From: an uncultured Bacteroidota bacterium
GTDB taxonomy: Bacteria; Bacteroidota; Bacteroidia; JABEUT01
Direction: 5' to 3'
NCBI GenBank assembly: GCA_903916255.1
Contig: CAIWVW010000145.1
Coordinates: 1-57,677, forward strand
Length of the DNA stretch: 57,677 nt
The number at the start of each line of letters is the position of its first letter. Position 1 is the stretch's first letter. The position numbers were made by a program, and so were the translations under genes. Of this stretch, positions 1 through 57,677 are shown one piece after another. Below the pieces are notes generated by a model. The model saw only the letters and a list, made by a program, of their open reading frames with translations. It was not told the origin of the DNA and did not search any database.

Positions 1-2
1 AT

Positions 3-740
3 GGTACTTCCTCAAGCAGTTCACAAGAAAATAATAGCAATAATGGAAGTAACCAAAATTCGCAAACAGCGGATAATAATAACGGAGGAAGCGTTTCAAG
101 TGCAGGTGGAAGTAATGGCACTTCATCAGTTAATGCACAAGGAAATAATAGCAATGACGGAAGTAATCGAAACTCGCAAGTAGCGGATAATAATAACGGA
201 GGAAGCGTTTCAAATGTAGGTGGAAGTAATGGCACTTCCTCAGGCAGTTCACAAGGAAATAACAGCAATAACGGAAGTAATCAAAATTCACAAGCAGCGG
301 ATAATAATAACGGAGGCAGCGTTTCAAGTGTAGGTGGAAGTAATGGTACTTCCTCAGGCAGTTCACAGGGAAATAATGGCATTAACGGAAGTAACCAAAA
401 CTCACAAGCAGCGAATAATAATAACGGAGGAAGCGTTTCAAATGCAGGTGGTAGTAATGGTACTTCCTCAAGCAGTTCACAAGAAAATAATAGCAATAAT
501 GGAAGTAACCAAAATTCGCAAACAGCGGATAATAATAACGGAGGAAGCGTTTCAAATATAGGTGGAAGTACTGGTACTTCCTCAAGCAGTTCACAAGAAA
601 ATAATAGCATTAACGGAAGTAATCAAAATTCGCAAACAGCGGATAATAATAACGGAGGAAGCGTTTCAAGTGCAGGTGGAAGTAATGTTGCTGTATCTGG
701 CAATTCGCAAGGGAACAGCAACAGAGGGAATAGTCAGAAT
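3..740 (+). repeat. Tandem 114-bp (38-codon) repeats
   Basis: Units begin at 3, 117, 231, 345, 459 and 573, with exact 114-bp spacing. A decayed seventh unit begins at 687. Each unit encodes an N-, S- and G-rich 38-residue segment containing NNNGGSVS. The period is a multiple of three and the array lies inside an open frame, so it is a coding repeat. Confidence 0.95.
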
Positions 741-3700
741 AATTCACAAGTGGCAAATAATAATGGAGCTAGCACTTCTGTCAATAATACTATGTCCGGT
801 ACATCACAGCAGAATAATGCAATTATTCTGACTAATCAGGGTTCGCAAACAAGTTCAAATGTAAATTCCAGCACTGCAACTACTATAGGTGCGAATAATA
901 ATTCCGCAACAAGCAATATCAACGGAAATACATCTGCCAATAATTCCGGAAAGATGGCAAATACCGGTAAAAAAGGTTCACGAAATACATCGTACAGTAC
1001 TAATTCATCAGGCAATAATAGCGGGAATGTAACCAACAAAGCAAGCGGTAATGCGGTTGCATCTGTAAATAACAACGGGGCAAATAATTCATCCGTACCC
1101 AATCCGTCTGTTTCAAATACTGTCGCTGACGCTAAGGAGGGAAGCAATATAAGTTCCGGAAATAATCCGGGTGTAGGCACAAACGTAAATGACACCGGCT
1201 CCGCTGTAGCTTCTGCTGATACCGGCCTGAAGGCAAAGCAAGGCAAAATGTCTGCCGTATTTGGGTACAAAAAATTCAGCGCTAAGAACGATGTCTTGCT
1301 TGATTCACTTGCCAATTCGGTTCCCAAACAAAAAGCATCTGATTCCCGTTCCTCCAAACATTCGAAAAACCTTGATAACAGTATTATTTCAAACATACAA
1401 TATACGGATACCAATGCCGCCAACCTGAATCAGAAGTCGCAAAATTATTTTATGGCGGCATCCTTGATGGTTGAGAATGCTGAAAAAACGCGGAGTAAAG
1501 CGCAAACAGAAAAAGATAAAAAAAGGTCGGAAGCACTATATCACCGCGCCGATTCACTGGATGATTTGATTTTTCAACTGAACTTAAAAGGAGATGAAGT
1601 TCTAGCAGAGGCTAATTACCGTCAATATTATACAAACGCCAATCAAATAGCCACTATCGACGTGCATCCGAGTAAAAAACTTGCGTATAAAATTACAGCT
1701 GCAAAAAGGCTGATACATGATGCCGATAATAGCTACAGAAGGTCAATGTCGGAAAAAGACAGGGCCAACGCAAGCCGAATATTGGCCACCAAACATACCT
1801 ATATTAAGTCGGCAAGGCAAGATTTAGCTACTGCAATTTTAAGGCAACAAAGTGCGGTGTATTTATACTTCCAGGTCGACTCCGACCAAACGGCCAGCAC
1901 CATGGGCAGGGCAACATCAGACAGCAGCCTGCATTTTACCTATTCGGGTTTTATGAAAGTGAAAGCCAAGGAAGTTAACAGTGCAAATCCTTCAACTGTA
2001 TACAGTGGCGGGAGTGTAATAACCAATAATCATTCCGAGAATGCAGGCAATTCCAATTCGGTAGCTAACAACCCATTGCCAAAACCTGCGGAACCCAACC
2101 CTGTAAGGCAGCCCATGGCCCAGACACCACCCGATACAATTTCAACCACACCAGTTGTAAGCGGCAAAAAAAGACCAACTAAAAAACCTCCGCACCCTAA
2201 AACGGAAAACAATGCTCCTGCTGTTGTAAAGGCTGCCAATAATGAAAACAACAACCCTGCACCACCAACAAACCCCGGTAATGCTGCCTATAACCCGGTT
2301 GCTGAAACTCAAAAACACCCGATAATACCCGACCCGGGAGATATCTTCAAGCAGTTGAAACATTCGCCGTATTCGGCTTCGCATCCTATTCCTATCGACC
2401 CGCAACTGCCGATGGGTTTAATTTTCAAAATACAGATAGGTGCATTTAAAAACCCTATCAAGCAAAACTTATTTAAAGGATTCGAACCCATAATAGGACT
2501 TACTGCACCACAGGGATATGTTCGTTACTCTGCAGGACTTTTCAGAACCATCGACCCTGCGCGTGTTGCATTAGCCAAAATAAAAGACTTGGGCTATCCG
2601 GATGCCTTTATCATTGCATTTTACGACGGAAGGCGCATCAGCATACAGGAAGCAATGGAGAAAATGGGAACACCCTTACCTCCGCCTGCGGCAACTACTG
2701 TAAGCGCACAGCCTAATTCCAATATCGACAGCCTGGCCTTTGCCCGTTTGCAGGCTGAAGCCGCTGAAAAGGAAAAGTTGAAAACCGAAAAATCGGAAAA
2801 GCGCAAGCATAAAAAGAAGCAGGATGATAACGCGAACCCTACTCAGGATAATACCGCAAGTAATAATGTTCAAGCTACTGCTAACGTAACTTCTTCGGGC
2901 AATAATAAATTGGTGGTTATCGGTAAAAATACAATTAAGCCGACAAAAAAATCGATTATAGATGAACGGAAGAAATCGGTTAAAGATACAGTACCGCCCA
3001 AATCGAAACCGATACGCAATGTGAAGGGCCTTGTATATACCGTTCAGGTGGGTTCATTCCCCCGGCATAAAGATTTTGTGCGCCTCAGCAAAATGAAAAA
3101 ACTGTATTCATCTATAGACGAAACCGGCGCCATAAAGTATAATTGCGGCACCTACAGCAGCATAGCTGATGCAAGAGCCGCCAAGGATATTATTATGGCC
3201 AATACATCCGTAAAAGATGCTTTTGTGTCGGCTTACTACAATGGCAAACGCATCAGCCTTACCAAGGCTGCCGATTTATTAAGCAAGGGAGTTGAAACTG
3301 GCCCATCTCAACCGGTTGATTTTTCGACAAACAATACTGACAGTCAGGCGCCAGCCGCAAAAAATACGCCTTCAGTTGCTGCGGTGCAAGCTCCGGCAAG
3401 CCAGCCGGCACCAACAGCAAATACTACTGCACCGGCTGAAAGTAAAAAACCAGCGGGAGAAGATATAGTGAGTAAGTCTTTTGAAGACGCCAGCAAGGAA
3501 CATGTAATATTTACGGTTCAAATAGGCTCTTATGCGGGGCAAGTGCCCGTTGAAGACGCCAACCGAATATTGGCCCATGCCAGCGACGGAATAGAGCCGC
3601 ATCAGGAGAAGCATGGGGTAGTTGCCTATTATGCAGGTAAATTTACCGACCTTGATTCTGCCAATGCCCTTCAGCAGAAAATGAACGAGGAAGGGTTCCG

Positions 3701-3776
3701 CCAGGCATTTATTGTGGCGTATTATCATGGAAAGAAAATTTCGTTGCAGGAAGCACAATCTATCAACAACAAATAA
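3..3776 (+). CDS. Asn/Ser-rich repeat protein with three C-terminal SPOR-like domains (5' end outside window)
   Basis: The reading frame is open from base 3 to the stop at 3776 (1257 codons), so the ATG at 750 is internal and the true start lies upstream of the window. Order of parts: six 38-residue repeats rich in N, S, G and Q (bases 3-686, with a decayed seventh), more low-complexity Asn/Ser sequence to about 1250, a charged helical, probably coiled-coil segment (about 1410-1870), a Pro/Asn-rich linker, then three related domains at about 2412-2660, 3026-3272 and 3501-3755. Each domain opens with a motif like FKIQIGAF, YTVQVGSF or FTVQIGSY and ends with a G(R/K)(R/K/)ISL-type strand, as in SPOR domains, which bind denuded peptidoglycan glycan strands. 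I infer an envelope protein with a flexible spacer. Its specific function is unknown. Confidence 0.8.
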   Translation, partial: GTSSSSSQENNSNNGSNQNSQTADNNNGGSVSSAGGSNGTSSVNAQGNNSNDGSNRNSQVADNNNGGSVSNVGGSNGTSSGSSQGNNSNNGSNQNSQAADNNNGGSVSSVGGSNGTSSGSSQGNNGINGSNQNSQAANNNNGGSVSNAGGSNGTSSSSSQENNSNNGSNQNSQTADNNNGGSVSNIGGSTGTSSSSSQENNSINGSNQNSQTADNNNGGSVSSAGGSNVAVSGNSQGNSNRGNSQNNSQVANNNGASTSVNNTMSGTSQQNNAIILTNQGSQTSSNVNSSTATTIGANNNSATSNINGNTSANNSGKMANTGKKGSRNTSYSTNSSGNNSGNVTNKASGNAVASVNNNGANNSSVPNPSVSNTVADAKEGSNISSGNNPGVGTNVNDTGSAVASADTGLKAKQGKMSAVFGYKKFSAKNDVLLDSLANSVPKQKASDSRSSKHSKNLDNSIISNIQYTDTNAANLNQKSQNYFMAASLMVENAEKTRSKAQTEKDKKRSEALYHRADSLDDLIFQLNLKGDEVLAEANYRQYYTNANQIATIDVHPSKKLAYKITAAKRLIHDADNSYRRSMSEKDRANASRILATKHTYIKSARQDLATAILRQQSAVYLYFQVDSDQTASTMGRATSDSSLHFTYSGFMKVKAKEVNSANPSTVYSGGSVITNNHSENAGNSNSVANNPLPKPAEPNPVRQPMAQTPPDTISTTPVVSGKKRPTKKPPHPKTENNAPAVVKAANNENNNPAPPTNPGNAAYNPVAETQKHPIIPDPGDIFKQLKHSPYSASHPIPIDPQLPMGLIFKIQIGAFKNPIKQNLFKGFEPIIGLTAPQGYVRYSAGLFRTIDPARVALAKIKDLGYPDAFIIAFYDGRRISIQEAMEKMGTPLPPPAATTVSAQPNSNIDSLAFARLQAEAAEKEKLKTEKSEKRKHKKKQDDNANPTQDNTASNNVQATANVTSSGNNKLVVIGKNTIKPTKKSIIDERKKSVKDTVPPKSKPIRNVKGLVYTVQVGSFPRHKDFVRLSKMKKLYSSIDETGAIKYNCGTYSSIADARAAKDIIMANTSVKDAFVSAYYNGKRISLTKAADLLSKGVETGPSQPVDFSTNNTDSQAPAAKNTPSVAAVQAPASQPAPTANTTAPAESKKPAGEDIVSKSFEDASKEHVIFTVQIGSYAGQVPVEDANRILAHASDGIEPHQEKHGVVAYYAGKFTDLDSANALQQKMNEEGFRQAFIVAYYHGKKISLQEAQSINNK

Positions 3777-3798
3777 GCAGGGATAAATTCAAATTGAA

Positions 3799-3806
3799 TA
3801 TATTTG
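3799..3806 (+). promoter_or_regulatory. Putative promoter -7 box for clpS
   Basis: TATATTTG matches the Bacteroidota -7 consensus TAnnTTTG and lies 17 bp before the clpS ATG. The assignment is by consensus only. Confidence 0.45.
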
Positions 3807-3822
3807 CGGCAATTTAACAGGC

Positions 3823-4071
3823 ATGAAAGGCGCAGAAACTAAAAGGAAAGTTTACAAGTTGATGGTAGCCAACGACGATATTCATACGTTTGAATATGTT
3901 ATTGATACACTTGTAAAAGTTTGCGGGCATGGCAGAGAGCAGGCAGAACAGTGCGCCTATCTTGTACATCTTACCGGAAAATGTGATGTGAAACGGGGAA
4001 GCTTAAAGGAATTGACCGCCATGCATACCGCACTGTGCAAGGCAGAGTTAACCACCACAATAGAAAAATAA
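3823..4071 (+). CDS. clpS: ClpS-like ATP-dependent Clp protease adaptor
   Basis: This 82-residue protein has the ClpS core: a VANDDIHTFEYVI segment near residue 15, a helix with GHGREQAEQ, and a conserved HLTGKC segment followed by the C-terminal helix. ClpS proteins bind N-degron substrates and deliver them to ClpAP or ClpCP in the cytoplasm. The length fits a ClpS core with a very short N-terminal extension. The gene sits 46 bp after the SPOR-domain gene and one base before the DinB-family gene, so the latter two are probably co-transcribed. Family assignment is by motif recognition; substrate specificity cannot be read. Confidence 0.8.
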   Translation: MKGAETKRKVYKLMVANDDIHTFEYVIDTLVKVCGHGREQAEQCAYLVHLTGKCDVKRGSLKELTAMHTALCKAELTTTIEK

Positions 4072-4072
4072 G

Positions 4073-4501
4073 ATGCTTCCGATATTGAAATTATATTCCT
4101 CGAATGAGAGGGTGTTTAAAATTAATTCTGAAGGCATAAGACATGAAGAAAGCCTGAAAGAAATAAATAATTGTAATTCTGTAAATTGGATTTTGGGACA
4201 TATGGTGTATATTCGCAACACCATTTTGGGGCTGCTCGGGTTACCGCCCCTGGCAGAGGAAAAAATGAGAGATGTGTATGGAAGAGGAGTTGTGCAGCCG
4301 GATATGAGTAAAGCGATGAATTTGGAACTGCTGAAAAAAATGTATTTGGATTCACAACCATATATAATGCAAGGGTTAGAAAGGGTGAAGGAGGAAGCCA
4401 TATTGGAACAACTTACCTTTATGGGGTTTCATGAAGCCTATCACTTGGGCCAAATAGGATTGTTGCGGAAAATGTTGGGGAAAGAAGGCGCTATAAAATA
4501 A
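4073..4501 (+). CDS. DinB-family (DinB_2-like) four-helix protein
   Basis: The 142-residue protein has three histidines in the DinB/YfiT pattern: H43 in NWILGH, and H120 and H124 in FHEAYHLGQ. These form the metal site typical of DinB-like four-helix bundles. Many members are thiol-dependent transferases or lack a known reaction, so no substrate is proposed. The ATG follows the clpS stop by one base, so translation is probably coupled. The gene ends six bases before the tRNA-Arg gene, the integration target of the downstream element. Confidence 0.75.
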   Translation: MLPILKLYSSNERVFKINSEGIRHEESLKEINNCNSVNWILGHMVYIRNTILGLLGLPPLAEEKMRDVYGRGVVQPDMSKAMNLELLKKMYLDSQPYIMQGLERVKEEAILEQLTFMGFHEAYHLGQIGLLRKMLGKEGAIK

Positions 4502-4507
4502 AATATT

Positions 4508-4581
4508 GGTCCCGTAGCTTAACTGGATAGAGTACCTGACTACGGATCAGGAAGTTGGGGGTTCGAATCCCTCCGGGACCA
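4508..4581 (+). tRNA. tRNA-Arg (anticodon ACG)
   Basis: The sequence folds as a cloverleaf. The acceptor stem pairs GGTCCCG with CGGGACC, the anticodon stem pairs CCTGA with TCAGG around loop CTACGGA, the T-loop is TTCGAAT, and the discriminator base is A. The loop gives anticodon ACG (arginine, read as ICG). CCA is not encoded. The last bases form one copy of the attachment-site repeat, so the mobile element regenerated the tRNA 3' end at its left junction. Confidence 0.95.
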
Positions 4582-4582
4582 C
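4568..4582 (+). repeat. attL core (tRNA 3' end)
   Basis: TCCCTCCGGGACCAC spans the 3' half of the tRNA T-arm and the acceptor strand. The identical 15 bp recur at 20088-20102 in the same orientation. Confidence 0.88.
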
Positions 4583-4638
4583 AAATAATTAATGCAATAA
4601 TTTGATTTTCAGATTATTGCATTGTTGTTTTGCCTTGT

Positions 4639-4660
4639 GGGGTAAACATAGGGTAAACAA
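4639..4660 (+). repeat. Left paired GGGGTAAACA repeats (candidate integrase arm sites)
   Basis: GGGGTAAACA at 4639-4648 and GGGTAAACAA at 4651-4660 are separated by two bases, 57 bp inside the attL core. The same paired motif, in the same orientation and with the same two-base gap, lies inside the right end at 19953-19974. Confidence 0.65.
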
Positions 4661-5512
4661 TCCCTAAAGTTCCAGTTAATTTTATTATTGCCTTTAACGG
4701 GCTACCGATGTGCAAACGCTGGCACGTAACAGAACTATATTTAAGAATTAAAGTTTGTTTCGCATGAACCGAGACAAGCAGAGCGTTAGAATCGGTGGCG
4801 GTTAAGTAACCATGTACACTAAACATTCATGCCTTCAGCGAGCAGTGCACGGTTGCCCGTACAAAGGTTGTACTTCGGCTGTTAGCTGCCCCTTGCCCGT
4901 TTTTATGTTGCGGAACGCGGCAAGGGGTTGGGGGATGGGGATGAGCCCAACGCTTTGGCAATCCTATAAAAATAAACAGAGCCAAAAGCGGGGATTGATG
5001 TTCGGCTGCGGAATGAAATGTAATGGACGGACAGCAATGGCGAAATGAGCACCTTTTCCTTTAATGATAATCTTGCCGTTAGGTACATCCTTTTCCTGTC
5101 TTTATAGATGCGATAAAACCAAAGCGGGTATTGACCCGACTGAGCGAAGGGAATGGAATGTAACGTAGTGAATGAAATGAATGTTGTGGAATGTAATGAG
5201 CAAGCAAAGGAGGATTTATATCCGACCAATGAAGCGAGAGGAAGAGAAGTGAGAGAAAGGTTAAAGGGTATGATTTTAAAGGAGGCATGAAGCACGGAGT
5301 AAGTATAGTCATTCCGTATGCGGATGGCATACTTTGTAGTGCTTGATGCCGACTTACTAATTACAGGCTTTAAAAGAGATTGAGCGTGTTATCAATGATA
5401 GAATATATAGGGAAAGGTCAGGCGGTAGATACTGATAAGACAAATAGGAATAGGTTGTGACGATGAAAAAGAAGTGGGTCTGTAGAGAGTTGAAGTCAAT
5501 TCAGGCGGGGAT

Positions 5513-5646
5513 GGTCCGCCGAAGGCATGAATCGAGAAGAAGTCCAAATGAATAGATTGGAGAGATAGGAAATGTTTCTTTGAAGATGCCACCCATTGAT
5601 TCGACAGGGTGAAGCTGGTCGAGTATGGGGCGGTCCGCCGAAGGCA
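5513..5646. repeat. 15-bp direct repeat pair GGTCCGCCGAAGGCA
   Basis: Exact copies lie at 5513-5527 and 5632-5646, 119 bp apart, just downstream of the minus-strand SRAP gene. The first copy is also flanked by GGCGG that can pair with its CCGCC. Function is unknown. Confidence 0.7.
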
Positions 5647-5658
5647 AATAAAGTTGCA

Positions 5659-6390
5659 CTAAAATAATGTTGCGAGTTCGGGATAAATAACCTCATCTTG
5701 TATTTCAGGGTAATTAGAATCAATTCGCCTGTCCGATATGTCCTTTGAAATAGTGTGATAGCTTAGTATTTCGTTTGGTGAAGGTTTGAATAAAGACACT
5801 ATATCTTCCTTTGAAGCTTTCGTATCAAGCCATAATTTTCTTGCATCTTGGGATAGGATTAATGGCATTCGCTTTTTCTTATTGTGAATCATGGCCATTA
5901 CTTCATTCGCTTCTGTAGTAACTATTGCGAATGAGTTTATAATTTCACCTGTTTCTTTATTAGTCCAGGTATCATAAATACAACCCATCGCAAACAACTT
6001 AGAATGGGAAGGGTAAATATAATATGGGTATTTCTTCTTATTCACCTCTCTCCACTCATAAAAACCACTTAATGGCAGAATGCATCGCTTGCTCATAATA
6101 GAGCCTTTAAACATTGGCTTTTCAAATATCGTTTCTGCTCTTGCATTTAAACACATATCAGCAAACTTATGGGCTTGTAATTCGTCCTTGCACCAATTTG
6201 GAATAAAGCCCCATTTCATTAAAACAATTTCATCAGGTTTGTCAATCGCAATAACATGCATTGCAGGATGGGTAAAGCCTGAGATATTATATTCTTTGCG
6301 CCATTCTTCATTATCGAAGGCATACTTTGACCTGAAACCAAATTCAACCAAATCAGGTTCGTAATAAGTTACCGCAGCGGAATAACACAT
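5659..6390 (-). CDS. SOS response-associated peptidase family protein (SRAP/YedK/HMCES)
   Basis: The 243-residue protein starts with MCYSA, giving the catalytic Cys2 after Met removal. It also has the family motifs LNARAET, the SGFYEW segment with the active-site Glu, and a His just before KKKRMPLIL. SRAP proteins form a thiazolidine crosslink with abasic sites in single-stranded DNA and shield them during replication. YedK-like genes are frequent cargo of phages and integrated elements, which suits this location. The gene follows the 166-residue gene by five bases and is probably co-transcribed with it. It may protect element DNA during single-stranded replication by the Rep-like protein (inference). 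Confidence 0.9.
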   Translation of the reverse strand: MCYSAAVTYYEPDLVEFGFRSKYAFDNEEWRKEYNISGFTHPAMHVIAIDKPDEIVLMKWGFIPNWCKDELQAHKFADMCLNARAETIFEKPMFKGSIMSKRCILPLSGFYEWREVNKKKYPYYIYPSHSKLFAMGCIYDTWTNKETGEIINSFAIVTTEANEVMAMIHNKKKRMPLILSQDARKLWLDTKASKEDIVSLFKPSPNEILSYHTISKDISDRRIDSNYPEIQDEVIYPELATLF

Positions 6391-6395
6391 AATTT

Positions 6396-6896
6396 TCAGA
6401 AATAAAGACTCTTTGCAAATTTACTGTTTTTCGCAAGGACCCTGTCTTGCATTATTCCTGAAATATCTTTGTGAAGGCTATTCCATTCCTTTTGATAGAT
6501 GGGTCTAAGATGCACCTTAAATCGTAAGGGGTGGTCTTCCGGAAGTGAAGGTAGATTAGGTATCGATATTGAATATTTATGATTGTATAATGGCTTGAAC
6601 ATTGCATCAATAAAATAGGCGGGCCCGACTTTAGTGTTATGCCTTGGGCAACTAAACCTCCAATTCATTTCACTATCTCCAAAAACCTCGTTAAAATATA
6701 TACTAAGGTCACTGTATGTATTGGGATATAGAAAAAGAATATCCCTTACATAAATATAATTTCCATAAATAAAGTGCTTTGGAACAAGACTGACAGGATT
6801 ATTGCCTGAACCCAATTCAGAATAGAATTTAACGGGGTTCTGTACTTCCCAGTTTCGTAAAGTACTTATGTCCGCTTTGTAATCTTTTGCACGCAT
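6396..6896 (-). CDS. Hypothetical protein, 166 aa
   Basis: I do not recognise this family. The protein is soluble, without a signal peptide or membrane segment, and rich in aromatic residues. It has a single Cys-Pro-Arg-His segment (SCPRHNTK) in the middle and a basic C-terminus. It starts with ATG at 6896 and ends five bases before the SRAP gene, so the two probably form one transcript. The position next to a single-stranded-DNA damage protein suggests a DNA-related role, but nothing in the sequence proves it. Confidence 0.65.
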   Translation of the reverse strand: MRAKDYKADISTLRNWEVQNPVKFYSELGSGNNPVSLVPKHFIYGNYIYVRDILFLYPNTYSDLSIYFNEVFGDSEMNWRFSCPRHNTKVGPAYFIDAMFKPLYNHKYSISIPNLPSLPEDHPLRFKVHLRPIYQKEWNSLHKDISGIMQDRVLAKNSKFAKSLYF

Positions 6897-6989
6897 AGTT
6901 GCAAAAATATATCCGAAGGAAACTCGAATGGACTATGTTTTGTAGCTTTAAGGTAACGATTCAAAAAAACAATCCTTTTTCCCTGAGAT

Positions 6990-7011
6990 ACCCCCGGTGG
7001 GGGTGTTTTTT
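6990..7011 (+). terminator. Hairpin with T-run between the SRAP pair and the defence operon
   Basis: ACCCCC (6990-6995) pairs with GGGGGT (6999-7004) around a GGT loop and is followed on the plus strand by GTTTTTT. No plus-strand gene precedes it. It may act as a boundary downstream of the minus-strand operon that ends at 7125. Confidence 0.4.
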
Positions 7012-7124
7012 ATTGCCCCCTTCAATGCCTAAAAGGGGATAGTATATCTAAGACTCTCAAATGATATGCATTTAAGATTGAAAGAAAAAAGCCTAATTGA
7101 GGGATATTAGCAATAGAAAAAATC

Positions 7125-7973
7125 TTAATTAATACCTTCTTTCACTAAAGGGTTCACACCATGTTTAACCATGTATTCAGAAATACTATCTATTTCACTT
7201 GTTGAAAGATACTCTAAATACTTTACATCCTTTCTAATAGAAGTCCATAAATTATGATTTTCTATATTTGCTTTGAATGGTTCATTACCTACAAGATAAA
7301 ACTTACCGATATTATTATTAGCTGCCCTTATCCTATCAATTAAATAAAGATAATTACGAAGGTGATTTTCTAAATAGCCTGAATGTTTACGATTAAAATC
7401 AACAGCCTCTCCAGTTACTTTTACTTGATTTTCTCCAACAAACCAAACTTTAGTAGGTATAGCAAGTTCAGGTATATGCTCTTCACGCAATTGAATATCA
7501 ATATTAACATATTGTTCAATTTTAGGATTCAGTTTCTTTTTCACTTTTATTACAGAATCCACATGCTCAATTTTTTGTCCCTCTGATTCAAAAATAAATT
7601 TATTGTATAACTTATTAAATACCTCATCATTTGCTGTTACATCTATTTTTATTGGCTTAGAAAAGGTAATAAGGTTATTAGCATAAACTGAAAGATACTT
7701 GAAATAACTTTCATTAAGTAAGCGGTCATTCGTGGAGGTTAGAATTTCATTAGTCGATTTTTCAGATATATAGGTATCAATATTTTTTATGTTGGCTTTA
7801 ATAAGTCCAAAAGCCTCTTTTGAAATTAAATTTTTTATAACATCTAATTTACTTGGAGAATATCGAAAAAACACCTTGTTGTTGCTCTTTAAAAAAAGAG
7901 CAATACTTAATTGCTCGTCCACAGTTGGACGGGTTGCGCATCTAAGTATTGAGTAAAAAGTGTTCATATTCAT
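7125..7973 (-). CDS. DUF3037-like protein
   Basis: The N-terminus (FYSILRCATRPTVDEQLSIA and the next 30 residues) follows the DUF3037 pattern: an aromatic-rich strand, an acidic residue, a small-residue-rich strand, then FRYSPSKL. The 282-residue protein has no signal peptide or membrane segment. The rest, including the GYLENHLRNYLYLIDRI helix, is not recognised. It starts three bases after the HipA-like kinase stop. I recall DUF3037 genes commonly being paired with HipA-like kinases, so the pairing supports both calls. It is the last gene of the six-gene operon. The biochemical role of DUF3037 is unknown to me. Confidence 0.6.
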   Translation of the reverse strand: MNMNTFYSILRCATRPTVDEQLSIALFLKSNNKVFFRYSPSKLDVIKNLISKEAFGLIKANIKNIDTYISEKSTNEILTSTNDRLLNESYFKYLSVYANNLITFSKPIKIDVTANDEVFNKLYNKFIFESEGQKIEHVDSVIKVKKKLNPKIEQYVNIDIQLREEHIPELAIPTKVWFVGENQVKVTGEAVDFNRKHSGYLENHLRNYLYLIDRIRAANNNIGKFYLVGNEPFKANIENHNLWTSIRKDVKYLEYLSTSEIDSISEYMVKHGVNPLVKEGIN

Positions 7974-7976
7974 TAA

Positions 7977-8795
7977 TTAACTAACCGACTGTTCTAAATA
8001 TTGGGTAAAATTAGAAAAACATTTCTTATTCCATGTATCATTCACAATTATAGCATTATTAATTTGCTCTGCTATTTTTTGCTTGTTTATACCCCATTCT
8101 GAAGGTGCAGCTTCTATAATATTTTCAAGACTCTTGCCACATCTTTCAATGCAAAGATAGTAATCTTTTTGTAAAATTTCGACTACTTCTAATGCTTTAC
8201 GTTGATTACCAATGAGTAATTTCGTATAATCTGCCATTAAAATACTGTCTTGAAGGGTCAATTCGGCCAAACCCATTTTAAGATTATTTGTATTAAAAAT
8301 TTCAGTATGGTCAATGGCTGTGATTATATTACCATCCTGAGTAGGATTTAAGAGTAAATTCGGATTATTGCTATTTCTATCTTCATTGGCTATCCAAAGG
8401 TCAAATAAAGCAATTTTAAAATAATCTCCGATATTTAAAATTTTCCTTTTTTCATAATTATTCTCTGCAAGTAGTTTAAATAATTCTGAAATATCTTGTG
8501 CATAGGCCAAGTGTTTTGAGCCAAAACACGGGCTTTGAAATAAACTAGGATATGTTCTGTTGCTTTGAAACCTTGGAGCAATATGAGATGGTAATATATT
8601 TACAATAGAAAATGGCGGGGTAGGAATATTCCATAAATGAAGGAAATTAGAGGCTAGCCATTCATTAAATAATTTTCCATAATCACCGTATTTACAAACC
8701 CAATCCTCAAGGTCATCACAAAGAACTAAAACAGGCATACTTCCTGTAGTTTCATACACTTTTTTTATTTCTTCTATGGAATTAAGATAACTCAA
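7977..8795 (-). CDS. HipA-like protein kinase
   Basis: The 272-residue protein carries kinase landmarks in the HipA arrangement: a candidate ATP-binding K35 in WVCKYG, E45, the catalytic loop FDLWIANEDR (N137, D139) followed by NPN at 144-146, and the metal-binding IDH at 161-163. It is shorter than classical HipA (about 440 aa) and lacks the HipA N-terminal subdomain, matching the small HipA-like kinases that occur with DUF3037. No HipB-type antitoxin is adjacent. It starts nine bases after the GIY-YIG gene and ends three bases before the DUF3037-like gene. HipA-type kinases phosphorylate translation factors; the target here is unknown. Confidence 0.8.
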   Translation of the reverse strand: MSYLNSIEEIKKVYETTGSMPVLVLCDDLEDWVCKYGDYGKLFNEWLASNFLHLWNIPTPPFSIVNILPSHIAPRFQSNRTYPSLFQSPCFGSKHLAYAQDISELFKLLAENNYEKRKILNIGDYFKIALFDLWIANEDRNSNNPNLLLNPTQDGNIITAIDHTEIFNTNNLKMGLAELTLQDSILMADYTKLLIGNQRKALEVVEILQKDYYLCIERCGKSLENIIEAAPSEWGINKQKIAEQINNAIIVNDTWNKKCFSNFTQYLEQSVS

Positions 8796-8804
8796 AATAA
8801 GATT

Positions 8805-9998
8805 TTATCTCTTTAGAATTTGCTCACTAAAAGAATCATATTTAAAATTAACTATTTCCCCTGTTATAATATATTGAACTGCCTGTTCGATTACATCTAA
8901 AGGAGCTATAAACCACTCCCTCGGTGTGTGTCGGTTGCCATCTTTATCGAATATATCAATATTTAAACATGCCTTTCCAAAAAAATTATGAAGTAACAAT
9001 TCCAATTTTTGTGGATTCATGTTAAAACACTTGTAAGTAATTACGATTCTAACTTCTGCCATTAAATATGTTGGCTCCTGTTTCGCATTTTTAGTTCTCT
9101 CCTCAACTGAAACTTTTGAGAAGCCTATTTTATAGAGATTACGTATTTCCTTTATTTCTTCCTTGTCACTCTTGGATTTTAATATATATATGTACCCTGC
9201 TTCCTTATCTTCATCAGTTATATTGCTAAATTTCTCAATAAACTTTTCGTTTACTTTATCCACATTCTCTGACACGGATTTACCATTAGCTAATAGCACC
9301 TTGTACAAGGAACGATAAAGCATATTTGATTCTGTGCCATTCTCAAAAATAACTCTTGTCCTACCATCTTTTCTAATTCGAGGACCGCTCTTGAATTGTT
9401 GGACTTCCTTTTCAAAAGCCACCTTTTCAAGTAAAAGTAAAATACCATTATGAACATAAAAATCCCCCTCCCTTAAATTATCCTCTTTAAATTGCAACAA
9501 TTTCCGTTTGCCATTTTTCAGGTCATTTTGGACCTCTTTGAAAATGGATTCATATTTATTAAAATCTTTACAAGATTTACGGCGAGCAACAAAATCCGCG
9601 CTTGCCCTTTCATCCACACTGGATATATGTTTTAAATCGTATAAACCTTCTGAATTACCACCAAGCAAGTCCAAACTATCATCATTCAAAATGTCATCTA
9701 AAGAATTATATTCTTTAAGCTCATAATGAAGCAAACTATACTTGTCATATTCTTTAAGAAGTTCCATCTTCAGAGGATTCTCCCTTAGAGATTTAAGTCG
9801 GGAAAATAATTGATGTTCTTGAATCCCTTTGCCTTGTTCAGGCTCTCTTGTATTCTTTTCATAGAAATCATTAATTTCCTGAAATGATGCAACAAGCCTT
9901 TCGTCTTCATTTCTAGGGGGAGAAGTTGAAGGCTTTACATTCAATATTCCGTATGGGTCGGAAGCAAATATTTCATCCAAAACAGTTTTCTTATCCAT
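8805..9998 (-). CDS. GIY-YIG (T5orf172/MUG113-type) nuclease
   Basis: This 397-residue protein has a helical N-terminal region, a middle domain at about 178-235 containing VIFENGTESNMLYRSL, and a C-terminal GIY-YIG domain. The nuclease motifs are GYIYIL at 268-273, LYKIGFS at 288-294, the arginine in VEERT (R301), the glutamate in KLELLLHNFF (E333), and EWF at 361-363. The ATG overlaps the helicase stop by eight bases (ATGGATAA), so translation is probably coupled. The gene likely supplies one DNA-cleaving activity of the adjacent methyltransferase/helicase system. Family call is firm; the role in restriction is inferred from context. Confidence 0.85.
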   Translation of the reverse strand: MDKKTVLDEIFASDPYGILNVKPSTSPPRNEDERLVASFQEINDFYEKNTREPEQGKGIQEHQLFSRLKSLRENPLKMELLKEYDKYSLLHYELKEYNSLDDILNDDSLDLLGGNSEGLYDLKHISSVDERASADFVARRKSCKDFNKYESIFKEVQNDLKNGKRKLLQFKEDNLREGDFYVHNGILLLLEKVAFEKEVQQFKSGPRIRKDGRTRVIFENGTESNMLYRSLYKVLLANGKSVSENVDKVNEKFIEKFSNITDEDKEAGYIYILKSKSDKEEIKEIRNLYKIGFSKVSVEERTKNAKQEPTYLMAEVRIVITYKCFNMNPQKLELLLHNFFGKACLNIDIFDKDGNRHTPREWFIAPLDVIEQAVQYIITGEIVNFKYDSFSEQILKR

Positions 9999-11919
9999 TG
10001 CCTCTTTTCCTTTTTTCTTCTTTTAGATAAATAATACACTCAGCCATTCTTCTTTCTAAAGGGTCACCTGAATTGAGGCTTGGTTCTTTATCAAATGTCT
10101 TTTTAAATGCAACTATCTTTGGCCACAGAATCCTCGCTTCCTCAAAGTCCATTGTAATTCTCGTGGCTTCTATAGCATCCTGAATTACTTTCAAAACCTT
10201 GGTAGTAACATCTTTCGATAAAATTTCAAATGCCTTTTGGAATGGATTAACTCGGTCAATCATATCAATATGTAAATCATCAATATTTACAAATTGCCCT
10301 GCCATTCTAATAAACCGCTTATCACCTACTTCCTTTATCTCACCATTTTTCACAACTGAATCCACTACCACGTATTGCCGAACTTGTTCAAGTTCATCTT
10401 CGGTTAATTCAGGATAAGTTTGTTTAATGATTTTAGGGATTAACACTTTATTTATTACTTCGGGGTCAACATTCCCTGGCATTGCTCTTAACATTGTATC
10501 ATCCTGCAAAATTTTAGCCTTTAAATCATTCAAATCGGAATCAATAATATTTTTCACACGCTGAGAAGTCGGAGTTTTAAAACCTCGAATTTTGATTTTG
10601 CCGGGTTCGGGTTTATCTTCATCGGACAGCTTTGTTTTAAAAATAAAATTCGGTGCAAGTACTTGTTCCATCAATAATGATGCTGTAATTGCTTTCAGCA
10701 TGTTATTTACGGAAACCTTCACCTCGCTATCAGCAGCATCAGGCTGGGCTATTAAGTTAGTAAATTGTGAATGGGATTTATTAGGGCTGTCCCTTGTTGC
10801 CCGACCAATGATTTGGATAATCTCAGTTAATGAACCTCTGTACCCCACCGTTAATGCATGTTCACAAAAAGGCCAATCAAAACCTTCCTTTGCCATACCT
10901 AAGGCTATTATCAAGTCAATATCATCTACCGAATTAATATTCCTCAAAAAACCAATTACCTTTTCTCTATCCTTGGGATTATCATTTACTAAATCTGCAA
11001 TCTTAATTATTTTTCCATCCGTTGCACGTTTTAAATATATGATGCCAGTTTCAGAATCAACCTTAACAACATCACCAAGAGCATCAAGGATTGTACCAAC
11101 TTCCTGATATTTGTCCTTTGTTGATTCGCCTGCATTAACATTTGGAATATGCAATATCGTTTTTTTATCAGTGTCTAAAATCTCCATTATTGCAGAAGTA
11201 TATTTACCCTGATAAAAATGATAGCCAATACCCAATGATTGTAGGTAGGTGTATCCATTAAGTTGCTCGTAATAATTGTAAGTAACCTTTGTAAACTTTG
11301 CCTCATCTTCGGGCAAAAGTACAGAAACACCATCCCCACGAAAATAGGACCCCGTCATTGCTACAATATGAGCATTTGACTTTTGCATAATGGACCGTAA
11401 TAACTCACCCAACCTACTATCAATATTAGCTGACACATGATGAAATTCATCAATTGCCAAAAGGGTATTATTAAATATTGATTCATCCAATTCTTCAAAT
11501 GCAAAACGAAGGGTAGCATGTGTACAAATCAAAATTTGTTCCTCGTTTTCTAAGAAATTCTTAAATGCTTGTACCTTACTTTTACTACCATCTGAACCCG
11601 GTGTACAAAGATTATACATGTCATTTGGTTGCCAGTTTGCAAAAAAACCAAAACCCTTTAAATTGGTTGGAGCAAATGAGCCTGCAATTGTTTTTTCTGG
11701 AACAGAAATAATGACTTTTTTTATCCCCTGATGGACTAATTTATCTAAAGCAAGAAACATTAATGCTCTTGACTTGCCTGAGGCGGGTGGAGCTTTTAAT
11801 AATATATATTGAGCATCCCTTGCCTGATATGCCTTTTGTTGCATTTCACGCATCCCCAAACTATTTATTTTGGAACTTTGACCAGTTTGGGCGTAGGTTA
11901 CATGTACTATATCAGGCAT
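9991..11919 (-). CDS. SF2 DEAD/DEAH-type helicase of a restriction-like system
   Basis: From the ATG at 11919 the protein has 642 residues. Superfamily 2 motifs are visible: Walker A APPASGKS at 43-50, motif II DEFH at 157-160, motif III AMTGS at 187-191, and motif VI QIIGRATRDS. The C-terminal third is helical and unassigned. The 11919 start is preferred over the upstream in-frame one at 11955 because its ATG overlaps the methyltransferase stop by eight bases (ATGCCTGA), the same geometry as the next junction. No nuclease domain is seen in this protein. It probably acts as an ATP-driven DNA translocase with the methyltransferase and the two nucleases encoded beside it (inference). Confidence 0.88.
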   Translation of the reverse strand: MPDIVHVTYAQTGQSSKINSLGMREMQQKAYQARDAQYILLKAPPASGKSRALMFLALDKLVHQGIKKVIISVPEKTIAGSFAPTNLKGFGFFANWQPNDMYNLCTPGSDGSKSKVQAFKNFLENEEQILICTHATLRFAFEELDESIFNNTLLAIDEFHHVSANIDSRLGELLRSIMQKSNAHIVAMTGSYFRGDGVSVLLPEDEAKFTKVTYNYYEQLNGYTYLQSLGIGYHFYQGKYTSAIMEILDTDKKTILHIPNVNAGESTKDKYQEVGTILDALGDVVKVDSETGIIYLKRATDGKIIKIADLVNDNPKDREKVIGFLRNINSVDDIDLIIALGMAKEGFDWPFCEHALTVGYRGSLTEIIQIIGRATRDSPNKSHSQFTNLIAQPDAADSEVKVSVNNMLKAITASLLMEQVLAPNFIFKTKLSDEDKPEPGKIKIRGFKTPTSQRVKNIIDSDLNDLKAKILQDDTMLRAMPGNVDPEVINKVLIPKIIKQTYPELTEDELEQVRQYVVVDSVVKNGEIKEVGDKRFIRMAGQFVNIDDLHIDMIDRVNPFQKAFEILSKDVTTKVLKVIQDAIEATRITMDFEEARILWPKIVAFKKTFDKEPSLNSGDPLERRMAECIIYLKEEKRKRGNG

Positions 11920-14704
11920 GATTTGTTTTCTTCTTTTTAGGTTTAGGTTGCTCAAAAATTAATTCTCCACTTCGTTCCTTTTCTTCGGCTATCATTTGTT
12001 CGTAGGACTTAAACAAATATTCGAGACGTTCTTCATCATTATCAAATGGCCGGCTTCGGTATGAATGCTCAATTGCTAAGTCTAATTGATGGTGCGCTTC
12101 TTTTAAGTCTTTAGGCATTTTATCAGGGTCGTAAAGTTGGGCAAGTGTTTTTTGAGAATGTTTCTCTCTTTCTTCTAAGATGCAAAAGACATGTCTTTCA
12201 AATTCTTTTTTTTGAATGTCATTAATGATTGGAAAGGGAAATGTATTATATGTGAAATTTACTGAATATCTAAAAGATGTATTCATTCGTGCACTTGTCA
12301 CCGACAGCCATACATTATGCATACGAGAAGATAGTATTGCAAAAATGTATGGTTCAGCATTATTGATAATGAAGGAGGCATTACTAATAATTATATCATT
12401 TTGAATGAACCCCACAGGAACATAATTCCTTCTGCCAGATGTTGTTTTAGGGAATAAAATTTTCGGCGAATCGGAATGTGTTCTATAAAAAAATCGATGT
12501 GGTACTAATGCAGCCTTTTTTGCATCTCTACCTGCACCGAGCCTAAATTCTTTACATTTATTGATTCTTTCCAAAATAGGCGGGATTTTTTTTGCTTCGT
12601 TAACCAATTCATCGTCAATCCATAAACAAAATCTTATTTTATCATTTAAAAAGTCATTGCCACTTAAAAATTTTCTAATAAACTTTTCACCTTCAGGATA
12701 TTTAGATATAATATCCTCTTTTTCTTTTGAATTTAATATAAGATAACCACCATCAAAACCACTACTACCTAAAATCATTTTAGGGAATTTAGAAATCGGT
12801 TCCGTTCTTTGTCGCATAATTACCGAACCCCCACCTGTGATATAGGGTGAGATATTATCTACTATTATAAACCTATTACCGTCATAAATTTTTTTTGAAA
12901 GTTTCTTAATGTTATTATTTTGAATTCCTAAGATTACAACAGAGACACCCGCATTATTTTTAGCGTTATTGCTCCATTTGAAAGATTTATGCGCATAAAA
13001 TATTTCCTGATTATATGATAAAATATAGGGCCATATTAATTCAACCTGCTCACCTTGCGTAATAGAATCTGTAGAAACAAAGGCATATTTTGAAGTAAAT
13101 TTATCAATATAATCCGTAGCTTTTTTAAACCAACAAGCTATATAATCCAAACGTTTCACATTGCCAATTTGTGTAAGAACAATATTAGTATCTTCCTGTT
13201 GAGATTTATTTAATTCTTTTGCTCCCAAATATGGAGGATTCCCTAAGATATAAGTCTCATCACCATCAATTTTAGGACATACTTTTTCCCAATTAATTCT
13301 TGTCGCGTTACCATGAACTATATTACCACCTGCATGTAATGGCAATGTAGGGTTAGTTGTTCCAAAGACTTCTTTAAATTTTAAATTCATTTGGTGTTGG
13401 GCTAACCATAGGGAAAGAGTCGCAATTTCGTGTGCAAAGTCGTCTAACTCGATACCATAAAATTGTGATAATTCTATTCTTGAAAAAAGAGAAACTTGAA
13501 ATGATTTAGCCAATGTTAATTGGCTTTTAGGTATTAGCTCCAATTGATGAGGTTCAAAGCCTGATGCAGCTTTTTGCAGTAATTGTAATTGTTTCAGGAT
13601 TTTTATTTCAAGTTGTCTCAATTCCTTATAAGCTATAATTAAAAAATTGCCGCTACCGCAAGCGGGGTCGAATATTTTAATGTCAGATATTCTATCAAGT
13701 AGTTCATTTAATTTTCTTGGCTCGTTTTTCCCATTCTCAAATTCTTCATTTAATTCATTCAAAAATAAAGGTTCAATGACCTTCATAATATTAGGAACGC
13801 TTGTATAGTGCATTCCCAACCCACCACGATGTTCAGGCGTAATTACAGCCTGAATCATAGAACCAAAAATATCAGGATTAATGGCACTCCAGTTAAGTTC
13901 ACCGCTATCTATAATAGCTTGTCGGCTTCGTCTTGTAAAAATCGGGGCTTTTAGTTTATCTCTAAATAAACCTCCATTCACATAATCAAATCCATTAAGG
14001 TAAGCAGGTAAGTTCTTTCTATGCTTTTTATCAGTATTAAGAACTTCAAAAAGATTATCCAAATATGTGTTCAGGTCGCTTCCATCAGATTGTGTATGTG
14101 ATGCAATGGCATTTGTAAATTGACCTAACTCAAATATCCCTGTATCTTCTGCAAAAAAACAAAATAATAAGCGTGAAAGAAAGACATTGAGGCTATGAAC
14201 TTCTTCTTCTGATGATGTTGGATTATCTTTTTTAATTTCATCGTACAGCTTAGCCATTCGCTCCGCAGCTTTAACATCAGCAGGGTTCTCATTTTGATGC
14301 TGGGTCTTCTCCATCCCTGCCCAGGGCAAAAAGAAATGAACATAATTATCTATTTCTTTGAGTTTAATATCAAGCGTTTCTTCTGTCTTACGGTCAACTG
14401 CTAAAAGATTCTTGTAATCTGTAACAATAATAAACCGAGGGTCATGCTTTAAAAACTTTGGAGACTTTCTAATAATATCAATAGTTTCATGCAAGTCTTC
14501 CGTTTCAAGTTCTTTAAAGAATAGCTTTTTCTTCCAGTCAATTTCACCACTTATTTGTTTGGAAAGATTGAGGTCGCCATTTTGCAATCTTGTAATTATT
14601 CCTTTTGGAATCCCATAAGCCCTTAGTAGGTCATAAATAAAAGTCTCTTTTGAAAAGGACTGAACAACCTCGTGAACTTTTTTTTCTATTTCCGAAATAT
14701 TCAT
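11912..14704 (-). CDS. MmeI-family (class I SAM-dependent) N6-adenine DNA methyltransferase
   Basis: The 930-residue protein has SAM motif I FDPACGSGNFLI at 345-356, the gamma-class catalytic NPPY at 489-492, a helical spacer around 170-300 (SRLLFCFFAEDTGIFE), and a target-recognition-like region at about 650-850. The arrangement matches MmeI/type IIL enzymes. The first 170 residues, where MmeI carries its PD-(D/E)xK nuclease, show no convincing D...ExK set, so this polypeptide probably modifies DNA only. It starts 13 bases after the PD-(D/E)xK gene and its stop overlaps the helicase ATG. The recognition sequence cannot be read. Confidence 0.88.
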   Translation of the reverse strand: MNISEIEKKVHEVVQSFSKETFIYDLLRAYGIPKGIITRLQNGDLNLSKQISGEIDWKKKLFFKELETEDLHETIDIIRKSPKFLKHDPRFIIVTDYKNLLAVDRKTEETLDIKLKEIDNYVHFFLPWAGMEKTQHQNENPADVKAAERMAKLYDEIKKDNPTSSEEEVHSLNVFLSRLLFCFFAEDTGIFELGQFTNAIASHTQSDGSDLNTYLDNLFEVLNTDKKHRKNLPAYLNGFDYVNGGLFRDKLKAPIFTRRSRQAIIDSGELNWSAINPDIFGSMIQAVITPEHRGGLGMHYTSVPNIMKVIEPLFLNELNEEFENGKNEPRKLNELLDRISDIKIFDPACGSGNFLIIAYKELRQLEIKILKQLQLLQKAASGFEPHQLELIPKSQLTLAKSFQVSLFSRIELSQFYGIELDDFAHEIATLSLWLAQHQMNLKFKEVFGTTNPTLPLHAGGNIVHGNATRINWEKVCPKIDGDETYILGNPPYLGAKELNKSQQEDTNIVLTQIGNVKRLDYIACWFKKATDYIDKFTSKYAFVSTDSITQGEQVELIWPYILSYNQEIFYAHKSFKWSNNAKNNAGVSVVILGIQNNNIKKLSKKIYDGNRFIIVDNISPYITGGGSVIMRQRTEPISKFPKMILGSSGFDGGYLILNSKEKEDIISKYPEGEKFIRKFLSGNDFLNDKIRFCLWIDDELVNEAKKIPPILERINKCKEFRLGAGRDAKKAALVPHRFFYRTHSDSPKILFPKTTSGRRNYVPVGFIQNDIIISNASFIINNAEPYIFAILSSRMHNVWLSVTSARMNTSFRYSVNFTYNTFPFPIINDIQKKEFERHVFCILEEREKHSQKTLAQLYDPDKMPKDLKEAHHQLDLAIEHSYRSRPFDNDEERLEYLFKSYEQMIAEEKERSGELIFEQPKPKKKKTNHA

Positions 14705-14717
14705 TTGCTTACCATTT

Positions 14718-15620
14718 TTATTCGATAACCTGCCTAATAAGACTCATTATATATTCAAGGTTACTATCATCTTTAACAAGTATTTTATATGACCCATTAC
14801 CCCAGCGCTCTTTAGTAGCATCTTGACCTATTTTTTTAGTATCATTCAACTCGCCATTACCTGCAAGTATTAATATTTTCAAGCTTTTATTCTGAACAAC
14901 AATATATAAGATATTCTTGGTTTTCTTAAAAGCAATGTAAACTTTCTTTGGTTCAATTTCAATACCGCTTTGTAAATTAAGTATAGCAGTTTTGAATTTT
15001 TCATACAATTCGACAGTAGATTCAGAGGCTTTTATTAAATGGTCTTGCTCTGTATATACCTTTATTTCTTTGCTTACATTTTTTAAGACATTACTCCTTC
15101 GGGCGATGGGTTTTATACTTTCTGCCGAAGGAGTTTTCTTGATAGGATTAATGGCAATTATATTATTATCATATTGGGTGATTTCCCACAATTCAATTGC
15201 TATGTCTTTAAAATTAGTTGCTCTGATTTGTATATCCGTGAAACTAGTAGAGACGAAAACAACACGGGTCTGGTCCCATTCAATTTCTTTCAATTTTAAT
15301 GAACGATTAAGGCTTTCATTGTATGCGACAATAAAATCTGCTTTATTTTCTAACATTAAACTAAGATATGTCATACCTTGGTCAAATACACTATTATTCT
15401 TATCCCTCTTATATTCAATAATAATAAAGGCATTATTTTGGTTGTCAAATGCAAGAGTATCAATGCGCCTATCCTTAACTGAAAACTCTGATTTTACCAC
15501 CTCATAGGCCATTATTTCAATAAGGTTTTCTTCAAATATCTTTTGAATATCCCTTTCAAGATTAAATACCTTCTCTTTAACTACTGTGAGTTTACCTCCC
15601 TGATTGAAATATAATATCAT
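14718..15620 (-). CDS. PD-(D/E)xK nuclease-like protein with DUF5655-like C-terminus
   Basis: The 300-residue protein has a nuclease-like N-terminal half: D54 in RRIDTLAF, then E69-x-K71 in IIIEYKRD, then a QxxxY-type helix (Q81, Y85), the usual order in RecB/NucS-like folds. The C-terminal half contains KKVYIAFKKTKN and ends in a small alpha/beta domain resembling DUF5655. It is the first gene of the tight six-gene operon and ends 13 bases before the methyltransferase. I infer that it is a restriction or nicking subunit. It could instead be a DNA-end-binding accessory factor. Confidence 0.72.
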   Translation of the reverse strand: MILYFNQGGKLTVVKEKVFNLERDIQKIFEENLIEIMAYEVVKSEFSVKDRRIDTLAFDNQNNAFIIIEYKRDKNNSVFDQGMTYLSLMLENKADFIVAYNESLNRSLKLKEIEWDQTRVVFVSTSFTDIQIRATNFKDIAIELWEITQYDNNIIAINPIKKTPSAESIKPIARRSNVLKNVSKEIKVYTEQDHLIKASESTVELYEKFKTAILNLQSGIEIEPKKVYIAFKKTKNILYIVVQNKSLKILILAGNGELNDTKKIGQDATKERWGNGSYKILVKDDSNLEYIMSLIRQVIE

Positions 15621-15677
15621 GCTTTCTTTAATATATTGCGGTAAAAATACTCAAATTGAGATAACTTTAATTTATTT

Positions 15678-16235
15678 TCACTTCAATTTGTTATTAACCA
15701 TTTCCTCAATTTCCGAATAGTTTACACCGTACTCTTTAAGTTTATTGTATGTACTCATAATATTTGACTTCAGATTATCCTCTGCCTGCTCTATTTTAAA
15801 AGTCATTTTATTAAACTCCAGTTCCTCGTCTGTATATCTTCCATTACGTAATAGAAGCAAATCTTTATCAGAATAGTTAATCGGCAGTTGAATTGAACGT
15901 AATATCCTGTCATTTGGAAAGAACCAAGTTTGACAATAGAAGGTAAGTATTCCAACAGTGATAGTGCCCTGAGTAACTTTAAATTCAGGCTCTGTATCTG
16001 TAATGCCTTTAACTATGTCAAGAAAGTAGAAGTATTTAACTGCAATTTTTGCGCCCCCACCAGTAGTTTTGCATGGTAAATATAATTCCATCCCCGGAAG
16101 GACAATAGTAATTTTACCATTGGTTACTGTAATCTCACAAATAATTTTTATCTCTTTTGCCCGTTTTCCCTTTGCAGCCTTAAACTTCTTTAGATTAACA
16201 AGTAGTTCTTTACGAGAGACAGTAAATGTAACCAT
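15678..16235 (-). CDS. Hypothetical protein, 185 aa (weakly sliding-clamp-like)
   Basis: The N-terminal region (FTVSRKELLVNLKKFK, then ITVTNGKITIVLPGMEL) alternates helix and strands in a way loosely reminiscent of a beta-clamp (DnaN) domain, but length and motifs do not allow a call. The C-terminus is helical and charged. No signal peptide is seen. It lies 57 bp upstream of the nuclease-led operon in the same direction, and 37 bp after the DUF5681-like gene. Function unknown. Confidence 0.6.
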   Translation of the reverse strand: MVTFTVSRKELLVNLKKFKAAKGKRAKEIKIICEITVTNGKITIVLPGMELYLPCKTTGGGAKIAVKYFYFLDIVKGITDTEPEFKVTQGTITVGILTFYCQTWFFPNDRILRSIQLPINYSDKDLLLLRNGRYTDEELEFNKMTFKIEQAEDNLKSNIMSTYNKLKEYGVNYSEIEEMVNNKLK

Positions 16236-16272
16236 ACCAAGTAAGATTTATGATAAGGGTAAAAATAAGAAA

Positions 16273-16620
16273 TTACTCGGATGTATTATTTCCATCTTTT
16301 GAGATATAAGGAATTGTCCTACCAAATAGAATTTTCATATACGGCTCTATGTATTTAAACTCACCATCATAATCAGCACTTCGGAATGCATTGGCAATAA
16401 TTCGCCTGATTATTGGCTCAGTTTTAGAATTTGCCAGGGTTTCTACCTCCTGATGTGTCATAAACATAACTTCGGCGGTCATGGTGGCAATAAGGGGCTT
16501 TGTATAGCCCAATTCCTTTAAAATGGTAACATAAGAGCGGGGCCTGCCCAGTGCGTTCCCACTTTGACCCTTTTGCCATTTATATTGTTCTAAATGGTCA
16601 TATCGTGGATTCTTATTCAT
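16273..16620 (-). CDS. DUF5681-like small DNA-packaging-type protein
   Basis: The N-terminus YKWQKGQSGNALGRPRS matches the W(K/Q)KGQSGNPxGRP signature of DUF5681 proteins, which are often found near phage terminases. The remaining residues of the 115 are helical, with a TPE-like acidic and Arg-rich helix. No terminase large subunit is present in the element, so packaging is not supported; it may be a relic or a DNA-binding accessory. It is transcribed with the element's other minus-strand genes. Confidence 0.65.
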   Translation of the reverse strand: MNKNPRYDHLEQYKWQKGQSGNALGRPRSYVTILKELGYTKPLIATMTAEVMFMTHQEVETLANSKTEPIIRRIIANAFRSADYDGEFKYIEPYMKILFGRTIPYISKDGNNTSE

Positions 16621-16765
16621 CTATATTCGATAATCGATTATTTACTGGAAAAAGCCGAAAGAAGTATATTACTCCTTCCGACCTGCTAAAATTTATTTTT
16701 GTTATGGGTGTACATTAAGGCTGAAGGAATTGCGTGTATAATAATCTTGAAAGGGTTTAATTACA

Positions 16766-17239
16766 TTAACTCTGATTGTTAGCCATTGAATTTTCAAGTA
16801 AAATATCATAATCAGCGTTATTTTTTAGCATATACTTACTTACATAATAGTTAGCGCCTAAGTTACTATCATAGGGTCTTATAACTGTATTGTTATAACT
16901 TTTACCGTTACCACCTTTAGTAACTACCTGCCAAGCTTTTTTAATTACCTCCGCTATATCCTTTACTATACTGGAGGGACTAATACTTACTAAAGCATGT
17001 ATATGATAACCTACCCTGCTATCAAAAGGTTCAGCTACCCAAAATATCCTTGCATTGCCATACTTAGTATTAAGAAAGGAATGTAACCTATCCGCAGCTC
17101 TCCTTGCTTGGTTCATAGTTAAGGAATACTTAGTTGAAAGAGTACAAAAGCAATCCCAAGTCATAGTATTTAAGAAATCAGCATAAGCAATACTATTCTT
17201 GGTTAAGTATAAACCAGAGGTACTAGTATATGTTTTCAT
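16766..17239 (-). CDS. HUH-superfamily Rep-like endonuclease
   Basis: The 157-residue protein has a rolling-circle replication initiator layout: motif 1-like FCTLSTKYSL near residue 31, the metal-binding HUH motif H79-I-H81 in GYHIHALV, and a catalytic YxxxK motif (Y131 and K135) in NYYVSKYML. Such proteins nick one strand and join covalently through the tyrosine. The short length, without a helicase domain, suits small phage or plasmid Rep proteins that borrow host helicases. Together with the integrase and HTH gene it suggests the excised circle can replicate or be mobilised as single-stranded DNA (inference). Confidence 0.75.
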   Translation of the reverse strand: MKTYTSTSGLYLTKNSIAYADFLNTMTWDCFCTLSTKYSLTMNQARRAADRLHSFLNTKYGNARIFWVAEPFDSRVGYHIHALVSISPSSIVKDIAEVIKKAWQVVTKGGNGKSYNNTVIRPYDSNLGANYYVSKYMLKNNADYDILLENSMANNQS

Positions 17240-17286
17240 ATCTTCTATTATTCATTATGTTTATCAGGGACTTAACCTGCTTTAAA

Positions 17287-17574
17287 TTATTTGGTTTTAG
17301 TTGCAAAAGGTTTAACATATCCTTTGTTCAGGTGGGCCTCAACATCACTTAGTTTATATTGGATTTTATGCCCGTGTTGTGAGAATGGTAGAATACCATT
17401 ATCCCGGTAGTTTTGGAGTGTCCTGCTGCTTACATTCAGCATTATACACACCTCCTTATTGTTGAGCCATTGTTCCTGGGATGGCTTGCTTGCTTTGATA
17501 ATAAAATTGTTAATTGCATCCAGCTTCGTTAAAAGTTGCTGATATACTTCTTTGGGAATAACTACTGCATCCAT
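17287..17574 (-). CDS. Helix-turn-helix excisionase-like protein
   Basis: The 95-residue protein contains the Bacteroidota HTH_17 pattern: WLNNKEVCIMLNVSSRTLQNYR followed by GILPFSQHGHKIQYKLSDVEAHL (two adjacent segments at about residues 36-82), a winged MerR-like DNA-binding fold. Short proteins of this type are common next to integrases in Bacteroidota elements and act as excisionases or regulators. The gene lies upstream of the Rep-like gene in the same direction and about 100 bp after the gene co-transcribed with the integrase. Confidence 0.8.
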   Translation of the reverse strand: MDAVVIPKEVYQQLLTKLDAINNFIIKASKPSQEQWLNNKEVCIMLNVSSRTLQNYRDNGILPFSQHGHKIQYKLSDVEAHLNKGYVKPFATKTK

Positions 17575-17675
17575 AATATAGAATTATGATGCAAATTTCA
17601 GCAATAGGAAACGGTGGTTATGGAAAAATGCCACAAAAATGAATTGATACAATTTTCCGCTAGCGTATATGGCTA

Positions 17676-18692
17676 TTAAACAGGGATTAAGTAACCGAAA
17701 GGGAAATGATGTGTTTTGGGTTTTTTTGCCCATTTTTTTCTTATCACATCGATTAACTTAACTACGTCATAAGAGAGATTCTTGAGTGCCTTTTCCTCAT
17801 TTGTAGGCTTATAAATTATCAAACCTGACAATTCCAATAGTCTGCCCACTAACAGATATAAATCTTCTAATTTATATTTTTTCAGTTCTTGTTCAGATAA
17901 TGATGGCCAATTGAAGTTATATGCACCAGTTGGCAAATTGTCAGGGTCATAACCCCGAATCTGATAATAAATAATTAAAACAATGATACCGTTTGCATAA
18001 TCTGATATTTTTTTACTCCTATTATCAAAAATATAAGGTTGTAGTTCTTTACTTCTTTTTTTATCTATCCCTTGAAGGATTTGAAATTGTTGAAAATCCT
18101 TATCATTTTCATAATTACCCAAAAGGCTTTGTACCCAATTAGCAGAAATTCCCTTTATAGTTATTGAATAATGGTCACTGCTTCTTTGTCCATTATTAAG
18201 GTCGTGATATTTAAATTGTACTGTACATATATCTTTCTTTTTGTTCTTTAAATCAGCAAGAAAATCAAGTAGAAGTTTTAGGTCTTTATCTTGGTTTTCA
18301 AAATGTTTTTCCAAGTATTCAAATTTTGGAACATCGGCAGCAGCAATGCACATACTGGCAAATATCATACAGAATATTGGATGTAGCTGCTCCCTTACAT
18401 TAAATGAATTTAATAATTTAATTAATTCTTCATGTTTGTTTTTTGGCAAATAATAATATTTAGGATAATGTACGGATGGCTCGGAAGCGTTTCCAACTCT
18501 TCCAAAATGTTGAATATGGATTAATAATGGACTAAAAATGTTAGGATAAGCCAATGATTCAAGTTTTACGGAATCATTGCTATATTCATTTATTGAATTT
18601 CTGACCTTATCCCATTGCCTGATGTTTTCCTGAACATCATATACGGGCTTATACCTAGTATTCGGTTTCCTTTTATGTTTGCGCTTTACCAT
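17676..18692 (-). CDS. Hypothetical protein, 338 aa, co-transcribed with integrase
   Basis: I do not recognise this protein. The N-terminus is strongly basic (VKRKHKRKPNTR). The rest is mixed alpha/beta without a signal peptide. It has a moderately hydrophobic segment (HPIFCMIFASMCIAAA) around residue 105 and a second hydrophobic helix (IIVLIIYYQI) near 245. The ATG starts two bases after the integrase stop, so both are almost certainly on one transcript, which suggests a role in element maintenance or regulation. Confidence 0.65.
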   Translation of the reverse strand: MVKRKHKRKPNTRYKPVYDVQENIRQWDKVRNSINEYSNDSVKLESLAYPNIFSPLLIHIQHFGRVGNASEPSVHYPKYYYLPKNKHEELIKLLNSFNVREQLHPIFCMIFASMCIAAADVPKFEYLEKHFENQDKDLKLLLDFLADLKNKKKDICTVQFKYHDLNNGQRSSDHYSITIKGISANWVQSLLGNYENDKDFQQFQILQGIDKKRSKELQPYIFDNRSKKISDYANGIIVLIIYYQIRGYDPDNLPTGAYNFNWPSLSEQELKKYKLEDLYLLVGRLLELSGLIIYKPTNEEKALKNLSYDVVKLIDVIRKKWAKKPKTHHFPFGYLIPV

Positions 18693-18694
18693 TA

Positions 18695-19903
18695 TTAGTT
18701 ATTAAATACATCCATAGCTTTATCAAGTTCGTGACCTAAAATTTTAGCATAAATCTGAGTTTCCTTTATTGCCGAGTGTCCCATTAACTTAGATACCTTG
18801 TCAATGCTTATACCTTTCTTTAATGCAAGTGTAGCCCATGTATGCCTACTAACATGGAAACTTAATGGCTTAGTTATCTTTGCTTTTATCGCTATCTTTT
18901 TAAGGCTCTTATTAAGTATTGCAGTTGAACTTGAAATAGCATTATCCAATTCTCTTGGATCAGATAAATTCAATTCAGAATGGAGCATTGGAAAAATAAA
19001 TTGTTTTGGCAAGACCTTCTTTGGTCTATACCTTTTAATAATGGCGAGTGCTTTATTAGGTAATTTGATTGATAATTGTTGCTTGGTCTTGCGAATAGTA
19101 AAATTGATGTGATTTCCATCAAAATCATCCCAACGTAATTGCAATAAATCAGAAACTCTTAAACCACCGGAATAGGCTGCAAAAACAAACATATCACGGT
19201 GCAGAGCTAACCGATAATCAGAGGAAAAATTTATGGCTTCTATTTTTTTCAGTTCATCCTCACTTAAATACAGTCTTTGGGTTTTCTCAATCTTTAACTT
19301 ATACTTTAAAAAAGGAATTTGCTGATATTCAATAAACCCGTCACGGAATGCATCATTGAATAATTTTCGCAAAAATTTCAAATTCCTATGAATTGTATTT
19401 GTACTGTTATTATGTTCAGTGCGCAAGTGTTCTTCGTAATCAGTCAAAAATTCGGGTGTAATATCTTGAAATGTGAGGCTTCCACCTTTCATATAATCAC
19501 TAAGTTTTGTAATAACTGATTTAGCTCCGTCATGTGTTGTTACCTTTCCTTCACTCAAATATTGCTCAAGAGTTTTTTCGGCAAATGCAAAAAAATCTGT
19601 TGGTTTTTTCCCGTATATCTTTTCCTTGAGTTGATTTGAACTTAGAGATTTAAAGTTTGTTTCGCACTTCAAAATCTCGTCCTGTAACTCTGAAAGTTTC
19701 TTAATAAGGTAGTTGTTGAGCCTTGTACTATTCTGATAACCTGCCCGTACACGATTCTTGTTATAATCCCAAAACTTTTCAGCCAACATATATCCTGATG
19801 ATATATAATTAATTTTCCTATCTTTGATGATGCGAAAATGGATTGGGGCATTGCCTTTTTTATTCAACTTGTCCTTTCTGAAAACGATTGATATACTTGA
19901 CAT
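18695..19903 (-). CDS. Tyrosine recombinase (phage-type integrase)
   Basis: The 402-residue protein has an N-terminal arm-binding domain (about 1-90), a SAM-like core-binding domain (about 105-205), and a catalytic domain with R249 (GGLRVSD), a Lys near 272-274, H350-x-x-R353 (HVSRH), H376 and the nucleophile Y385. This set defines XerC/D-like tyrosine recombinases. It lies 185 bp inside the right attachment core and is the obvious enzyme for integration into the tRNA-Arg gene. The paired GGGGTAAACA repeats near both ends are candidate sites for the arm-binding domain. Confidence 0.95.
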   Translation of the reverse strand: MSSISIVFRKDKLNKKGNAPIHFRIIKDRKINYISSGYMLAEKFWDYNKNRVRAGYQNSTRLNNYLIKKLSELQDEILKCETNFKSLSSNQLKEKIYGKKPTDFFAFAEKTLEQYLSEGKVTTHDGAKSVITKLSDYMKGGSLTFQDITPEFLTDYEEHLRTEHNNSTNTIHRNLKFLRKLFNDAFRDGFIEYQQIPFLKYKLKIEKTQRLYLSEDELKKIEAINFSSDYRLALHRDMFVFAAYSGGLRVSDLLQLRWDDFDGNHINFTIRKTKQQLSIKLPNKALAIIKRYRPKKVLPKQFIFPMLHSELNLSDPRELDNAISSSTAILNKSLKKIAIKAKITKPLSFHVSRHTWATLALKKGISIDKVSKLMGHSAIKETQIYAKILGHELDKAMDVFNN

Positions 19904-19952
19904 AAAGAGTTATTTTAGAATTATAATGCAAAGTAAAGCAAAATAATGATAC

Positions 19953-19974
19953 GGGGTAAACATTGGGGTAAACA
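19953..19974 (+). repeat. Right paired GGGGTAAACA repeats (candidate integrase arm sites)
   Basis: Two exact GGGGTAAACA copies lie at 19953-19962 and 19965-19974 with a two-base gap. They match the pair inside the left end in sequence, gap and orientation. They lie upstream of the integrase start and 114 bp from the attR core. Confidence 0.65.
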
Positions 19975-20087
19975 AATTAAACAATTAGCTTCTTTTATTT
20001 TCTTTCATATGCTAAATGAAGTTAATAAATCCCTTATTTAATAGGCACTGTAGAGAAATAGAATGAAAAGGAATGAAATTAAAGTGT

Positions 20088-20102
20088 TCCCTCCGGGACC
20101 AC
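20088..20102 (+). repeat. attR core
   Basis: TCCCTCCGGGACCAC is identical to the last bases of tRNA-Arg and marks the right boundary. Host sequence resumes after it with a hairpin that was probably the tRNA's terminator before integration. Confidence 0.88.
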
Positions 20103-20114
20103 TTTAAAAAGGAA

Positions 20115-20143
20115 AAAGCCTGTAAACTGATACTACAGGCTTT
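20115..20143 (+). terminator. Hairpin terminator, probably of the pre-integration tRNA transcript
   Basis: AAAGCCTGTA (20115-20124) pairs with TACAGGCTTT (20134-20143) around a nine-base loop, followed by CTTTATA. It is 12 bp beyond the attR core, where the original tRNA-Arg terminator would be expected. It could also end the minus-strand mla transcript. Confidence 0.6.
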
Positions 20144-20241
20144 CTTTATACAAATAACCTTGCTATTTATTTAAACAATTTACGGTGGTACCCTTCAACT
20201 GCCATATTCTGTAAACAATACCTTGAAGCGGCAGGCATTTA

Positions 20242-20931
20242 TTATTTCGTATCCTTCTTTTTATCCTTATCTTTTTTCTTTAAAAAGCCTTTCAATAGAA
20301 AACTATGCCCGGCAGCATCCATGTTTTGCTTGAATCCGCCTGCACCTTGTTTTATATTTACCATAGCCTGACCGACATTTTTTGCCATGGTGCTATCCAT
20401 AAGCAATTTTCCTATCGTTCCTTTTCCTTCACTTACATTCTGTGTAATGGTAGAAAGGTTGCCGGTAATGTCCGCCATGTGGTCACTTGTTATCTTCACT
20501 TTTACTAATATATCATCCAGGCTTACCGGCTGAGTCGTTTGAATGACATCGTTATCCGAAATCTCCGTTTTGCTGATTGTTCCGGGCATTATTACCATAA
20601 TTTTATTTCCCATCAAACCGTCAGAGCCAATTATTGCCCTTACATCCTTTTTCATGAATTTTCGTGTTTTTTCGTCAATCTGCATATCCACTTTAACGGT
20701 GGAATCGGTTACTTGCTCGATATCTTCTACAATACCAACATTTATTCCCGAATACCGGACATTGTTTCCAATCTGCAATCCGCTGATGTCTTTAAATATG
20801 CCGCTTATATGGAAGGTGCGGTTGAATAGTTGCTGCTTTTGTCCTATAAAGTATATTCCCACGATAAATATCAGAACGGTGATAGAAACGAACAACCCGA
20901 GTTTTATTTTATTTCCTGTTTTATTTTGCAT
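20242..20931 (-). CDS. mlaD: MlaD-like MCE-domain lipid transport protein
   Basis: The protein has one N-terminal membrane segment (GLFVSITVLIFIVGIYFIG) and an MCE domain (SGLQIGNNVRYSGINVGIV, later GSDGLMGNKIMVIMPG), then a helical tail and a Lys/Asp-rich C-terminus. MCE proteins of this type form hexameric periplasmic channels with MlaEF and move phospholipids between membranes. I prefer the ATG at 20931 (229 aa) over the in-frame one at 20973, which would lie inside the mlaF end; 17 bp then separate the genes. It is the last gene of the unit driven by the promoter at 25007-25073. Confidence 0.88.
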   Translation of the reverse strand: MQNKTGNKIKLGLFVSITVLIFIVGIYFIGQKQQLFNRTFHISGIFKDISGLQIGNNVRYSGINVGIVEDIEQVTDSTVKVDMQIDEKTRKFMKKDVRAIIGSDGLMGNKIMVIMPGTISKTEISDNDVIQTTQPVSLDDILVKVKITSDHMADITGNLSTITQNVSEGKGTIGKLLMDSTMAKNVGQAMVNIKQGAGGFKQNMDAAGHSFLLKGFLKKKDKDKKKDTK

Positions 20932-20948
20932 AATTCTGTTCTTAAAGG

Positions 20949-21677
20949 TTACTTGAAGAATGAGCCTACCCATTCATCTTTTGATTGTGATAATTCCTGA
21001 AAGGTCCCCTCTGCTATGAAGGTTCCTTCTTTCAGTATTTTCATTTTATTTGCTGTAATGTGAGCACATTCCACATCGTGCGTAATAATGATGGATGCCG
21101 TATTATATTTACTTTGGATATCTAAAATCAGCTGGCTGATTTCTTTTGAAGTAATAGGGTCCAATCCGGTTGTGGGTTCATCATAAAGTATTATTTCCGG
21201 TTTTAATATCAATGTACGGGCTAATCCAACGCGTTTTCTCATGCCGCCTGAAAGCTCTGCTGGCATTTTATCGATGGCACTTTCAAGGCCAACATTTTGC
21301 AGGGCTTCCATAACTAATCCATCGATTTCATTTTTCGGTTTTGATTTTAAATCACGAAGCGGAAATTCCAGATTTTCCCGCACCGACATGGAGTCATATA
21401 ACGCAGCGCTTTGGAAAAGGAATCCAACCCTCTTTCGGAGTAAGTTGAGTTCTGTTTCTTTGATTCCTGTAATATTTTCGCCGAATAAAATCACATTTCC
21501 TTCATCGGGTTCCAATAAACCAACAAGGCATTTAATTAATACCGACTTGCCACTGCCCGATTTACCGAAAATAACCAGGTTCTCTCCCTTTTCAAGTTTT
21601 AATGACACCCCTTTAAGTACATGGTTATTCCCGAATGATTTCCGTAAATTCTCTATTTCCGCAACAATCTTTTCCAT
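20949..21677 (-). CDS. mlaF: MlaF-like ABC transporter ATPase
   Basis: The 242-residue ATPase has Walker A GKSGSGKS near residue 38, the signature LSGGMRKRVGLAR, Walker B IILYDEPTTGLDP, and the switch histidine in IIITHDVE. The GMRKR signature is typical of Mla/MCE ATPases. It energises phospholipid transport with MlaE and MlaD. It lies between those two genes with seven bases to mlaE, in a single operon. Confidence 0.92.
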   Translation of the reverse strand: MEKIVAEIENLRKSFGNNHVLKGVSLKLEKGENLVIFGKSGSGKSVLIKCLVGLLEPDEGNVILFGENITGIKETELNLLRKRVGFLFQSAALYDSMSVRENLEFPLRDLKSKPKNEIDGLVMEALQNVGLESAIDKMPAELSGGMRKRVGLARTLILKPEIILYDEPTTGLDPITSKEISQLILDIQSKYNTASIIITHDVECAHITANKMKILKEGTFIAEGTFQELSQSKDEWVGSFFK

Positions 21678-21684
21678 GTTGAAT

Positions 21685-22518
21685 TTAAATAAAAAAACTG
21701 GTAAGCTGAACCGCTATCATGTCTAAAATAAATATGGATAACGAACCCAATACAACAGCGGCATTAGCCGCCACACCAACTCCTTCGGTCCCGTTTTTAG
21801 CATTATATCCTTTATAGCAACCAATTAAGCCGATAGCAAATCCAAAGAAAATTGTTTTAATAACAGCCGGAAAAACATCCGAAAAATCAAGGCTTTCAAA
21901 TACCTTTAAAAAGAACAAATGAAAACTGACTGTCCCCTGCAAATTGACGCCTATATATGCACCGTACATGGAGATGGCGTCGCCTGCAATTACTAATACA
22001 GGCAGCATTAGCGAGGTTGCAAGCACGCGTGTAATTACAATGTATTTAAACGGATTCATTCCCGAAACTTCCATGGCATCTATCTGTTCGGTTACTTTCA
22101 TAGATGCCAATTCGGCGCCAATGCCGGAACCAACTTTGCCTGCAAATATTAACGAAGTAATGGCGGGGCCAAGCTCCCTGATAATAGATACTGAAACCAT
22201 TGCAGGAAGCCATGATGTGGCGCCAAACTCAGCCAGCGTGGGGCGCGATTGAATAGTCATTACAAGGCCCAGAATAAACCCGGTTATGGCAACCAATGGG
22301 AATGACTTATATCCTATTAAGTAGCATTGCCTGAGAAACTCACTAAACTCATAGGGCGGTTTAAACACTTCGCTGAAAAAGCGAAATGTGAACCGCGTTA
22401 ATTGTGTTACTTCTTCAAAAAAGCCCCGTATTACGTTCGCGTAGGGGATTGCGGAAGGCTTACTGACTTTTTCGATTATTTCGGTATTCCGAATTTTCGA
22501 ATTGTTGGGCATGTTCAA
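21685..22518 (-). CDS. mlaE: MlaE-like ABC permease
   Basis: This 277-residue membrane protein contains the MlaE hallmark RELGPAITSLIFAGKVGSG followed by AELASMKVTEQIDAM, plus about five membrane segments. MlaE forms the inner-membrane dimer of the MCE lipid transporter. The start abuts the dps stop, so the Mla genes are translated from the same message as PAP2, AI-2E permease and Dps. In this setting the transporter is probably part of an outer-membrane repair response (inference). Confidence 0.93.
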   Translation of the reverse strand: MNMPNNSKIRNTEIIEKVSKPSAIPYANVIRGFFEEVTQLTRFTFRFFSEVFKPPYEFSEFLRQCYLIGYKSFPLVAITGFILGLVMTIQSRPTLAEFGATSWLPAMVSVSIIRELGPAITSLIFAGKVGSGIGAELASMKVTEQIDAMEVSGMNPFKYIVITRVLATSLMLPVLVIAGDAISMYGAYIGVNLQGTVSFHLFFLKVFESLDFSDVFPAVIKTIFFGFAIGLIGCYKGYNAKNGTEGVGVAANAAVVLGSLSIFILDMIAVQLTSFFI

Positions 22519-22992
22519 TTAATTTAAATACCTTCTTAATATCCATGCAGTAGTTTCATGTTGTTCCATTAATCCCGTAAGGAAATCAGCGGTGCCTGCG
22601 TCTTTATTTTTCACCCCGCTTTCCTCTATATTTTTGCGCAATAAAACTATTATGGTTTCGTGGTCTGTAAGTAACTCTTTCAGCGTATCTTTCGATGAAG
22701 CATACTTTCCGGGGCTTTCTTTAACAGATGAAAGTTTTAAGTATTCGTGCATGGTTCCAATGGTCTTGTCGCCTAATTTTCCGATTCGTTCTGCTATTTC
22801 GTCAATAGATTCTTCCAGTTGCTTATATTGGTTTTCGAATAATTTATGGAGTTCCATAAAACTCTCTCCCGTTACGTTCCAATGCGATTTCCGTGTTTTA
22901 ATGTATAACATCATTTCATCAGATAAAATGGTGGAAAGCAGTGCGCTGCTTTTGTGTAAATGTTTTTCTGTAATTCCGATATCTGGTTTCAT
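22519..22992 (-). CDS. dps: Dps-family ferritin-like DNA-protection protein
   Basis: The 157-residue protein has the Dps ferroxidase set with normal spacing: H37 (SHWNVTG), H49 (MELHKLF), D64 and E68 (SIDEIAERIGKLG). Dps dodecamers store iron, consume peroxide and protect DNA in stationary phase or oxidative stress. It follows the AI-2E-type permease by 15 bases and abuts mlaE. No separate promoter is visible, so expression should follow the shared envelope-stress promoter upstream of the PAP2 gene. Confidence 0.93.
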   Translation of the reverse strand: MKPDIGITEKHLHKSSALLSTILSDEMMLYIKTRKSHWNVTGESFMELHKLFENQYKQLEESIDEIAERIGKLGDKTIGTMHEYLKLSSVKESPGKYASSKDTLKELLTDHETIIVLLRKNIEESGVKNKDAGTADFLTGLMEQHETTAWILRRYLN

Positions 22993-23007
22993 ATTGAATT
23001 TTATGTT

Positions 23008-24102
23008 TTAGATTGTTTTATGTTTTTGCCTAATGAAAGATAGTTTGGTAGCCGAAGGAACGATATTCCCTAACAGGAATCCCCAAGGCTTTAGGTTTTC
23101 TATATGGTCGAAAATGACTTTAACAATTGCCGTTAGCGGAATGGAAAGAAACATGCCCGGAATACCCCAGATAGCAGCGCCAATTAAAACCACAATGATT
23201 GATACAAGCGCATTTAATTTTACACGCGATGCAACAATCCTTGGAATGATATAGTGATTATCGATAAACTGAATGAAAATATATACAATGAAAACCAGAA
23301 TAGGATAAGTAATCGAATTTTTGGTTACAAAGGCTACGCTCATTGGCAGGGCAATTGCAATAATTCCGCCTATATAGGGAATGATGTTTAAAATAGCTCC
23401 TGTAATTCCAAGTATAATTGCATAATCGATACCCAGCAATAGCAACCCGCTTACATTAAGCACCGCAATAATGAGCATCTCGAAGAATAACCCGACAAGG
23501 TAACTTTGAATAATCTTTTTGCTGTTAATAAGTACTTCTGCAACAGCAACATGGTGTTCTGATTTGAAAAGTTTGCGAACAAATTCAAGTAATAGCGGTT
23601 TATAGTAAAGAATCATAAATAAATAAACCGGCAGCAATATCCCGGTCATAAGCATTTGGCCAGCTTCCGTAAGTTTTTCCCCGACGGCGAAACTGCTCAA
23701 TGCCTCTGTTTGGGTAACAGTCAGCCACGTATTTATCTTCGACACTCGTATGTTGAATTTTTCTGAAACCCATTGTACTATTTGTGTTCCGGTAACATTG
23801 AACTTCAGTTTTAATGCGGGATACGTGTCACTTATCATGCTTATCTGCGATGAAACTATATATAGTGTGGCTGCAACGGCAAAAATTGCAAGTATTACAA
23901 CAATTGAAATAGCGACTATTTTATTTACTTTAATCCGCATAAAAAAATTAACCAACGGGTTTAATAGAATGGCAATTATGGTAGCAAATACAATAGGGAT
24001 AATAATATGAGCCCCTACCGTAATGGTGAATACAAATGCGAACAGGCCGATAAAAATTAAGGCTGTTTTCGCATAAAATGGTATTTTAAAACTACTCTCC
24101 AT
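23008..24102 (-). CDS. AI-2E-family (YdiK/PerM-like) permease
   Basis: From the ATG at 24102 this is a 364-residue protein with about eight membrane segments, the long soluble loop after segment 3, and the family's C-terminal motifs GIDYAIILGITGAILNIIPYIGG and NHYIIPRIV (within about residues 235-310). The upstream in-frame start at 24141 would overlap the PAP2 gene by 28 bp; from 24102 the gap is 11 bp. Family members export small molecules or act as Na+/H+ antiporters; the substrate here is unknown. Confidence 0.88.
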   Translation of the reverse strand: MESSFKIPFYAKTALIFIGLFAFVFTITVGAHIIIPIVFATIIAILLNPLVNFFMRIKVNKIVAISIVVILAIFAVAATLYIVSSQISMISDTYPALKLKFNVTGTQIVQWVSEKFNIRVSKINTWLTVTQTEALSSFAVGEKLTEAGQMLMTGILLPVYLFMILYYKPLLLEFVRKLFKSEHHVAVAEVLINSKKIIQSYLVGLFFEMLIIAVLNVSGLLLLGIDYAIILGITGAILNIIPYIGGIIAIALPMSVAFVTKNSITYPILVFIVYIFIQFIDNHYIIPRIVASRVKLNALVSIIVVLIGAAIWGIPGMFLSIPLTAIVKVIFDHIENLKPWGFLLGNIVPSATKLSFIRQKHKTI

Positions 24103-24113
24103 GAAACTTCCGT

Positions 24114-24989
24114 TTATATTTTGGCAGGTAATGTCCAGCAAACATCCATGCCTGCTGCGCCGGGGATATTAAGCATTCCAAGTTCAATTCCCTTTTTACT
24201 GAATTTATGCATTTCGGGAAGCACAATACCTACTACGGCACCCACAGTAAGGCCTGTCATACAATCGGATGGCATGTGTGCCAGTGCCCGCACACGCAAA
24301 TAGGCCATTCCCAAAGGGAATAGTGTTGCAGCGCTATATATGAGCGCTTTGCTGGCATTCGGGTTATAATCACAATATACTTTAGCAAGGAAAAAGGATG
24401 TATAAGCCATTGAGGCTGTGTGTCCGCTATAGGCTGAATTACGGTTGTTGCCGGTTGTTCTGTCATCCATTGGAAGGCTTGTGTAATAGGTAATGGGGCG
24501 AAACTTATTCTGGAATGTAGGGCCCAGCCAGCTGTAGTTGTAAAAGGTAAAGGTGATAACGTGTCCTTCCACATACATAAATAGCAGGTCTAACCAATCT
24601 TTGCGTATGTTTTTATCAAAAGCAAGTATGCCCGGTACAAGAATGTACATCGGAATTTGAACATCATCGGATAATGTGCTGAATATCTTATAATGACTTG
24701 TGTTTTGAGTTAATGCCCATCGGTCGAGCGGATTAAGCAATCCCGGATTTAAATCAGCTATTTCAGCGGGTGTAAGGTCAGCCTTGCCCTTAATTCTGCC
24801 GATAGCGGGATAATCAGATGCCAATCCTCCGGCTATTATTAACCCTCCGGTAATTTTATTTACATGATATATTTTCTTTCTGGGTGGAGTAGGGTCGGGT
24901 GTTTGACAAATAATAGAAGAACTATAAGTAATGCCGATTATAAAACATGAAATTTTTATGGAAAGGCCGTAAAGTCGTAGTTTATTCAT
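24114..24989 (-). CDS. PAP2-family phosphatase (lipid phosphatase-like)
   Basis: The 291-residue protein has a signal peptide or N-terminal membrane segment and the PAP2 motifs: C1 KFRPITY, C2 YSGHTASM (His nucleophile supporter), and C3 RVRALAHMPSD. The three motifs are intact apart from a Tyr in place of Pro in PSGH. PAP2 enzymes remove phosphate from lipids such as phosphatidate or undecaprenyl pyrophosphate at the outer face of the inner membrane. It is the first gene of the PAP2/AI-2E/Dps/MlaEFD unit and starts 17 bp after the TTTG box of its promoter. Confidence 0.85.
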   Translation of the reverse strand: MNKLRLYGLSIKISCFIIGITYSSSIICQTPDPTPPRKKIYHVNKITGGLIIAGGLASDYPAIGRIKGKADLTPAEIADLNPGLLNPLDRWALTQNTSHYKIFSTLSDDVQIPMYILVPGILAFDKNIRKDWLDLLFMYVEGHVITFTFYNYSWLGPTFQNKFRPITYYTSLPMDDRTTGNNRNSAYSGHTASMAYTSFFLAKVYCDYNPNASKALIYSAATLFPLGMAYLRVRALAHMPSDCMTGLTVGAVVGIVLPEMHKFSKKGIELGMLNIPGAAGMDVCWTLPAKI

Positions 24990-25006
24990 GATGAAATTAT
25001 TTTGAA

Positions 25007-25073
25007 CAAACTTATGCCTATAGGCAAAGACGGGCGTTATATAACTAAATCAAAAAGTTACATCATTCACACA
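25007..25073 (-). promoter_or_regulatory. Regulon promoter a (PAP2-AI-2E-Dps-MlaEFD)
   Basis: On the plus strand, half-sites are GTTATAT (25036-25042) and GTTACAT (25057-25063), 21 bp apart, followed by TTCACACA. CAAA at 25007-25010 is the TTTG box on the coding strand, 25 nt from the proximal half-site; the full box is a perfect TAAGTTTG. It overlaps the stop of the preceding gene. Confidence 0.85.
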
Positions 25074-25729
25074 TTGCCTTTGGTATTGGCAGGTGAATAA
25101 TGCGGAATCTTTTTCGACAACCAAAAGCAGCCGTAGGCAAAGAATGGAGCGCACACTACGTCTACAGTATAATGCACATGCTGTATAAGCAACAAAACCC
25201 CCACAGCTATTGCGGCAAAAAGCATATAGTATCTGTCCGCCTTTTTACGTGAACACAGATAAAATAAAAAAAGAAGGGAAGTATGCCCGGAATAAAATAA
25301 ATCGCGGTTACTTAATTTTGAGCGGTAAATAAGCCCGGCAATCGGGTCTTTAAGTTCTATTAAACCTACAGGAGGGCGCAACTGTGTAATGCCTATTGTA
25401 ATGCTGCGGGTAGCCAATATAAAAATGTATGCTATTATGAATGTAATTACCATTGCCGGATTTGTGGCGGCGCGAATTATAAATAAAATAATAACGCTCA
25501 ATTCAAAAAATACAATCAACCCCGAAACATTCCTTGCCGGAAGCATTTGTAAAATCCAGTCATTCATAACTACTCCTCCTGCACGGTTCTCAATATAATC
25601 AAAAAAGTAATATGTAAAAACAGCCAGAAAGGCCAACGTGATTGTTCCCCAAATCAAATTTTCCCTGGATAGTTTGTTATGCAACGCCAGGCTCCAGCTT
25701 GTTTTAATTTGTCCTATATATTTATTCAT
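25067..25729 (-). CDS. Sphingomyelin-synthase-like PAP2_C membrane protein
   Basis: The 220-residue protein has about six membrane segments and the PAP2_C motifs DLFYSGHTSLLF and HVHYTVDVV, with the paired histidines and aspartate used for head-group transfer in sphingomyelin synthase-related proteins. Many Bacteroidota make sphingolipids, so a lipid head-group transferase or phosphatase is plausible. The substrate is not known. It follows the CsbD-like gene by 46 bp and probably shares its promoter. Confidence 0.82.
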   Translation of the reverse strand: MNKYIGQIKTSWSLALHNKLSRENLIWGTITLAFLAVFTYYFFDYIENRAGGVVMNDWILQMLPARNVSGLIVFFELSVIILFIIRAATNPAMVITFIIAYIFILATRSITIGITQLRPPVGLIELKDPIAGLIYRSKLSNRDLFYSGHTSLLFLFYLCSRKKADRYYMLFAAIAVGVLLLIQHVHYTVDVVCAPFFAYGCFWLSKKIPHYSPANTKGNV

Positions 25730-25775
25730 AAACGCTGTTTAACAGGGCGCCTATCATATCTCAAGCTCGAACTAA

Positions 25776-25994
25776 TCATCCACAATGATAAACAATATAA
25801 CGGCAGCCTTCTTCAAGGTTTTTATTCAACGCAGTTGCTATCCGGCTAAGCAGTTCATCCTCTTTGCCAAATTCAAAATCCAGGTCTGCATCTGTCAATT
25901 CAGAATGTTTTATTTTAAGTTCTTCTTTTCGGATATCCCAACAACTCCCCGTCATTTCAAAGGGTCCGGCAGCTTTGGGTACATTTATTTCCAT
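25776..25994 (-). CDS. CsbD-like small stress protein
   Basis: The 72-residue protein carries a variant of the CsbD pattern: W-x-x-R-K-E-E-L-K-x-K followed by LTDADLDFEFGKEDELLSR. It resembles the clearer CsbD protein encoded at 39640-39825. The N-terminal extension and a Cys near the C-terminus are unusual. CsbD proteins are abundant general-stress proteins of unknown mechanism. The gene has its own copy of the shared promoter 28 bp upstream of the ATG. Confidence 0.6.
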   Translation of the reverse strand: MEINVPKAAGPFEMTGSCWDIRKEELKIKHSELTDADLDFEFGKEDELLSRIATALNKNLEEGCRYIVYHCG

Positions 25995-26021
25995 TTTCGA
26001 TGAGTTGAATTAAGTATGCTG

Positions 26022-26088
26022 CAAAAATCAATCTATTAATCCACTAAAGCGTTACATGCCAAAAGAAGAAATTTGCATATATCACACA
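26022..26088 (-). promoter_or_regulatory. Regulon promoter b (CsbD-like, PAP2_C)
   Basis: Half-sites are GTTACAT (26051-26057) and TTTGCAT (26072-26078), 21 bp apart, then ATCACACA. The TTTG box is the complement of 26022-26025, exactly 25 nt from the proximal half-site. Confidence 0.85.
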
Positions 26089-26123
26089 TCTGCATTATTA
26101 AAAGGAACTTGATTATAGAATGG

Positions 26124-28526
26124 TTAAATGGGTTTTATTTTTTCCCTGTCCTTTTGAAATTTATCCCTCGGGCCTTTATTATTTAATTCATCCATTTCAT
26201 TATATGCCTTGAGAAGGAAGTCCGGCATTTCTCCTTTATACGCTATTTTGTAAAACGAAAACCCGTTATATGGAATACAACTTTGCGCAGGGCCAAATGT
26301 TACGCGGTTAAGGACACCTTCCGCTTTAAAATAGGAGTTAAACGTATTTATACGTGATTTATTTAATTGCTCGAATTTAGAATTGACCAGCGCAGCACTA
26401 ATTACATTGCTGCATTTATCCTGTATGGTAAAAACCAAATTATGCGTAAGGTGTTTGTTTAAATAGTGCACAAACGAAGAGTCTTTAACAGACATTTTAT
26501 CTACATATTCTGAATCTTCTTCGCTTAATTGTTTCGATTTCCCATTTTGCACTGCCAGAAAATATTTTTTCTTGGCTTCAAAAAATAAAATATATTCTTT
26601 CTCTTTTGAAGTATACAACTGAGGCGATATAACGATAGATGCCGCAGGAGTCTTCGCCAGAAAATCGGCCAGTTTTTTCATGAATTTTTCCTGGCTTGCC
26701 AACATGAGCGATTGCCGCATTTCCCATTTAATGGTTAATGATTTTTCAATTTCCTCTTGCACATTTCTCACTTTCAAACGGTAGGACGTTGTTACCGGTT
26801 TTACAAAAATATTTTTCAGCGTGCTGAATACCACATCATTCAAATGAAATTTGGGGTTCTTCAGGTTTCCTGTTATAGGGATGGAATAATCGATAACATT
26901 GCCTCGTTCGCGCACAAATGCCATAACAAGCCACATGGGAATCCAGCTATCAGCCTTGTTTCTTACTTTTTTTGTAACACGGGGGTCAATAATCAACAAA
27001 TGATTTTCACTTTGAATAGTTCCTTTTCTAACTCTCCAGTTCCCATCGAATTCCAGCGTTCCTCTGTCCAACGGAAATGAAGTATATGTAACCAAATATG
27101 GGTTAAACATAGAAATGGGAATTTTTGAAACGTGTGTGATTACATCAAAATCTGCACTGTCTCTGGGGTTTATACTTACGTTGATAGCTATATTTCCGTA
27201 AGGCTTTATTCCTGATTTGATGGATGCCATTATTCTTCCTTTTTCTTCGCTTACCGAGTCTGCCGCTATGTATAAAGGGTCCGCCTCAATAGAAAATTTT
27301 TCACTTTGAGAAAAATCGTTGAATTTGATATCCCCATTGGTTAGCGTAAGATTATTGATTTTGTAGGCGCTTTCAAAAAAGTTTTTAGATACATTTATTA
27401 AGTAATGGGCAAGCTCTATGATAAGGTTATATTTTGCGGGGTCAGCATCAACAGCCGTAACGTTTCCGCCATTTTTACCGAACATGGTTTCTATATTGTC
27501 CAGCTTATCATATTCTTCATATTTAAAGTAGGGGTGAATAATGGCAACTGAATCCAAGTGGTACAAATGTTCCTTTGGGTTCACTTCATTGATGACCATT
27601 ATAAATTTATCGAATGATAAATAGTCTTCCTCTTTTGTTTTGCCAAAATGGAAATCATTAATCTGCAAGCGTCCTTTTGTGTCCTGATTTTCCTCGTCCT
27701 TAAAGTTTCCGGTTGATTGCAGGTGTGCATCCAGGCTGGCAGAGAATGTTCCATAACTGGTTATATCCTTCAGGTATTGCGCAATAATGGAAAGGTTAAA
27801 CTTATATACATAAACCTCATAACGGTAATTAAGGCTTTTCAAGTTGATGTTGAAATTACAACTTATATCCCCGCTGCCCTCTCCGTTAGATAATGAAAAT
27901 TTCCCGATAACAGTGTCTTCATTCCAGTGCTTGCCGGAACTTTCAAAATGTACATTTTTCACGAAATAATTCACTTTGCTTAATACGGAATGGAAATAAA
28001 AAACCCCGTCATTCATTTTTACATTTAAAATATTGAAATGCACAGGTGGTGCTGTCGAATCTGTTTTACCCGTATCAAACCGAAGTATGATGTCATTAAA
28101 ATTGAAATCACTCCGTTTGTTAAGAATAAGCATGCCCCTGGGCTTATCAATGGTAAGGTCTGTTATTTCATAAGTTTTAGAAAATAGTTTACGTATTGCA
28201 AAATCTGCACTGATTCCTTCCGCTGAAAAGAAAACACTGTCCTTTGTTACACAGCAAGACGAATCATTCGGGGCTTCAAATATTTTAAGGTTATTAAAAT
28301 GTACATAACCTGTAAAAGGATTAACATAAACCCAGTTCATTTTAATTTGTCTGCCGGTGTATTTTACACTGTATTTTTCAACTACATATTTCGTTATAGG
28401 TGAAATAAAAATAATTATGAGTGTCGGGATAAGTACAAATATTATTCCGATAATAATCAATGCCTTTTTCCATCTTTTTTTTGAGTACGCAGAAGTGCCT
28501 TTTACTTGAGTATCGCTTAAATTCAT
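26124..28526 (-). CDS. DUF748/AsmA-like envelope protein
   Basis: The 800-residue protein has one N-terminal membrane helix (about 23-42) and then a long region of beta-strands typical of DUF748/AsmA-like proteins. The segment ITKYVVEKYSVKYTGRQI just after the helix is characteristic. Members span the periplasm and are linked to lipid transport to the outer membrane. The position between lipid phosphatase genes and near mlaEFD suits that role (inference). The gene is a single transcription unit with its own promoter at 28545-28610. Confidence 0.85.
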   Translation of the reverse strand: MNLSDTQVKGTSAYSKKRWKKALIIIGIIFVLIPTLIIIFISPITKYVVEKYSVKYTGRQIKMNWVYVNPFTGYVHFNNLKIFEAPNDSSCCVTKDSVFFSAEGISADFAIRKLFSKTYEITDLTIDKPRGMLILNKRSDFNFNDIILRFDTGKTDSTAPPVHFNILNVKMNDGVFYFHSVLSKVNYFVKNVHFESSGKHWNEDTVIGKFSLSNGEGSGDISCNFNINLKSLNYRYEVYVYKFNLSIIAQYLKDITSYGTFSASLDAHLQSTGNFKDEENQDTKGRLQINDFHFGKTKEEDYLSFDKFIMVINEVNPKEHLYHLDSVAIIHPYFKYEEYDKLDNIETMFGKNGGNVTAVDADPAKYNLIIELAHYLINVSKNFFESAYKINNLTLTNGDIKFNDFSQSEKFSIEADPLYIAADSVSEEKGRIMASIKSGIKPYGNIAINVSINPRDSADFDVITHVSKIPISMFNPYLVTYTSFPLDRGTLEFDGNWRVRKGTIQSENHLLIIDPRVTKKVRNKADSWIPMWLVMAFVRERGNVIDYSIPITGNLKNPKFHLNDVVFSTLKNIFVKPVTTSYRLKVRNVQEEIEKSLTIKWEMRQSLMLASQEKFMKKLADFLAKTPAASIVISPQLYTSKEKEYILFFEAKKKYFLAVQNGKSKQLSEEDSEYVDKMSVKDSSFVHYLNKHLTHNLVFTIQDKCSNVISAALVNSKFEQLNKSRINTFNSYFKAEGVLNRVTFGPAQSCIPYNGFSFYKIAYKGEMPDFLLKAYNEMDELNNKGPRDKFQKDREKIKPI

Positions 28527-28544
28527 GGGGTATATTAGAGTTTA

Positions 28545-28610
28545 TAAAAGTCCTGCTTTTCTAATTAAAGTGCATTACATAACTATGGTAAATAGTTACA
28601 CAATTCCCAT
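28545..28610 (-). promoter_or_regulatory. Regulon promoter c (DUF748)
   Basis: Half-sites are ATTACAT (28574-28580) and GTTACAC (28595-28601), 21 bp apart, then TTCCCAT. The box at the 25-nt position reads TTTA instead of TTTG, the only such deviation among 13 sites. Confidence 0.75.
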
Positions 28611-28618
28611 ATTTACAA

Positions 28619-29527
28619 TCAGAGATTTACTTCCGCTTTTGTAATTAAAACAGTATATTCATTAGGAACTATTTTCTTCCCATAGGTTTTGGAATATACT
28701 TTAGTGAACTCCGCTCCGAAATATAAAATAATGGCAGAGTAATAAACCCAAGCCAGAATTAAAATAATAGAACCTACCGTACCATATACCGAACCCATGT
28801 TCGAACTGTTCAGGTAGGTTCCTATCAGAAATTTACCCGCCATAAAAAGCACTGCCGTAAAAGAAGCGCCAACCAAACAATCGCGCAACGCCACCTTCCC
28901 ATCGGGCAATGTTTTAAAAATAGCCATAAATAAGAGGGTAACTAAAGCAAACAATGAAAGAACACTTAATAATTGGTACATGTACATGGTTTCCGGCGGA
29001 TGATATGTTATTACCTGTTTGTTTAATAAATCCATCAATGAATTGAGGACTAAAGCCACAAGCAACAAAAACCCGGCGAAAGCAATCATAAAGAATGACA
29101 TGACACGGTTTATAATAAACCGTATAAATCCATGTTTTGGTTTTGCTTTAATCCCCCAAATAAAATTTATGGAATCCTGAATTTCGGCAAACACGCCGGA
29201 AGCTCCGATTACCAATACTATTATTCCAATAAATGCGGCAAACGTGTTGTGGATGGACAGATTTACATTTTTGATAATTTCCTGAATCTGAAAAGCAGCT
29301 TTACTTCCTACAAACGCCTGTATTTGCCCATACAACTCTCCGCGGATAGCTTGCGGGCCATAATATATTCCGCATAAAAAGGTAACAATAATAACAAGAG
29401 GAGGCAATGCGAAAATTGTGTAATAGGATAAAGCGGCGCTTAACTTAAGCACATTATCATCTATAAATTCACTGAAGGTTTCTTTAAATAGATACCCGAT
29501 TTTTTTGAAGTCCTTTGCTTTTACCAT
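28619..29527 (-). CDS. YihY/BrkB-family inner-membrane protein
   Basis: The 302-residue protein has about six membrane segments and family motifs: DNVLKLSAALSYYTIFALPP near the N-terminus, GSKAAFQIQ, and GTVGSIILILAWVYYSAIILYFGAE near the C-terminus. The family, formerly called ribonuclease BN, has no established reaction and is thought to be an envelope transporter or lipid-related protein. It starts one base after the stop of the preceding PAP2-like gene and closes the unit that begins at 33145. Confidence 0.9.
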   Translation of the reverse strand: MVKAKDFKKIGYLFKETFSEFIDDNVLKLSAALSYYTIFALPPLVIIVTFLCGIYYGPQAIRGELYGQIQAFVGSKAAFQIQEIIKNVNLSIHNTFAAFIGIIVLVIGASGVFAEIQDSINFIWGIKAKPKHGFIRFIINRVMSFFMIAFAGFLLLVALVLNSLMDLLNKQVITYHPPETMYMYQLLSVLSLFALVTLLFMAIFKTLPDGKVALRDCLVGASFTAVLFMAGKFLIGTYLNSSNMGSVYGTVGSIILILAWVYYSAIILYFGAEFTKVYSKTYGKKIVPNEYTVLITKAEVNL

Positions 29528-29528
29528 A

Positions 29529-30416
29529 TTACTTAACGGGTGTAAGATTTATTTTATGCCGTTTACCTTCATGCAGTGTTACTACCCACATACCGGTTGC
29601 GAAACCGATTGCAGAACCAAGCACCTCATCTGATGCCCAGTGCGTATTTTGATAAATACCCGAGAATAAAGTGAAAGCGGCCGGAACGAATGCAAGAATT
29701 TTAAATACCGTGTTATTTGCATGGCGAAAGCTTATTGTGGAAAGTGCAAATGCGCTGGTGGCACTGCCATTTGGCATAGACTCGAAACCCTTTTGAAATT
29801 TGAACGGATGAAAATTAAATACACCCCGATTATTATATGGGCTGCTCCTGCCAAGCCCAAATTTGAGCGACTGCGTTATTAGTTCAGAATAGAGGCCTGC
29901 TTGTATTAATTCGATATCTACTTTTTTTGCTTCCGTGTTGTGTGTGTAAATAGTGTACCCTACCGAACCTCCCACAACAGCCAGGTTAAAATACCATGAA
30001 CCGTAAATTCTGCCAAGTATTACGGGTACGGTATAATAATTACTCTGGTTGCCTTGTGTAACAGTACTTATATACTGGTCGAAAGGAATTGTGGCAGATG
30101 TAATAACTATTACCAATCCTATCCTTATCCAGTCTTTGCTATGCAGTTTTACCGGCGATTCTGCAAAAAGAAAAGTTTCATGCTCAAACTGACGAAAACT
30201 ATAAACCTTTCCAGCGTATTCATTTTCGATTATACTATCCTTTGGGGTTTCCTTTCGTGGGGTAGTATCCTTAATAACATACTGAACAAGCGCTTTCAAT
30301 TTTTGCCCGACAGTGGTATCTTTTTTAGCTGTAGTGTCTTTTACTATTTCCTGAGCAGAGAGAGTTGTCGGTATTAAATTAACAAGAAAAATAAATAGTA
30401 TAATACGATATTTCAT
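29529..30416 (-). CDS. PAP2-family pseudoenzyme
   Basis: The 295-residue protein has a signal peptide ending near SAQ and is a clear paralog of the next gene upstream (30452-31333). Catalytic residues are lost: the C1 motif reads GRSSP against GRARP, C2 reads MPNGSATS against MPSGHSTS (His lost), and C3 reads SGIYQNTHWASD against SRLYQDFHWSSD (Arg lost). The frame is intact and the fold residues remain, so this is a conserved non-catalytic paralog, not a pseudogene. It could bind lipid phosphate or regulate its active neighbour (inference). Confidence 0.85.
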   Translation of the reverse strand: MKYRIILFIFLVNLIPTTLSAQEIVKDTTAKKDTTVGQKLKALVQYVIKDTTPRKETPKDSIIENEYAGKVYSFRQFEHETFLFAESPVKLHSKDWIRIGLVIVITSATIPFDQYISTVTQGNQSNYYTVPVILGRIYGSWYFNLAVVGGSVGYTIYTHNTEAKKVDIELIQAGLYSELITQSLKFGLGRSSPYNNRGVFNFHPFKFQKGFESMPNGSATSAFALSTISFRHANNTVFKILAFVPAAFTLFSGIYQNTHWASDEVLGSAIGFATGMWVVTLHEGKRHKINLTPVK

Positions 30417-30451
30417 GTCTGATTTCTTTTACCCCTGAATGGCGGTACATG

Positions 30452-31333
30452 TTATTTTATATCCGCAGGCACATTTATTTTATGCAGTTTTCTTTCATGC
30501 AAAGTAACCACCCACATCCCGGTGCTGAATCCGTTTACAGCCCCCAAAAAGCAATCTGATGACCAATGAAAGTCTTGATAGAGGCGCGAGAATACCGTGA
30601 AGCCTGCCGGAACAAATGCCAATACTTTTAAAAATGTAGAATGCGCATGGCGAAACATTACGGTAGAAAGCGCAAATGAACTGGTGCTATGCCCACTGGG
30701 CATCGACTCAGTATTGTTGTTTAAATTAAAGGGGTGAAAATTAAAAGCGCCTACATTCTCATAGGGCCTGGCTCTGCCAATTCCTATTTTGAAAATCTCT
30801 GTAAATAATTCTGAATAAACACCGGCCTGGAATAATTCGATAGCTATTTTCTTTGCAGCCGTATCATGGGCTAATATTCCATACCCGCCAAAAGCGGCTG
30901 TTACCAAGCCAATGGAATACCATTCCCCATAAACTCTTCCGGCTACAATAGGTACGCTGTAATAATAATGCTGGTTCCCCTGCATTGCTTTGTTAATAGG
31001 CCTATCGAAAGGCATTATTACTGCTGCTATAGCTACTACCGCCCCAACCCTTATCCAATCTGCCGTATGCCACCTTGTAGGCGTTGCTATAAACAAGTAG
31101 GTTTCATGCGTGAACTGCCGGACACCATAAAAATGCTTTTCCAATTTCTTTTCGAGTATGGTATCTTTTTTTGTTTCCTTCCGGGGAACGGTGTCTTTAA
31201 CAACTGTTTGAACAAGCTTATCAAATTTGGTGGTGTCCTTTTTTGGAACCGTATCCTTTGCAATATCCTGTGCATTCAACCCAGCAGAGATTCCAAGTGA
31301 AAGTAAAAAAAGTAATCCGATAATTTTTTTCAT
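30452..31333 (-). CDS. PAP2-family phosphatase with signal peptide
   Basis: The PAP2 motifs are complete: GIGRARP (C1), MPSGHSTS (C2) and SRLYQDFHWSSD (C3). I use the ATG at 31333 (293 aa), which gives a typical signal peptide (MKKIIGLLFLLSLGISAG) and a 10-bp gap to the DUF3943 gene; the upstream in-frame start at 31378 would overlap that gene and put a charged tail before the signal. The next gene downstream is a catalytically dead copy. The likely activity is dephosphorylation of lipid phosphates at the periplasmic side. Confidence 0.88.
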   Translation of the reverse strand: MKKIIGLLFLLSLGISAGLNAQDIAKDTVPKKDTTKFDKLVQTVVKDTVPRKETKKDTILEKKLEKHFYGVRQFTHETYLFIATPTRWHTADWIRVGAVVAIAAVIMPFDRPINKAMQGNQHYYYSVPIVAGRVYGEWYSIGLVTAAFGGYGILAHDTAAKKIAIELFQAGVYSELFTEIFKIGIGRARPYENVGAFNFHPFNLNNNTESMPSGHSTSSFALSTVMFRHAHSTFLKVLAFVPAGFTVFSRLYQDFHWSSDCFLGAVNGFSTGMWVVTLHERKLHKINVPADIK

Positions 31334-31343
31334 TGTTTTTTTA

Positions 31344-32996
31344 TTAATCGTAGTGCCCTCTGCGTTGCGGGTCTTCAAAATAGAATTGAATAAAGAATTT
31401 CTGTTCTGTTTGGGTAACAGAGTAAGTAGGGTAACCGGTGTCTCTATGTGTTTCGGCGTATAAGAAGTATTCGCCTCCTACGCTGAGGTCTTTATATAGT
31501 TGTATGGTAACTTTTGGCCTAAAAATACCCAATGAATTCTCGCCAAGGCTGCCATTAGCAGGCTCGCTCACGCCTACGCTGTTAATGCATTGCAGCCTGA
31601 AATAATAGTAGGTTATACCTATTGTTGCTACATTACCAAGAGAAAGGGACGATTCTATTTTAGCCTCCGCTCCGTAGCAGAAATTAAAATCCCTGTCTTC
31701 TGTTGTATCACTTACAGGGCCTGTGCTGGTGCCGCCAAATGGTACAATTCCAATATGCGCGTTGGTATACAGATTAATATTCTTTCCAAGTTGCAATTTT
31801 GAAAAAATACCCGGGCCGAGCGCAATGGTCGATAATTCAAAAATTGGATTATCCCAGTAATCATAATATAGAAATATTCCTTCCAATAATGGTACATTCC
31901 CCAGATTTGCATTTCTTCCCACTAAAATTCCATAGCCGGTTATATTATCAATAATTTTCCTTCCTACACCCAAATCCGTTTCCGCTCTCAGTTTGAAAAA
32001 ATCAAATGGCTGGCGCGAGGCTATTTCAAAAGGGTTTCCATAATCGAACTGAACATTTATCATTTCGCTTGTTTTCCCGGATAAAATAGAATTGGTGTGG
32101 TCATTTATAGAATGTATGCCTGCATAAAGTGTAATATTCAAAGGTTCTTTCTGATAAACTTCTTTATTGGTGTGTCTCGATGTTTTTCCCTGTATCAGCC
32201 GGTTGAAGCCCCTCATCGGGTCAATCAGGGCTGCTAAAATTTCCCGGAAAGTTCTTTCCGCACCCATTGTTCTGTCATCAAGAATATTAGAACTTATACG
32301 GTATAATATTTCACCCAGCAGAATACCATCTACACTGGTGGCAATTAAACTGTTTCTTTCAGGAGGAACATTTTCCCCGAATATTTTCCATTCATAAGCG
32401 CCGAGTAAAGCATACGGTGCCGATACCCAGAAATTATACCCATTTGAACGCGCATCATTATAATAAAGATTGCCAAAATAAGGATGTCCTAGAAAGTCAT
32501 TACCAAACCTGGTTTGGTCCCAGTCCCATTTGGAACTCCATGGAAATCCGGCTTCAAAATTATTTCTCCAGGTGGTTGTATTCACCATGGCCCATTGGTA
32601 TTTCAGAATCCGGCTATCGATTAAACTTAAAATTATATTATCGCCTACGCCTTCTGCCAGGGGCACCAAAAAGGAATATTTTTTGTTGTATTGCGGGTCA
32701 TCTCTCAATAAGTCGCCATATTTGTTTTGCATAATGGTATCAACCTTTGCCGATACTTTTGGTTGATTACCTACAGAATCAGGGCCCACTGAATCGGAAT
32801 GCAGCTTTATTTTATCCGCTTTAATCACTTCCAACTGACCTTTTATATCTCCTTCGTTAGGATTAATTGTATCTAGTTTGGCAACATGCTTTGTTGTATC
32901 AATAGTATGTTTGGTTGTATCGGAAACAGGAGTATTTTGAGAAAATATAGACGTTGTATTTAAGAACAACAAAAGGAAAAACAAAAAGGGTTTCAT
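31344..32996 (-). CDS. DUF3943-family outer-membrane protein
   Basis: The 550-residue protein has a signal peptide (to about SIFS-Q), a Thr/Asp-rich linker, and a long region with the DUF3943 pattern (FLGHPYFGNLYYNDARSNG, later AYEWKIFGENVPPE). The second half alternates aromatic-rich strands and ends in FIQFYFEDP, as expected for an outer-membrane beta-barrel. Function is unknown. The ATG overlaps the small membrane-protein gene stop by four bases (ATGA), so translation is coupled. Confidence 0.85.
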   Translation of the reverse strand: MKPFLFFLLLFLNTTSIFSQNTPVSDTTKHTIDTTKHVAKLDTINPNEGDIKGQLEVIKADKIKLHSDSVGPDSVGNQPKVSAKVDTIMQNKYGDLLRDDPQYNKKYSFLVPLAEGVGDNIILSLIDSRILKYQWAMVNTTTWRNNFEAGFPWSSKWDWDQTRFGNDFLGHPYFGNLYYNDARSNGYNFWVSAPYALLGAYEWKIFGENVPPERNSLIATSVDGILLGEILYRISSNILDDRTMGAERTFREILAALIDPMRGFNRLIQGKTSRHTNKEVYQKEPLNITLYAGIHSINDHTNSILSGKTSEMINVQFDYGNPFEIASRQPFDFFKLRAETDLGVGRKIIDNITGYGILVGRNANLGNVPLLEGIFLYYDYWDNPIFELSTIALGPGIFSKLQLGKNINLYTNAHIGIVPFGGTSTGPVSDTTEDRDFNFCYGAEAKIESSLSLGNVATIGITYYYFRLQCINSVGVSEPANGSLGENSLGIFRPKVTIQLYKDLSVGGEYFLYAETHRDTGYPTYSVTQTEQKFFIQFYFEDPQRRGHYD

Positions 32997-33145
32997 ACTT
33001 TTCTACCTTGTATGAGCCTTAATATAACTGCAATCACTGCTATTACAAGCAAAATATGTATTAATCCTCCGGCATTATAACCTAAGTAGCCGATAGCCCA
33101 AAATATAACCAATATAACGGCTATAACGTAAAGTAAATTTCCCAT
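32993..33145 (-). CDS. Lmo0937/DUF5670-family small membrane protein, 50 aa
   Basis: From the ATG at 33145 the protein reads MGNLLYVIAVILVIFWAIGY, then a GG(L)IHILLVIAVIAVILR hairpin: two membrane helices with a glycine turn, the lmo0937 pattern. An in-frame start at 33184 lies upstream of the TTTG box at 33170-33173 and so cannot be on the transcript. It leads a five-gene unit. Family members are stress-induced in several bacteria; the mechanism is unknown. Confidence 0.85.
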   Translation of the reverse strand: MGNLLYVIAVILVIFWAIGYLGYNAGGLIHILLVIAVIAVILRLIQGRKV

Positions 33146-33169
33146 GATATCTATGTTTTTATTATAAAA

Positions 33170-33235
33170 CAAAACTACCTTCAACTTTGCATGCAGTTGT
33201 TACACATGTTTCGGAGATAGTTACATAAATCACAC
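33170..33235 (-). promoter_or_regulatory. Regulon promoter d (Lmo0937, DUF3943, two PAP2, YihY)
   Basis: Half-sites are GTTACAC (33199-33205) and GTTACAT (33220-33226), 21 bp apart, then ATCACAC. The coding-strand box is a perfect TAGTTTTG (complement of 33170-33177), 25 nt from the half-site to TTTG. Confidence 0.88.
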
Positions 33236-33242
33236 TAATGGA

Positions 33243-33273
33243 AAACCCTGCCACTTATTAAATGGCAGGGTTT
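33243..33273 (-). terminator. Terminator of the OmpA-YceI-YqaE unit
   Basis: AAACCCTGCCA (33243-33253) pairs with TGGCAGGGTTT (33263-33273), an 11-bp stem with a nine-base loop and TTTTCC on the minus-strand exit. It lies between the yqaE-like gene and promoter d. Confidence 0.85.
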
Positions 33274-33306
33274 GCTGGGATTATGAATCTCGCCGAAGAA
33301 AGTTAT

Positions 33307-33900
33307 TTACATCAGTACTACTATCAAAGCGAATATCATTCCGGGGAAGAAGAATATCAATGTCAGAATTAAATCAATCCAAAAATAACTGTTAATGCCA
33401 TACATTAGACCGACACCGAGCGGCGGGATGAATATGGCGCAAAGAACTATTACAACGAAGGGAACGCTTACATTTTCTCTGCCACCGTGGTCTCCTCCTG
33501 CAGAACCTTCAACATCATTGGCAGCTTTTGTGTTCGCTACATTGGTGTATGGCAGTGCAGAGTTTGAGTAAGTAATTGCAAAACTATTTACCAAAGCCTT
33601 CTTCTGAGATATTGCTTTTTGAGTAATTACCGGCTGTGTGGCCGATTCAACCAAAGGTGGATTTTGTTCTATTCGGTTTTCAGATTTTGCCGTAACCGGA
33701 GGAGTAATATGTTGCTTAGGCTTAACCGGCTGCAAAGCAATAGAAGGATTAACCCCATTTTGGTTTCTCGTAATTATATCGTGAAAATATCCGCTTCTGT
33801 AATGTCTTTTTGTAAAAGCCAACTTTGATGAGTTGCTGCAGGATGACAATAATATTACCGCAGTGGCAAATGCCGTAATGGGTGCTAGTAGTTTTTTCAT
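33307..33900 (-). CDS. Lipoprotein-anchored YqaE/Pmp3 fusion
   Basis: The 197-residue protein has a lipoprotein signal with lipobox cysteine (LLSSCSNSSK), a conserved module KLAFTKRHYRSGYF shared with the next gene, a variable linker, and a C-terminal YqaE/Pmp3 domain (VLCAIFIPPLGVGLMYGI plus a second membrane helix). Pmp3-type proteins modulate membrane potential under salt stress. The fusion of a lipoprotein N-terminus to Pmp3 is a Bacteroidota arrangement I recognise in outline only. It is the last gene of the unit from promoter e. Confidence 0.85.
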   Translation of the reverse strand: MKKLLAPITAFATAVILLSSCSNSSKLAFTKRHYRSGYFHDIITRNQNGVNPSIALQPVKPKQHITPPVTAKSENRIEQNPPLVESATQPVITQKAISQKKALVNSFAITYSNSALPYTNVANTKAANDVEGSAGGDHGGRENVSVPFVVIVLCAIFIPPLGVGLMYGINSYFWIDLILTLIFFFPGMIFALIVVLM

Positions 33901-33934
33901 AGGATAGATTTATTTTATTAGTACTTATTATTTA

Positions 33935-34513
33935 TTACCAAACTCTCAATAACCATAGTATCAATAGTATTAAAGCAAGTAACAGCAACAAATTAATTAA
34001 CCCGCCGCCTAAGCTGAAACCACCTACTACGACTGCTATTAACCATATTATTAATATTATTACAATAACTATCCATAATAAACTCAAAGCTGCCCCGGCG
34101 CCGGAACCACCACCATCTCCTGCACTTGCGGCAATAGCTTCCTTGTTTTCTAAAACAGGGCCGGTAGTAAGGTTATTAAGAGGAGCGGAATTGGCTGTAG
34201 AAATAGTTTTGTCGGTTTTTTCTGAATTTATGGTTCGGCCACTACTTATCTGTTCATTTTGTAATTTATTGGCCGGTACATTTAATGTAAGTGGTGTTTC
34301 TGATTTTGCCGCAACAATAGGTACAATCTGTTGCTTTGGCTTTATTGACACTGATGCAGTGCCTGAAACATTCTTAGCCTTTCCAATACGGTCGACAAAA
34401 TACCCGCTCCTGTAATGCCTTTTTGTAAAAGCCAGTTTCGATGAATTACTACAGGAGGAGAACAATATTGCTGCAAGAGCAAATATTGCAATGGGTGTAA
34501 ATAATTTTTTCAT
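33935..34513 (-). CDS. Lipoprotein with C-terminal two-helix membrane tail
   Basis: The 192-residue protein shares its lipoprotein signal and the SNSSKLAFTKRHYRSGYF module with the YqaE/Pmp3 fusion 34 bp downstream, but its C-terminus is different: a hydrophobic helix (LLWIVIVIILIIWLIAVVV), a glycine turn (GGFSLGGGLIN), and a second helix (LLLLLALILLILWLLRV). The hairpin resembles Lmo0937/DUF5670 proteins such as the one at 32993-33145. The two genes are therefore one anchor module joined to two alternative membrane tails. Confidence 0.8.
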   Translation of the reverse strand: MKKLFTPIAIFALAAILFSSCSNSSKLAFTKRHYRSGYFVDRIGKAKNVSGTASVSIKPKQQIVPIVAAKSETPLTLNVPANKLQNEQISSGRTINSEKTDKTISTANSAPLNNLTTGPVLENKEAIAASAGDGGGSGAGAALSLLWIVIVIILIIWLIAVVVGGFSLGGGLINLLLLLALILLILWLLRVW

Positions 34514-34521
34514 GGCAAATT

Positions 34522-35118
34522 TTAATTAGTTGTTTGTTTTTTAGCTGCCGATTCCGCCAATTCCAAAGTCAAATCCGTTTGCTTTGATTTGGTTAATTCA
34601 ACCTCGCAGGAAATTTTTATTTCTTCGCTCAGCATAACACCACCACTTTCTAAAGGTGTGTTCCAAATCAGGCCCCAATCATTCCGGTTAATTTTTCCGG
34701 TAACGGTAAATCCCGCTTTTTCATTTCCCCATGGGTCATTTTGAATTCCTCCGAACTGTACATTTAATTTCACTTTTTTAGTAATGCCTTTCATGGTTAG
34801 TTCTCCCCATAATTCGTGGCTTCCATCAGGCCCTGCTTCAGCAATAGTGCTTGATTTGAATGTGATTTGTTTATGATTTTCCACATCAAAAAAATCACCA
34901 TTCTTTATATGTTCATCGCGTTTTTCATCACCGGTCGATATGGAAGAAGCATCTATCCATAAATCGATTTCAGCAGTTTTGAAATCGTTGCCTGTAGTAT
35001 AAATACTGCCGTCGAATGTTTTGAATGTTCCGGTTACATTTGAAATCATCAAATGTTTCACCTTAAAGGTTATTTCGCTATGGGTTTGGTCTATCGACCA
35101 TTTTGTGTCTTTTGTCAT
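34522..35118 (-). CDS. YceI-family lipid-binding protein (no signal peptide)
   Basis: The 198-residue protein shows YceI motifs: WSIDQTHSEITFKVKHLMISNVTG (two adjacent segments near the N-terminus), DKRDEHIKNGDFFDVE, and a LNVQFGG strand. YceI folds are lipocalin-like barrels that bind polyisoprenoids or amides. The protein begins directly with the barrel and lacks a signal peptide, so it should be cytoplasmic, unlike the periplasmic E. coli protein. A C-terminal Lys/Gln/Thr tail extends the family length slightly. It is nine bases from the next lipoprotein gene. Confidence 0.9.
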   Translation of the reverse strand: MTKDTKWSIDQTHSEITFKVKHLMISNVTGTFKTFDGSIYTTGNDFKTAEIDLWIDASSISTGDEKRDEHIKNGDFFDVENHKQITFKSSTIAEAGPDGSHELWGELTMKGITKKVKLNVQFGGIQNDPWGNEKAGFTVTGKINRNDWGLIWNTPLESGGVMLSEEIKISCEVELTKSKQTDLTLELAESAAKKQTTN

Positions 35119-35151
35119 TTTGCTTTAAATTAAATTTTGGTTGTGATTATG

Positions 35152-35586
35152 CTATGCCTTCGAAACTAAATCTTTAAATGCTTTGGCCAGTGTATCCATG
35201 CCATGGCTGAAATCCTTTTTAAACACTTCCCATTTTTCTTTTCCTTCGGCATTGTACTCCACTATTTTCTTTTTCATTTCCAGATTGCCTTTCTCCAACG
35301 CTTCAATCTTTTCGTCATAATAAGCCTTTGCATGCTTTTTATCATGCTGAATTTTTATTTTGAAATCAGCAATACTCTTGATGTTGGCGTCAATGGTATC
35401 GTTTATTTCTTTCCTGTAGGTTTCAATGTCTTTCATATATTCAGTGTTTGTTGAATCGTTATTTTTTATTGAATCGGCGTTGTCGGTTTGTGCGGTTTCC
35501 TTATTTTGAGAGGAGTCATTACAACTTAGTACAGATACTGATGTTACTAAGCCAATAGCAGCAAGCAGTATTATTATATTTTTCAT
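35152..35586 (-). CDS. Coiled-coil lipoprotein
   Basis: The 144-residue protein has a signal with lipobox cysteine (SVSVLSCNDS), an Asn/Asp-rich linker, and a charged amphipathic helix of about 90 residues rich in Lys and Glu (for example KIQHDKKHAKAYYDEKIE). This predicts a periplasmic coiled coil anchored by lipid. No specific function is recognised. The start is two bases after the ompA-like stop. Confidence 0.75.
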   Translation of the reverse strand: MKNIIILLAAIGLVTSVSVLSCNDSSQNKETAQTDNADSIKNNDSTNTEYMKDIETYRKEINDTIDANIKSIADFKIKIQHDKKHAKAYYDEKIEALEKGNLEMKKKIVEYNAEGKEKWEVFKKDFSHGMDTLAKAFKDLVSKA

Positions 35587-35588
35587 TC

Positions 35589-36371
35589 CTACTGATTAAG
35601 CAGCTTGAAAAGCTCGGTTAAATCGGGCGATAAAATAATATCGGTCCTGCGATTTCCCGCTCTGCCTTCAGGAGTCGAATTAGTGGCTACAGGCAAATAC
35701 TTTGACCTTCCCGAAGCAATAATGGTATTTGGGTTTACCTGATAATCTTTGGTAAGAATGCGGACGATGGAAGTTGCCCGTGCTGTGCTAAGCGCCCAAT
35801 TATCTTCATATTTTCCGGTCATTGGAATGCTATCAGTATGGCCTTCCACATCTACCGTAATGCCGGAGGTTGCCGTTAAAACAGATGCCAGTGTTTTTAA
35901 GGCGTTTTTCCCTTGTGGGTCAACTACCGCGCTGCCGGAGGCAAAGAGGAGTTTTTCCTGAAGCGAAACATACAGTTTCCCGTCTTTCAAAGTAACAGTC
36001 AGTTCATCCGGTTTAAAGTTGATTAAAGCATCAGCAACAGTCTTCTTTAACTTATTCATCACATCTTTTTGTGCCTGGATAAGTGATTCCAGATTTTTTA
36101 ACCGCTTTGCCTGGTCTGCAATGGTCATGTTGGAGTTTGCAATAGCAGACTGGTCATTGGCAGATTGGTCATTCATGGAATTTTTCAAATCCATTTTATC
36201 TTTTTCTAGCGAGGCCACTTGCGAATTGCAATCGTTCAATTTCGAATGGGTGCCTGAACTGTCTGCCTGCAAATTTTTTACTCTGTTTTGAGAACTGATT
36301 AATTCTTTTTTAGGAACACAGGCGGCAAAAAGCAGGATGCAACCAGATACCAGTATAATATGTTTTTTCAT
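35589..36371 (-). CDS. OmpA/MotB-family lipoprotein
   Basis: The 260-residue protein has a lipobox (LLFAACVPKK), a coiled-coil region (about 25-110), and an OmpA-like peptidoglycan-binding domain with LLFASGSAVVDPQG, DVEGHTDSIPM, and the NRRTDIIL strand. The family binds peptidoglycan through the diaminopimelate contacts in this domain, so the protein links the outer membrane to the wall. It starts 14 bases after the 50-residue leader gene. Confidence 0.9.
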   Translation of the reverse strand: MKKHIILVSGCILLFAACVPKKELISSQNRVKNLQADSSGTHSKLNDCNSQVASLEKDKMDLKNSMNDQSANDQSAIANSNMTIADQAKRLKNLESLIQAQKDVMNKLKKTVADALINFKPDELTVTLKDGKLYVSLQEKLLFASGSAVVDPQGKNALKTLASVLTATSGITVDVEGHTDSIPMTGKYEDNWALSTARATSIVRILTKDYQVNPNTIIASGRSKYLPVATNSTPEGRAGNRRTDIILSPDLTELFKLLNQ

Positions 36372-36385
36372 GGTGTATTTGAGGT

Positions 36386-36538
36386 TTAATTGGTTACTAC
36401 AGTTGCATTAGGATATTTCGGAAGCCATACATTAAGAGATTCCATGCTTTTGATATAAATCCATGTTTTACTGTCTAATTGAACTTTGATTAGTTTATCG
36501 GCCGTAGTGGCGATTAATTCTTTTATTTGATTTTTCAT
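36386..36538 (-). CDS. Small protein, 50 aa, first gene of the OmpA unit
   Basis: The reading frame from ATG 36538 encodes a charged 50-residue protein (MKNQIKELIATTADKLIKVQ, then a WIYIKSMESLNVWLPKYPNA region). An in-frame ATG at 36571 overlaps the TTTG box at 36569-36572 and cannot be used from this promoter. No family is recognised. The gene is real on the grounds of position, start placement and tight spacing to the OmpA gene. Confidence 0.6.
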   Translation of the reverse strand: MKNQIKELIATTADKLIKVQLDSKTWIYIKSMESLNVWLPKYPNATVVTN

Positions 36539-36568
36539 TGTATTTGTTGTTAGTGAATTATTATGCTG

Positions 36569-36634
36569 CAAAGGTGCATCAGTATGTTGCCCGGAGCGTT
36601 ACATATCTAAAGAGATAAGTTACATTATTCACAC
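36569..36634 (-). promoter_or_regulatory. Regulon promoter e (50-aa protein, OmpA, lipoproteins, YceI, YqaE)
   Basis: Half-sites are GTTACAT (36598-36604) and GTTACAT (36619-36625), both perfect and 21 bp apart, then TTCACAC. The TTTG box is the complement of 36569-36572, 25 nt from the half-site. Confidence 0.88.
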
Positions 36635-36670
36635 TTGCTATACGCAGGTAATAAAGTTGAAATAAAAAGA

Positions 36671-36702
36671 AAGTCCCCGGCGTTAGATGCCGGGGACTTT
36701 TC
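36671..36702 (-). terminator. Terminator of the 750-aa surface protein gene
   Basis: AAAGTCCCCGG (36671-36681) pairs with CCGGGGACTTT (36691-36701) around a nine-base loop. The minus-strand exit is CTTTCTTTTTATTT. Confidence 0.88.
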
Positions 36703-36738
36703 AAGTTGACTTTTAAGTGTGAAACTTAAAAAGCAATA

Positions 36739-38991
36739 CTAAATCTTGCTGAATTTCTTAACCACTTGCATAGTATCGTTATATAATCTGATAAGGTAAG
36801 TTCCGGCAGCTAATTGGCTAACCGGCACTGCAATCAGGTCATTTGTCGATTGAAAGTTTGAAACCATCTGGCCAAGCGTATTGTAAACCTCTACATTAAC
36901 CAAGCCTGTTGTTCCTGTGGCGTTTTTCACATACAGGTTTTCAGATGTTGGATTAGGATAGATAATAAAATCTGCATTCGCTGCGGCTACTTCGTTTATG
37001 GAAGTTGGAATGGTTTTCTGGTCAAACACTGCAAAGGGGCTCATAGAAGTAATATTGGCGCGTGTTACACTATATAAGCTTCCGGATAATGTTGCAACCA
37101 TGCTATCGCCGATGTCATCCCAAACAGATGCATAATGCGATATATAGTCATTGGCGTGGATAAATCCATTCAACTCCATTGACGCAGGCCATGATAATTG
37201 CATATTCGCATTGATACCCGCACCTATGTTATTTTGAAATAACCAGGTAGCATTTACCATTGGCTGAGACAATGATATTTCAACACCGGTTGTACCTTGT
37301 GCATATACATTAGGAGAAACATTAACACCAACTGTTCCTGAATCGGAACTTGCATTGAGAGATAAACCTGCCGGCAAATAGTTATTCAATGTTCCTACTT
37401 GAAAAGTTCTGTTCCTGCTGGCGCTTAAATCCATAAATAAATCTCCGCCTCCGCTGGTAATTACATACGCATTGGTGTTTGCACCAGTAACAGCGCCTGC
37501 CATGCCTATGCTTAAATTATTGCTGTCCAAATCAACATACCCGGTTACAAAACGCAAGGTGTCTTTAATGTTCAGGTTAGAACCTAACTTTACAGAACCT
37601 GCGCTGCCTATGGCCACCATCATATTGTGTATAGTGTCGCCTAAAGCCGAGAATGTAAGCTGGCCTGCAATTGCATTGGCAGCAGTAATAGTAATATCGG
37701 ACTTTGAACTTGAAAGAATTAACCCGGTTCCGGCAGCTGTTATATCCCCATTTACCGATAAATCATTTCCATTAAGAACAAGCGTTCCGCTCATTAAGTC
37801 GAGGGTATCTACATTCAGTGCAGTTGCCATTGTTATACTTTTACCAAGGCCTATGTTTTCTGTAAATTTACTCATCATGATTCCGCTAAGCGAAACATTT
37901 CCCGTAATGGCAGAAACACCTGTGAAAGCTAATTTTGAAAGTGCATTCACCTGTATCATGCCTAATCCGGTTAAATCGCCAACAACTGTTAGGGTTTCAT
38001 TACTGATGTTCAGCATACTCCCGGTGGCAATCATAAGGACGCCATTTACGGTAAGAGGAGATGAAATTGCAACTGAATTCCCTGCACCTACATTCACCGT
38101 TAAATTATTTACATTCCTGAATCCTTTTACAAAATTCAGAGCGTTTGACAACCCTGTAGGGGTATTAATAACTACACTTGAAAGCATATCACCTGCTATG
38201 GCCACAGGGCCTGTAAGCTGACTTGTTGTGGTAAGATTAAAACCATTTAGCTTTAACGTACCGCTGGTAAACTTTAATGAATCGGTCATTACCACATCAG
38301 AAAGTAATGCCACAGTATCTGCTACAGGTACTGCAATTGTTACAGTTCCTAAGCCGGTACCGGTTAGTTCCAATCCTGCCATTGCAGATGAAGTGATGTA
38401 CTTTACATCATAATTTGCTGTAAGCGCAAGCGAACCGCCCGATAATGCGATGCTGCCGCCTGAAATAATAATATTGGAATTGGTTCCTGCTGTAAGCACT
38501 CCTGCTGCATCCATTGTTAAGATGCCCGATAAATTAAGCGCATTATAAAATGTAATTTGAGCAGTCGAGTTAAGGGAAGCAATAGCATCATTTATGCTGT
38601 CGGCAATAATAGCGCCTGTGGAAGTAACTGCTGCTGCTGCACCAAATACAATATTTGCGGCATTTACACTTCCTGCACCTGCTAAGGTGCCTGAAATAAC
38701 GTCCAGCTTAATATAAGGCGAAGCGGAAAGAGTTCCCAACACATCTATTGAAGCAAGTGCGCCGTTAACGGTAACATTCTGGTCCATGGTTACATTAATT
38801 GTAAGTGGAATAATTACCTGGTCGGTTGTGCTGAGAACAAATGGCGGAGCTGTTCCGCCCCATGTTGCCGATGCACTCCAGTTACCTGATAATACGGCTG
38901 TGTATGTTGTCGCAGAGACTATACTACAGACCAACATAAAGGATGCGAAAAGCATTCCTATTTTTGTTGGAGTTTTGATACTTTTTTTCAT
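36739..38991 (-). CDS. T9SS-exported beta-strand repeat surface protein
   Basis: The 750-residue protein has a signal peptide, an N-terminal GNWSASATWGG segment typical of Bacteroidota surface proteins, and a long run of short Gly/Ala/Thr/Ser-rich beta repeats (for example SGTLKLNGFNLTTTSQ) suggesting a beta-helix. The C-terminus (from about residue 665) is a type A sorting domain: DFIIYPNPTSENLYVKN, EVYNTLGQMV, LAAGTYLIRLYN. It is therefore exported by the type IX system and anchored at the surface. The ligand is unknown. It is monocistronic, with its own promoter and terminator. Confidence 0.85.
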   Translation of the reverse strand: MKKSIKTPTKIGMLFASFMLVCSIVSATTYTAVLSGNWSASATWGGTAPPFVLSTTDQVIIPLTINVTMDQNVTVNGALASIDVLGTLSASPYIKLDVISGTLAGAGSVNAANIVFGAAAAVTSTGAIIADSINDAIASLNSTAQITFYNALNLSGILTMDAAGVLTAGTNSNIIISGGSIALSGGSLALTANYDVKYITSSAMAGLELTGTGLGTVTIAVPVADTVALLSDVVMTDSLKFTSGTLKLNGFNLTTTSQLTGPVAIAGDMLSSVVINTPTGLSNALNFVKGFRNVNNLTVNVGAGNSVAISSPLTVNGVLMIATGSMLNISNETLTVVGDLTGLGMIQVNALSKLAFTGVSAITGNVSLSGIMMSKFTENIGLGKSITMATALNVDTLDLMSGTLVLNGNDLSVNGDITAAGTGLILSSSKSDITITAANAIAGQLTFSALGDTIHNMMVAIGSAGSVKLGSNLNIKDTLRFVTGYVDLDSNNLSIGMAGAVTGANTNAYVITSGGGDLFMDLSASRNRTFQVGTLNNYLPAGLSLNASSDSGTVGVNVSPNVYAQGTTGVEISLSQPMVNATWLFQNNIGAGINANMQLSWPASMELNGFIHANDYISHYASVWDDIGDSMVATLSGSLYSVTRANITSMSPFAVFDQKTIPTSINEVAAANADFIIYPNPTSENLYVKNATGTTGLVNVEVYNTLGQMVSNFQSTNDLIAVPVSQLAAGTYLIRLYNDTMQVVKKFSKI

Positions 38992-39026
38992 GATTTTTTG
39001 TTTTTAGATTTATAAATTATAGAATG

Positions 39027-39092
39027 CAAAATTGCGCCTACATTGACTGAAAAGCATTACATAAACACAACGACTTTTTGCATAAATCACAT
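39027..39092 (-). promoter_or_regulatory. Regulon promoter f (750-aa surface protein)
   Basis: Half-sites are ATTACAT (39056-39062) and TTTGCAT (39077-39083), 21 bp apart, then ATCACAT. The TTTG box is the complement of 39027-39030, 25 nt away. Confidence 0.85.
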
Positions 39093-39109
39093 ATTAAGGA
39101 AAGGAAAAA

Positions 39110-39131
39110 GCGCCATGCTGATGCATTGCGC
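39110..39131 (-). terminator. Terminator after the 64-aa membrane protein gene
   Basis: GCGCCATGC (39110-39118) pairs with GCATTGCGC (39123-39131) with one mismatch. The minus-strand exit is CTTTTTCC. Confidence 0.75.
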
Positions 39132-39168
39132 CGTATATTCAATTCTATGTGAAAAGGTTTTAAAAATA

Positions 39169-39363
39169 TCAGGCTTCGTCCTTTGTTGTTTTTACCAGGC
39201 TGATGCCGGCAATAAAAAATACAATACCCAGCAAGCCGAAAATGGAAATTGCTTTAATATCCCGTTCGCCGCCGGAAGTATGCACAAATAAAACGGCTAC
39301 ATATATAAGTCCGATTATTCCAAGCACGGTAAGTAATCGGCCAAAGACTCTTTTTAAATTCAT
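39169..39363 (-). CDS. Small membrane protein, 64 aa
   Basis: The protein has two membrane helices (LLTVLGIIGLIYVAVLFV and IFGLLGIVFFIAGISLV) with a short charged loop, and a basic N-terminus that favours the positive-inside rule. It is similar in layout to the 73-residue protein upstream. A strong terminator lies between the two genes, so it is either expressed by read-through or has a promoter that I cannot identify. Function unknown. Confidence 0.7.
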   Translation of the reverse strand: MNLKRVFGRLLTVLGIIGLIYVAVLFVHTSGGERDIKAISIFGLLGIVFFIAGISLVKTTKDEA

Positions 39364-39390
39364 ATTTTATACTATTTGTGAAATAAAAAA

Positions 39391-39409
39391 ATCAGGCATT
39401 TTGCCTGAT
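39391..39409 (-). terminator. Terminator between the two small membrane protein genes
   Basis: ATCAGGC (39391-39397) pairs with GCCTGAT (39403-39409). The minus-strand exit is TTTTTTATTT, a strong intrinsic terminator. Confidence 0.85.
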
Positions 39410-39413
39410 ACTA

Positions 39414-39635
39414 TCAGATGCGAATCTTTCTTCCGCCTATAACAATTAGAAGCCCGCTTGCCAAAAGAATTCCGCCAATGTAGGGCGGCCAGTTTACCGG
39501 ATGCTCCTCTTTCTGGTTTATCTGAATAGAACCGATGGCGACAACTTTTTTAGTTGTAAAATAGGTAAACCCTGTATAAGCCATCATGGTGATGCCTATT
39601 ATTATCAGGACTACACCAACTGATTTGGTCCACAT
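39414..39635 (-). CDS. Small membrane protein, 73 aa
   Basis: Two membrane helices (VGVVLIIIGITMMAYTGF and YIGGILLASGLLIVIGG) flank a hydrophilic loop of about 30 residues, ending in a basic GRKIRI tail. It begins four bases after the CsbD stop, so both genes form one message. The layout matches small Bacteroidota membrane proteins often found next to CsbD genes, as I recall; function is unknown. Confidence 0.75.
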   Translation of the reverse strand: MWTKSVGVVLIIIGITMMAYTGFTYFTTKKVVAIGSIQINQKEEHPVNWPPYIGGILLASGLLIVIGGRKIRI

Positions 39636-39639
39636 CGAG

Positions 39640-39825
39640 TTAAAGTGCCGCTATTATTTTCAGTAATTCTTCTTTCGATTTGCCCAACTTAATCTGGAGT
39701 TTTCCAAACATCACATCTTTTTTGCCTTCTTCAAATATGAGGTCATTGTCCAGCAGGGCTGCAAATTTCATTTTGAGTTTGCCCTTTTGTTCGTTCCAGT
39801 TTCCTTTTGCTTCGGTTGTATTCAT
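39640..39825 (-). CDS. CsbD-family general stress protein
   Basis: The 61-residue protein shows the CsbD signature clearly: KGNWNEQKGKLKMKFAALLD, then a GKKDVMFGKLQIKLGKSKEE region. CsbD proteins are short, highly charged and induced by osmotic or stationary-phase stress. Their mechanism is unknown. It has its own copy of the shared promoter and is followed by the 73-residue membrane protein. Confidence 0.9.
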   Translation of the reverse strand: MNTTEAKGNWNEQKGKLKMKFAALLDNDLIFEEGKKDVMFGKLQIKLGKSKEELLKIIAAL

Positions 39826-39863
39826 TTTCTTATTTTAAATTCTAACGCTATTTTTATGATATA

Positions 39864-39930
39864 CAAATGTCCGAAGCTTTAATGTGAAAGCTATTACATA
39901 ACATTTAATTAATGTTACATTATTCCCACA
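39864..39930 (-). promoter_or_regulatory. Regulon promoter g (CsbD)
   Basis: Half-sites are ATTACAT (39893-39899) and GTTACAT (39914-39920), 21 bp apart, then TTCCCACA. The TTTG box is the complement of 39864-39867, 25 nt away. Confidence 0.85.
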
Positions 39931-39949
39931 TTCGAATAGGAAAAAGAGA

Positions 39950-40381
39950 TTACATTCTCTCCATATACCAGTTCAATTCCTTTTCCATTTTCTTATATTT
40001 GAAAATGGTGGTAATAATTTTTTGAAGGCGCGTAAAGGCTGTTTCGCTTTTCACCACATAATCGAAAGCCCTGTGATGGATGCAGTTTACAGCTACTTCG
40101 ATTTTATCCTGCGATGAAAGCATTACAACAGAAATATCTGGATGAGTGGCTTTTATTTTATCCAAAGTTTCCATGCCATTCATAGCGGTTTTATCCACAC
40201 CATCCAGGTTGTAATCTAAAATAATTACATCCGGATTATGGGATAAATTCTTTATACAAAGTTCGCCTGTGGGATATGTTTCAATATCAAAGTCGGCATG
40301 TTGCAGAAATTCAATTTCCAATGATTTTAAAAATACGGCATCATCATCTACCAGAAACAGTTTTATTTTTTCATTTTTCAT
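39950..40381 (-). CDS. Single-domain response regulator
   Basis: The 143-residue protein is a receiver domain only: acidic pair D12/D13, phospho-acceptor D56 in VIILDYNLD, S89 and K111 in the usual positions, then a short helix. It lacks an output domain, so it likely relays phosphate or acts by protein contact. The start overlaps the hybrid kinase stop by four bases, so the two are translationally coupled. It is the third gene of the AraC-kinase-receiver operon. Confidence 0.92.
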   Translation of the reverse strand: MKNEKIKLFLVDDDAVFLKSLEIEFLQHADFDIETYPTGELCIKNLSHNPDVIILDYNLDGVDKTAMNGMETLDKIKATHPDISVVMLSSQDKIEVAVNCIHHRAFDYVVKSETAFTRLQKIITTIFKYKKMEKELNWYMERM

Positions 40382-43300
40382 TGTGGGGTATTTTTAATAA
40401 TATTAAATTCTATTTTTAATTCCAGGCATGCTTGTTCACATATGTTTTCAAGTTGCATTACAAGGTCCGGTATTCCTTCCGTCTCCTGTTGTGTGCTGGC
40501 ATATTCCTGAACCTTTTTAGCCATGTTTTCAAAATCAATGCTGATACCCATTATTGAAAACGAAGGAATCATTTTATGAACAGCAGAGTAAAGTGCTTGC
40601 CAATCCTTATCATGCAAGCTTTGCTTCATAATGAGAATTAATGGTGGAGTTTGTTCCAGATAGAGCGATATCATCTCCATCATCAGTTTCGGATTTGACT
40701 TTGTACGATGAATCAGGTAATCCAAATCAATGCATTTTGATTTCTTGTCCAAGCGTTTCTCCACCTCCATCTTTACAAGTGGTGGTTTCTTAACTAACCC
40801 GACAATTTTACTGTATAATAACCTTTCGTCGACAGGCTTTGCAATGTAATCATTCATGCCAACGGCTTTGCATTTTGCCAAATCAACCGTGGTTACATCA
40901 GCAGTAAGTGCAATAATGGGGATTTTAGAGTTCAACTTATTCCGGATGTATTCAGTGGCTTCAAACCCGTTCATTTCAGGCATCTGAAGGTCCATTAGAA
41001 TAATATCATACGATTTGGCCTGCAATTTTTCAATGGCTATTTTCCCGTTGGAGGCAATATCGCGTTCAAATCCGAAATCATCCAGCAAGGTTTTCATCAG
41101 CAATTGATTCAATGCAATGTCTTCAACAACTAACACTTTTATGTTTCTTATTTCTGCATCCACTTCCACTAATGCGGTTTCCGATTCCGCTTCTTCTGCT
41201 GTCTTCAAAAAAGGCAGTGTAAAGCTAAAAGTGGAACCTTCATTCAATTTGCTTGTTACGTTAATTCTTCCGCCTTGGGGTTCTACTAATTGCTTAACAA
41301 TGGCCAAACCCAAGCCCGTACCCCCATATAACCGGGAAGTACCGCTGGAAGCTTGCTGGAAGTTTTCAAAAATCTTACTTATTTTATTTTCAGGTATTCC
41401 GATACCGGTATCGGTAACGGCAAACTCAATGGTAACTTTCTCCGCATCTTCCTTCACTAATTGGACGCTAACCGTTATTTTTCCTTTTGATGTAAATTTA
41501 ACAGCGTTACTTACAAGGTTTAATACAATCTGATGTAACCGCACAGGGTCACCCACCAGCACTTCAGGAATCCGTTTATCATATTCTTTAACCAGTTCTA
41601 AATTTTTTTCTAATATCTTGGTCTCAAACAAATGCAGCATGGCCGAAATAGACAAGGCCATTTTGAAAGGCACGTGCTCGAATGTCATTTTACCGGCGTC
41701 TACTTTTGCAAGGTCGAGAATATCGTTAATAAGCACAATTAATGAATCGCCGCTCATTTTAATCGCTGTCAGGTATTCCTTTTGCTTGGCCGACAATTCA
41801 GTCTTCAATACAACTTTTGTAAATCCGATAATTGCATTCATCGGAGTCCGTATTTCGTGACTCATATTCGACAAAAACTGCTGCTTCGATTTCACAGCAT
41901 CTTCTGCTATATGCGTAGCTTTTTCCGCTTTTTCTTTCGCTTCTTCCGCAATAGCTGTAGCCAGTTCGGCAAATACTTTGGCCTCTGTCAGTTCCTTTTC
42001 AAATCTTTTTTGCTCGGTAATAACCCTTGCTATTACAACAGCGCCAAGCACATTGCCGCGCGTATCCCTATATACGGAGCCTGTTAATAATACAGGTGTT
42101 AATTCACCATCTATAATTGTAAGCGGGTAATTTTCCGCAAAGCCTTTATCGAATATCTGTTTGTAAACTTTTTGGGCTTCTTCAGGCTCATCGAAATATT
42201 TTTTAAAGTCACTTCCAATTAATTGTTCGCGTGTGGCCAGTGTAATTATTGTGAGCGCTTCATTCACATCTAATATTTTGCCTTCTGTACTGATGGTAAC
42301 CATAGGGTCAATGCTGGCTTCAATTAAACTTCGGTTATATTGTATAGCCTGTTTACTCTCTGTAATATCTTCCACCATATTCACCGCACCGGAAATTTTT
42401 CCGGCGGAATCATACAGGAGGGTGGGATATTGCTTCACATTGCGCTGTGCACCATTTGGCCGTTCAAGTATCAATTCATATCCGGTCATTAATTTTCCGG
42501 TTTTTAATGCTATTGCCATAGGGCAATTTTCTAAAGGAAGAGGTTTCCCGTCGAGTTGAAATAAGTTAGCTGAACCGCTCCATCTATCCTTCCCAATCAC
42601 AGGCTCGCGTCCCCAAAGTTTTGCAGCTGCTTTATTGTAGAGCGATAAATATCCGTCAACATCACACGTATATACGGCTATTGGCAGGTTTTCAACCAAC
42701 TTACGAAAACTATTTTCACTCTCCTTGAGCATGTCATCAAATAGTTTTTTATCCGTCACGTCCCTGGCTACAATTACAACACCTATTACATTACCCCGGT
42801 CATCTTTATATACCGAGCCGTTGAATAATACATCGGTTAACTTACCATCTTTATGTCGAAGTGTAAGCGGCGAATCTGTTACCGAACCATTTGAAAATAC
42901 TTCCTGGTAAACCTCCCTTGCCTTTTGGGGTTCGGTAAAATAGTTCAGGAAATCAGTGCCTATGAGCTTTTCACGCGGTATGCCTGTTATATTTACAGTG
43001 GCCTCGTTCATGTCGGTAATCTTGCCTTCAATGCTTATTGTAACAAGCGGGTCAAGGCTGGCTTCAATAAGGCTTAGTGAATATTGGGAAGCTAACTTTA
43101 CCGAATTGCTGAATGCTTCCAATTCTTTATTTTCAATTTTTCTTTTTTCTTTCTCCTTGTTTTGAAAGATTAATTCCTTGTTGGCAATAATCAATTCAGT
43201 CGCCCGTTTTCCTTTCTCTAAATCCTGAAAAGCCAGCTCAATGTTTGCGAGACTCAACTCTGCCGCCCGTTTTCCCTTTTCTTTCTTTTGAAAAACAAGT

Positions 43301-43605
43301 TCCTTATTCGCAATGATTAATTCTGCCGCGCGTTTGCCTTTCTCCAAATCCTGGAAAGCAAGTTCAATGTTTGCAATGTCCAATTCAGCGGCCCTTTTGC
43401 CTTTTTCTTCGCCTTGAAAAATAAGTTCTTTATTGGCAATGCCTAATTCTGCCGCGCGTTTCCCTTTTTCTTTATCTTGAAAAGCAAGTTTTTTGTTAGC
43501 AATAGCTAACTCCCCTGCCAGCTTTTTCCCCTCTTTTTTTTGAAGTGCAAGTTCTGTGCGAAGATTTAGCAACTCATCCTTATCTGATTTTTTTATTTTA
43601 GCCAT
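40378..43605 (-). CDS. Soluble hybrid histidine kinase (PAS x3, HisKA, HATPase, REC, HPt)
   Basis: The 1075-residue protein has an N-terminal coiled coil of 21-residue repeats (about 29-155), three PAS domains (about 170-290, 295-418, 420-535), HisKA with H583 (SNMSHEIRTPMN), a HATPase with DTGIGIP and GGTGLGLAIV, a receiver with D872 (ILMDLQMPEMNG), and a C-terminal HPt with H1010 (SAVHKMIPSF). No membrane helix is present, so it senses a cytoplasmic signal. It carries a complete internal phosphorelay and ends in overlap with the receiver gene. It starts 17 bp after the AraC stop. Confidence 0.92.
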   Translation of the reverse strand: MAKIKKSDKDELLNLRTELALQKKEGKKLAGELAIANKKLAFQDKEKGKRAAELGIANKELIFQGEEKGKRAAELDIANIELAFQDLEKGKRAAELIIANKELVFQKKEKGKRAAELSLANIELAFQDLEKGKRATELIIANKELIFQNKEKEKRKIENKELEAFSNSVKLASQYSLSLIEASLDPLVTISIEGKITDMNEATVNITGIPREKLIGTDFLNYFTEPQKAREVYQEVFSNGSVTDSPLTLRHKDGKLTDVLFNGSVYKDDRGNVIGVVIVARDVTDKKLFDDMLKESENSFRKLVENLPIAVYTCDVDGYLSLYNKAAAKLWGREPVIGKDRWSGSANLFQLDGKPLPLENCPMAIALKTGKLMTGYELILERPNGAQRNVKQYPTLLYDSAGKISGAVNMVEDITESKQAIQYNRSLIEASIDPMVTISTEGKILDVNEALTIITLATREQLIGSDFKKYFDEPEEAQKVYKQIFDKGFAENYPLTIIDGELTPVLLTGSVYRDTRGNVLGAVVIARVITEQKRFEKELTEAKVFAELATAIAEEAKEKAEKATHIAEDAVKSKQQFLSNMSHEIRTPMNAIIGFTKVVLKTELSAKQKEYLTAIKMSGDSLIVLINDILDLAKVDAGKMTFEHVPFKMALSISAMLHLFETKILEKNLELVKEYDKRIPEVLVGDPVRLHQIVLNLVSNAVKFTSKGKITVSVQLVKEDAEKVTIEFAVTDTGIGIPENKISKIFENFQQASSGTSRLYGGTGLGLAIVKQLVEPQGGRINVTSKLNEGSTFSFTLPFLKTAEEAESETALVEVDAEIRNIKVLVVEDIALNQLLMKTLLDDFGFERDIASNGKIAIEKLQAKSYDIILMDLQMPEMNGFEATEYIRNKLNSKIPIIALTADVTTVDLAKCKAVGMNDYIAKPVDERLLYSKIVGLVKKPPLVKMEVEKRLDKKSKCIDLDYLIHRTKSNPKLMMEMISLYLEQTPPLILIMKQSLHDKDWQALYSAVHKMIPSFSIMGISIDFENMAKKVQEYASTQQETEGIPDLVMQLENICEQACLELKIEFNIIKNTPQ
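43134..43521 (-). repeat. Tandem 63-bp (21-codon) coiled-coil repeats in the kinase
   Basis: Conserved arginines of the EKGKRAAEL unit fall at residues 50, 71, 92, 113, 134 and 155, exactly 21 residues (three heptads) apart. The repeats encode a continuous coiled coil before the first PAS domain. Confidence 0.88.
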
Positions 43606-43622
43606 AAGTACCTTTGCTAACT

Positions 43623-44204
43623 TTAGTTTATGCCGTTTAAATTCCCAATCTCTTCAATATTTCCCCGCTTTTGTCCTTTCAATAACTTAAATGCGGAAGG
43701 CGAGAGCCCTGTGATTTTTTTAAACTGATTGGATAAGTGTGCTACGCTGCTGTAATGCAGCCTGAATGCAATCTCTGTAAGGTTAAGCTCGCCGTAAAAC
43801 AACAATTCTTTTGCCCTTTCTATCTTGTGGGTAATTATGAATTGCTGAATAGTAATACCTTTCACTTCTGAAAATATGTTGGAGAGGTAGGTGTAGTCGT
43901 GATTTAATTTTTCACTGATGTAATCGGAATAATTCGTTTTGGGCGCTTCATCTGAATAATGAATCATTTGGGTAATCACATGAATTATTTTTTCAATCAA
44001 AACGGACCTCCGGTCATCCATCAATTCAAGCCCCGAAGCATGTAAAGCTGCTTTAAGTTGTTCCAGTTGTTCTGAAGTTGGGTCTTCCATTATCTCCACT
44101 TCGCCCAATTCTACAACAATAAAATGCCATCCCATGGCTTTCAACACGTCTTTCACCGCTAGTTTGCAACGATTGCTGACCATGTATTTAATGTATAATT
44201 TCAA
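43623..44204 (-). CDS. AraC-family regulator, candidate activator of the envelope regulon
   Basis: From a TTG start at 44204 the protein has 193 residues and begins MKLYIKYMVSNRCK, matching homologs I recall. The C-terminal half is a two-helix-turn-helix AraC domain (LTEIAFRLHYSSVAHLSNQF, then KKITGLSPSAFK). The longer TTG-started frame from 44234 cannot be used because it overlaps the promoter box. The N-terminal half is a small alpha/beta sensor of unknown ligand. It heads the operon with the hybrid kinase and receiver and carries the shared promoter motif itself, which fits autoregulation. An ATG at 44153 also remains possible. Confidence 0.85.
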   Translation of the reverse strand: MKLYIKYMVSNRCKLAVKDVLKAMGWHFIVVELGEVEIMEDPTSEQLEQLKAALHASGLELMDDRRSVLIEKIIHVITQMIHYSDEAPKTNYSDYISEKLNHDYTYLSNIFSEVKGITIQQFIITHKIERAKELLFYGELNLTEIAFRLHYSSVAHLSNQFKKITGLSPSAFKLLKGQKRGNIEEIGNLNGIN

Positions 44205-44221
44205 AATATTTATTAGTGTTG

Positions 44222-44286
44222 CAAAGGTCAGCAAGTAAAAGAACGCTCGGGTTACATAACTTCACTAAAAAGTTACATAATTCACT
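44222..44286 (-). promoter_or_regulatory. Regulon promoter h (AraC-kinase-receiver operon)
   Basis: Half-sites are GTTACAT (44251-44257) and GTTACAT (44272-44278), both perfect, 21 bp apart, each followed by TTCAC. The TTTG box is the complement of 44222-44225, 25 nt away. The 21-bp unit is nearly an exact tandem repeat here, the clearest view of the operator. Confidence 0.88.
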
Positions 44287-44357
44287 GATTCAGTTTTTTC
44301 AGTAATATACGCCAAAAAAGCCCAGCATTTACGAATCCCGCTTGTTTGCATAAAAAA

Positions 44358-44385
44358 GTCCCGTTCCGGTTTATCGGAACGGGAC
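44358..44385 (-). terminator. Terminator of the 280-aa lipoprotein gene
   Basis: GTCCCGTTCCG (44358-44368) pairs with CGGAACGGGAC (44375-44385), a perfect 11-bp stem with a six-base loop. The minus-strand exit is TTTTTTATG. Confidence 0.92.
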
Positions 44386-44413
44386 GCCATTATCCACCTC
44401 ACTCTGCATTTAA

Positions 44414-45256
44414 CTATTTTAAAGCCACAACAACATATTTGCTTTCGCCCCAAAAGGCAGCAGGATTTGTTATAGTAATATAATCTGTTTTATCGTCACC
44501 TGTAATTGTATACGAATTATCAGGATGCGTAGTAATGAACTTTTTGAATTTTCCGTTCAGCGCAATGCCTTTCAAGGTTGTAAGGTCAGCCTGGGTATAG
44601 TTGGAATTATCAATTTCGGAATGTACTTTTGCGGTTCGTCCGATTCCTAAAAACCCGCCTTGTTTATCCACCACACCTTTGTCTTTTAATTCTTTTATTG
44701 TTCCGCTGGTGTAATACACGGTATTCTTTTCAGTAGTTAAATCGGCAACTTGAGCACGCTCAACATTTATAACTACAATACTGTCGTAAAAACTTGTAGT
44801 AACCGTTTGTAAGTCGCTGTTTGATTTGCTAAGGTTAGTTTGCAACATTGCAATCTCTGTATCCTTAATTGCAATCTGCTGAGAAAGATTTGTAACCAGG
44901 TATTGCAAATCAGCATTTTTATTGGTCATCTTTTTCAATTTTCCCTGAAGAACATTCATTTTCTTATCGTTCTCAACAATCCATGCATCCAGTTCTTTAA
45001 TTTCATCAATGGTCGTCGGTTTGTTTTCAGACTTATTGACGGTGATTATTTTCTCCCTTTCCTTAATACGGTCCAAGTTTTCCTGAATCTGCCTCACCTC
45101 GCTTAAATATGCCGAAATGTTAGAATCTTTTTGGTTTGCCTGCACCAGCAATACAGAGTCTTTATTCGCTAAGTCGGCCATCTTTTGCAACTGGTCGGAA
45201 TTTGAACATCCGGCAAGAGCGACCAATGCTGCAAAAATTAATACTGTCGTTTTCAT
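44414..45256 (-). CDS. Coiled-coil lipoprotein, 280 aa
   Basis: The protein has a lipobox (LVALAGCSNSD), a long coiled coil (about 40-165), and a conserved C-terminal domain (YYTSGTIKELKDKGVVDKQG, then FLGIGRTAKVHSE and an FWGESKYVVV end). This C-terminal pattern recurs in Bacteroidota lipoproteins that some annotations call Cbp1-like adhesins; I do not claim adhesion. It has its own promoter and terminator. Confidence 0.75.
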   Translation of the reverse strand: MKTTVLIFAALVALAGCSNSDQLQKMADLANKDSVLLVQANQKDSNISAYLSEVRQIQENLDRIKEREKIITVNKSENKPTTIDEIKELDAWIVENDKKMNVLQGKLKKMTNKNADLQYLVTNLSQQIAIKDTEIAMLQTNLSKSNSDLQTVTTSFYDSIVVINVERAQVADLTTEKNTVYYTSGTIKELKDKGVVDKQGGFLGIGRTAKVHSEIDNSNYTQADLTTLKGIALNGKFKKFITTHPDNSYTITGDDKTDYITITNPAAFWGESKYVVVALK

Positions 45257-45292
45257 GTTTTATTGATTTTAATTTAGGTTTTTATTATAGTG

Positions 45293-45358
45293 CAAAAGTG
45301 CGCCACTTACCGTAGAAATATGTTACACAATTTTTCAAATTACTTACATCATTCACAC
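45293..45358 (-). promoter_or_regulatory. Regulon promoter i (280-aa lipoprotein)
   Basis: Half-sites are GTTACAC (45322-45328) and CTTACAT (45343-45349), 21 bp apart, then TTCACAC. The TTTG box is the complement of 45293-45296, 25 nt away. Confidence 0.86.
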
Positions 45359-45436
45359 ATTTCAAATTATGCTCCTTATCGATAGAAGCCCTTTGACCGG
45401 CATATACTAGGCAGAGAGGGTATGTATTCGAATACT

Positions 45437-47062
45437 TTACTTTACTGAAATTAACTTGCCGGATTGGATTAATTTATTGTCGCCGATTAATTGATAAAAA
45501 TAAGTTCCTGAAGGAAGTTTACTTGTTTCGAAGGTGGTCGATTGGTTAATTATAGTTGCTTGCAGAACTTTATTTCCTAAAACATTGTAAACTCTGAATT
45601 CACAGTTATTAATTTCAGACAGGTCATTTACAACAACATGCATTGAATTCTCAAATGGGTTTGGATAAATTGTTGCCATATCTGTAATGGCATTGATAGA
45701 TGAAATGCCAACGGTTGTGCATCCTCCCGGAATTACCGGTGCAATAACTGTTACTGCAGTAGTTGTTAATGCGCCATTCGTTGTAAGTAATCTCCCTTCT
45801 ATATTAACTCCTGTGTTAATTGCACCCAATGCCCCGTTGTGGCAAATTATGGTTCCGCAAAAGACGGAATAGTTGTTGATTTTTACGGCACCTTCAATTT
45901 GCCAGAATACGTTTTTTGACTGTGCTCCGTTAATTAATTTAACTTTTGAATATACGCCGGTAGAAAAAGCTCCTTCAATTCTTAAAACAAATACGCCATT
46001 GACATTGCCTTCGGCATTCAGATAAAGAGTATCTGTAAAAACAGTAGCTGCATTTAGTAAATATGTATGTGGAGTAAGAACAAGATTGTTTCCGAATTGA
46101 GCCGGATACAAAAGTTGAATGTCATATGGCAGTGTGCTAATATCATTGTAGGCCGTTACCAAATCATGCGCACACACTGCCGTTGAGCCGTCGGGTATTG
46201 TATGAATTGTACCTGTAACATCCGCCGCATTAAATCCTGTTGCCGAACCATTATTGCTCCCGATATCTCCGGTAACATAGGTTACACCGGAATTTGAAAC
46301 AGCCCCTATGGAAGAAAATAATGCATAACATGCCGTTGCACCAAGTGTGGGTGCTGCAGGGCCTGTAAGCAGAGGGCTTCCACAACCTATAGGGGTATAT
46401 GCCAATACACCATCTACATTAACCGCACCTGTAGTTGAAAGTGCTCGGCCTTCCAATGTATCACCGGTGTATATTGTAATTGCTGCGTTGTTTGCTATAA
46501 CAGTTCCCTTCATACTGGTTCCGGCAGCCATGCTTACCATGCCTTCTACCTTCCAAAATACATTGCACGCTTCCGTTCCATTTATCAATATAATTTTAGA
46601 TGCTGCGTTTGTAGAGAATGAACCTTGAATTTGAAAAACAAATACCGCATTGGCATTACCTTTTGCATTTAAATAAAGTTTCAGGTTAAGAACAGCCGCG
46701 CCGCTTATGGAGTATACGCCTGCAACAAGAGTATCACCGTTTCCAATTAAAGGTGCCGGGAAAAAAGTTGGAATGTCGGCATTTAGTTGATTATATGCAC
46801 TCAACAAATCGGCTGCACAAGTTGCACTTGCGCCATTGTTATCGTCCATCACACCATTCACATTTCCGAAACCTGTGCTGGAACCGTTGTTGGTTCCAAC
46901 GTTGCCCGTAACCTGTGAGATGCCTGTGTTAGTCACGGCTCCATTGGTAGAGAAGAGTTCAAAGTTAGCCGCTGTGCCTAAGTTCGGGGCCTGGGCGAAA
47001 GTAAAGAATGGCGACAGTAATAAGACAATTACAGTTAATTTATTTAGGAGTTTTGTTTTCAT
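45437..47062 (-). CDS. Tandem DUF3494 ice-binding-like protein with T9SS sorting domain
   Basis: The 541-residue protein has a signal peptide, two DUF3494 (ice-binding-like) domains at about 26-228 and 238-450, and a T9SS type A sorting domain at about 465-541 (TIYPNPFENSMHVVV, VYNVLGNKVL, LPSGTYFYQLI). Both domains carry the family pattern: LGTAANFELFSTNGAVTNTG, then a VTGNVGTNNG turn, an ADLLSAYNQL helix, and FVFQIQGSFST. DUF3494 proteins bind ice or act as surface adhesins with a beta-helix fold. Export is predicted to the cell surface. Ice binding is untested. Confidence 0.9.
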   Translation of the reverse strand: MKTKLLNKLTVIVLLLSPFFTFAQAPNLGTAANFELFSTNGAVTNTGISQVTGNVGTNNGSSTGFGNVNGVMDDNNGASATCAADLLSAYNQLNADIPTFFPAPLIGNGDTLVAGVYSISGAAVLNLKLYLNAKGNANAVFVFQIQGSFSTNAASKIILINGTEACNVFWKVEGMVSMAAGTSMKGTVIANNAAITIYTGDTLEGRALSTTGAVNVDGVLAYTPIGCGSPLLTGPAAPTLGATACYALFSSIGAVSNSGVTYVTGDIGSNNGSATGFNAADVTGTIHTIPDGSTAVCAHDLVTAYNDISTLPYDIQLLYPAQFGNNLVLTPHTYLLNAATVFTDTLYLNAEGNVNGVFVLRIEGAFSTGVYSKVKLINGAQSKNVFWQIEGAVKINNYSVFCGTIICHNGALGAINTGVNIEGRLLTTNGALTTTAVTVIAPVIPGGCTTVGISSINAITDMATIYPNPFENSMHVVVNDLSEINNCEFRVYNVLGNKVLQATIINQSTTFETSKLPSGTYFYQLIGDNKLIQSGKLISVK

Positions 47063-47100
47063 GCCGATTGAATTTTAATTGTGAAGTGATTTTCACTATG

Positions 47101-47166
47101 CAAAACTGCCTGAATTAAATTCGAAAACCCTTACACAATCCGGTATAAGAGTTACATCAATCACAT
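47101..47166 (-). promoter_or_regulatory. Regulon promoter j (DUF3494 protein)
   Basis: Half-sites are CTTACAC (47130-47136) and GTTACAT (47151-47157), 21 bp apart, then ATCACAT. The TTTG box is the complement of 47101-47104, 25 nt away. Confidence 0.86.
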
Positions 47167-47177
47167 ATTATAAAAAC

Positions 47178-47209
47178 AAATGCCCGCTGCAATTTTGCAG
47201 CGGGCATTT
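47178..47209 (-). terminator. Terminator of the His-rich protein gene
   Basis: AAATGCCCGCTGC (47178-47190) pairs with GCAGCGGGCATTT (47197-47209), a 13-bp stem with a six-base loop. The minus-strand exit continues TGTTTTTATAAT. Confidence 0.92.
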
Positions 47210-47225
47210 GTTTTAACTGACCACA

Positions 47226-47663
47226 TTAGTGCTTGTCATGCCCATGGTCATCACCGCCATGTCCTTTATCATTACCCGGCCGTTGGCCGAAAGTTTTCTG
47301 TTCTTGCCCGTGGTTATACCCTTTAGGATAATCCCTCTGATGGTCCTTGTAATTATCATACGGCCTTTCTCCATGATAATCTTTAAGCAACACCTTGTGT
47401 CCACCATATAAATCATAATCTCTGTGTGCGCGAGGCAAATTGGCTGAATGTATCCATCTTCCATTCGAATTATAAATATACATAGAAGAACTCACATCAT
47501 AGTAAGCCTGAATGTCCGGAATATAATAATACCTAACTCCAACTCCTTCCGCAGGCCCCCAGGGCGGTGGGTTTCCCAATGTTGCGGTAACCACAACCTG
47601 AGAATGCATTGCGCCCGCTGCGAACAGTAATAATGCACTGATTAATAATTTTATCTTTTTCAT
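47226..47663 (-). CDS. Secreted His-rich protein, 145 aa
   Basis: The protein has a signal peptide (ending near AMHSQ), a conserved central segment (WGPAEGVGVRYYYIPDIQAY, then YDVSSSMYIYNSNGRWI and YDLYGGHKVLLKDYHG), and a C-terminal tail rich in His, Gly, Asp and Lys. The tail could bind metal or simply be flexible. Similar short Bacteroidota envelope proteins are known to me only as hypothetical. It has its own promoter and terminator, so it is monocistronic. Confidence 0.72.
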   Translation of the reverse strand: MKKIKLLISALLLFAAGAMHSQVVVTATLGNPPPWGPAEGVGVRYYYIPDIQAYYDVSSSMYIYNSNGRWIHSANLPRAHRDYDLYGGHKVLLKDYHGERPYDNYKDHQRDYPKGYNHGQEQKTFGQRPGNDKGHGGDDHGHDKH

Positions 47664-47703
47664 TTTAATTTATTTTATATCGTGAATTAATTTTCACGAT
47701 ATG

Positions 47704-47769
47704 CAAAGATGCAGTGCCGCCCCCGGAAAGTTGTTGCAAGGTTTCTTAAATAACTTATATCATTCACAC
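47704..47769 (-). promoter_or_regulatory. Regulon promoter k (His-rich protein)
   Basis: Half-sites are GTTGCAA (47733-47739) and CTTATAT (47754-47760), 21 bp apart and the most divergent pair of the 13, then a perfect TTCACACA. The TTTG box is the complement of 47704-47707, 25 nt away. Confidence 0.75.
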
Positions 47770-47772
47770 ATT

Positions 47773-48396
47773 TTATTCACCTGTAATGGGCAGTGCAATC
47801 GATTTGTGTTTTCTTACCTCGCGAACTTTTCCGAATACATGTAAAAAATTCTGGGAAATCGTAAAAAAATCGACCCGGCCACCTATACCTACTAAAGGAT
47901 ACTTATTAATCAAATCATACCCTCCGAACAAGGTAAAAGCTCCTATGCCTATAAATCCCCCGGCAAAAAAGCCGGCCAGTCTGTTTAGGCTGAAGTTGTT
48001 CTCTATGCCTGCGTCGCCCAGCACACCAAAGAAAAAGGTAGGGTCAATCGTAATTTTTTCATTTTCGTTAAATATAAAATCACCATAAAACCAGGTATAG
48101 CCCAATCCTAAGCTTACATTAGGGCTGACTACAGCGTCTCCATTTGTAATTTCAATACTGCTGAAGGTAATGGGAATTGTGAGTGAGCCCATAATTTTTG
48201 CTTTATACATCGTATTATAATACAGTGTATCCGGCCATTGTTTTGGCTTGCCTGAAAGGTCATTCTTTTTTGTGGAATCCGGAAATGTGTATCCCCTCTT
48301 CGTAAGGAATTTTGCAATCGGGTTCCTGTTATCCTGCCCTAAGGCCATAGAAATCGTAAAAACTAAAAAGCAAAAAATTGTAAAAGGAGATTTCAT
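47773..48396 (-). CDS. Putative outer-membrane protein, 207 aa
   Basis: The protein has a signal peptide (MKSPFTIFCFLVFTISMALG) and a region of alternating strands with aromatic residues (LGLGYTWFYGDFIF, GFFAGGFIGIGAFTLFGGY, VDFFTISQNFLHVFG). This suggests a small outer-membrane beta-barrel, but I recognise no family. It begins 20 bp after the TTTG box of promoter l. Confidence 0.65.
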   Translation of the reverse strand: MKSPFTIFCFLVFTISMALGQDNRNPIAKFLTKRGYTFPDSTKKNDLSGKPKQWPDTLYYNTMYKAKIMGSLTIPITFSSIEITNGDAVVSPNVSLGLGYTWFYGDFIFNENEKITIDPTFFFGVLGDAGIENNFSLNRLAGFFAGGFIGIGAFTLFGGYDLINKYPLVGIGGRVDFFTISQNFLHVFGKVREVRKHKSIALPITGE

Positions 48397-48416
48397 TATA
48401 AGTAAGTATTAATTTG

Positions 48417-48482
48417 CAAAAGTGTATAGATGAAACGGCGAAGGACTTACACATTTGCTGAAAAATCTTACATAAATTACAT
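48417..48482 (-). promoter_or_regulatory. Regulon promoter l (207-aa protein)
   Basis: Half-sites are CTTACAC (48446-48452) and CTTACAT (48467-48473), 21 bp apart, then ATTACAT. The TTTG box is the complement of 48417-48420, 25 nt away. Confidence 0.86.
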
Positions 48483-48564
48483 TTTCAACATGCAATCGAT
48501 ATTTCAAAACAATAAAAAAGCGCTTGTTTTAGAGGTGCTATTTTATATTTTAAATAGAGCAGGA

Positions 48565-48804
48565 CTAATTATATGTTGCATGAAGTTTTATGTCCTCTAT
48601 TTTAACATCGCCGGCAAGCCTGATATATTCCTCTGCTAAAACAGCGCATTCAGCAGCTTTTTCAGTATTCCCTTTCTTCAGATAAACGGCAGATTTGTCA
48701 TCGTATTCCGAAGCACTTTTTAAATATTCAATGATTTGCCTGTGATTTTCTGCGGCAGTCAAAATGATATTTTCAGGGTTGGTTGGGGTGGCTGGTATTC
48801 TCAT
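48565..48804 (-). CDS. Small helical protein, 79 aa
   Basis: The protein is mostly helical and acidic (IILTAAENHRQIIEYLKSAS, then KSAVYLKKGNTEKAAECAVLAEEYIRLA), resembling a TPR-like helix pair. It has no signal peptide. It lies 39 bp after the 119-residue gene and is probably on the same transcript. Function is unknown. Confidence 0.65.
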   Translation of the reverse strand: MRIPATPTNPENIILTAAENHRQIIEYLKSASEYDDKSAVYLKKGNTEKAAECAVLAEEYIRLAGDVKIEDIKLHATYN

Positions 48805-48843
48805 TTGTAAATAATTTTATGGATGCATTTTTCAAGTACTCCT

Positions 48844-49203
48844 TTATTCGGCTGCCTTTTCTGCATTTTTACCATAAAAGGTATAGCTGAAGAAATTGAT
48901 GAGTGTGGGTATTCCTTGCTTTGCCGCAGAATCCTGCCTGGAAAGAAATGTAAATTCACTCTCTGCCTGTATGGAATTAAAATCCGTACTCACAAGTGTT
49001 CCTTTATCCGTTCTCAAAATTATATAATACCCTTTTTTTAATGTGTTAAAACCTAAAAAGAGTTTATCTGCGATATAATGAACTCCATCATTGAATACCG
49101 TAAGGTTAATGTCCTTAAAGTTCCGCTCTTCGTATTTATGGTTTAGAATTCCAGGAAGAGATTTTATATTTTCTGTTGTTGCAGTTGTCATGGTTTTTGG
49201 CAT
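48844..49203 (-). CDS. Hypothetical protein, 119 aa, first gene of unit m
   Basis: I recognise no family. The protein is soluble and mixed, with aromatic strands (YYIILRTDKGTLVST) and no signal peptide. The start may be ATG 49203 or the in-frame ATG at 49191; both lie downstream of the TTTG box. It carries its own copy of the shared promoter and appears co-transcribed with the 79-residue gene. Confidence 0.65.
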   Translation of the reverse strand: MPKTMTTATTENIKSLPGILNHKYEERNFKDINLTVFNDGVHYIADKLFLGFNTLKKGYYIILRTDKGTLVSTDFNSIQAESEFTFLSRQDSAAKQGIPTLINFFSYTFYGKNAEKAAE

Positions 49204-49228
49204 TAAGAGTGAATAAATAAGTACGCTG

Positions 49229-49294
49229 CAAAAATGGAGCTATTAAAGGCAAAAGGCATTACATCGCAATCGGGAAAAATTACATATATCACAT
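49229..49294 (-). promoter_or_regulatory. Regulon promoter m (119-aa and 79-aa proteins)
   Basis: Half-sites are ATTACAT (49258-49264) and ATTACAT (49279-49285), identical and 21 bp apart, then ATCACAT. The TTTG box is the complement of 49229-49232, 25 nt away. This is the last copy; no site precedes the plus-strand gene at 49441. Confidence 0.86.
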
Positions 49295-49382
49295 ATTTAA
49301 GGGCGCTTTGCACTTTCTATTTACGTATTCATACCGGAATAAAAGACCCCGACATTTTCCCGGTTTTTAGCTGATAAAATCT

Positions 49383-49408
49383 TTGGTTCAAAAAAAATCG
49401 TAAACTTG
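49383..49408 (+). promoter_or_regulatory. Weak candidate promoter of the kelch/SprB gene
   Basis: TTG at 49383-49385 and TAAACTTG at 49401-49408 resemble the -33 and -7 elements, with one mismatch in the latter. It lies 32 bp before the ATG. The direct-repeat operator found in the minus-strand units is absent. Confidence 0.35.
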
Positions 49409-49440
49409 CATATTAATTTAATCCAATTTTAATAATCACC

Positions 49441-52400
49441 ATGAAAAAGCAGATAGTTACTTTTTTAAATCTTTTCGTTTTATTTATTCTGGTAGGAAGC
49501 AATACGTCTGCCCAAATTGGCACATGGACCGCCCTGACAAATAAGGCCCCAAATAACTGCAACGGCGTAATGTTGCTTTTGACCGACGGAACCGTAATTT
49601 GTAAAGATGATGCAGGTACGGGCCAGGGAACAGGCTGGAATAAACTTACCCCTGACAATACGGGCAGTTATGCAAACGGCACATGGACTTCCATTGCAAA
49701 TATGAATTATGACCGCTTGTTTTTTTCATCACAGGTATTGCCCAGCGGTAAAGTATACGCCGCAGGCGGCGAATACGGAGCGGGAGCCACCCATGGGGAA
49801 GTGTACGACCCGGTTGCAAATACATGGACAGTGTGCGGCAGCTTACCCGCCAACTGGAATGTATATGACGGAAATTCTGAACTGCTTTACACCGGAAATG
49901 TGTTGGAAGGCCCACAGATTGGGGCAAACAACACACTTGCCCCTCAGCCTTGCATAAGCATTTTACAATGGAACCCTGCAACTTTAGATTATATAAATGA
50001 AAACCCCGAGCCCGAAAACCATGACGAGGCTTCCTGGCTTAAATTGCCGGACAGTACAGTACTTACTGTTGGAATGCCTTATCCAAGCAATCCTGCTCAA
50101 GATTCATCATGCAGGTACATACCTCAAACAAATACCTGGCTTGTAGACGGGATGACACCAAACAATATTTACGACCAATGGGGCTTTGAAGCAGGCCCGT
50201 CGTTTTTGCTTCCTAACAGACAAGCTATTTTCTTTGGTGCAACCCAATACAATGCTCTTTACACACCATCGGGCAACCATACCACTAAAGGCACCTGGAG
50301 CGCTGCTGCCAATTTTCCCGTTATTGCAAGTGCACAGATGGCTATGACGGATGCCGCCGGATGCATGATGGTAAATGGACATATTCTTTTGGCCGTTTCA
50401 CCTGCAAATACAAGCAGCAATAACCAATTTCTATCTCCCATTTATTTTTTAGAATATGATTATACCACCAATACTTTTACACAGGTTACATCCATATTAC
50501 CTACAATTGGCACAGACGAAATTGCAGGCGTACCTTGTAATTTTTCCAATATGCTTCAATTACCCAACGGCCAAGTTCTTTTTGGCGAATCGGAAGAAGG
50601 CGTTAACCAATACTGGGTATATACTCCCGGCAGTGGCCCTATCCCGCAAGGTAAACCAACCATCAATTCAATCATTCCGGGCGGTTGTCCAAATTATAAA
50701 TTAACCGGCAAGCTCTTTAACGGAATTTCAGAAGGTGCAGGTTTTGGAGATGATTGGCAAAACTCTACCAACTATCCGATTATCCGTTTGCAGAATGCAG
50801 CCGGTAATGTTTATTATTGTAAAACTACCAATTGGAACAGGGTAGGAGCAGTGATGACCGATAGCCTGGAAGATACGGTAGATTTTTCCCTGCCCGCGGC
50901 TCTTCCGGCAGGAACATATTCGCTCGTAGTTACGGCTAATGGTTTCGCTTCCAATCCTACTATATTCGAAACACTTGGTATAACTATTGCTTCGCATACA
51001 AATGCAACCTGCGCCGTTGGTGGAACAGCTACTGCAAATGCAGCCACAGGCGGGCTTTCACCTTATACCTATTCATGGGCGCCATCTGGCGGAACAAACC
51101 TAACGGCAACCGGCCTAAGCGGAGGAAGTTACACAATTACGGTAACGGATAATAATGGATGCACGGCAACTGCATCTGTAACTATTACCCAACCTATGCT
51201 TACAATTACAATAGCTTCCACAACAGGTGCAAACTGCAGTTCGGCAGGAAGCGCTACAGCTAATGCAGCTACGGGTGGAACTGCACCTTATACCTATAGC
51301 TGGTCGCCAATTGGAGGAACAAATCTTACAGCCAACGGACTTAGCGCCGGCAGTTATACTATTACTGCAACAGATAAAAACGGATGCCAGGGATTTGCCA
51401 CGGCCACTATTACACAACCTACACTAAGCATCACTATCGCATCGCAAACAAACTCCAATTGCACAGGGTCAGGCACCGCAACAGCGAATGCAGCCACCGG
51501 AGGAACAGCGCCTTATACCTACAGCTGGTCGCCAAGCGGCGGAACAAACCTTACCGCTACAGGCCTGAGTGCGGGAACATATACCATTACAGCAACCGAT
51601 GCTCACGGCTGTACCGGAACAGTTTCTGTTACCATTTCAGCTGCGGCATATACTACACTTTTCTCTCAAAATTTTGAGGGAACGGCAACCATTTATAAAA
51701 ATGGTGTAGTGCTTACCGGTGGCACTCCGGCAACCATTCCTGCAAGCCAAACATGGGGAAGCGGTGAAACCACGGATGGCGTTAACACATTGCATAGAGA
51801 TGATACACAAGGCGCATGGACAAGCAACGATGACATATGCGGACAGGGCTCCGCGCCTTTTCCAACATGTGCTGCCAACGGAACAACCTATTCAGCAATT
51901 TTTGATAACTGGGATGCCGCTACAAATTCTACCGGAAATATAGTTTCCCCGACAATTAACCTCACCGGCGCCAATTGCGGTACAACTTTTTCCTTTTATT
52001 ATTTTAACGGAGATTGCTATAGCGGAAATAACCAGGCATCGATGGCTTTGAAATTCGACAATGGAAGCGGATATACTACCGTATGGTCTGATGCTACTGG
52101 CTGCACCGGCGGATGGGTTAAAGTCACCGTTGCTGTTCCTGCAACTTATTTTGTCGCCACATTTAATTTTCAATTTCTTGTTACCGCAGGTAATTTAAAT
52201 GGCGACACGTATCCTGTCGGGATAGATGAAATTGTAATTCAAACTCCTTCAGCATTAAGCGCATCAGCAAGTGGTGCCGGTGGAAATTGCAGTGGGTCAG
52301 GAACCGCTACCGCTGCGCCTTGCGGAGGTGCAGCGCCCTATACCTATTTATGGTCGAACGCAAAAACCACGGCAACTATCAGCGGACTTACGCAAGGAAG

Positions 52401-52959
52401 TTACAGTGTAACCATTACAGATTCATGCGGCAATTCTTCAACAGCTTCAACAAGTATAACCCAACCTGCGGCTATCAGTGCAGTGAAAACTACTACAGTT
52501 GATAACGGGTCTTGCAATGGAACGGCAAAAGTTAATGCCTCAGGCGGCACGCCTCCTTATACCTATCTATGGTCTCCCAACAATCAAACAACAGACTCAA
52601 TCGGTAATCAATGTGCAGGCACTTATTGCTGTACCATAACCGACAATAAAGGTTGTATTGATACTGTTTGCGTTATTGTAAACCTGTCAACCGGAATAAA
52701 TGCCATCAGCAATTCATCTTCTTTAACCGTTTATCCTAACCCCAACAATGGCAGTTTCACTATTCAGTCCTCCGCATTCAATGGTCAATCTTCAATTGAG
52801 ATTTATAATGTTCTGGGCGAGAAAGTGTATTCACAACTCTCAACGCTCTATTCTCCGCTTTCAATTACGTTGAACCAACCAAATGGGGTTTATTTTTACC
52901 GTGTGGTAACTGAATCCGGCGCCTTATTGAATGAAGGGAAATTGGTTATTGTAAAGTAA
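49441..52959 (+). CDS. T9SS surface protein with kelch-like propeller and SprB repeats
   Basis: The 1172-residue protein has a signal peptide ending at AQIG, an N-terminal galactose-oxidase/kelch-like beta-propeller (about 25-510, with repeated Gly-rich strands such as PSGKVYAAGGEYG), three SprB repeats (about 513-733, each with PYTYSWxPxGGTN and SYTITVTD), a separate adhesion-type domain (about 735-935, NFEGTATIYKNG), two more SprB repeats, and a T9SS sorting domain (about 1088-1172, LTVYPNPNNGSFTI). It is exported to the cell surface and may bind carbohydrate or aid gliding adhesion. The gene is followed by a strong terminator. Confidence 0.85.
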   Translation: MKKQIVTFLNLFVLFILVGSNTSAQIGTWTALTNKAPNNCNGVMLLLTDGTVICKDDAGTGQGTGWNKLTPDNTGSYANGTWTSIANMNYDRLFFSSQVLPSGKVYAAGGEYGAGATHGEVYDPVANTWTVCGSLPANWNVYDGNSELLYTGNVLEGPQIGANNTLAPQPCISILQWNPATLDYINENPEPENHDEASWLKLPDSTVLTVGMPYPSNPAQDSSCRYIPQTNTWLVDGMTPNNIYDQWGFEAGPSFLLPNRQAIFFGATQYNALYTPSGNHTTKGTWSAAANFPVIASAQMAMTDAAGCMMVNGHILLAVSPANTSSNNQFLSPIYFLEYDYTTNTFTQVTSILPTIGTDEIAGVPCNFSNMLQLPNGQVLFGESEEGVNQYWVYTPGSGPIPQGKPTINSIIPGGCPNYKLTGKLFNGISEGAGFGDDWQNSTNYPIIRLQNAAGNVYYCKTTNWNRVGAVMTDSLEDTVDFSLPAALPAGTYSLVVTANGFASNPTIFETLGITIASHTNATCAVGGTATANAATGGLSPYTYSWAPSGGTNLTATGLSGGSYTITVTDNNGCTATASVTITQPMLTITIASTTGANCSSAGSATANAATGGTAPYTYSWSPIGGTNLTANGLSAGSYTITATDKNGCQGFATATITQPTLSITIASQTNSNCTGSGTATANAATGGTAPYTYSWSPSGGTNLTATGLSAGTYTITATDAHGCTGTVSVTISAAAYTTLFSQNFEGTATIYKNGVVLTGGTPATIPASQTWGSGETTDGVNTLHRDDTQGAWTSNDDICGQGSAPFPTCAANGTTYSAIFDNWDAATNSTGNIVSPTINLTGANCGTTFSFYYFNGDCYSGNNQASMALKFDNGSGYTTVWSDATGCTGGWVKVTVAVPATYFVATFNFQFLVTAGNLNGDTYPVGIDEIVIQTPSALSASASGAGGNCSGSGTATAAPCGGAAPYTYLWSNAKTTATISGLTQGSYSVTITDSCGNSSTASTSITQPAAISAVKTTTVDNGSCNGTAKVNASGGTPPYTYLWSPNNQTTDSIGNQCAGTYCCTITDNKGCIDTVCVIVNLSTGINAISNSSSLTVYPNPNNGSFTIQSSAFNGQSSIEIYNVLGEKVYSQLSTLYSPLSITLNQPNGVYFYRVVTESGALLNEGKLVIVK

Positions 52960-52997
52960 AATCGAGTGAGATAGCAGCATAGCTCAAAGAATTATGG

Positions 52998-53017
52998 AAA
53001 GCCCCGCATAGGGGCTT
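52998..53017 (+). terminator. Terminator after the kelch/SprB gene
   Basis: AAAGCCCC (52998-53005) pairs with GGGGCTTT (53010-53017) around a short loop, followed by CTTATT. It is 39 bp after the stop codon. Confidence 0.85.
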
Positions 53018-53035
53018 TCTTATTAAAACAATACT

Positions 53036-53605
53036 GTGAAAGAATATATAGAAGGAAAAATTTTTGAAAAGGAAGATTACACCGAAAACCTTCTGTCGAA
53101 AGGGGATTATGAGAATTGCAGTTTCGTAAATTGTAATTTCTCCAATTCCGATTTGACGAAAATAAGTTTTACGGAATGTGAATTCAACGGATGTAATTTA
53201 AGCATGGCTAAACTGGTGAATACCGGCATAAAAGAAGTGCGGTTTATAAACTGCAAACTACTGGGCCTGCACTTTGAAAATTGCAATACTCTTTTGTTTC
53301 ACGCTTCATTTGAAAATTGCCTCCTGAACCTTTCTTCCTTTTACAAGTTTAAAATAAAAAAGACCTCTTTCATTAAATGCAGCCTGCATGAAACCGATTT
53401 TACAGAAACCGATTTATCAGGTTCTCTTTTTACTGATTGTGACCTTGCCCGTGCCATATTTGACCACACCATTTTGGAAAAAACAGATTTCCGAACTTCA
53501 TATAATTATTCCATCGACCCTGAAAAAAATCGTATTGCTAAAGCTAAATTCTCCCTGTCGGGAATAAGCGGGCTGCTGGATAAATATGATATTGAGATAG
53601 CGTGA
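53036..53605 (+). CDS. Pentapeptide-repeat protein
   Basis: The 189-residue protein, with a GTG start, is built of A/C-D/N-L/F-x-x repeats (for example CSFVNCNFSNSDLTKISF, then CEFNGCNLSMAKL), forming a right-handed quadrilateral beta-helix. The C-terminus (YSIDPEKNRIAKAKFSLSGI) matches chromosomal Qnr-like members that I recall from Bacteroidota. Some relatives bind gyrase, but no resistance role can be read here. It follows the kelch/SprB terminator by 18 bp. Confidence 0.85.
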   Translation: MKEYIEGKIFEKEDYTENLLSKGDYENCSFVNCNFSNSDLTKISFTECEFNGCNLSMAKLVNTGIKEVRFINCKLLGLHFENCNTLLFHASFENCLLNLSSFYKFKIKKTSFIKCSLHETDFTETDLSGSLFTDCDLARAIFDHTILEKTDFRTSYNYSIDPEKNRIAKAKFSLSGISGLLDKYDIEIA

Positions 53606-54027
53606 TAGTAATTAAAAAGTCGGGATACATAGTCTCTCCTTTTTATAACAGCGTTACCGGAACTAATATTTTTTCATCACTTTTTTCAGCAATATTAATT
53701 CCCGCCTTTGTCCATATATATATATGTAAAATTAAACAAAGGTTAAAACCCGATGATATTAAGTCGGTATTAAATTTCAATTAACTAAACGTGTTCTGCT
53801 TCCGGCAAAATTAAATGTATTTAATCCCGGTTATTTATAGAAAATAGAGTCTTGCTATTTTAAAAAAAATGATACCAATCAATGAGGAGAAGTTTATAAA
53901 CCATAAACTAAAAACCTCGGAAAAGTGGGAATTTTCTTAGTCAGGACAGATTAACAATATCATAATTTGGCATTCAAACTGAGGTAAGAGTGCCGACGTA
54001 ATCTTGCACCACCAAAAAAAAGGTACA

Positions 54028-57000
54028 ATGAAAAAGATTACATGTCAGCTCGTATTGATTTGCTCGATTATATTGAGTTTTGTTGCAGTAAGCAATGCAC
54101 AAAGAAAAGTAATTTATTACTGGGATTTTAATAAGGCCTATCCTGTGGGCGGCGGCGGCGGCGATAGCCTTGGAACCCCTTACAGTTACACCAATAACAC
54201 AAGAGATACGCTTTATGCACCCTATGAAAGTTATGGGTGGAAACGAGCCAAAATTCTGTATTCACGCCCTCCCGGCAAGCAAACAACGCCACTGGCGGCT
54301 ACGAAGCGCGACAGTATTCTGGATGACGGTAATGGTGCTCCATATTGCTATATTAATGATTTGCACATCTTAGGGAATGACACAAGTTCGAACCAGGCTA
54401 ATAATGATTTTGTAAGGTCCCGGAATCCGGATGAAAATGCATATATGTATTTGTATCTGCCCACTACGGGATATAAAGCAGTTGTTTTAAATTATGCTAT
54501 TTCTGCTTCCAGCACCAAAGGATGTTATTATAATATTTTTTCATACAGTACAAATGGCGGGGCAACCTGGAACAACCTGACTACCGCCATGGATACATTT
54601 AATATTGGAGGTATTTACCGTCCCGATACATTGCAGGTAATTAATCCAACTACTGCAGGGAGCAACTGGTATCCTGTAAAAATTAATTTTTCGTCAGACC
54701 CTAATGTTAATAACAATCCGAATTTTGTTCTCCGGTGGCAATACGAAGGTACCGGCTCCAATGGTACTTCCGGAAATGATAGGTATGATAATGTTTCTCT
54801 TGTGGGCGACAGTATCTGTGCTTACTTTGTAACCAACCCAACCAATATTATTGCATGCGGTGGTGGAAATGCACAGTTTATTGTAAGTGTTTCCGGGGGC
54901 ACTCCTCCATATTCTTTGCAATGGCAAATTGATTCAGGCAGCGGTTGGAGTAATTTAAGTAACTCTTCTCCATATAGCGGTGTTAATACAGATACGCTTC
55001 ATGTTACGGGCCCGAATTCTTCTATGAATGGATTTCAATACCGTTGCGAAATTTTAGGAACCTGCGGTGGAAATACTTTTGGGTCACCAGCTACATTATC
55101 TATTGATGCACCACTCACGGATAGCATTGTTGGTATAAACTTAAATGATACAATAATTACATATTGTACGCCAACCAGTGCAACTGTCGGTGCGAATGGA
55201 GGAACTTCTCCTTATACTTATTTATGGGCACCGGGCGGGCAAACCACTACCACAGTGAATGGATTGGGTACAGGCACGTATACTATAACCGTTACGGATG
55301 CTATTGGTTGTTCTGCAACAACCAGCTTTTTTGTATTTGGAGATACTGCACTTGTTAAAATTTCTGGTATCACGCATACCAATATTGAATGTAACAGCAC
55401 CGGCAGTGCAACTGTAACAGCCTCGCGGGGAGTAATGCCATATACGTATGCATGGTCGCCGGGCGGACAAACGAATGCAACAGCCACAGGCCTTTCAGCA
55501 GGGACATATACCGTTACTGTCAGTGATTCAACCGGGTGTAGTACCACATCTTCGGTAACCATTCTTTCAAGCCCTTTGGTTAGAGATAGCATTACACCAC
55601 TCTACTCACAAGTAATCCACTATTGGGATTTTAACCAAACGTTGCCAGCCGGCGGAGGCGGAGGAGACAGCCTTGGAACAAGTCATTATCCATTGCCTGC
55701 ACCATACACCTTAATTCCAAGTTTAAATCCACGCATTGTTTTTTCACGTCCTTCGACTAAACAAACAAGTCCGTTGAACTGTACTTTAAAAGACAGTATT
55801 TTGGATAACGGTTCGCAAGGAGCTGCCGTGAACGACTTAAACAGAGTACCTGCCATTAATGCCGTTTTAGGAAATGATACCAGCAGCAATGCGGCAAATA
55901 ATCTTTTTGTGCGCTCCAGGAATCCCGATGAGAATTCATTTATGTATATGTATATACCAACAAACGGATATAGAAATATACAACTGAATTATGCTATATC
56001 AGCTTCCAGCACTAAAGGTGCATTATATAATGTATTTTCTTACAGCACCAATGGAGGAACTTCATGGAACCCGCTGACATCTGCCATGGATACATTTAAT
56101 ACAGGCGGACATCCACACCCTGACAGTTTGCAAATGATAAACCCAACCACAGCAGCCAGTCTTTGGTATCCTGTCCATATTAATTTAGGCGCTGATACAA
56201 ATACCGGTAATAATCCTAACCTTGTAATAAGATGGGAATTTGAAGGAACAGGTTCGAATGGAACCAGCGGTAACGACCGTTATGACAATTTCTCGGTTGC
56301 TGGTACACTTTCTCAGGAACCATGCAATGGGAACAGTAATTATTCTGCGGAAGCAGGTGTAAAATATGGTATTGCACCATATACTTACAGCTGGGCCCCG
56401 AGCGGTGGAAGCAATGCTATTGCTTCTAACCTTTCTGCGGGTACATATACATTAACAGTTACTGACGCTAATGGATGTAATGCCACTTCAACTATTACAA
56501 TTACCCAGCCAAGCAGCCCGCTTTCCGCTTCAATTACAGGTTCCACAAATCTTACTTGCTATAATGTAAATACAGGAACTGCCACTGCAAGTGCAAGCGG
56601 CGGCACATCTCCTTATGGTTACAGATGGACTCCAAGTGGAAACACGAATTCCACTGCAACCGGATTATCGGCCGGAACATATACAGTTACAATAAATGAT
56701 TTGAATGGTTGCACTGCTACAGCTTCTGTAACACTTACCCAACCAACAGCCATTTCGTTAACGCCAACCGTTACTTCAAATGTAAATTGCAATGGAAACT
56801 CGACAGGTAGTGCAAGTGTAAGTGTAAGCGGCGGTACAAGCCCTTATACTTATTCTTGGGCGCCGAATGGCGGAACAAATTCTTCGGCTACCGGATTATC
56901 TGCCGGAAATTATACTGTTACTGTTACGGATAATACCGGATGTTCTTCAACTGCAAGCATAATAATTACACAGCCTTCTTCAGCATTATCTATTACGGCT

Positions 57001-57677
57001 ACCATTACAGGTACTATAACTTGTAATGGTAATTCAACAGGAAGTGCAAGTGTAAGCGCCAGCGGCGGTGCATTGCCATATACGTATTCATGGACACCAA
57101 GTGGCGGAACAAATTCTTCGGCTACCGGATTAAGCGCCGGAATTTATACCATAACTGTTACTGATAATAATGGCTGTTCTTCAACGGCAAGTGTAAATAT
57201 TACACAACCCTCAGCAATTTCAATAACACCAAGCGTAACTTCAAATGTAAATTGTAACGGAAATTCAACAGGCAGCGCAAGTGTTAGTGCAAGTGGAGGA
57301 GTATCTCCATATACCTATTTATGGAGTGATGCAAGCAGTCAAACGAATGCAACGGCTACCGGATTATCTGCCGGTAGTTATACCGTAACTGTAACTGATA
57401 ATAATGGCTGTTCTTCAACAGCAAGTGTAAGTATTTCCCAACCTGCTTCTGCACTAACCTCGAGTATTACTTCAGTAACTGGAGCGACGTGTAACGGAGG
57501 GAATGGAAGTGCGAGTGTAACAGCAGCGGGGGGTATGAGTCCTTATACCTATGTATGGGCCCCCGGAGGGAACACGAGTTCGACAGCGAGTTTAAGTGGA
57601 GGCAGCTATACGGTAACGGTAACAGACAATAACGGGTGTACGACAACCGCAACAGCAACCATCAGCCAGCCCGTAGC
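54028..57677 (+). CDS. Large SprB-repeat surface protein with a duplicated N-terminal module (3' end outside window)
   Basis: The frame is open from ATG 54028 to the window end (1216 codons, no stop), so it is not listed as a closed gene. It has a signal peptide (to about SNAQ), a module opening YYWDFN with GGGGGDSLGT, an Ig-like domain, two SprB repeats (about 55138-55560), then a second copy of the first module (from about 55617, HYWDFN...GGGGGDSLGT). Further SprB repeats follow to the end, several nearly identical in DNA. The architecture matches gliding adhesins such as SprB. A T9SS sorting domain is expected beyond the window. Confidence 0.85.
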   Translation, partial: MKKITCQLVLICSIILSFVAVSNAQRKVIYYWDFNKAYPVGGGGGDSLGTPYSYTNNTRDTLYAPYESYGWKRAKILYSRPPGKQTTPLAATKRDSILDDGNGAPYCYINDLHILGNDTSSNQANNDFVRSRNPDENAYMYLYLPTTGYKAVVLNYAISASSTKGCYYNIFSYSTNGGATWNNLTTAMDTFNIGGIYRPDTLQVINPTTAGSNWYPVKINFSSDPNVNNNPNFVLRWQYEGTGSNGTSGNDRYDNVSLVGDSICAYFVTNPTNIIACGGGNAQFIVSVSGGTPPYSLQWQIDSGSGWSNLSNSSPYSGVNTDTLHVTGPNSSMNGFQYRCEILGTCGGNTFGSPATLSIDAPLTDSIVGINLNDTIITYCTPTSATVGANGGTSPYTYLWAPGGQTTTTVNGLGTGTYTITVTDAIGCSATTSFFVFGDTALVKISGITHTNIECNSTGSATVTASRGVMPYTYAWSPGGQTNATATGLSAGTYTVTVSDSTGCSTTSSVTILSSPLVRDSITPLYSQVIHYWDFNQTLPAGGGGGDSLGTSHYPLPAPYTLIPSLNPRIVFSRPSTKQTSPLNCTLKDSILDNGSQGAAVNDLNRVPAINAVLGNDTSSNAANNLFVRSRNPDENSFMYMYIPTNGYRNIQLNYAISASSTKGALYNVFSYSTNGGTSWNPLTSAMDTFNTGGHPHPDSLQMINPTTAASLWYPVHINLGADTNTGNNPNLVIRWEFEGTGSNGTSGNDRYDNFSVAGTLSQEPCNGNSNYSAEAGVKYGIAPYTYSWAPSGGSNAIASNLSAGTYTLTVTDANGCNATSTITITQPSSPLSASITGSTNLTCYNVNTGTATASASGGTSPYGYRWTPSGNTNSTATGLSAGTYTVTINDLNGCTATASVTLTQPTAISLTPTVTSNVNCNGNSTGSASVSVSGGTSPYTYSWAPNGGTNSSATGLSAGNYTVTVTDNTGCSSTASIIITQPSSALSITATITGTITCNGNSTGSASVSASGGALPYTYSWTPSGGTNSSATGLSAGIYTITVTDNNGCSSTASVNITQPSAISITPSVTSNVNCNGNSTGSASVSASGGVSPYTYLWSDASSQTNATATGLSAGSYTVTVTDNNGCSSTASVSISQPASALTSSITSVTGATCNGGNGSASVTAAGGMSPYTYVWAPGGNTSSTASLSGGSYTVTVTDNNGCTTTATATISQPV

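Follow-up and report, generated by a model that had tools for sequence, protein, structure and literature searches.

A tRNA-Arg integrative element that probably carries a DnmA–YeeB–YeeC-type restriction core with PDC-S18 and HipAD modules

The closest described systems

The DnmA–YeeB–YeeC cluster is conserved, and its V. crassostreae homologues are reported to affect phage sensitivity (PMC9973331). A Type I-like mechanism has been proposed for it (PMC7261158), and the original note that yeeB and yeeC lie beside MmeI homologues is credited to Morgan 2009 in the account given by PMC7261158. In Bacillus subtilis, dnmA-yeeB-yeeC restricted neither plasmid nor phage (PMC9973331, PMC7261158). The HipA–DUF3037 pair has been published as a stand-alone antiphage toxin–antitoxin system (PMC12548924, PMC13092281); in this HipAD/DS-6 system, removal of the kinase abolishes defence and removal of DUF3037 is toxic (PMC13092281, PMC12548924).

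Genes for PrrC, RhuM and Fic/Doc occur in Type I restriction–modification (R-M) operons as a multi-pronged defence, and PrrC is held inactive by PrrI and released upon T4 inhibition of restriction (PMC3710099). The CglI system of Corynebacterium glutamicum is an ATP-dependent R-M system with translocation and with separate nuclease and DEAD-family helicase subunits (PMC5737866).

The locus described here lies in a window of 57,677 nucleotides, the whole stretch of DNA analysed, from an uncultured Bacteroidota bacterium. It is probably the cargo of a tRNA-Arg element and consists of a Type I-like restriction core of the DnmA–YeeB–YeeC kind with PDC-S18 and HipAD modules. Every part is already known; the combination of core, PDC-S18 and HipAD was unseen in 131 related loci.

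Operon anatomy and protein families

The operon and the gene upstream of it are arranged as follows.

15678-16235, minus strand: gene for a 185-aa protein, separated from the operon by a 57-bp gap, without any family match
15620-14718, minus strand: PDC-S18 nuclease gene, first of the operon (ORF, Pfam, PADLOC)
14704-11912, minus strand: MmeI/DnmA-type methyltransferase gene, second (ORF, Pfam, PADLOC)
11919-9991, minus strand: YeeB-type SF2 translocase/helicase gene, third (ATG start at 11919)
9998-8805, minus strand: YeeC-type GIY-YIG gene, fourth (ORF, Pfam)
8795-7977, minus strand: HipA_2 kinase gene, fifth (TTG start)
7973-7125, minus strand: DUF3037-like partner gene, sixth (through its L158 homologue)

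The sequence bears out the six genes, with the order and junctions that the sequence-only reading had described, and the families found by Pfam and PADLOC fit the defence-type operon that it proposed. Three of the junctions are gaps (13, 9 and 3 bp) and the other two are overlaps of 8 bp each, ATGCCTGA and ATGGATAA, between methyltransferase and helicase and between helicase and GIY-YIG genes; the first overlap presupposes the helicase ATG at 11919, an alternative in-frame TTG start being present at 11955. Such spacing suggests co-expression and translational coupling. The transcript may start further upstream, because the gene for the 185-aa protein lies only 57 bp away on the same strand. 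A full-length homologue of this protein (43% identical) adjoins the GIY-YIG gene of core locus L037 (9301-9879), and it is possibly a further accessory or element gene. The Bacteroidota -33/-7 promoter pattern had no match anywhere in the window, and sigma-70-like sites occurred at about chance level.

The methyltransferase contains the full-length MmeI set of five Pfam domains, TRD included, with intact NPPY and DPACGSGNF motifs that are conserved in an alignment of relatives. It matched the MmeI structure 5HR4 (phmmer, E = 3.8e-185), aligning solely from methyltransferase residue 88 onward. The N-terminal nuclease motif D-x9-ExK is missing, as the sequence-only reading had noted, and is likewise missing in 25 relatives. 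The motif is kept (D65, E75, K77) in the genome's second MmeI homologue (L239, 4808-7561 on contig C116 of G000, 917 aa), which by these residues looks like an ordinary Type IIL enzyme and provides a useful contrast from within the genome.

The helicase combines DEAD/ResIII and Helicase_C domains with the motifs PPASGKS, DEFHH and QIIGRATRD, and the YeeC-type protein ends in a T5orf172/MUG113 GIY-YIG domain with GYIYIL, YKIG, R301 and E333. Nuclease residues Y271, K290, G292, R301 and E333 are conserved among aligned relatives, and alignments of 83 sequences per protein show the intact motifs of both to be conserved. No solved structure was found for the helicase, and a search of annotated phages returned nothing but two fragmentary Acinetobacter matches. 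PADLOC recognised the methyltransferase as Type IIG, gave no good match for the helicase and none at all for the GIY-YIG protein.

By families and gene order, the core is assigned to the published DnmA–YeeB–YeeC cluster. Both comprise an MmeI-family adenine methyltransferase with a TRD and no N-terminal PD-ExK motif, followed by an SF2 helicase and, downstream, a T5orf172/GIY-YIG protein. A B. subtilis control gave matches for PF20473 and PF10544, and a helicase homologue was found in Bacillus mediterraneensis (L105). The window core differs from the B. subtilis cluster in lying within a tRNA-Arg element and in having PDC-S18 and HipAD attached, whereas the B. subtilis cluster is reported to be inactive in restriction. 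With CglI it shares separate motor and nuclease subunits, a comparison at the level of mechanism, and CglI differs by cutting near its own site. The locus resembles Type I R-M operons carrying PrrC, RhuM or Fic/Doc in that toxin-like genes are nested in or appended to a modification-dependent restriction core; unlike them it has no HsdM, HsdS or HsdR, recognition and methylation being fused. Membership in Type I R-M was rejected because the architecture is that of MmeI and because helicase and nuclease are encoded as individual proteins. DISARM and BREX were also rejected: the methyltransferase has partial DrmMI/PglX similarity, and neither DrmA/DrmB nor PglZ/BrxC was found among the operon proteins scanned.

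The first protein matches PADLOC PDC-S18 over its full length (residues 1-299, 3.5e-120) and combines a PD-(D/E)xK nuclease domain (D54, E69-Y-K71, Q81) with a C-terminal DUF5655 domain; no solved structure was found. PDC-S18 is listed by PADLOC as a candidate defence gene acting singly, and here it opens the operon. Pfam, PADLOC and motif evidence thus agree with the view of the sequence-only reading that two nucleases, PD-(D/E)xK and GIY-YIG, and an SF2 translocase are encoded in trans.

The kinase belongs to HipA_2 (Pfam, 3.2e-18) and matches PADLOC PDC-M66A (1.4e-6). Its catalytic residues K35, D139-R...N144-x-N146 and D162-H163 are intact, and 12 sequences show no variation at K35, D139, R140, N144, N146, D162 or H163; the kinase profile matched HipA-family toxins weakly among solved structures. 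The last protein had no direct Pfam match above chance, and a PF11236 profile search of the window's genome found nothing, so that a direct DUF3037 assignment was rejected in favour of a transitive one: the protein matches the partner gene product of locus L158 (7e-45), which itself passes the PF11236 cut-off. On this link we regard it as DUF3037-like, as the sequence-only reading had it. No solved structure was found for it, and a fold search of its predicted model (pLDDT 81.5, pTM 0.51) against the PDB gave no match at E <= 0.001. From the pairing, the gene order and the intact kinase motifs, the two genes are assigned to the known HipAD/DS-6/PDC-M66 antiphage toxin–antitoxin pair, with the DUF3037-like protein as the probable antitoxin. 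The window pair differs from its described counterparts in its divergent partner (no direct PF11236 match) and in being appended to a DnmA-type core.

The integrative element

The operon lies within an element whose features are listed below.

4583..20102, no strand assigned: integrative element of ~15.5 kb, bounded by a 15-bp direct repeat
4508..4582, plus strand: tRNA-Arg(ACG), the insertion target (ARAGORN)
4568-4582, plus strand: attL-like 15-mer TCCCTCCGGGACCAC, the 3' end of the tRNA-Arg (exact direct repeat)
20088..20102, plus strand: attR-like copy of TCCCTCCGGGACCAC (exact direct repeat)
18695..19903, minus strand: tyrosine integrase beside the attR-like copy (Arm-DNA-bind_5, SAM_5, Phage_integrase)
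17287..17574, minus strand: excisionase-like helix-turn-helix protein

The 15-mer occurs just twice in the whole window, at these two positions. A further sequence, GGGTAAACA, has four copies in the window, two just inside each element end (4640, 4651, 19954, 19966), as we would expect of integrase arm sites. At 34% G+C the element lies below its two flanks (43% and 39%), and past 20.1 kb the MlaD, ABC-transporter and MlaE genes represent ordinary chromosome. A full-length helicase homologue was absent from ten other genomes of the genus, most of which are incomplete. The element features and this absence therefore make it most likely that the operon is recent cargo of the element.

Several other sequences were observed inside the element. 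A DUF5681 protein and a REP_ORF2-G2P replication-like protein (16273-17239) are hints of a replicative or satellite-like biology. A GC-rich repeat, GGGATGGTCCGCCGAAGGCA, lies in the poorly coding left part (4.6-5.6 kb) at 5508-5527 and 5627-5646, the copies being 119 bp apart and 90% identical. Between the tRNA and the operon, at 5659-6390, lies a protein judged by eye to be SRAP/YedK peptidase-like, which matches phrog_1599, a phage family of unknown function.

Core and modules in other genomes

To describe the core elsewhere, loci were taken from a helicase profile search of named genomes (the best 80 of more than 500 relatives, hence not a random sample, with redundancy retained), from phylum genomes and from a viral collection (43 loci); ORFs were called mechanically, and some loci are incomplete at contig ends. 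A YeeC-type GIY-YIG gene was found near the helicase in 88 of 89 loci and an MmeI-type gene in 76 of 89, several of the others being cut by contig ends. Most of the viral-collection loci contain the same methyltransferase–helicase–GIY-YIG trio. In total, the trio occurs in more than 100 loci of many phyla, the core loci spanning Bacteroidota, Pseudomonadota, Bacillota, Actinomycetota, Campylobacterota, Planctomycetes and an archaeal MAG. This restriction-like system of three proteins is common across phyla but has been little studied, yet the PADLOC version used recognises its methyltransferase alone.

The attached modules show a different distribution. Profile searches of the 131 other core loci found neither the kinase nor its partner in any of them and gave one clear PDC-S18 gene, which follows the GIY-YIG gene of L052; L032 has no more than a weak PDC-S18 fragment on the opposite strand. 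These counts hold for these loci, and single-sequence and profile searches may overlook diverged guests. The sequence-only reading had treated the six genes as one complete set and had named homologous loci regularly lacking the kinase pair as evidence to the contrary; such loci are what the searches returned, and a conserved six-gene system is rejected.

Both modules recur independently of this core. Kinase matches were found in 17 of 396 phylum genomes and in no plasmid, and a DUF3037-like gene directly follows the kinase gene in 13/13 phylum loci and 6/6 viral-collection loci. HipAD adjoins R-M genes in four of the 13, its closest relative, L158, being arranged as HsdR-HsdM-HsdS-HipA-DUF3037. 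PDC-S18 directly adjoins an R-M gene in 7 of 13 loci, and in two (L181, L183) it lies between HsdM and HsdS with HsdR next. A second copy in the window's own genome (L177, G000:C60:25691-26290; 68% identical over 200 residues, the gene cut by the contig end) has no recognised R-M gene in the stretch read. As both lie beside R-M genes in several loci, HipAD and PDC-S18 are recurrent companions of R-M generally, not fixed parts of this core.

The core has a guest slot of its own. Extra genes lie between methyltransferase and helicase in 38 of the 75 loci with both genes in reach; the largest groups are an SLFN/AlbA_2 cluster (13) and a RhuM cluster (11), and further guests include Fic/Doc, Bro-N, SecB-like, AAA_13/AAA_15 and KAP proteins (Pfam checks of the SLFN, RhuM and Fic clusters used representatives, not every member). 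GmrSD, AAA_13 and a DncV-like cyclase occur downstream of the core elsewhere. The window's own slot is empty, PDC-S18 and HipAD occupying the two operon ends. By analogy with R-M operons, the slot guests may be second lines of defence.

Proposed mechanism and alternatives

These sequences most likely encode an ATP-dependent, Type I-like restriction system whose second-line modules are interchangeable. The methyltransferase would recognise an asymmetric sequence and place N6-methyladenine marks on host DNA; when incoming DNA lacks the marks, it would double as the recognition subunit and load the YeeB translocase, which would move along DNA using ATP until the YeeC GIY-YIG nuclease cuts. This would amount to Type I-like restriction divided among three chains, one each for recognition, motor and nuclease. 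PDC-S18 would act as a second DNA nuclease attached upstream, and the HipAD kinase toxin, restrained by its DUF3037 partner, would be freed upon infection and stop growth. The earlier suggestion that this kinase pair could serve as an abortive arm is plausible. Core restriction, the roles of both modules here and any layering between them are what we infer; the core's function cannot be assumed, because the B. subtilis core, the sole closely studied one, showed no restriction (PMC9973331, PMC7261158).

An even chance is given to a loose collection of independent defence genes that share a mobile element and a transcript, with their own triggers and no common mechanism. It posits the same anatomy as the preferred reading, from which it differs solely in denying layering. 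Defence islands are common, each module is found alone elsewhere and the element was horizontally acquired, all of which favours it. The kinase pair need not depend on the restriction core, since it is published as a stand-alone antiphage system, and because HipAD protects alone in the published case (PMC12548924), independence is the default. Against a loose collection, junctions of at most 13 bp with two overlaps point to coupled expression, and HipAD and PDC-S18 recur beside R-M genes in independent loci.

It is rather unlikely that all six genes are parts of one integrated machine, with the kinase pair guarding the core and its toxin freed when the core is inhibited or fails, as PrrC is from PrrI. 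The compact operon with its overlaps, the recurrence of HipAD within or after R-M operons, toxin-like guests (SLFN/AlbA_2, RhuM, Fic/Doc, AAA_13) in the core's slot elsewhere and the PrrC–PrrI precedent (PMC3710099) are consistent with it, but HipAD is missing from the 131 other core loci, protects alone in the published system and sits at the operon's 3' end, where independent cargo also gathers. A relic core, with the methyltransferase alone acting as an orphan epigenetic enzyme, has been proposed for B. subtilis on its published negatives (PMC9973331, PMC7261158); here it is improbable given three open frames, intact helicase and nuclease motifs conserved in the 83-sequence alignments, and a core that is recently mobile cargo.

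The family's best-studied member is reported inactive, which makes this intact mobile core well suited to deciding whether restriction is a function of the family. Nesting of toxin-type genes has been described for R-M operons, and the slot, filled in roughly half of the loci, extends this pattern to the DnmA–YeeB–YeeC family; its guests offer concrete pairs for asking whether the second line of defence and the first are coupled. More speculatively, and with a low probability, DnmA–YeeB–YeeC could be a chassis like Type I R-M, its slot and ends receiving interchangeable toxin-type guards, with HipAD as the guard here, released on core inhibition or failure.

Individual arrangements were also observed among the core loci. 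In L023 (11608-12859), a SecB-like protein and two small ORFs lie between methyltransferase and helicase, a set resembling a toxin–antitoxin–chaperone cassette. In L024 (4916-12080), HerA-like and SLFN/AlbA_2 genes precede helicase and GIY-YIG genes with no MmeI methyltransferase in reach, possibly a core variant with another methyltransferase or none.
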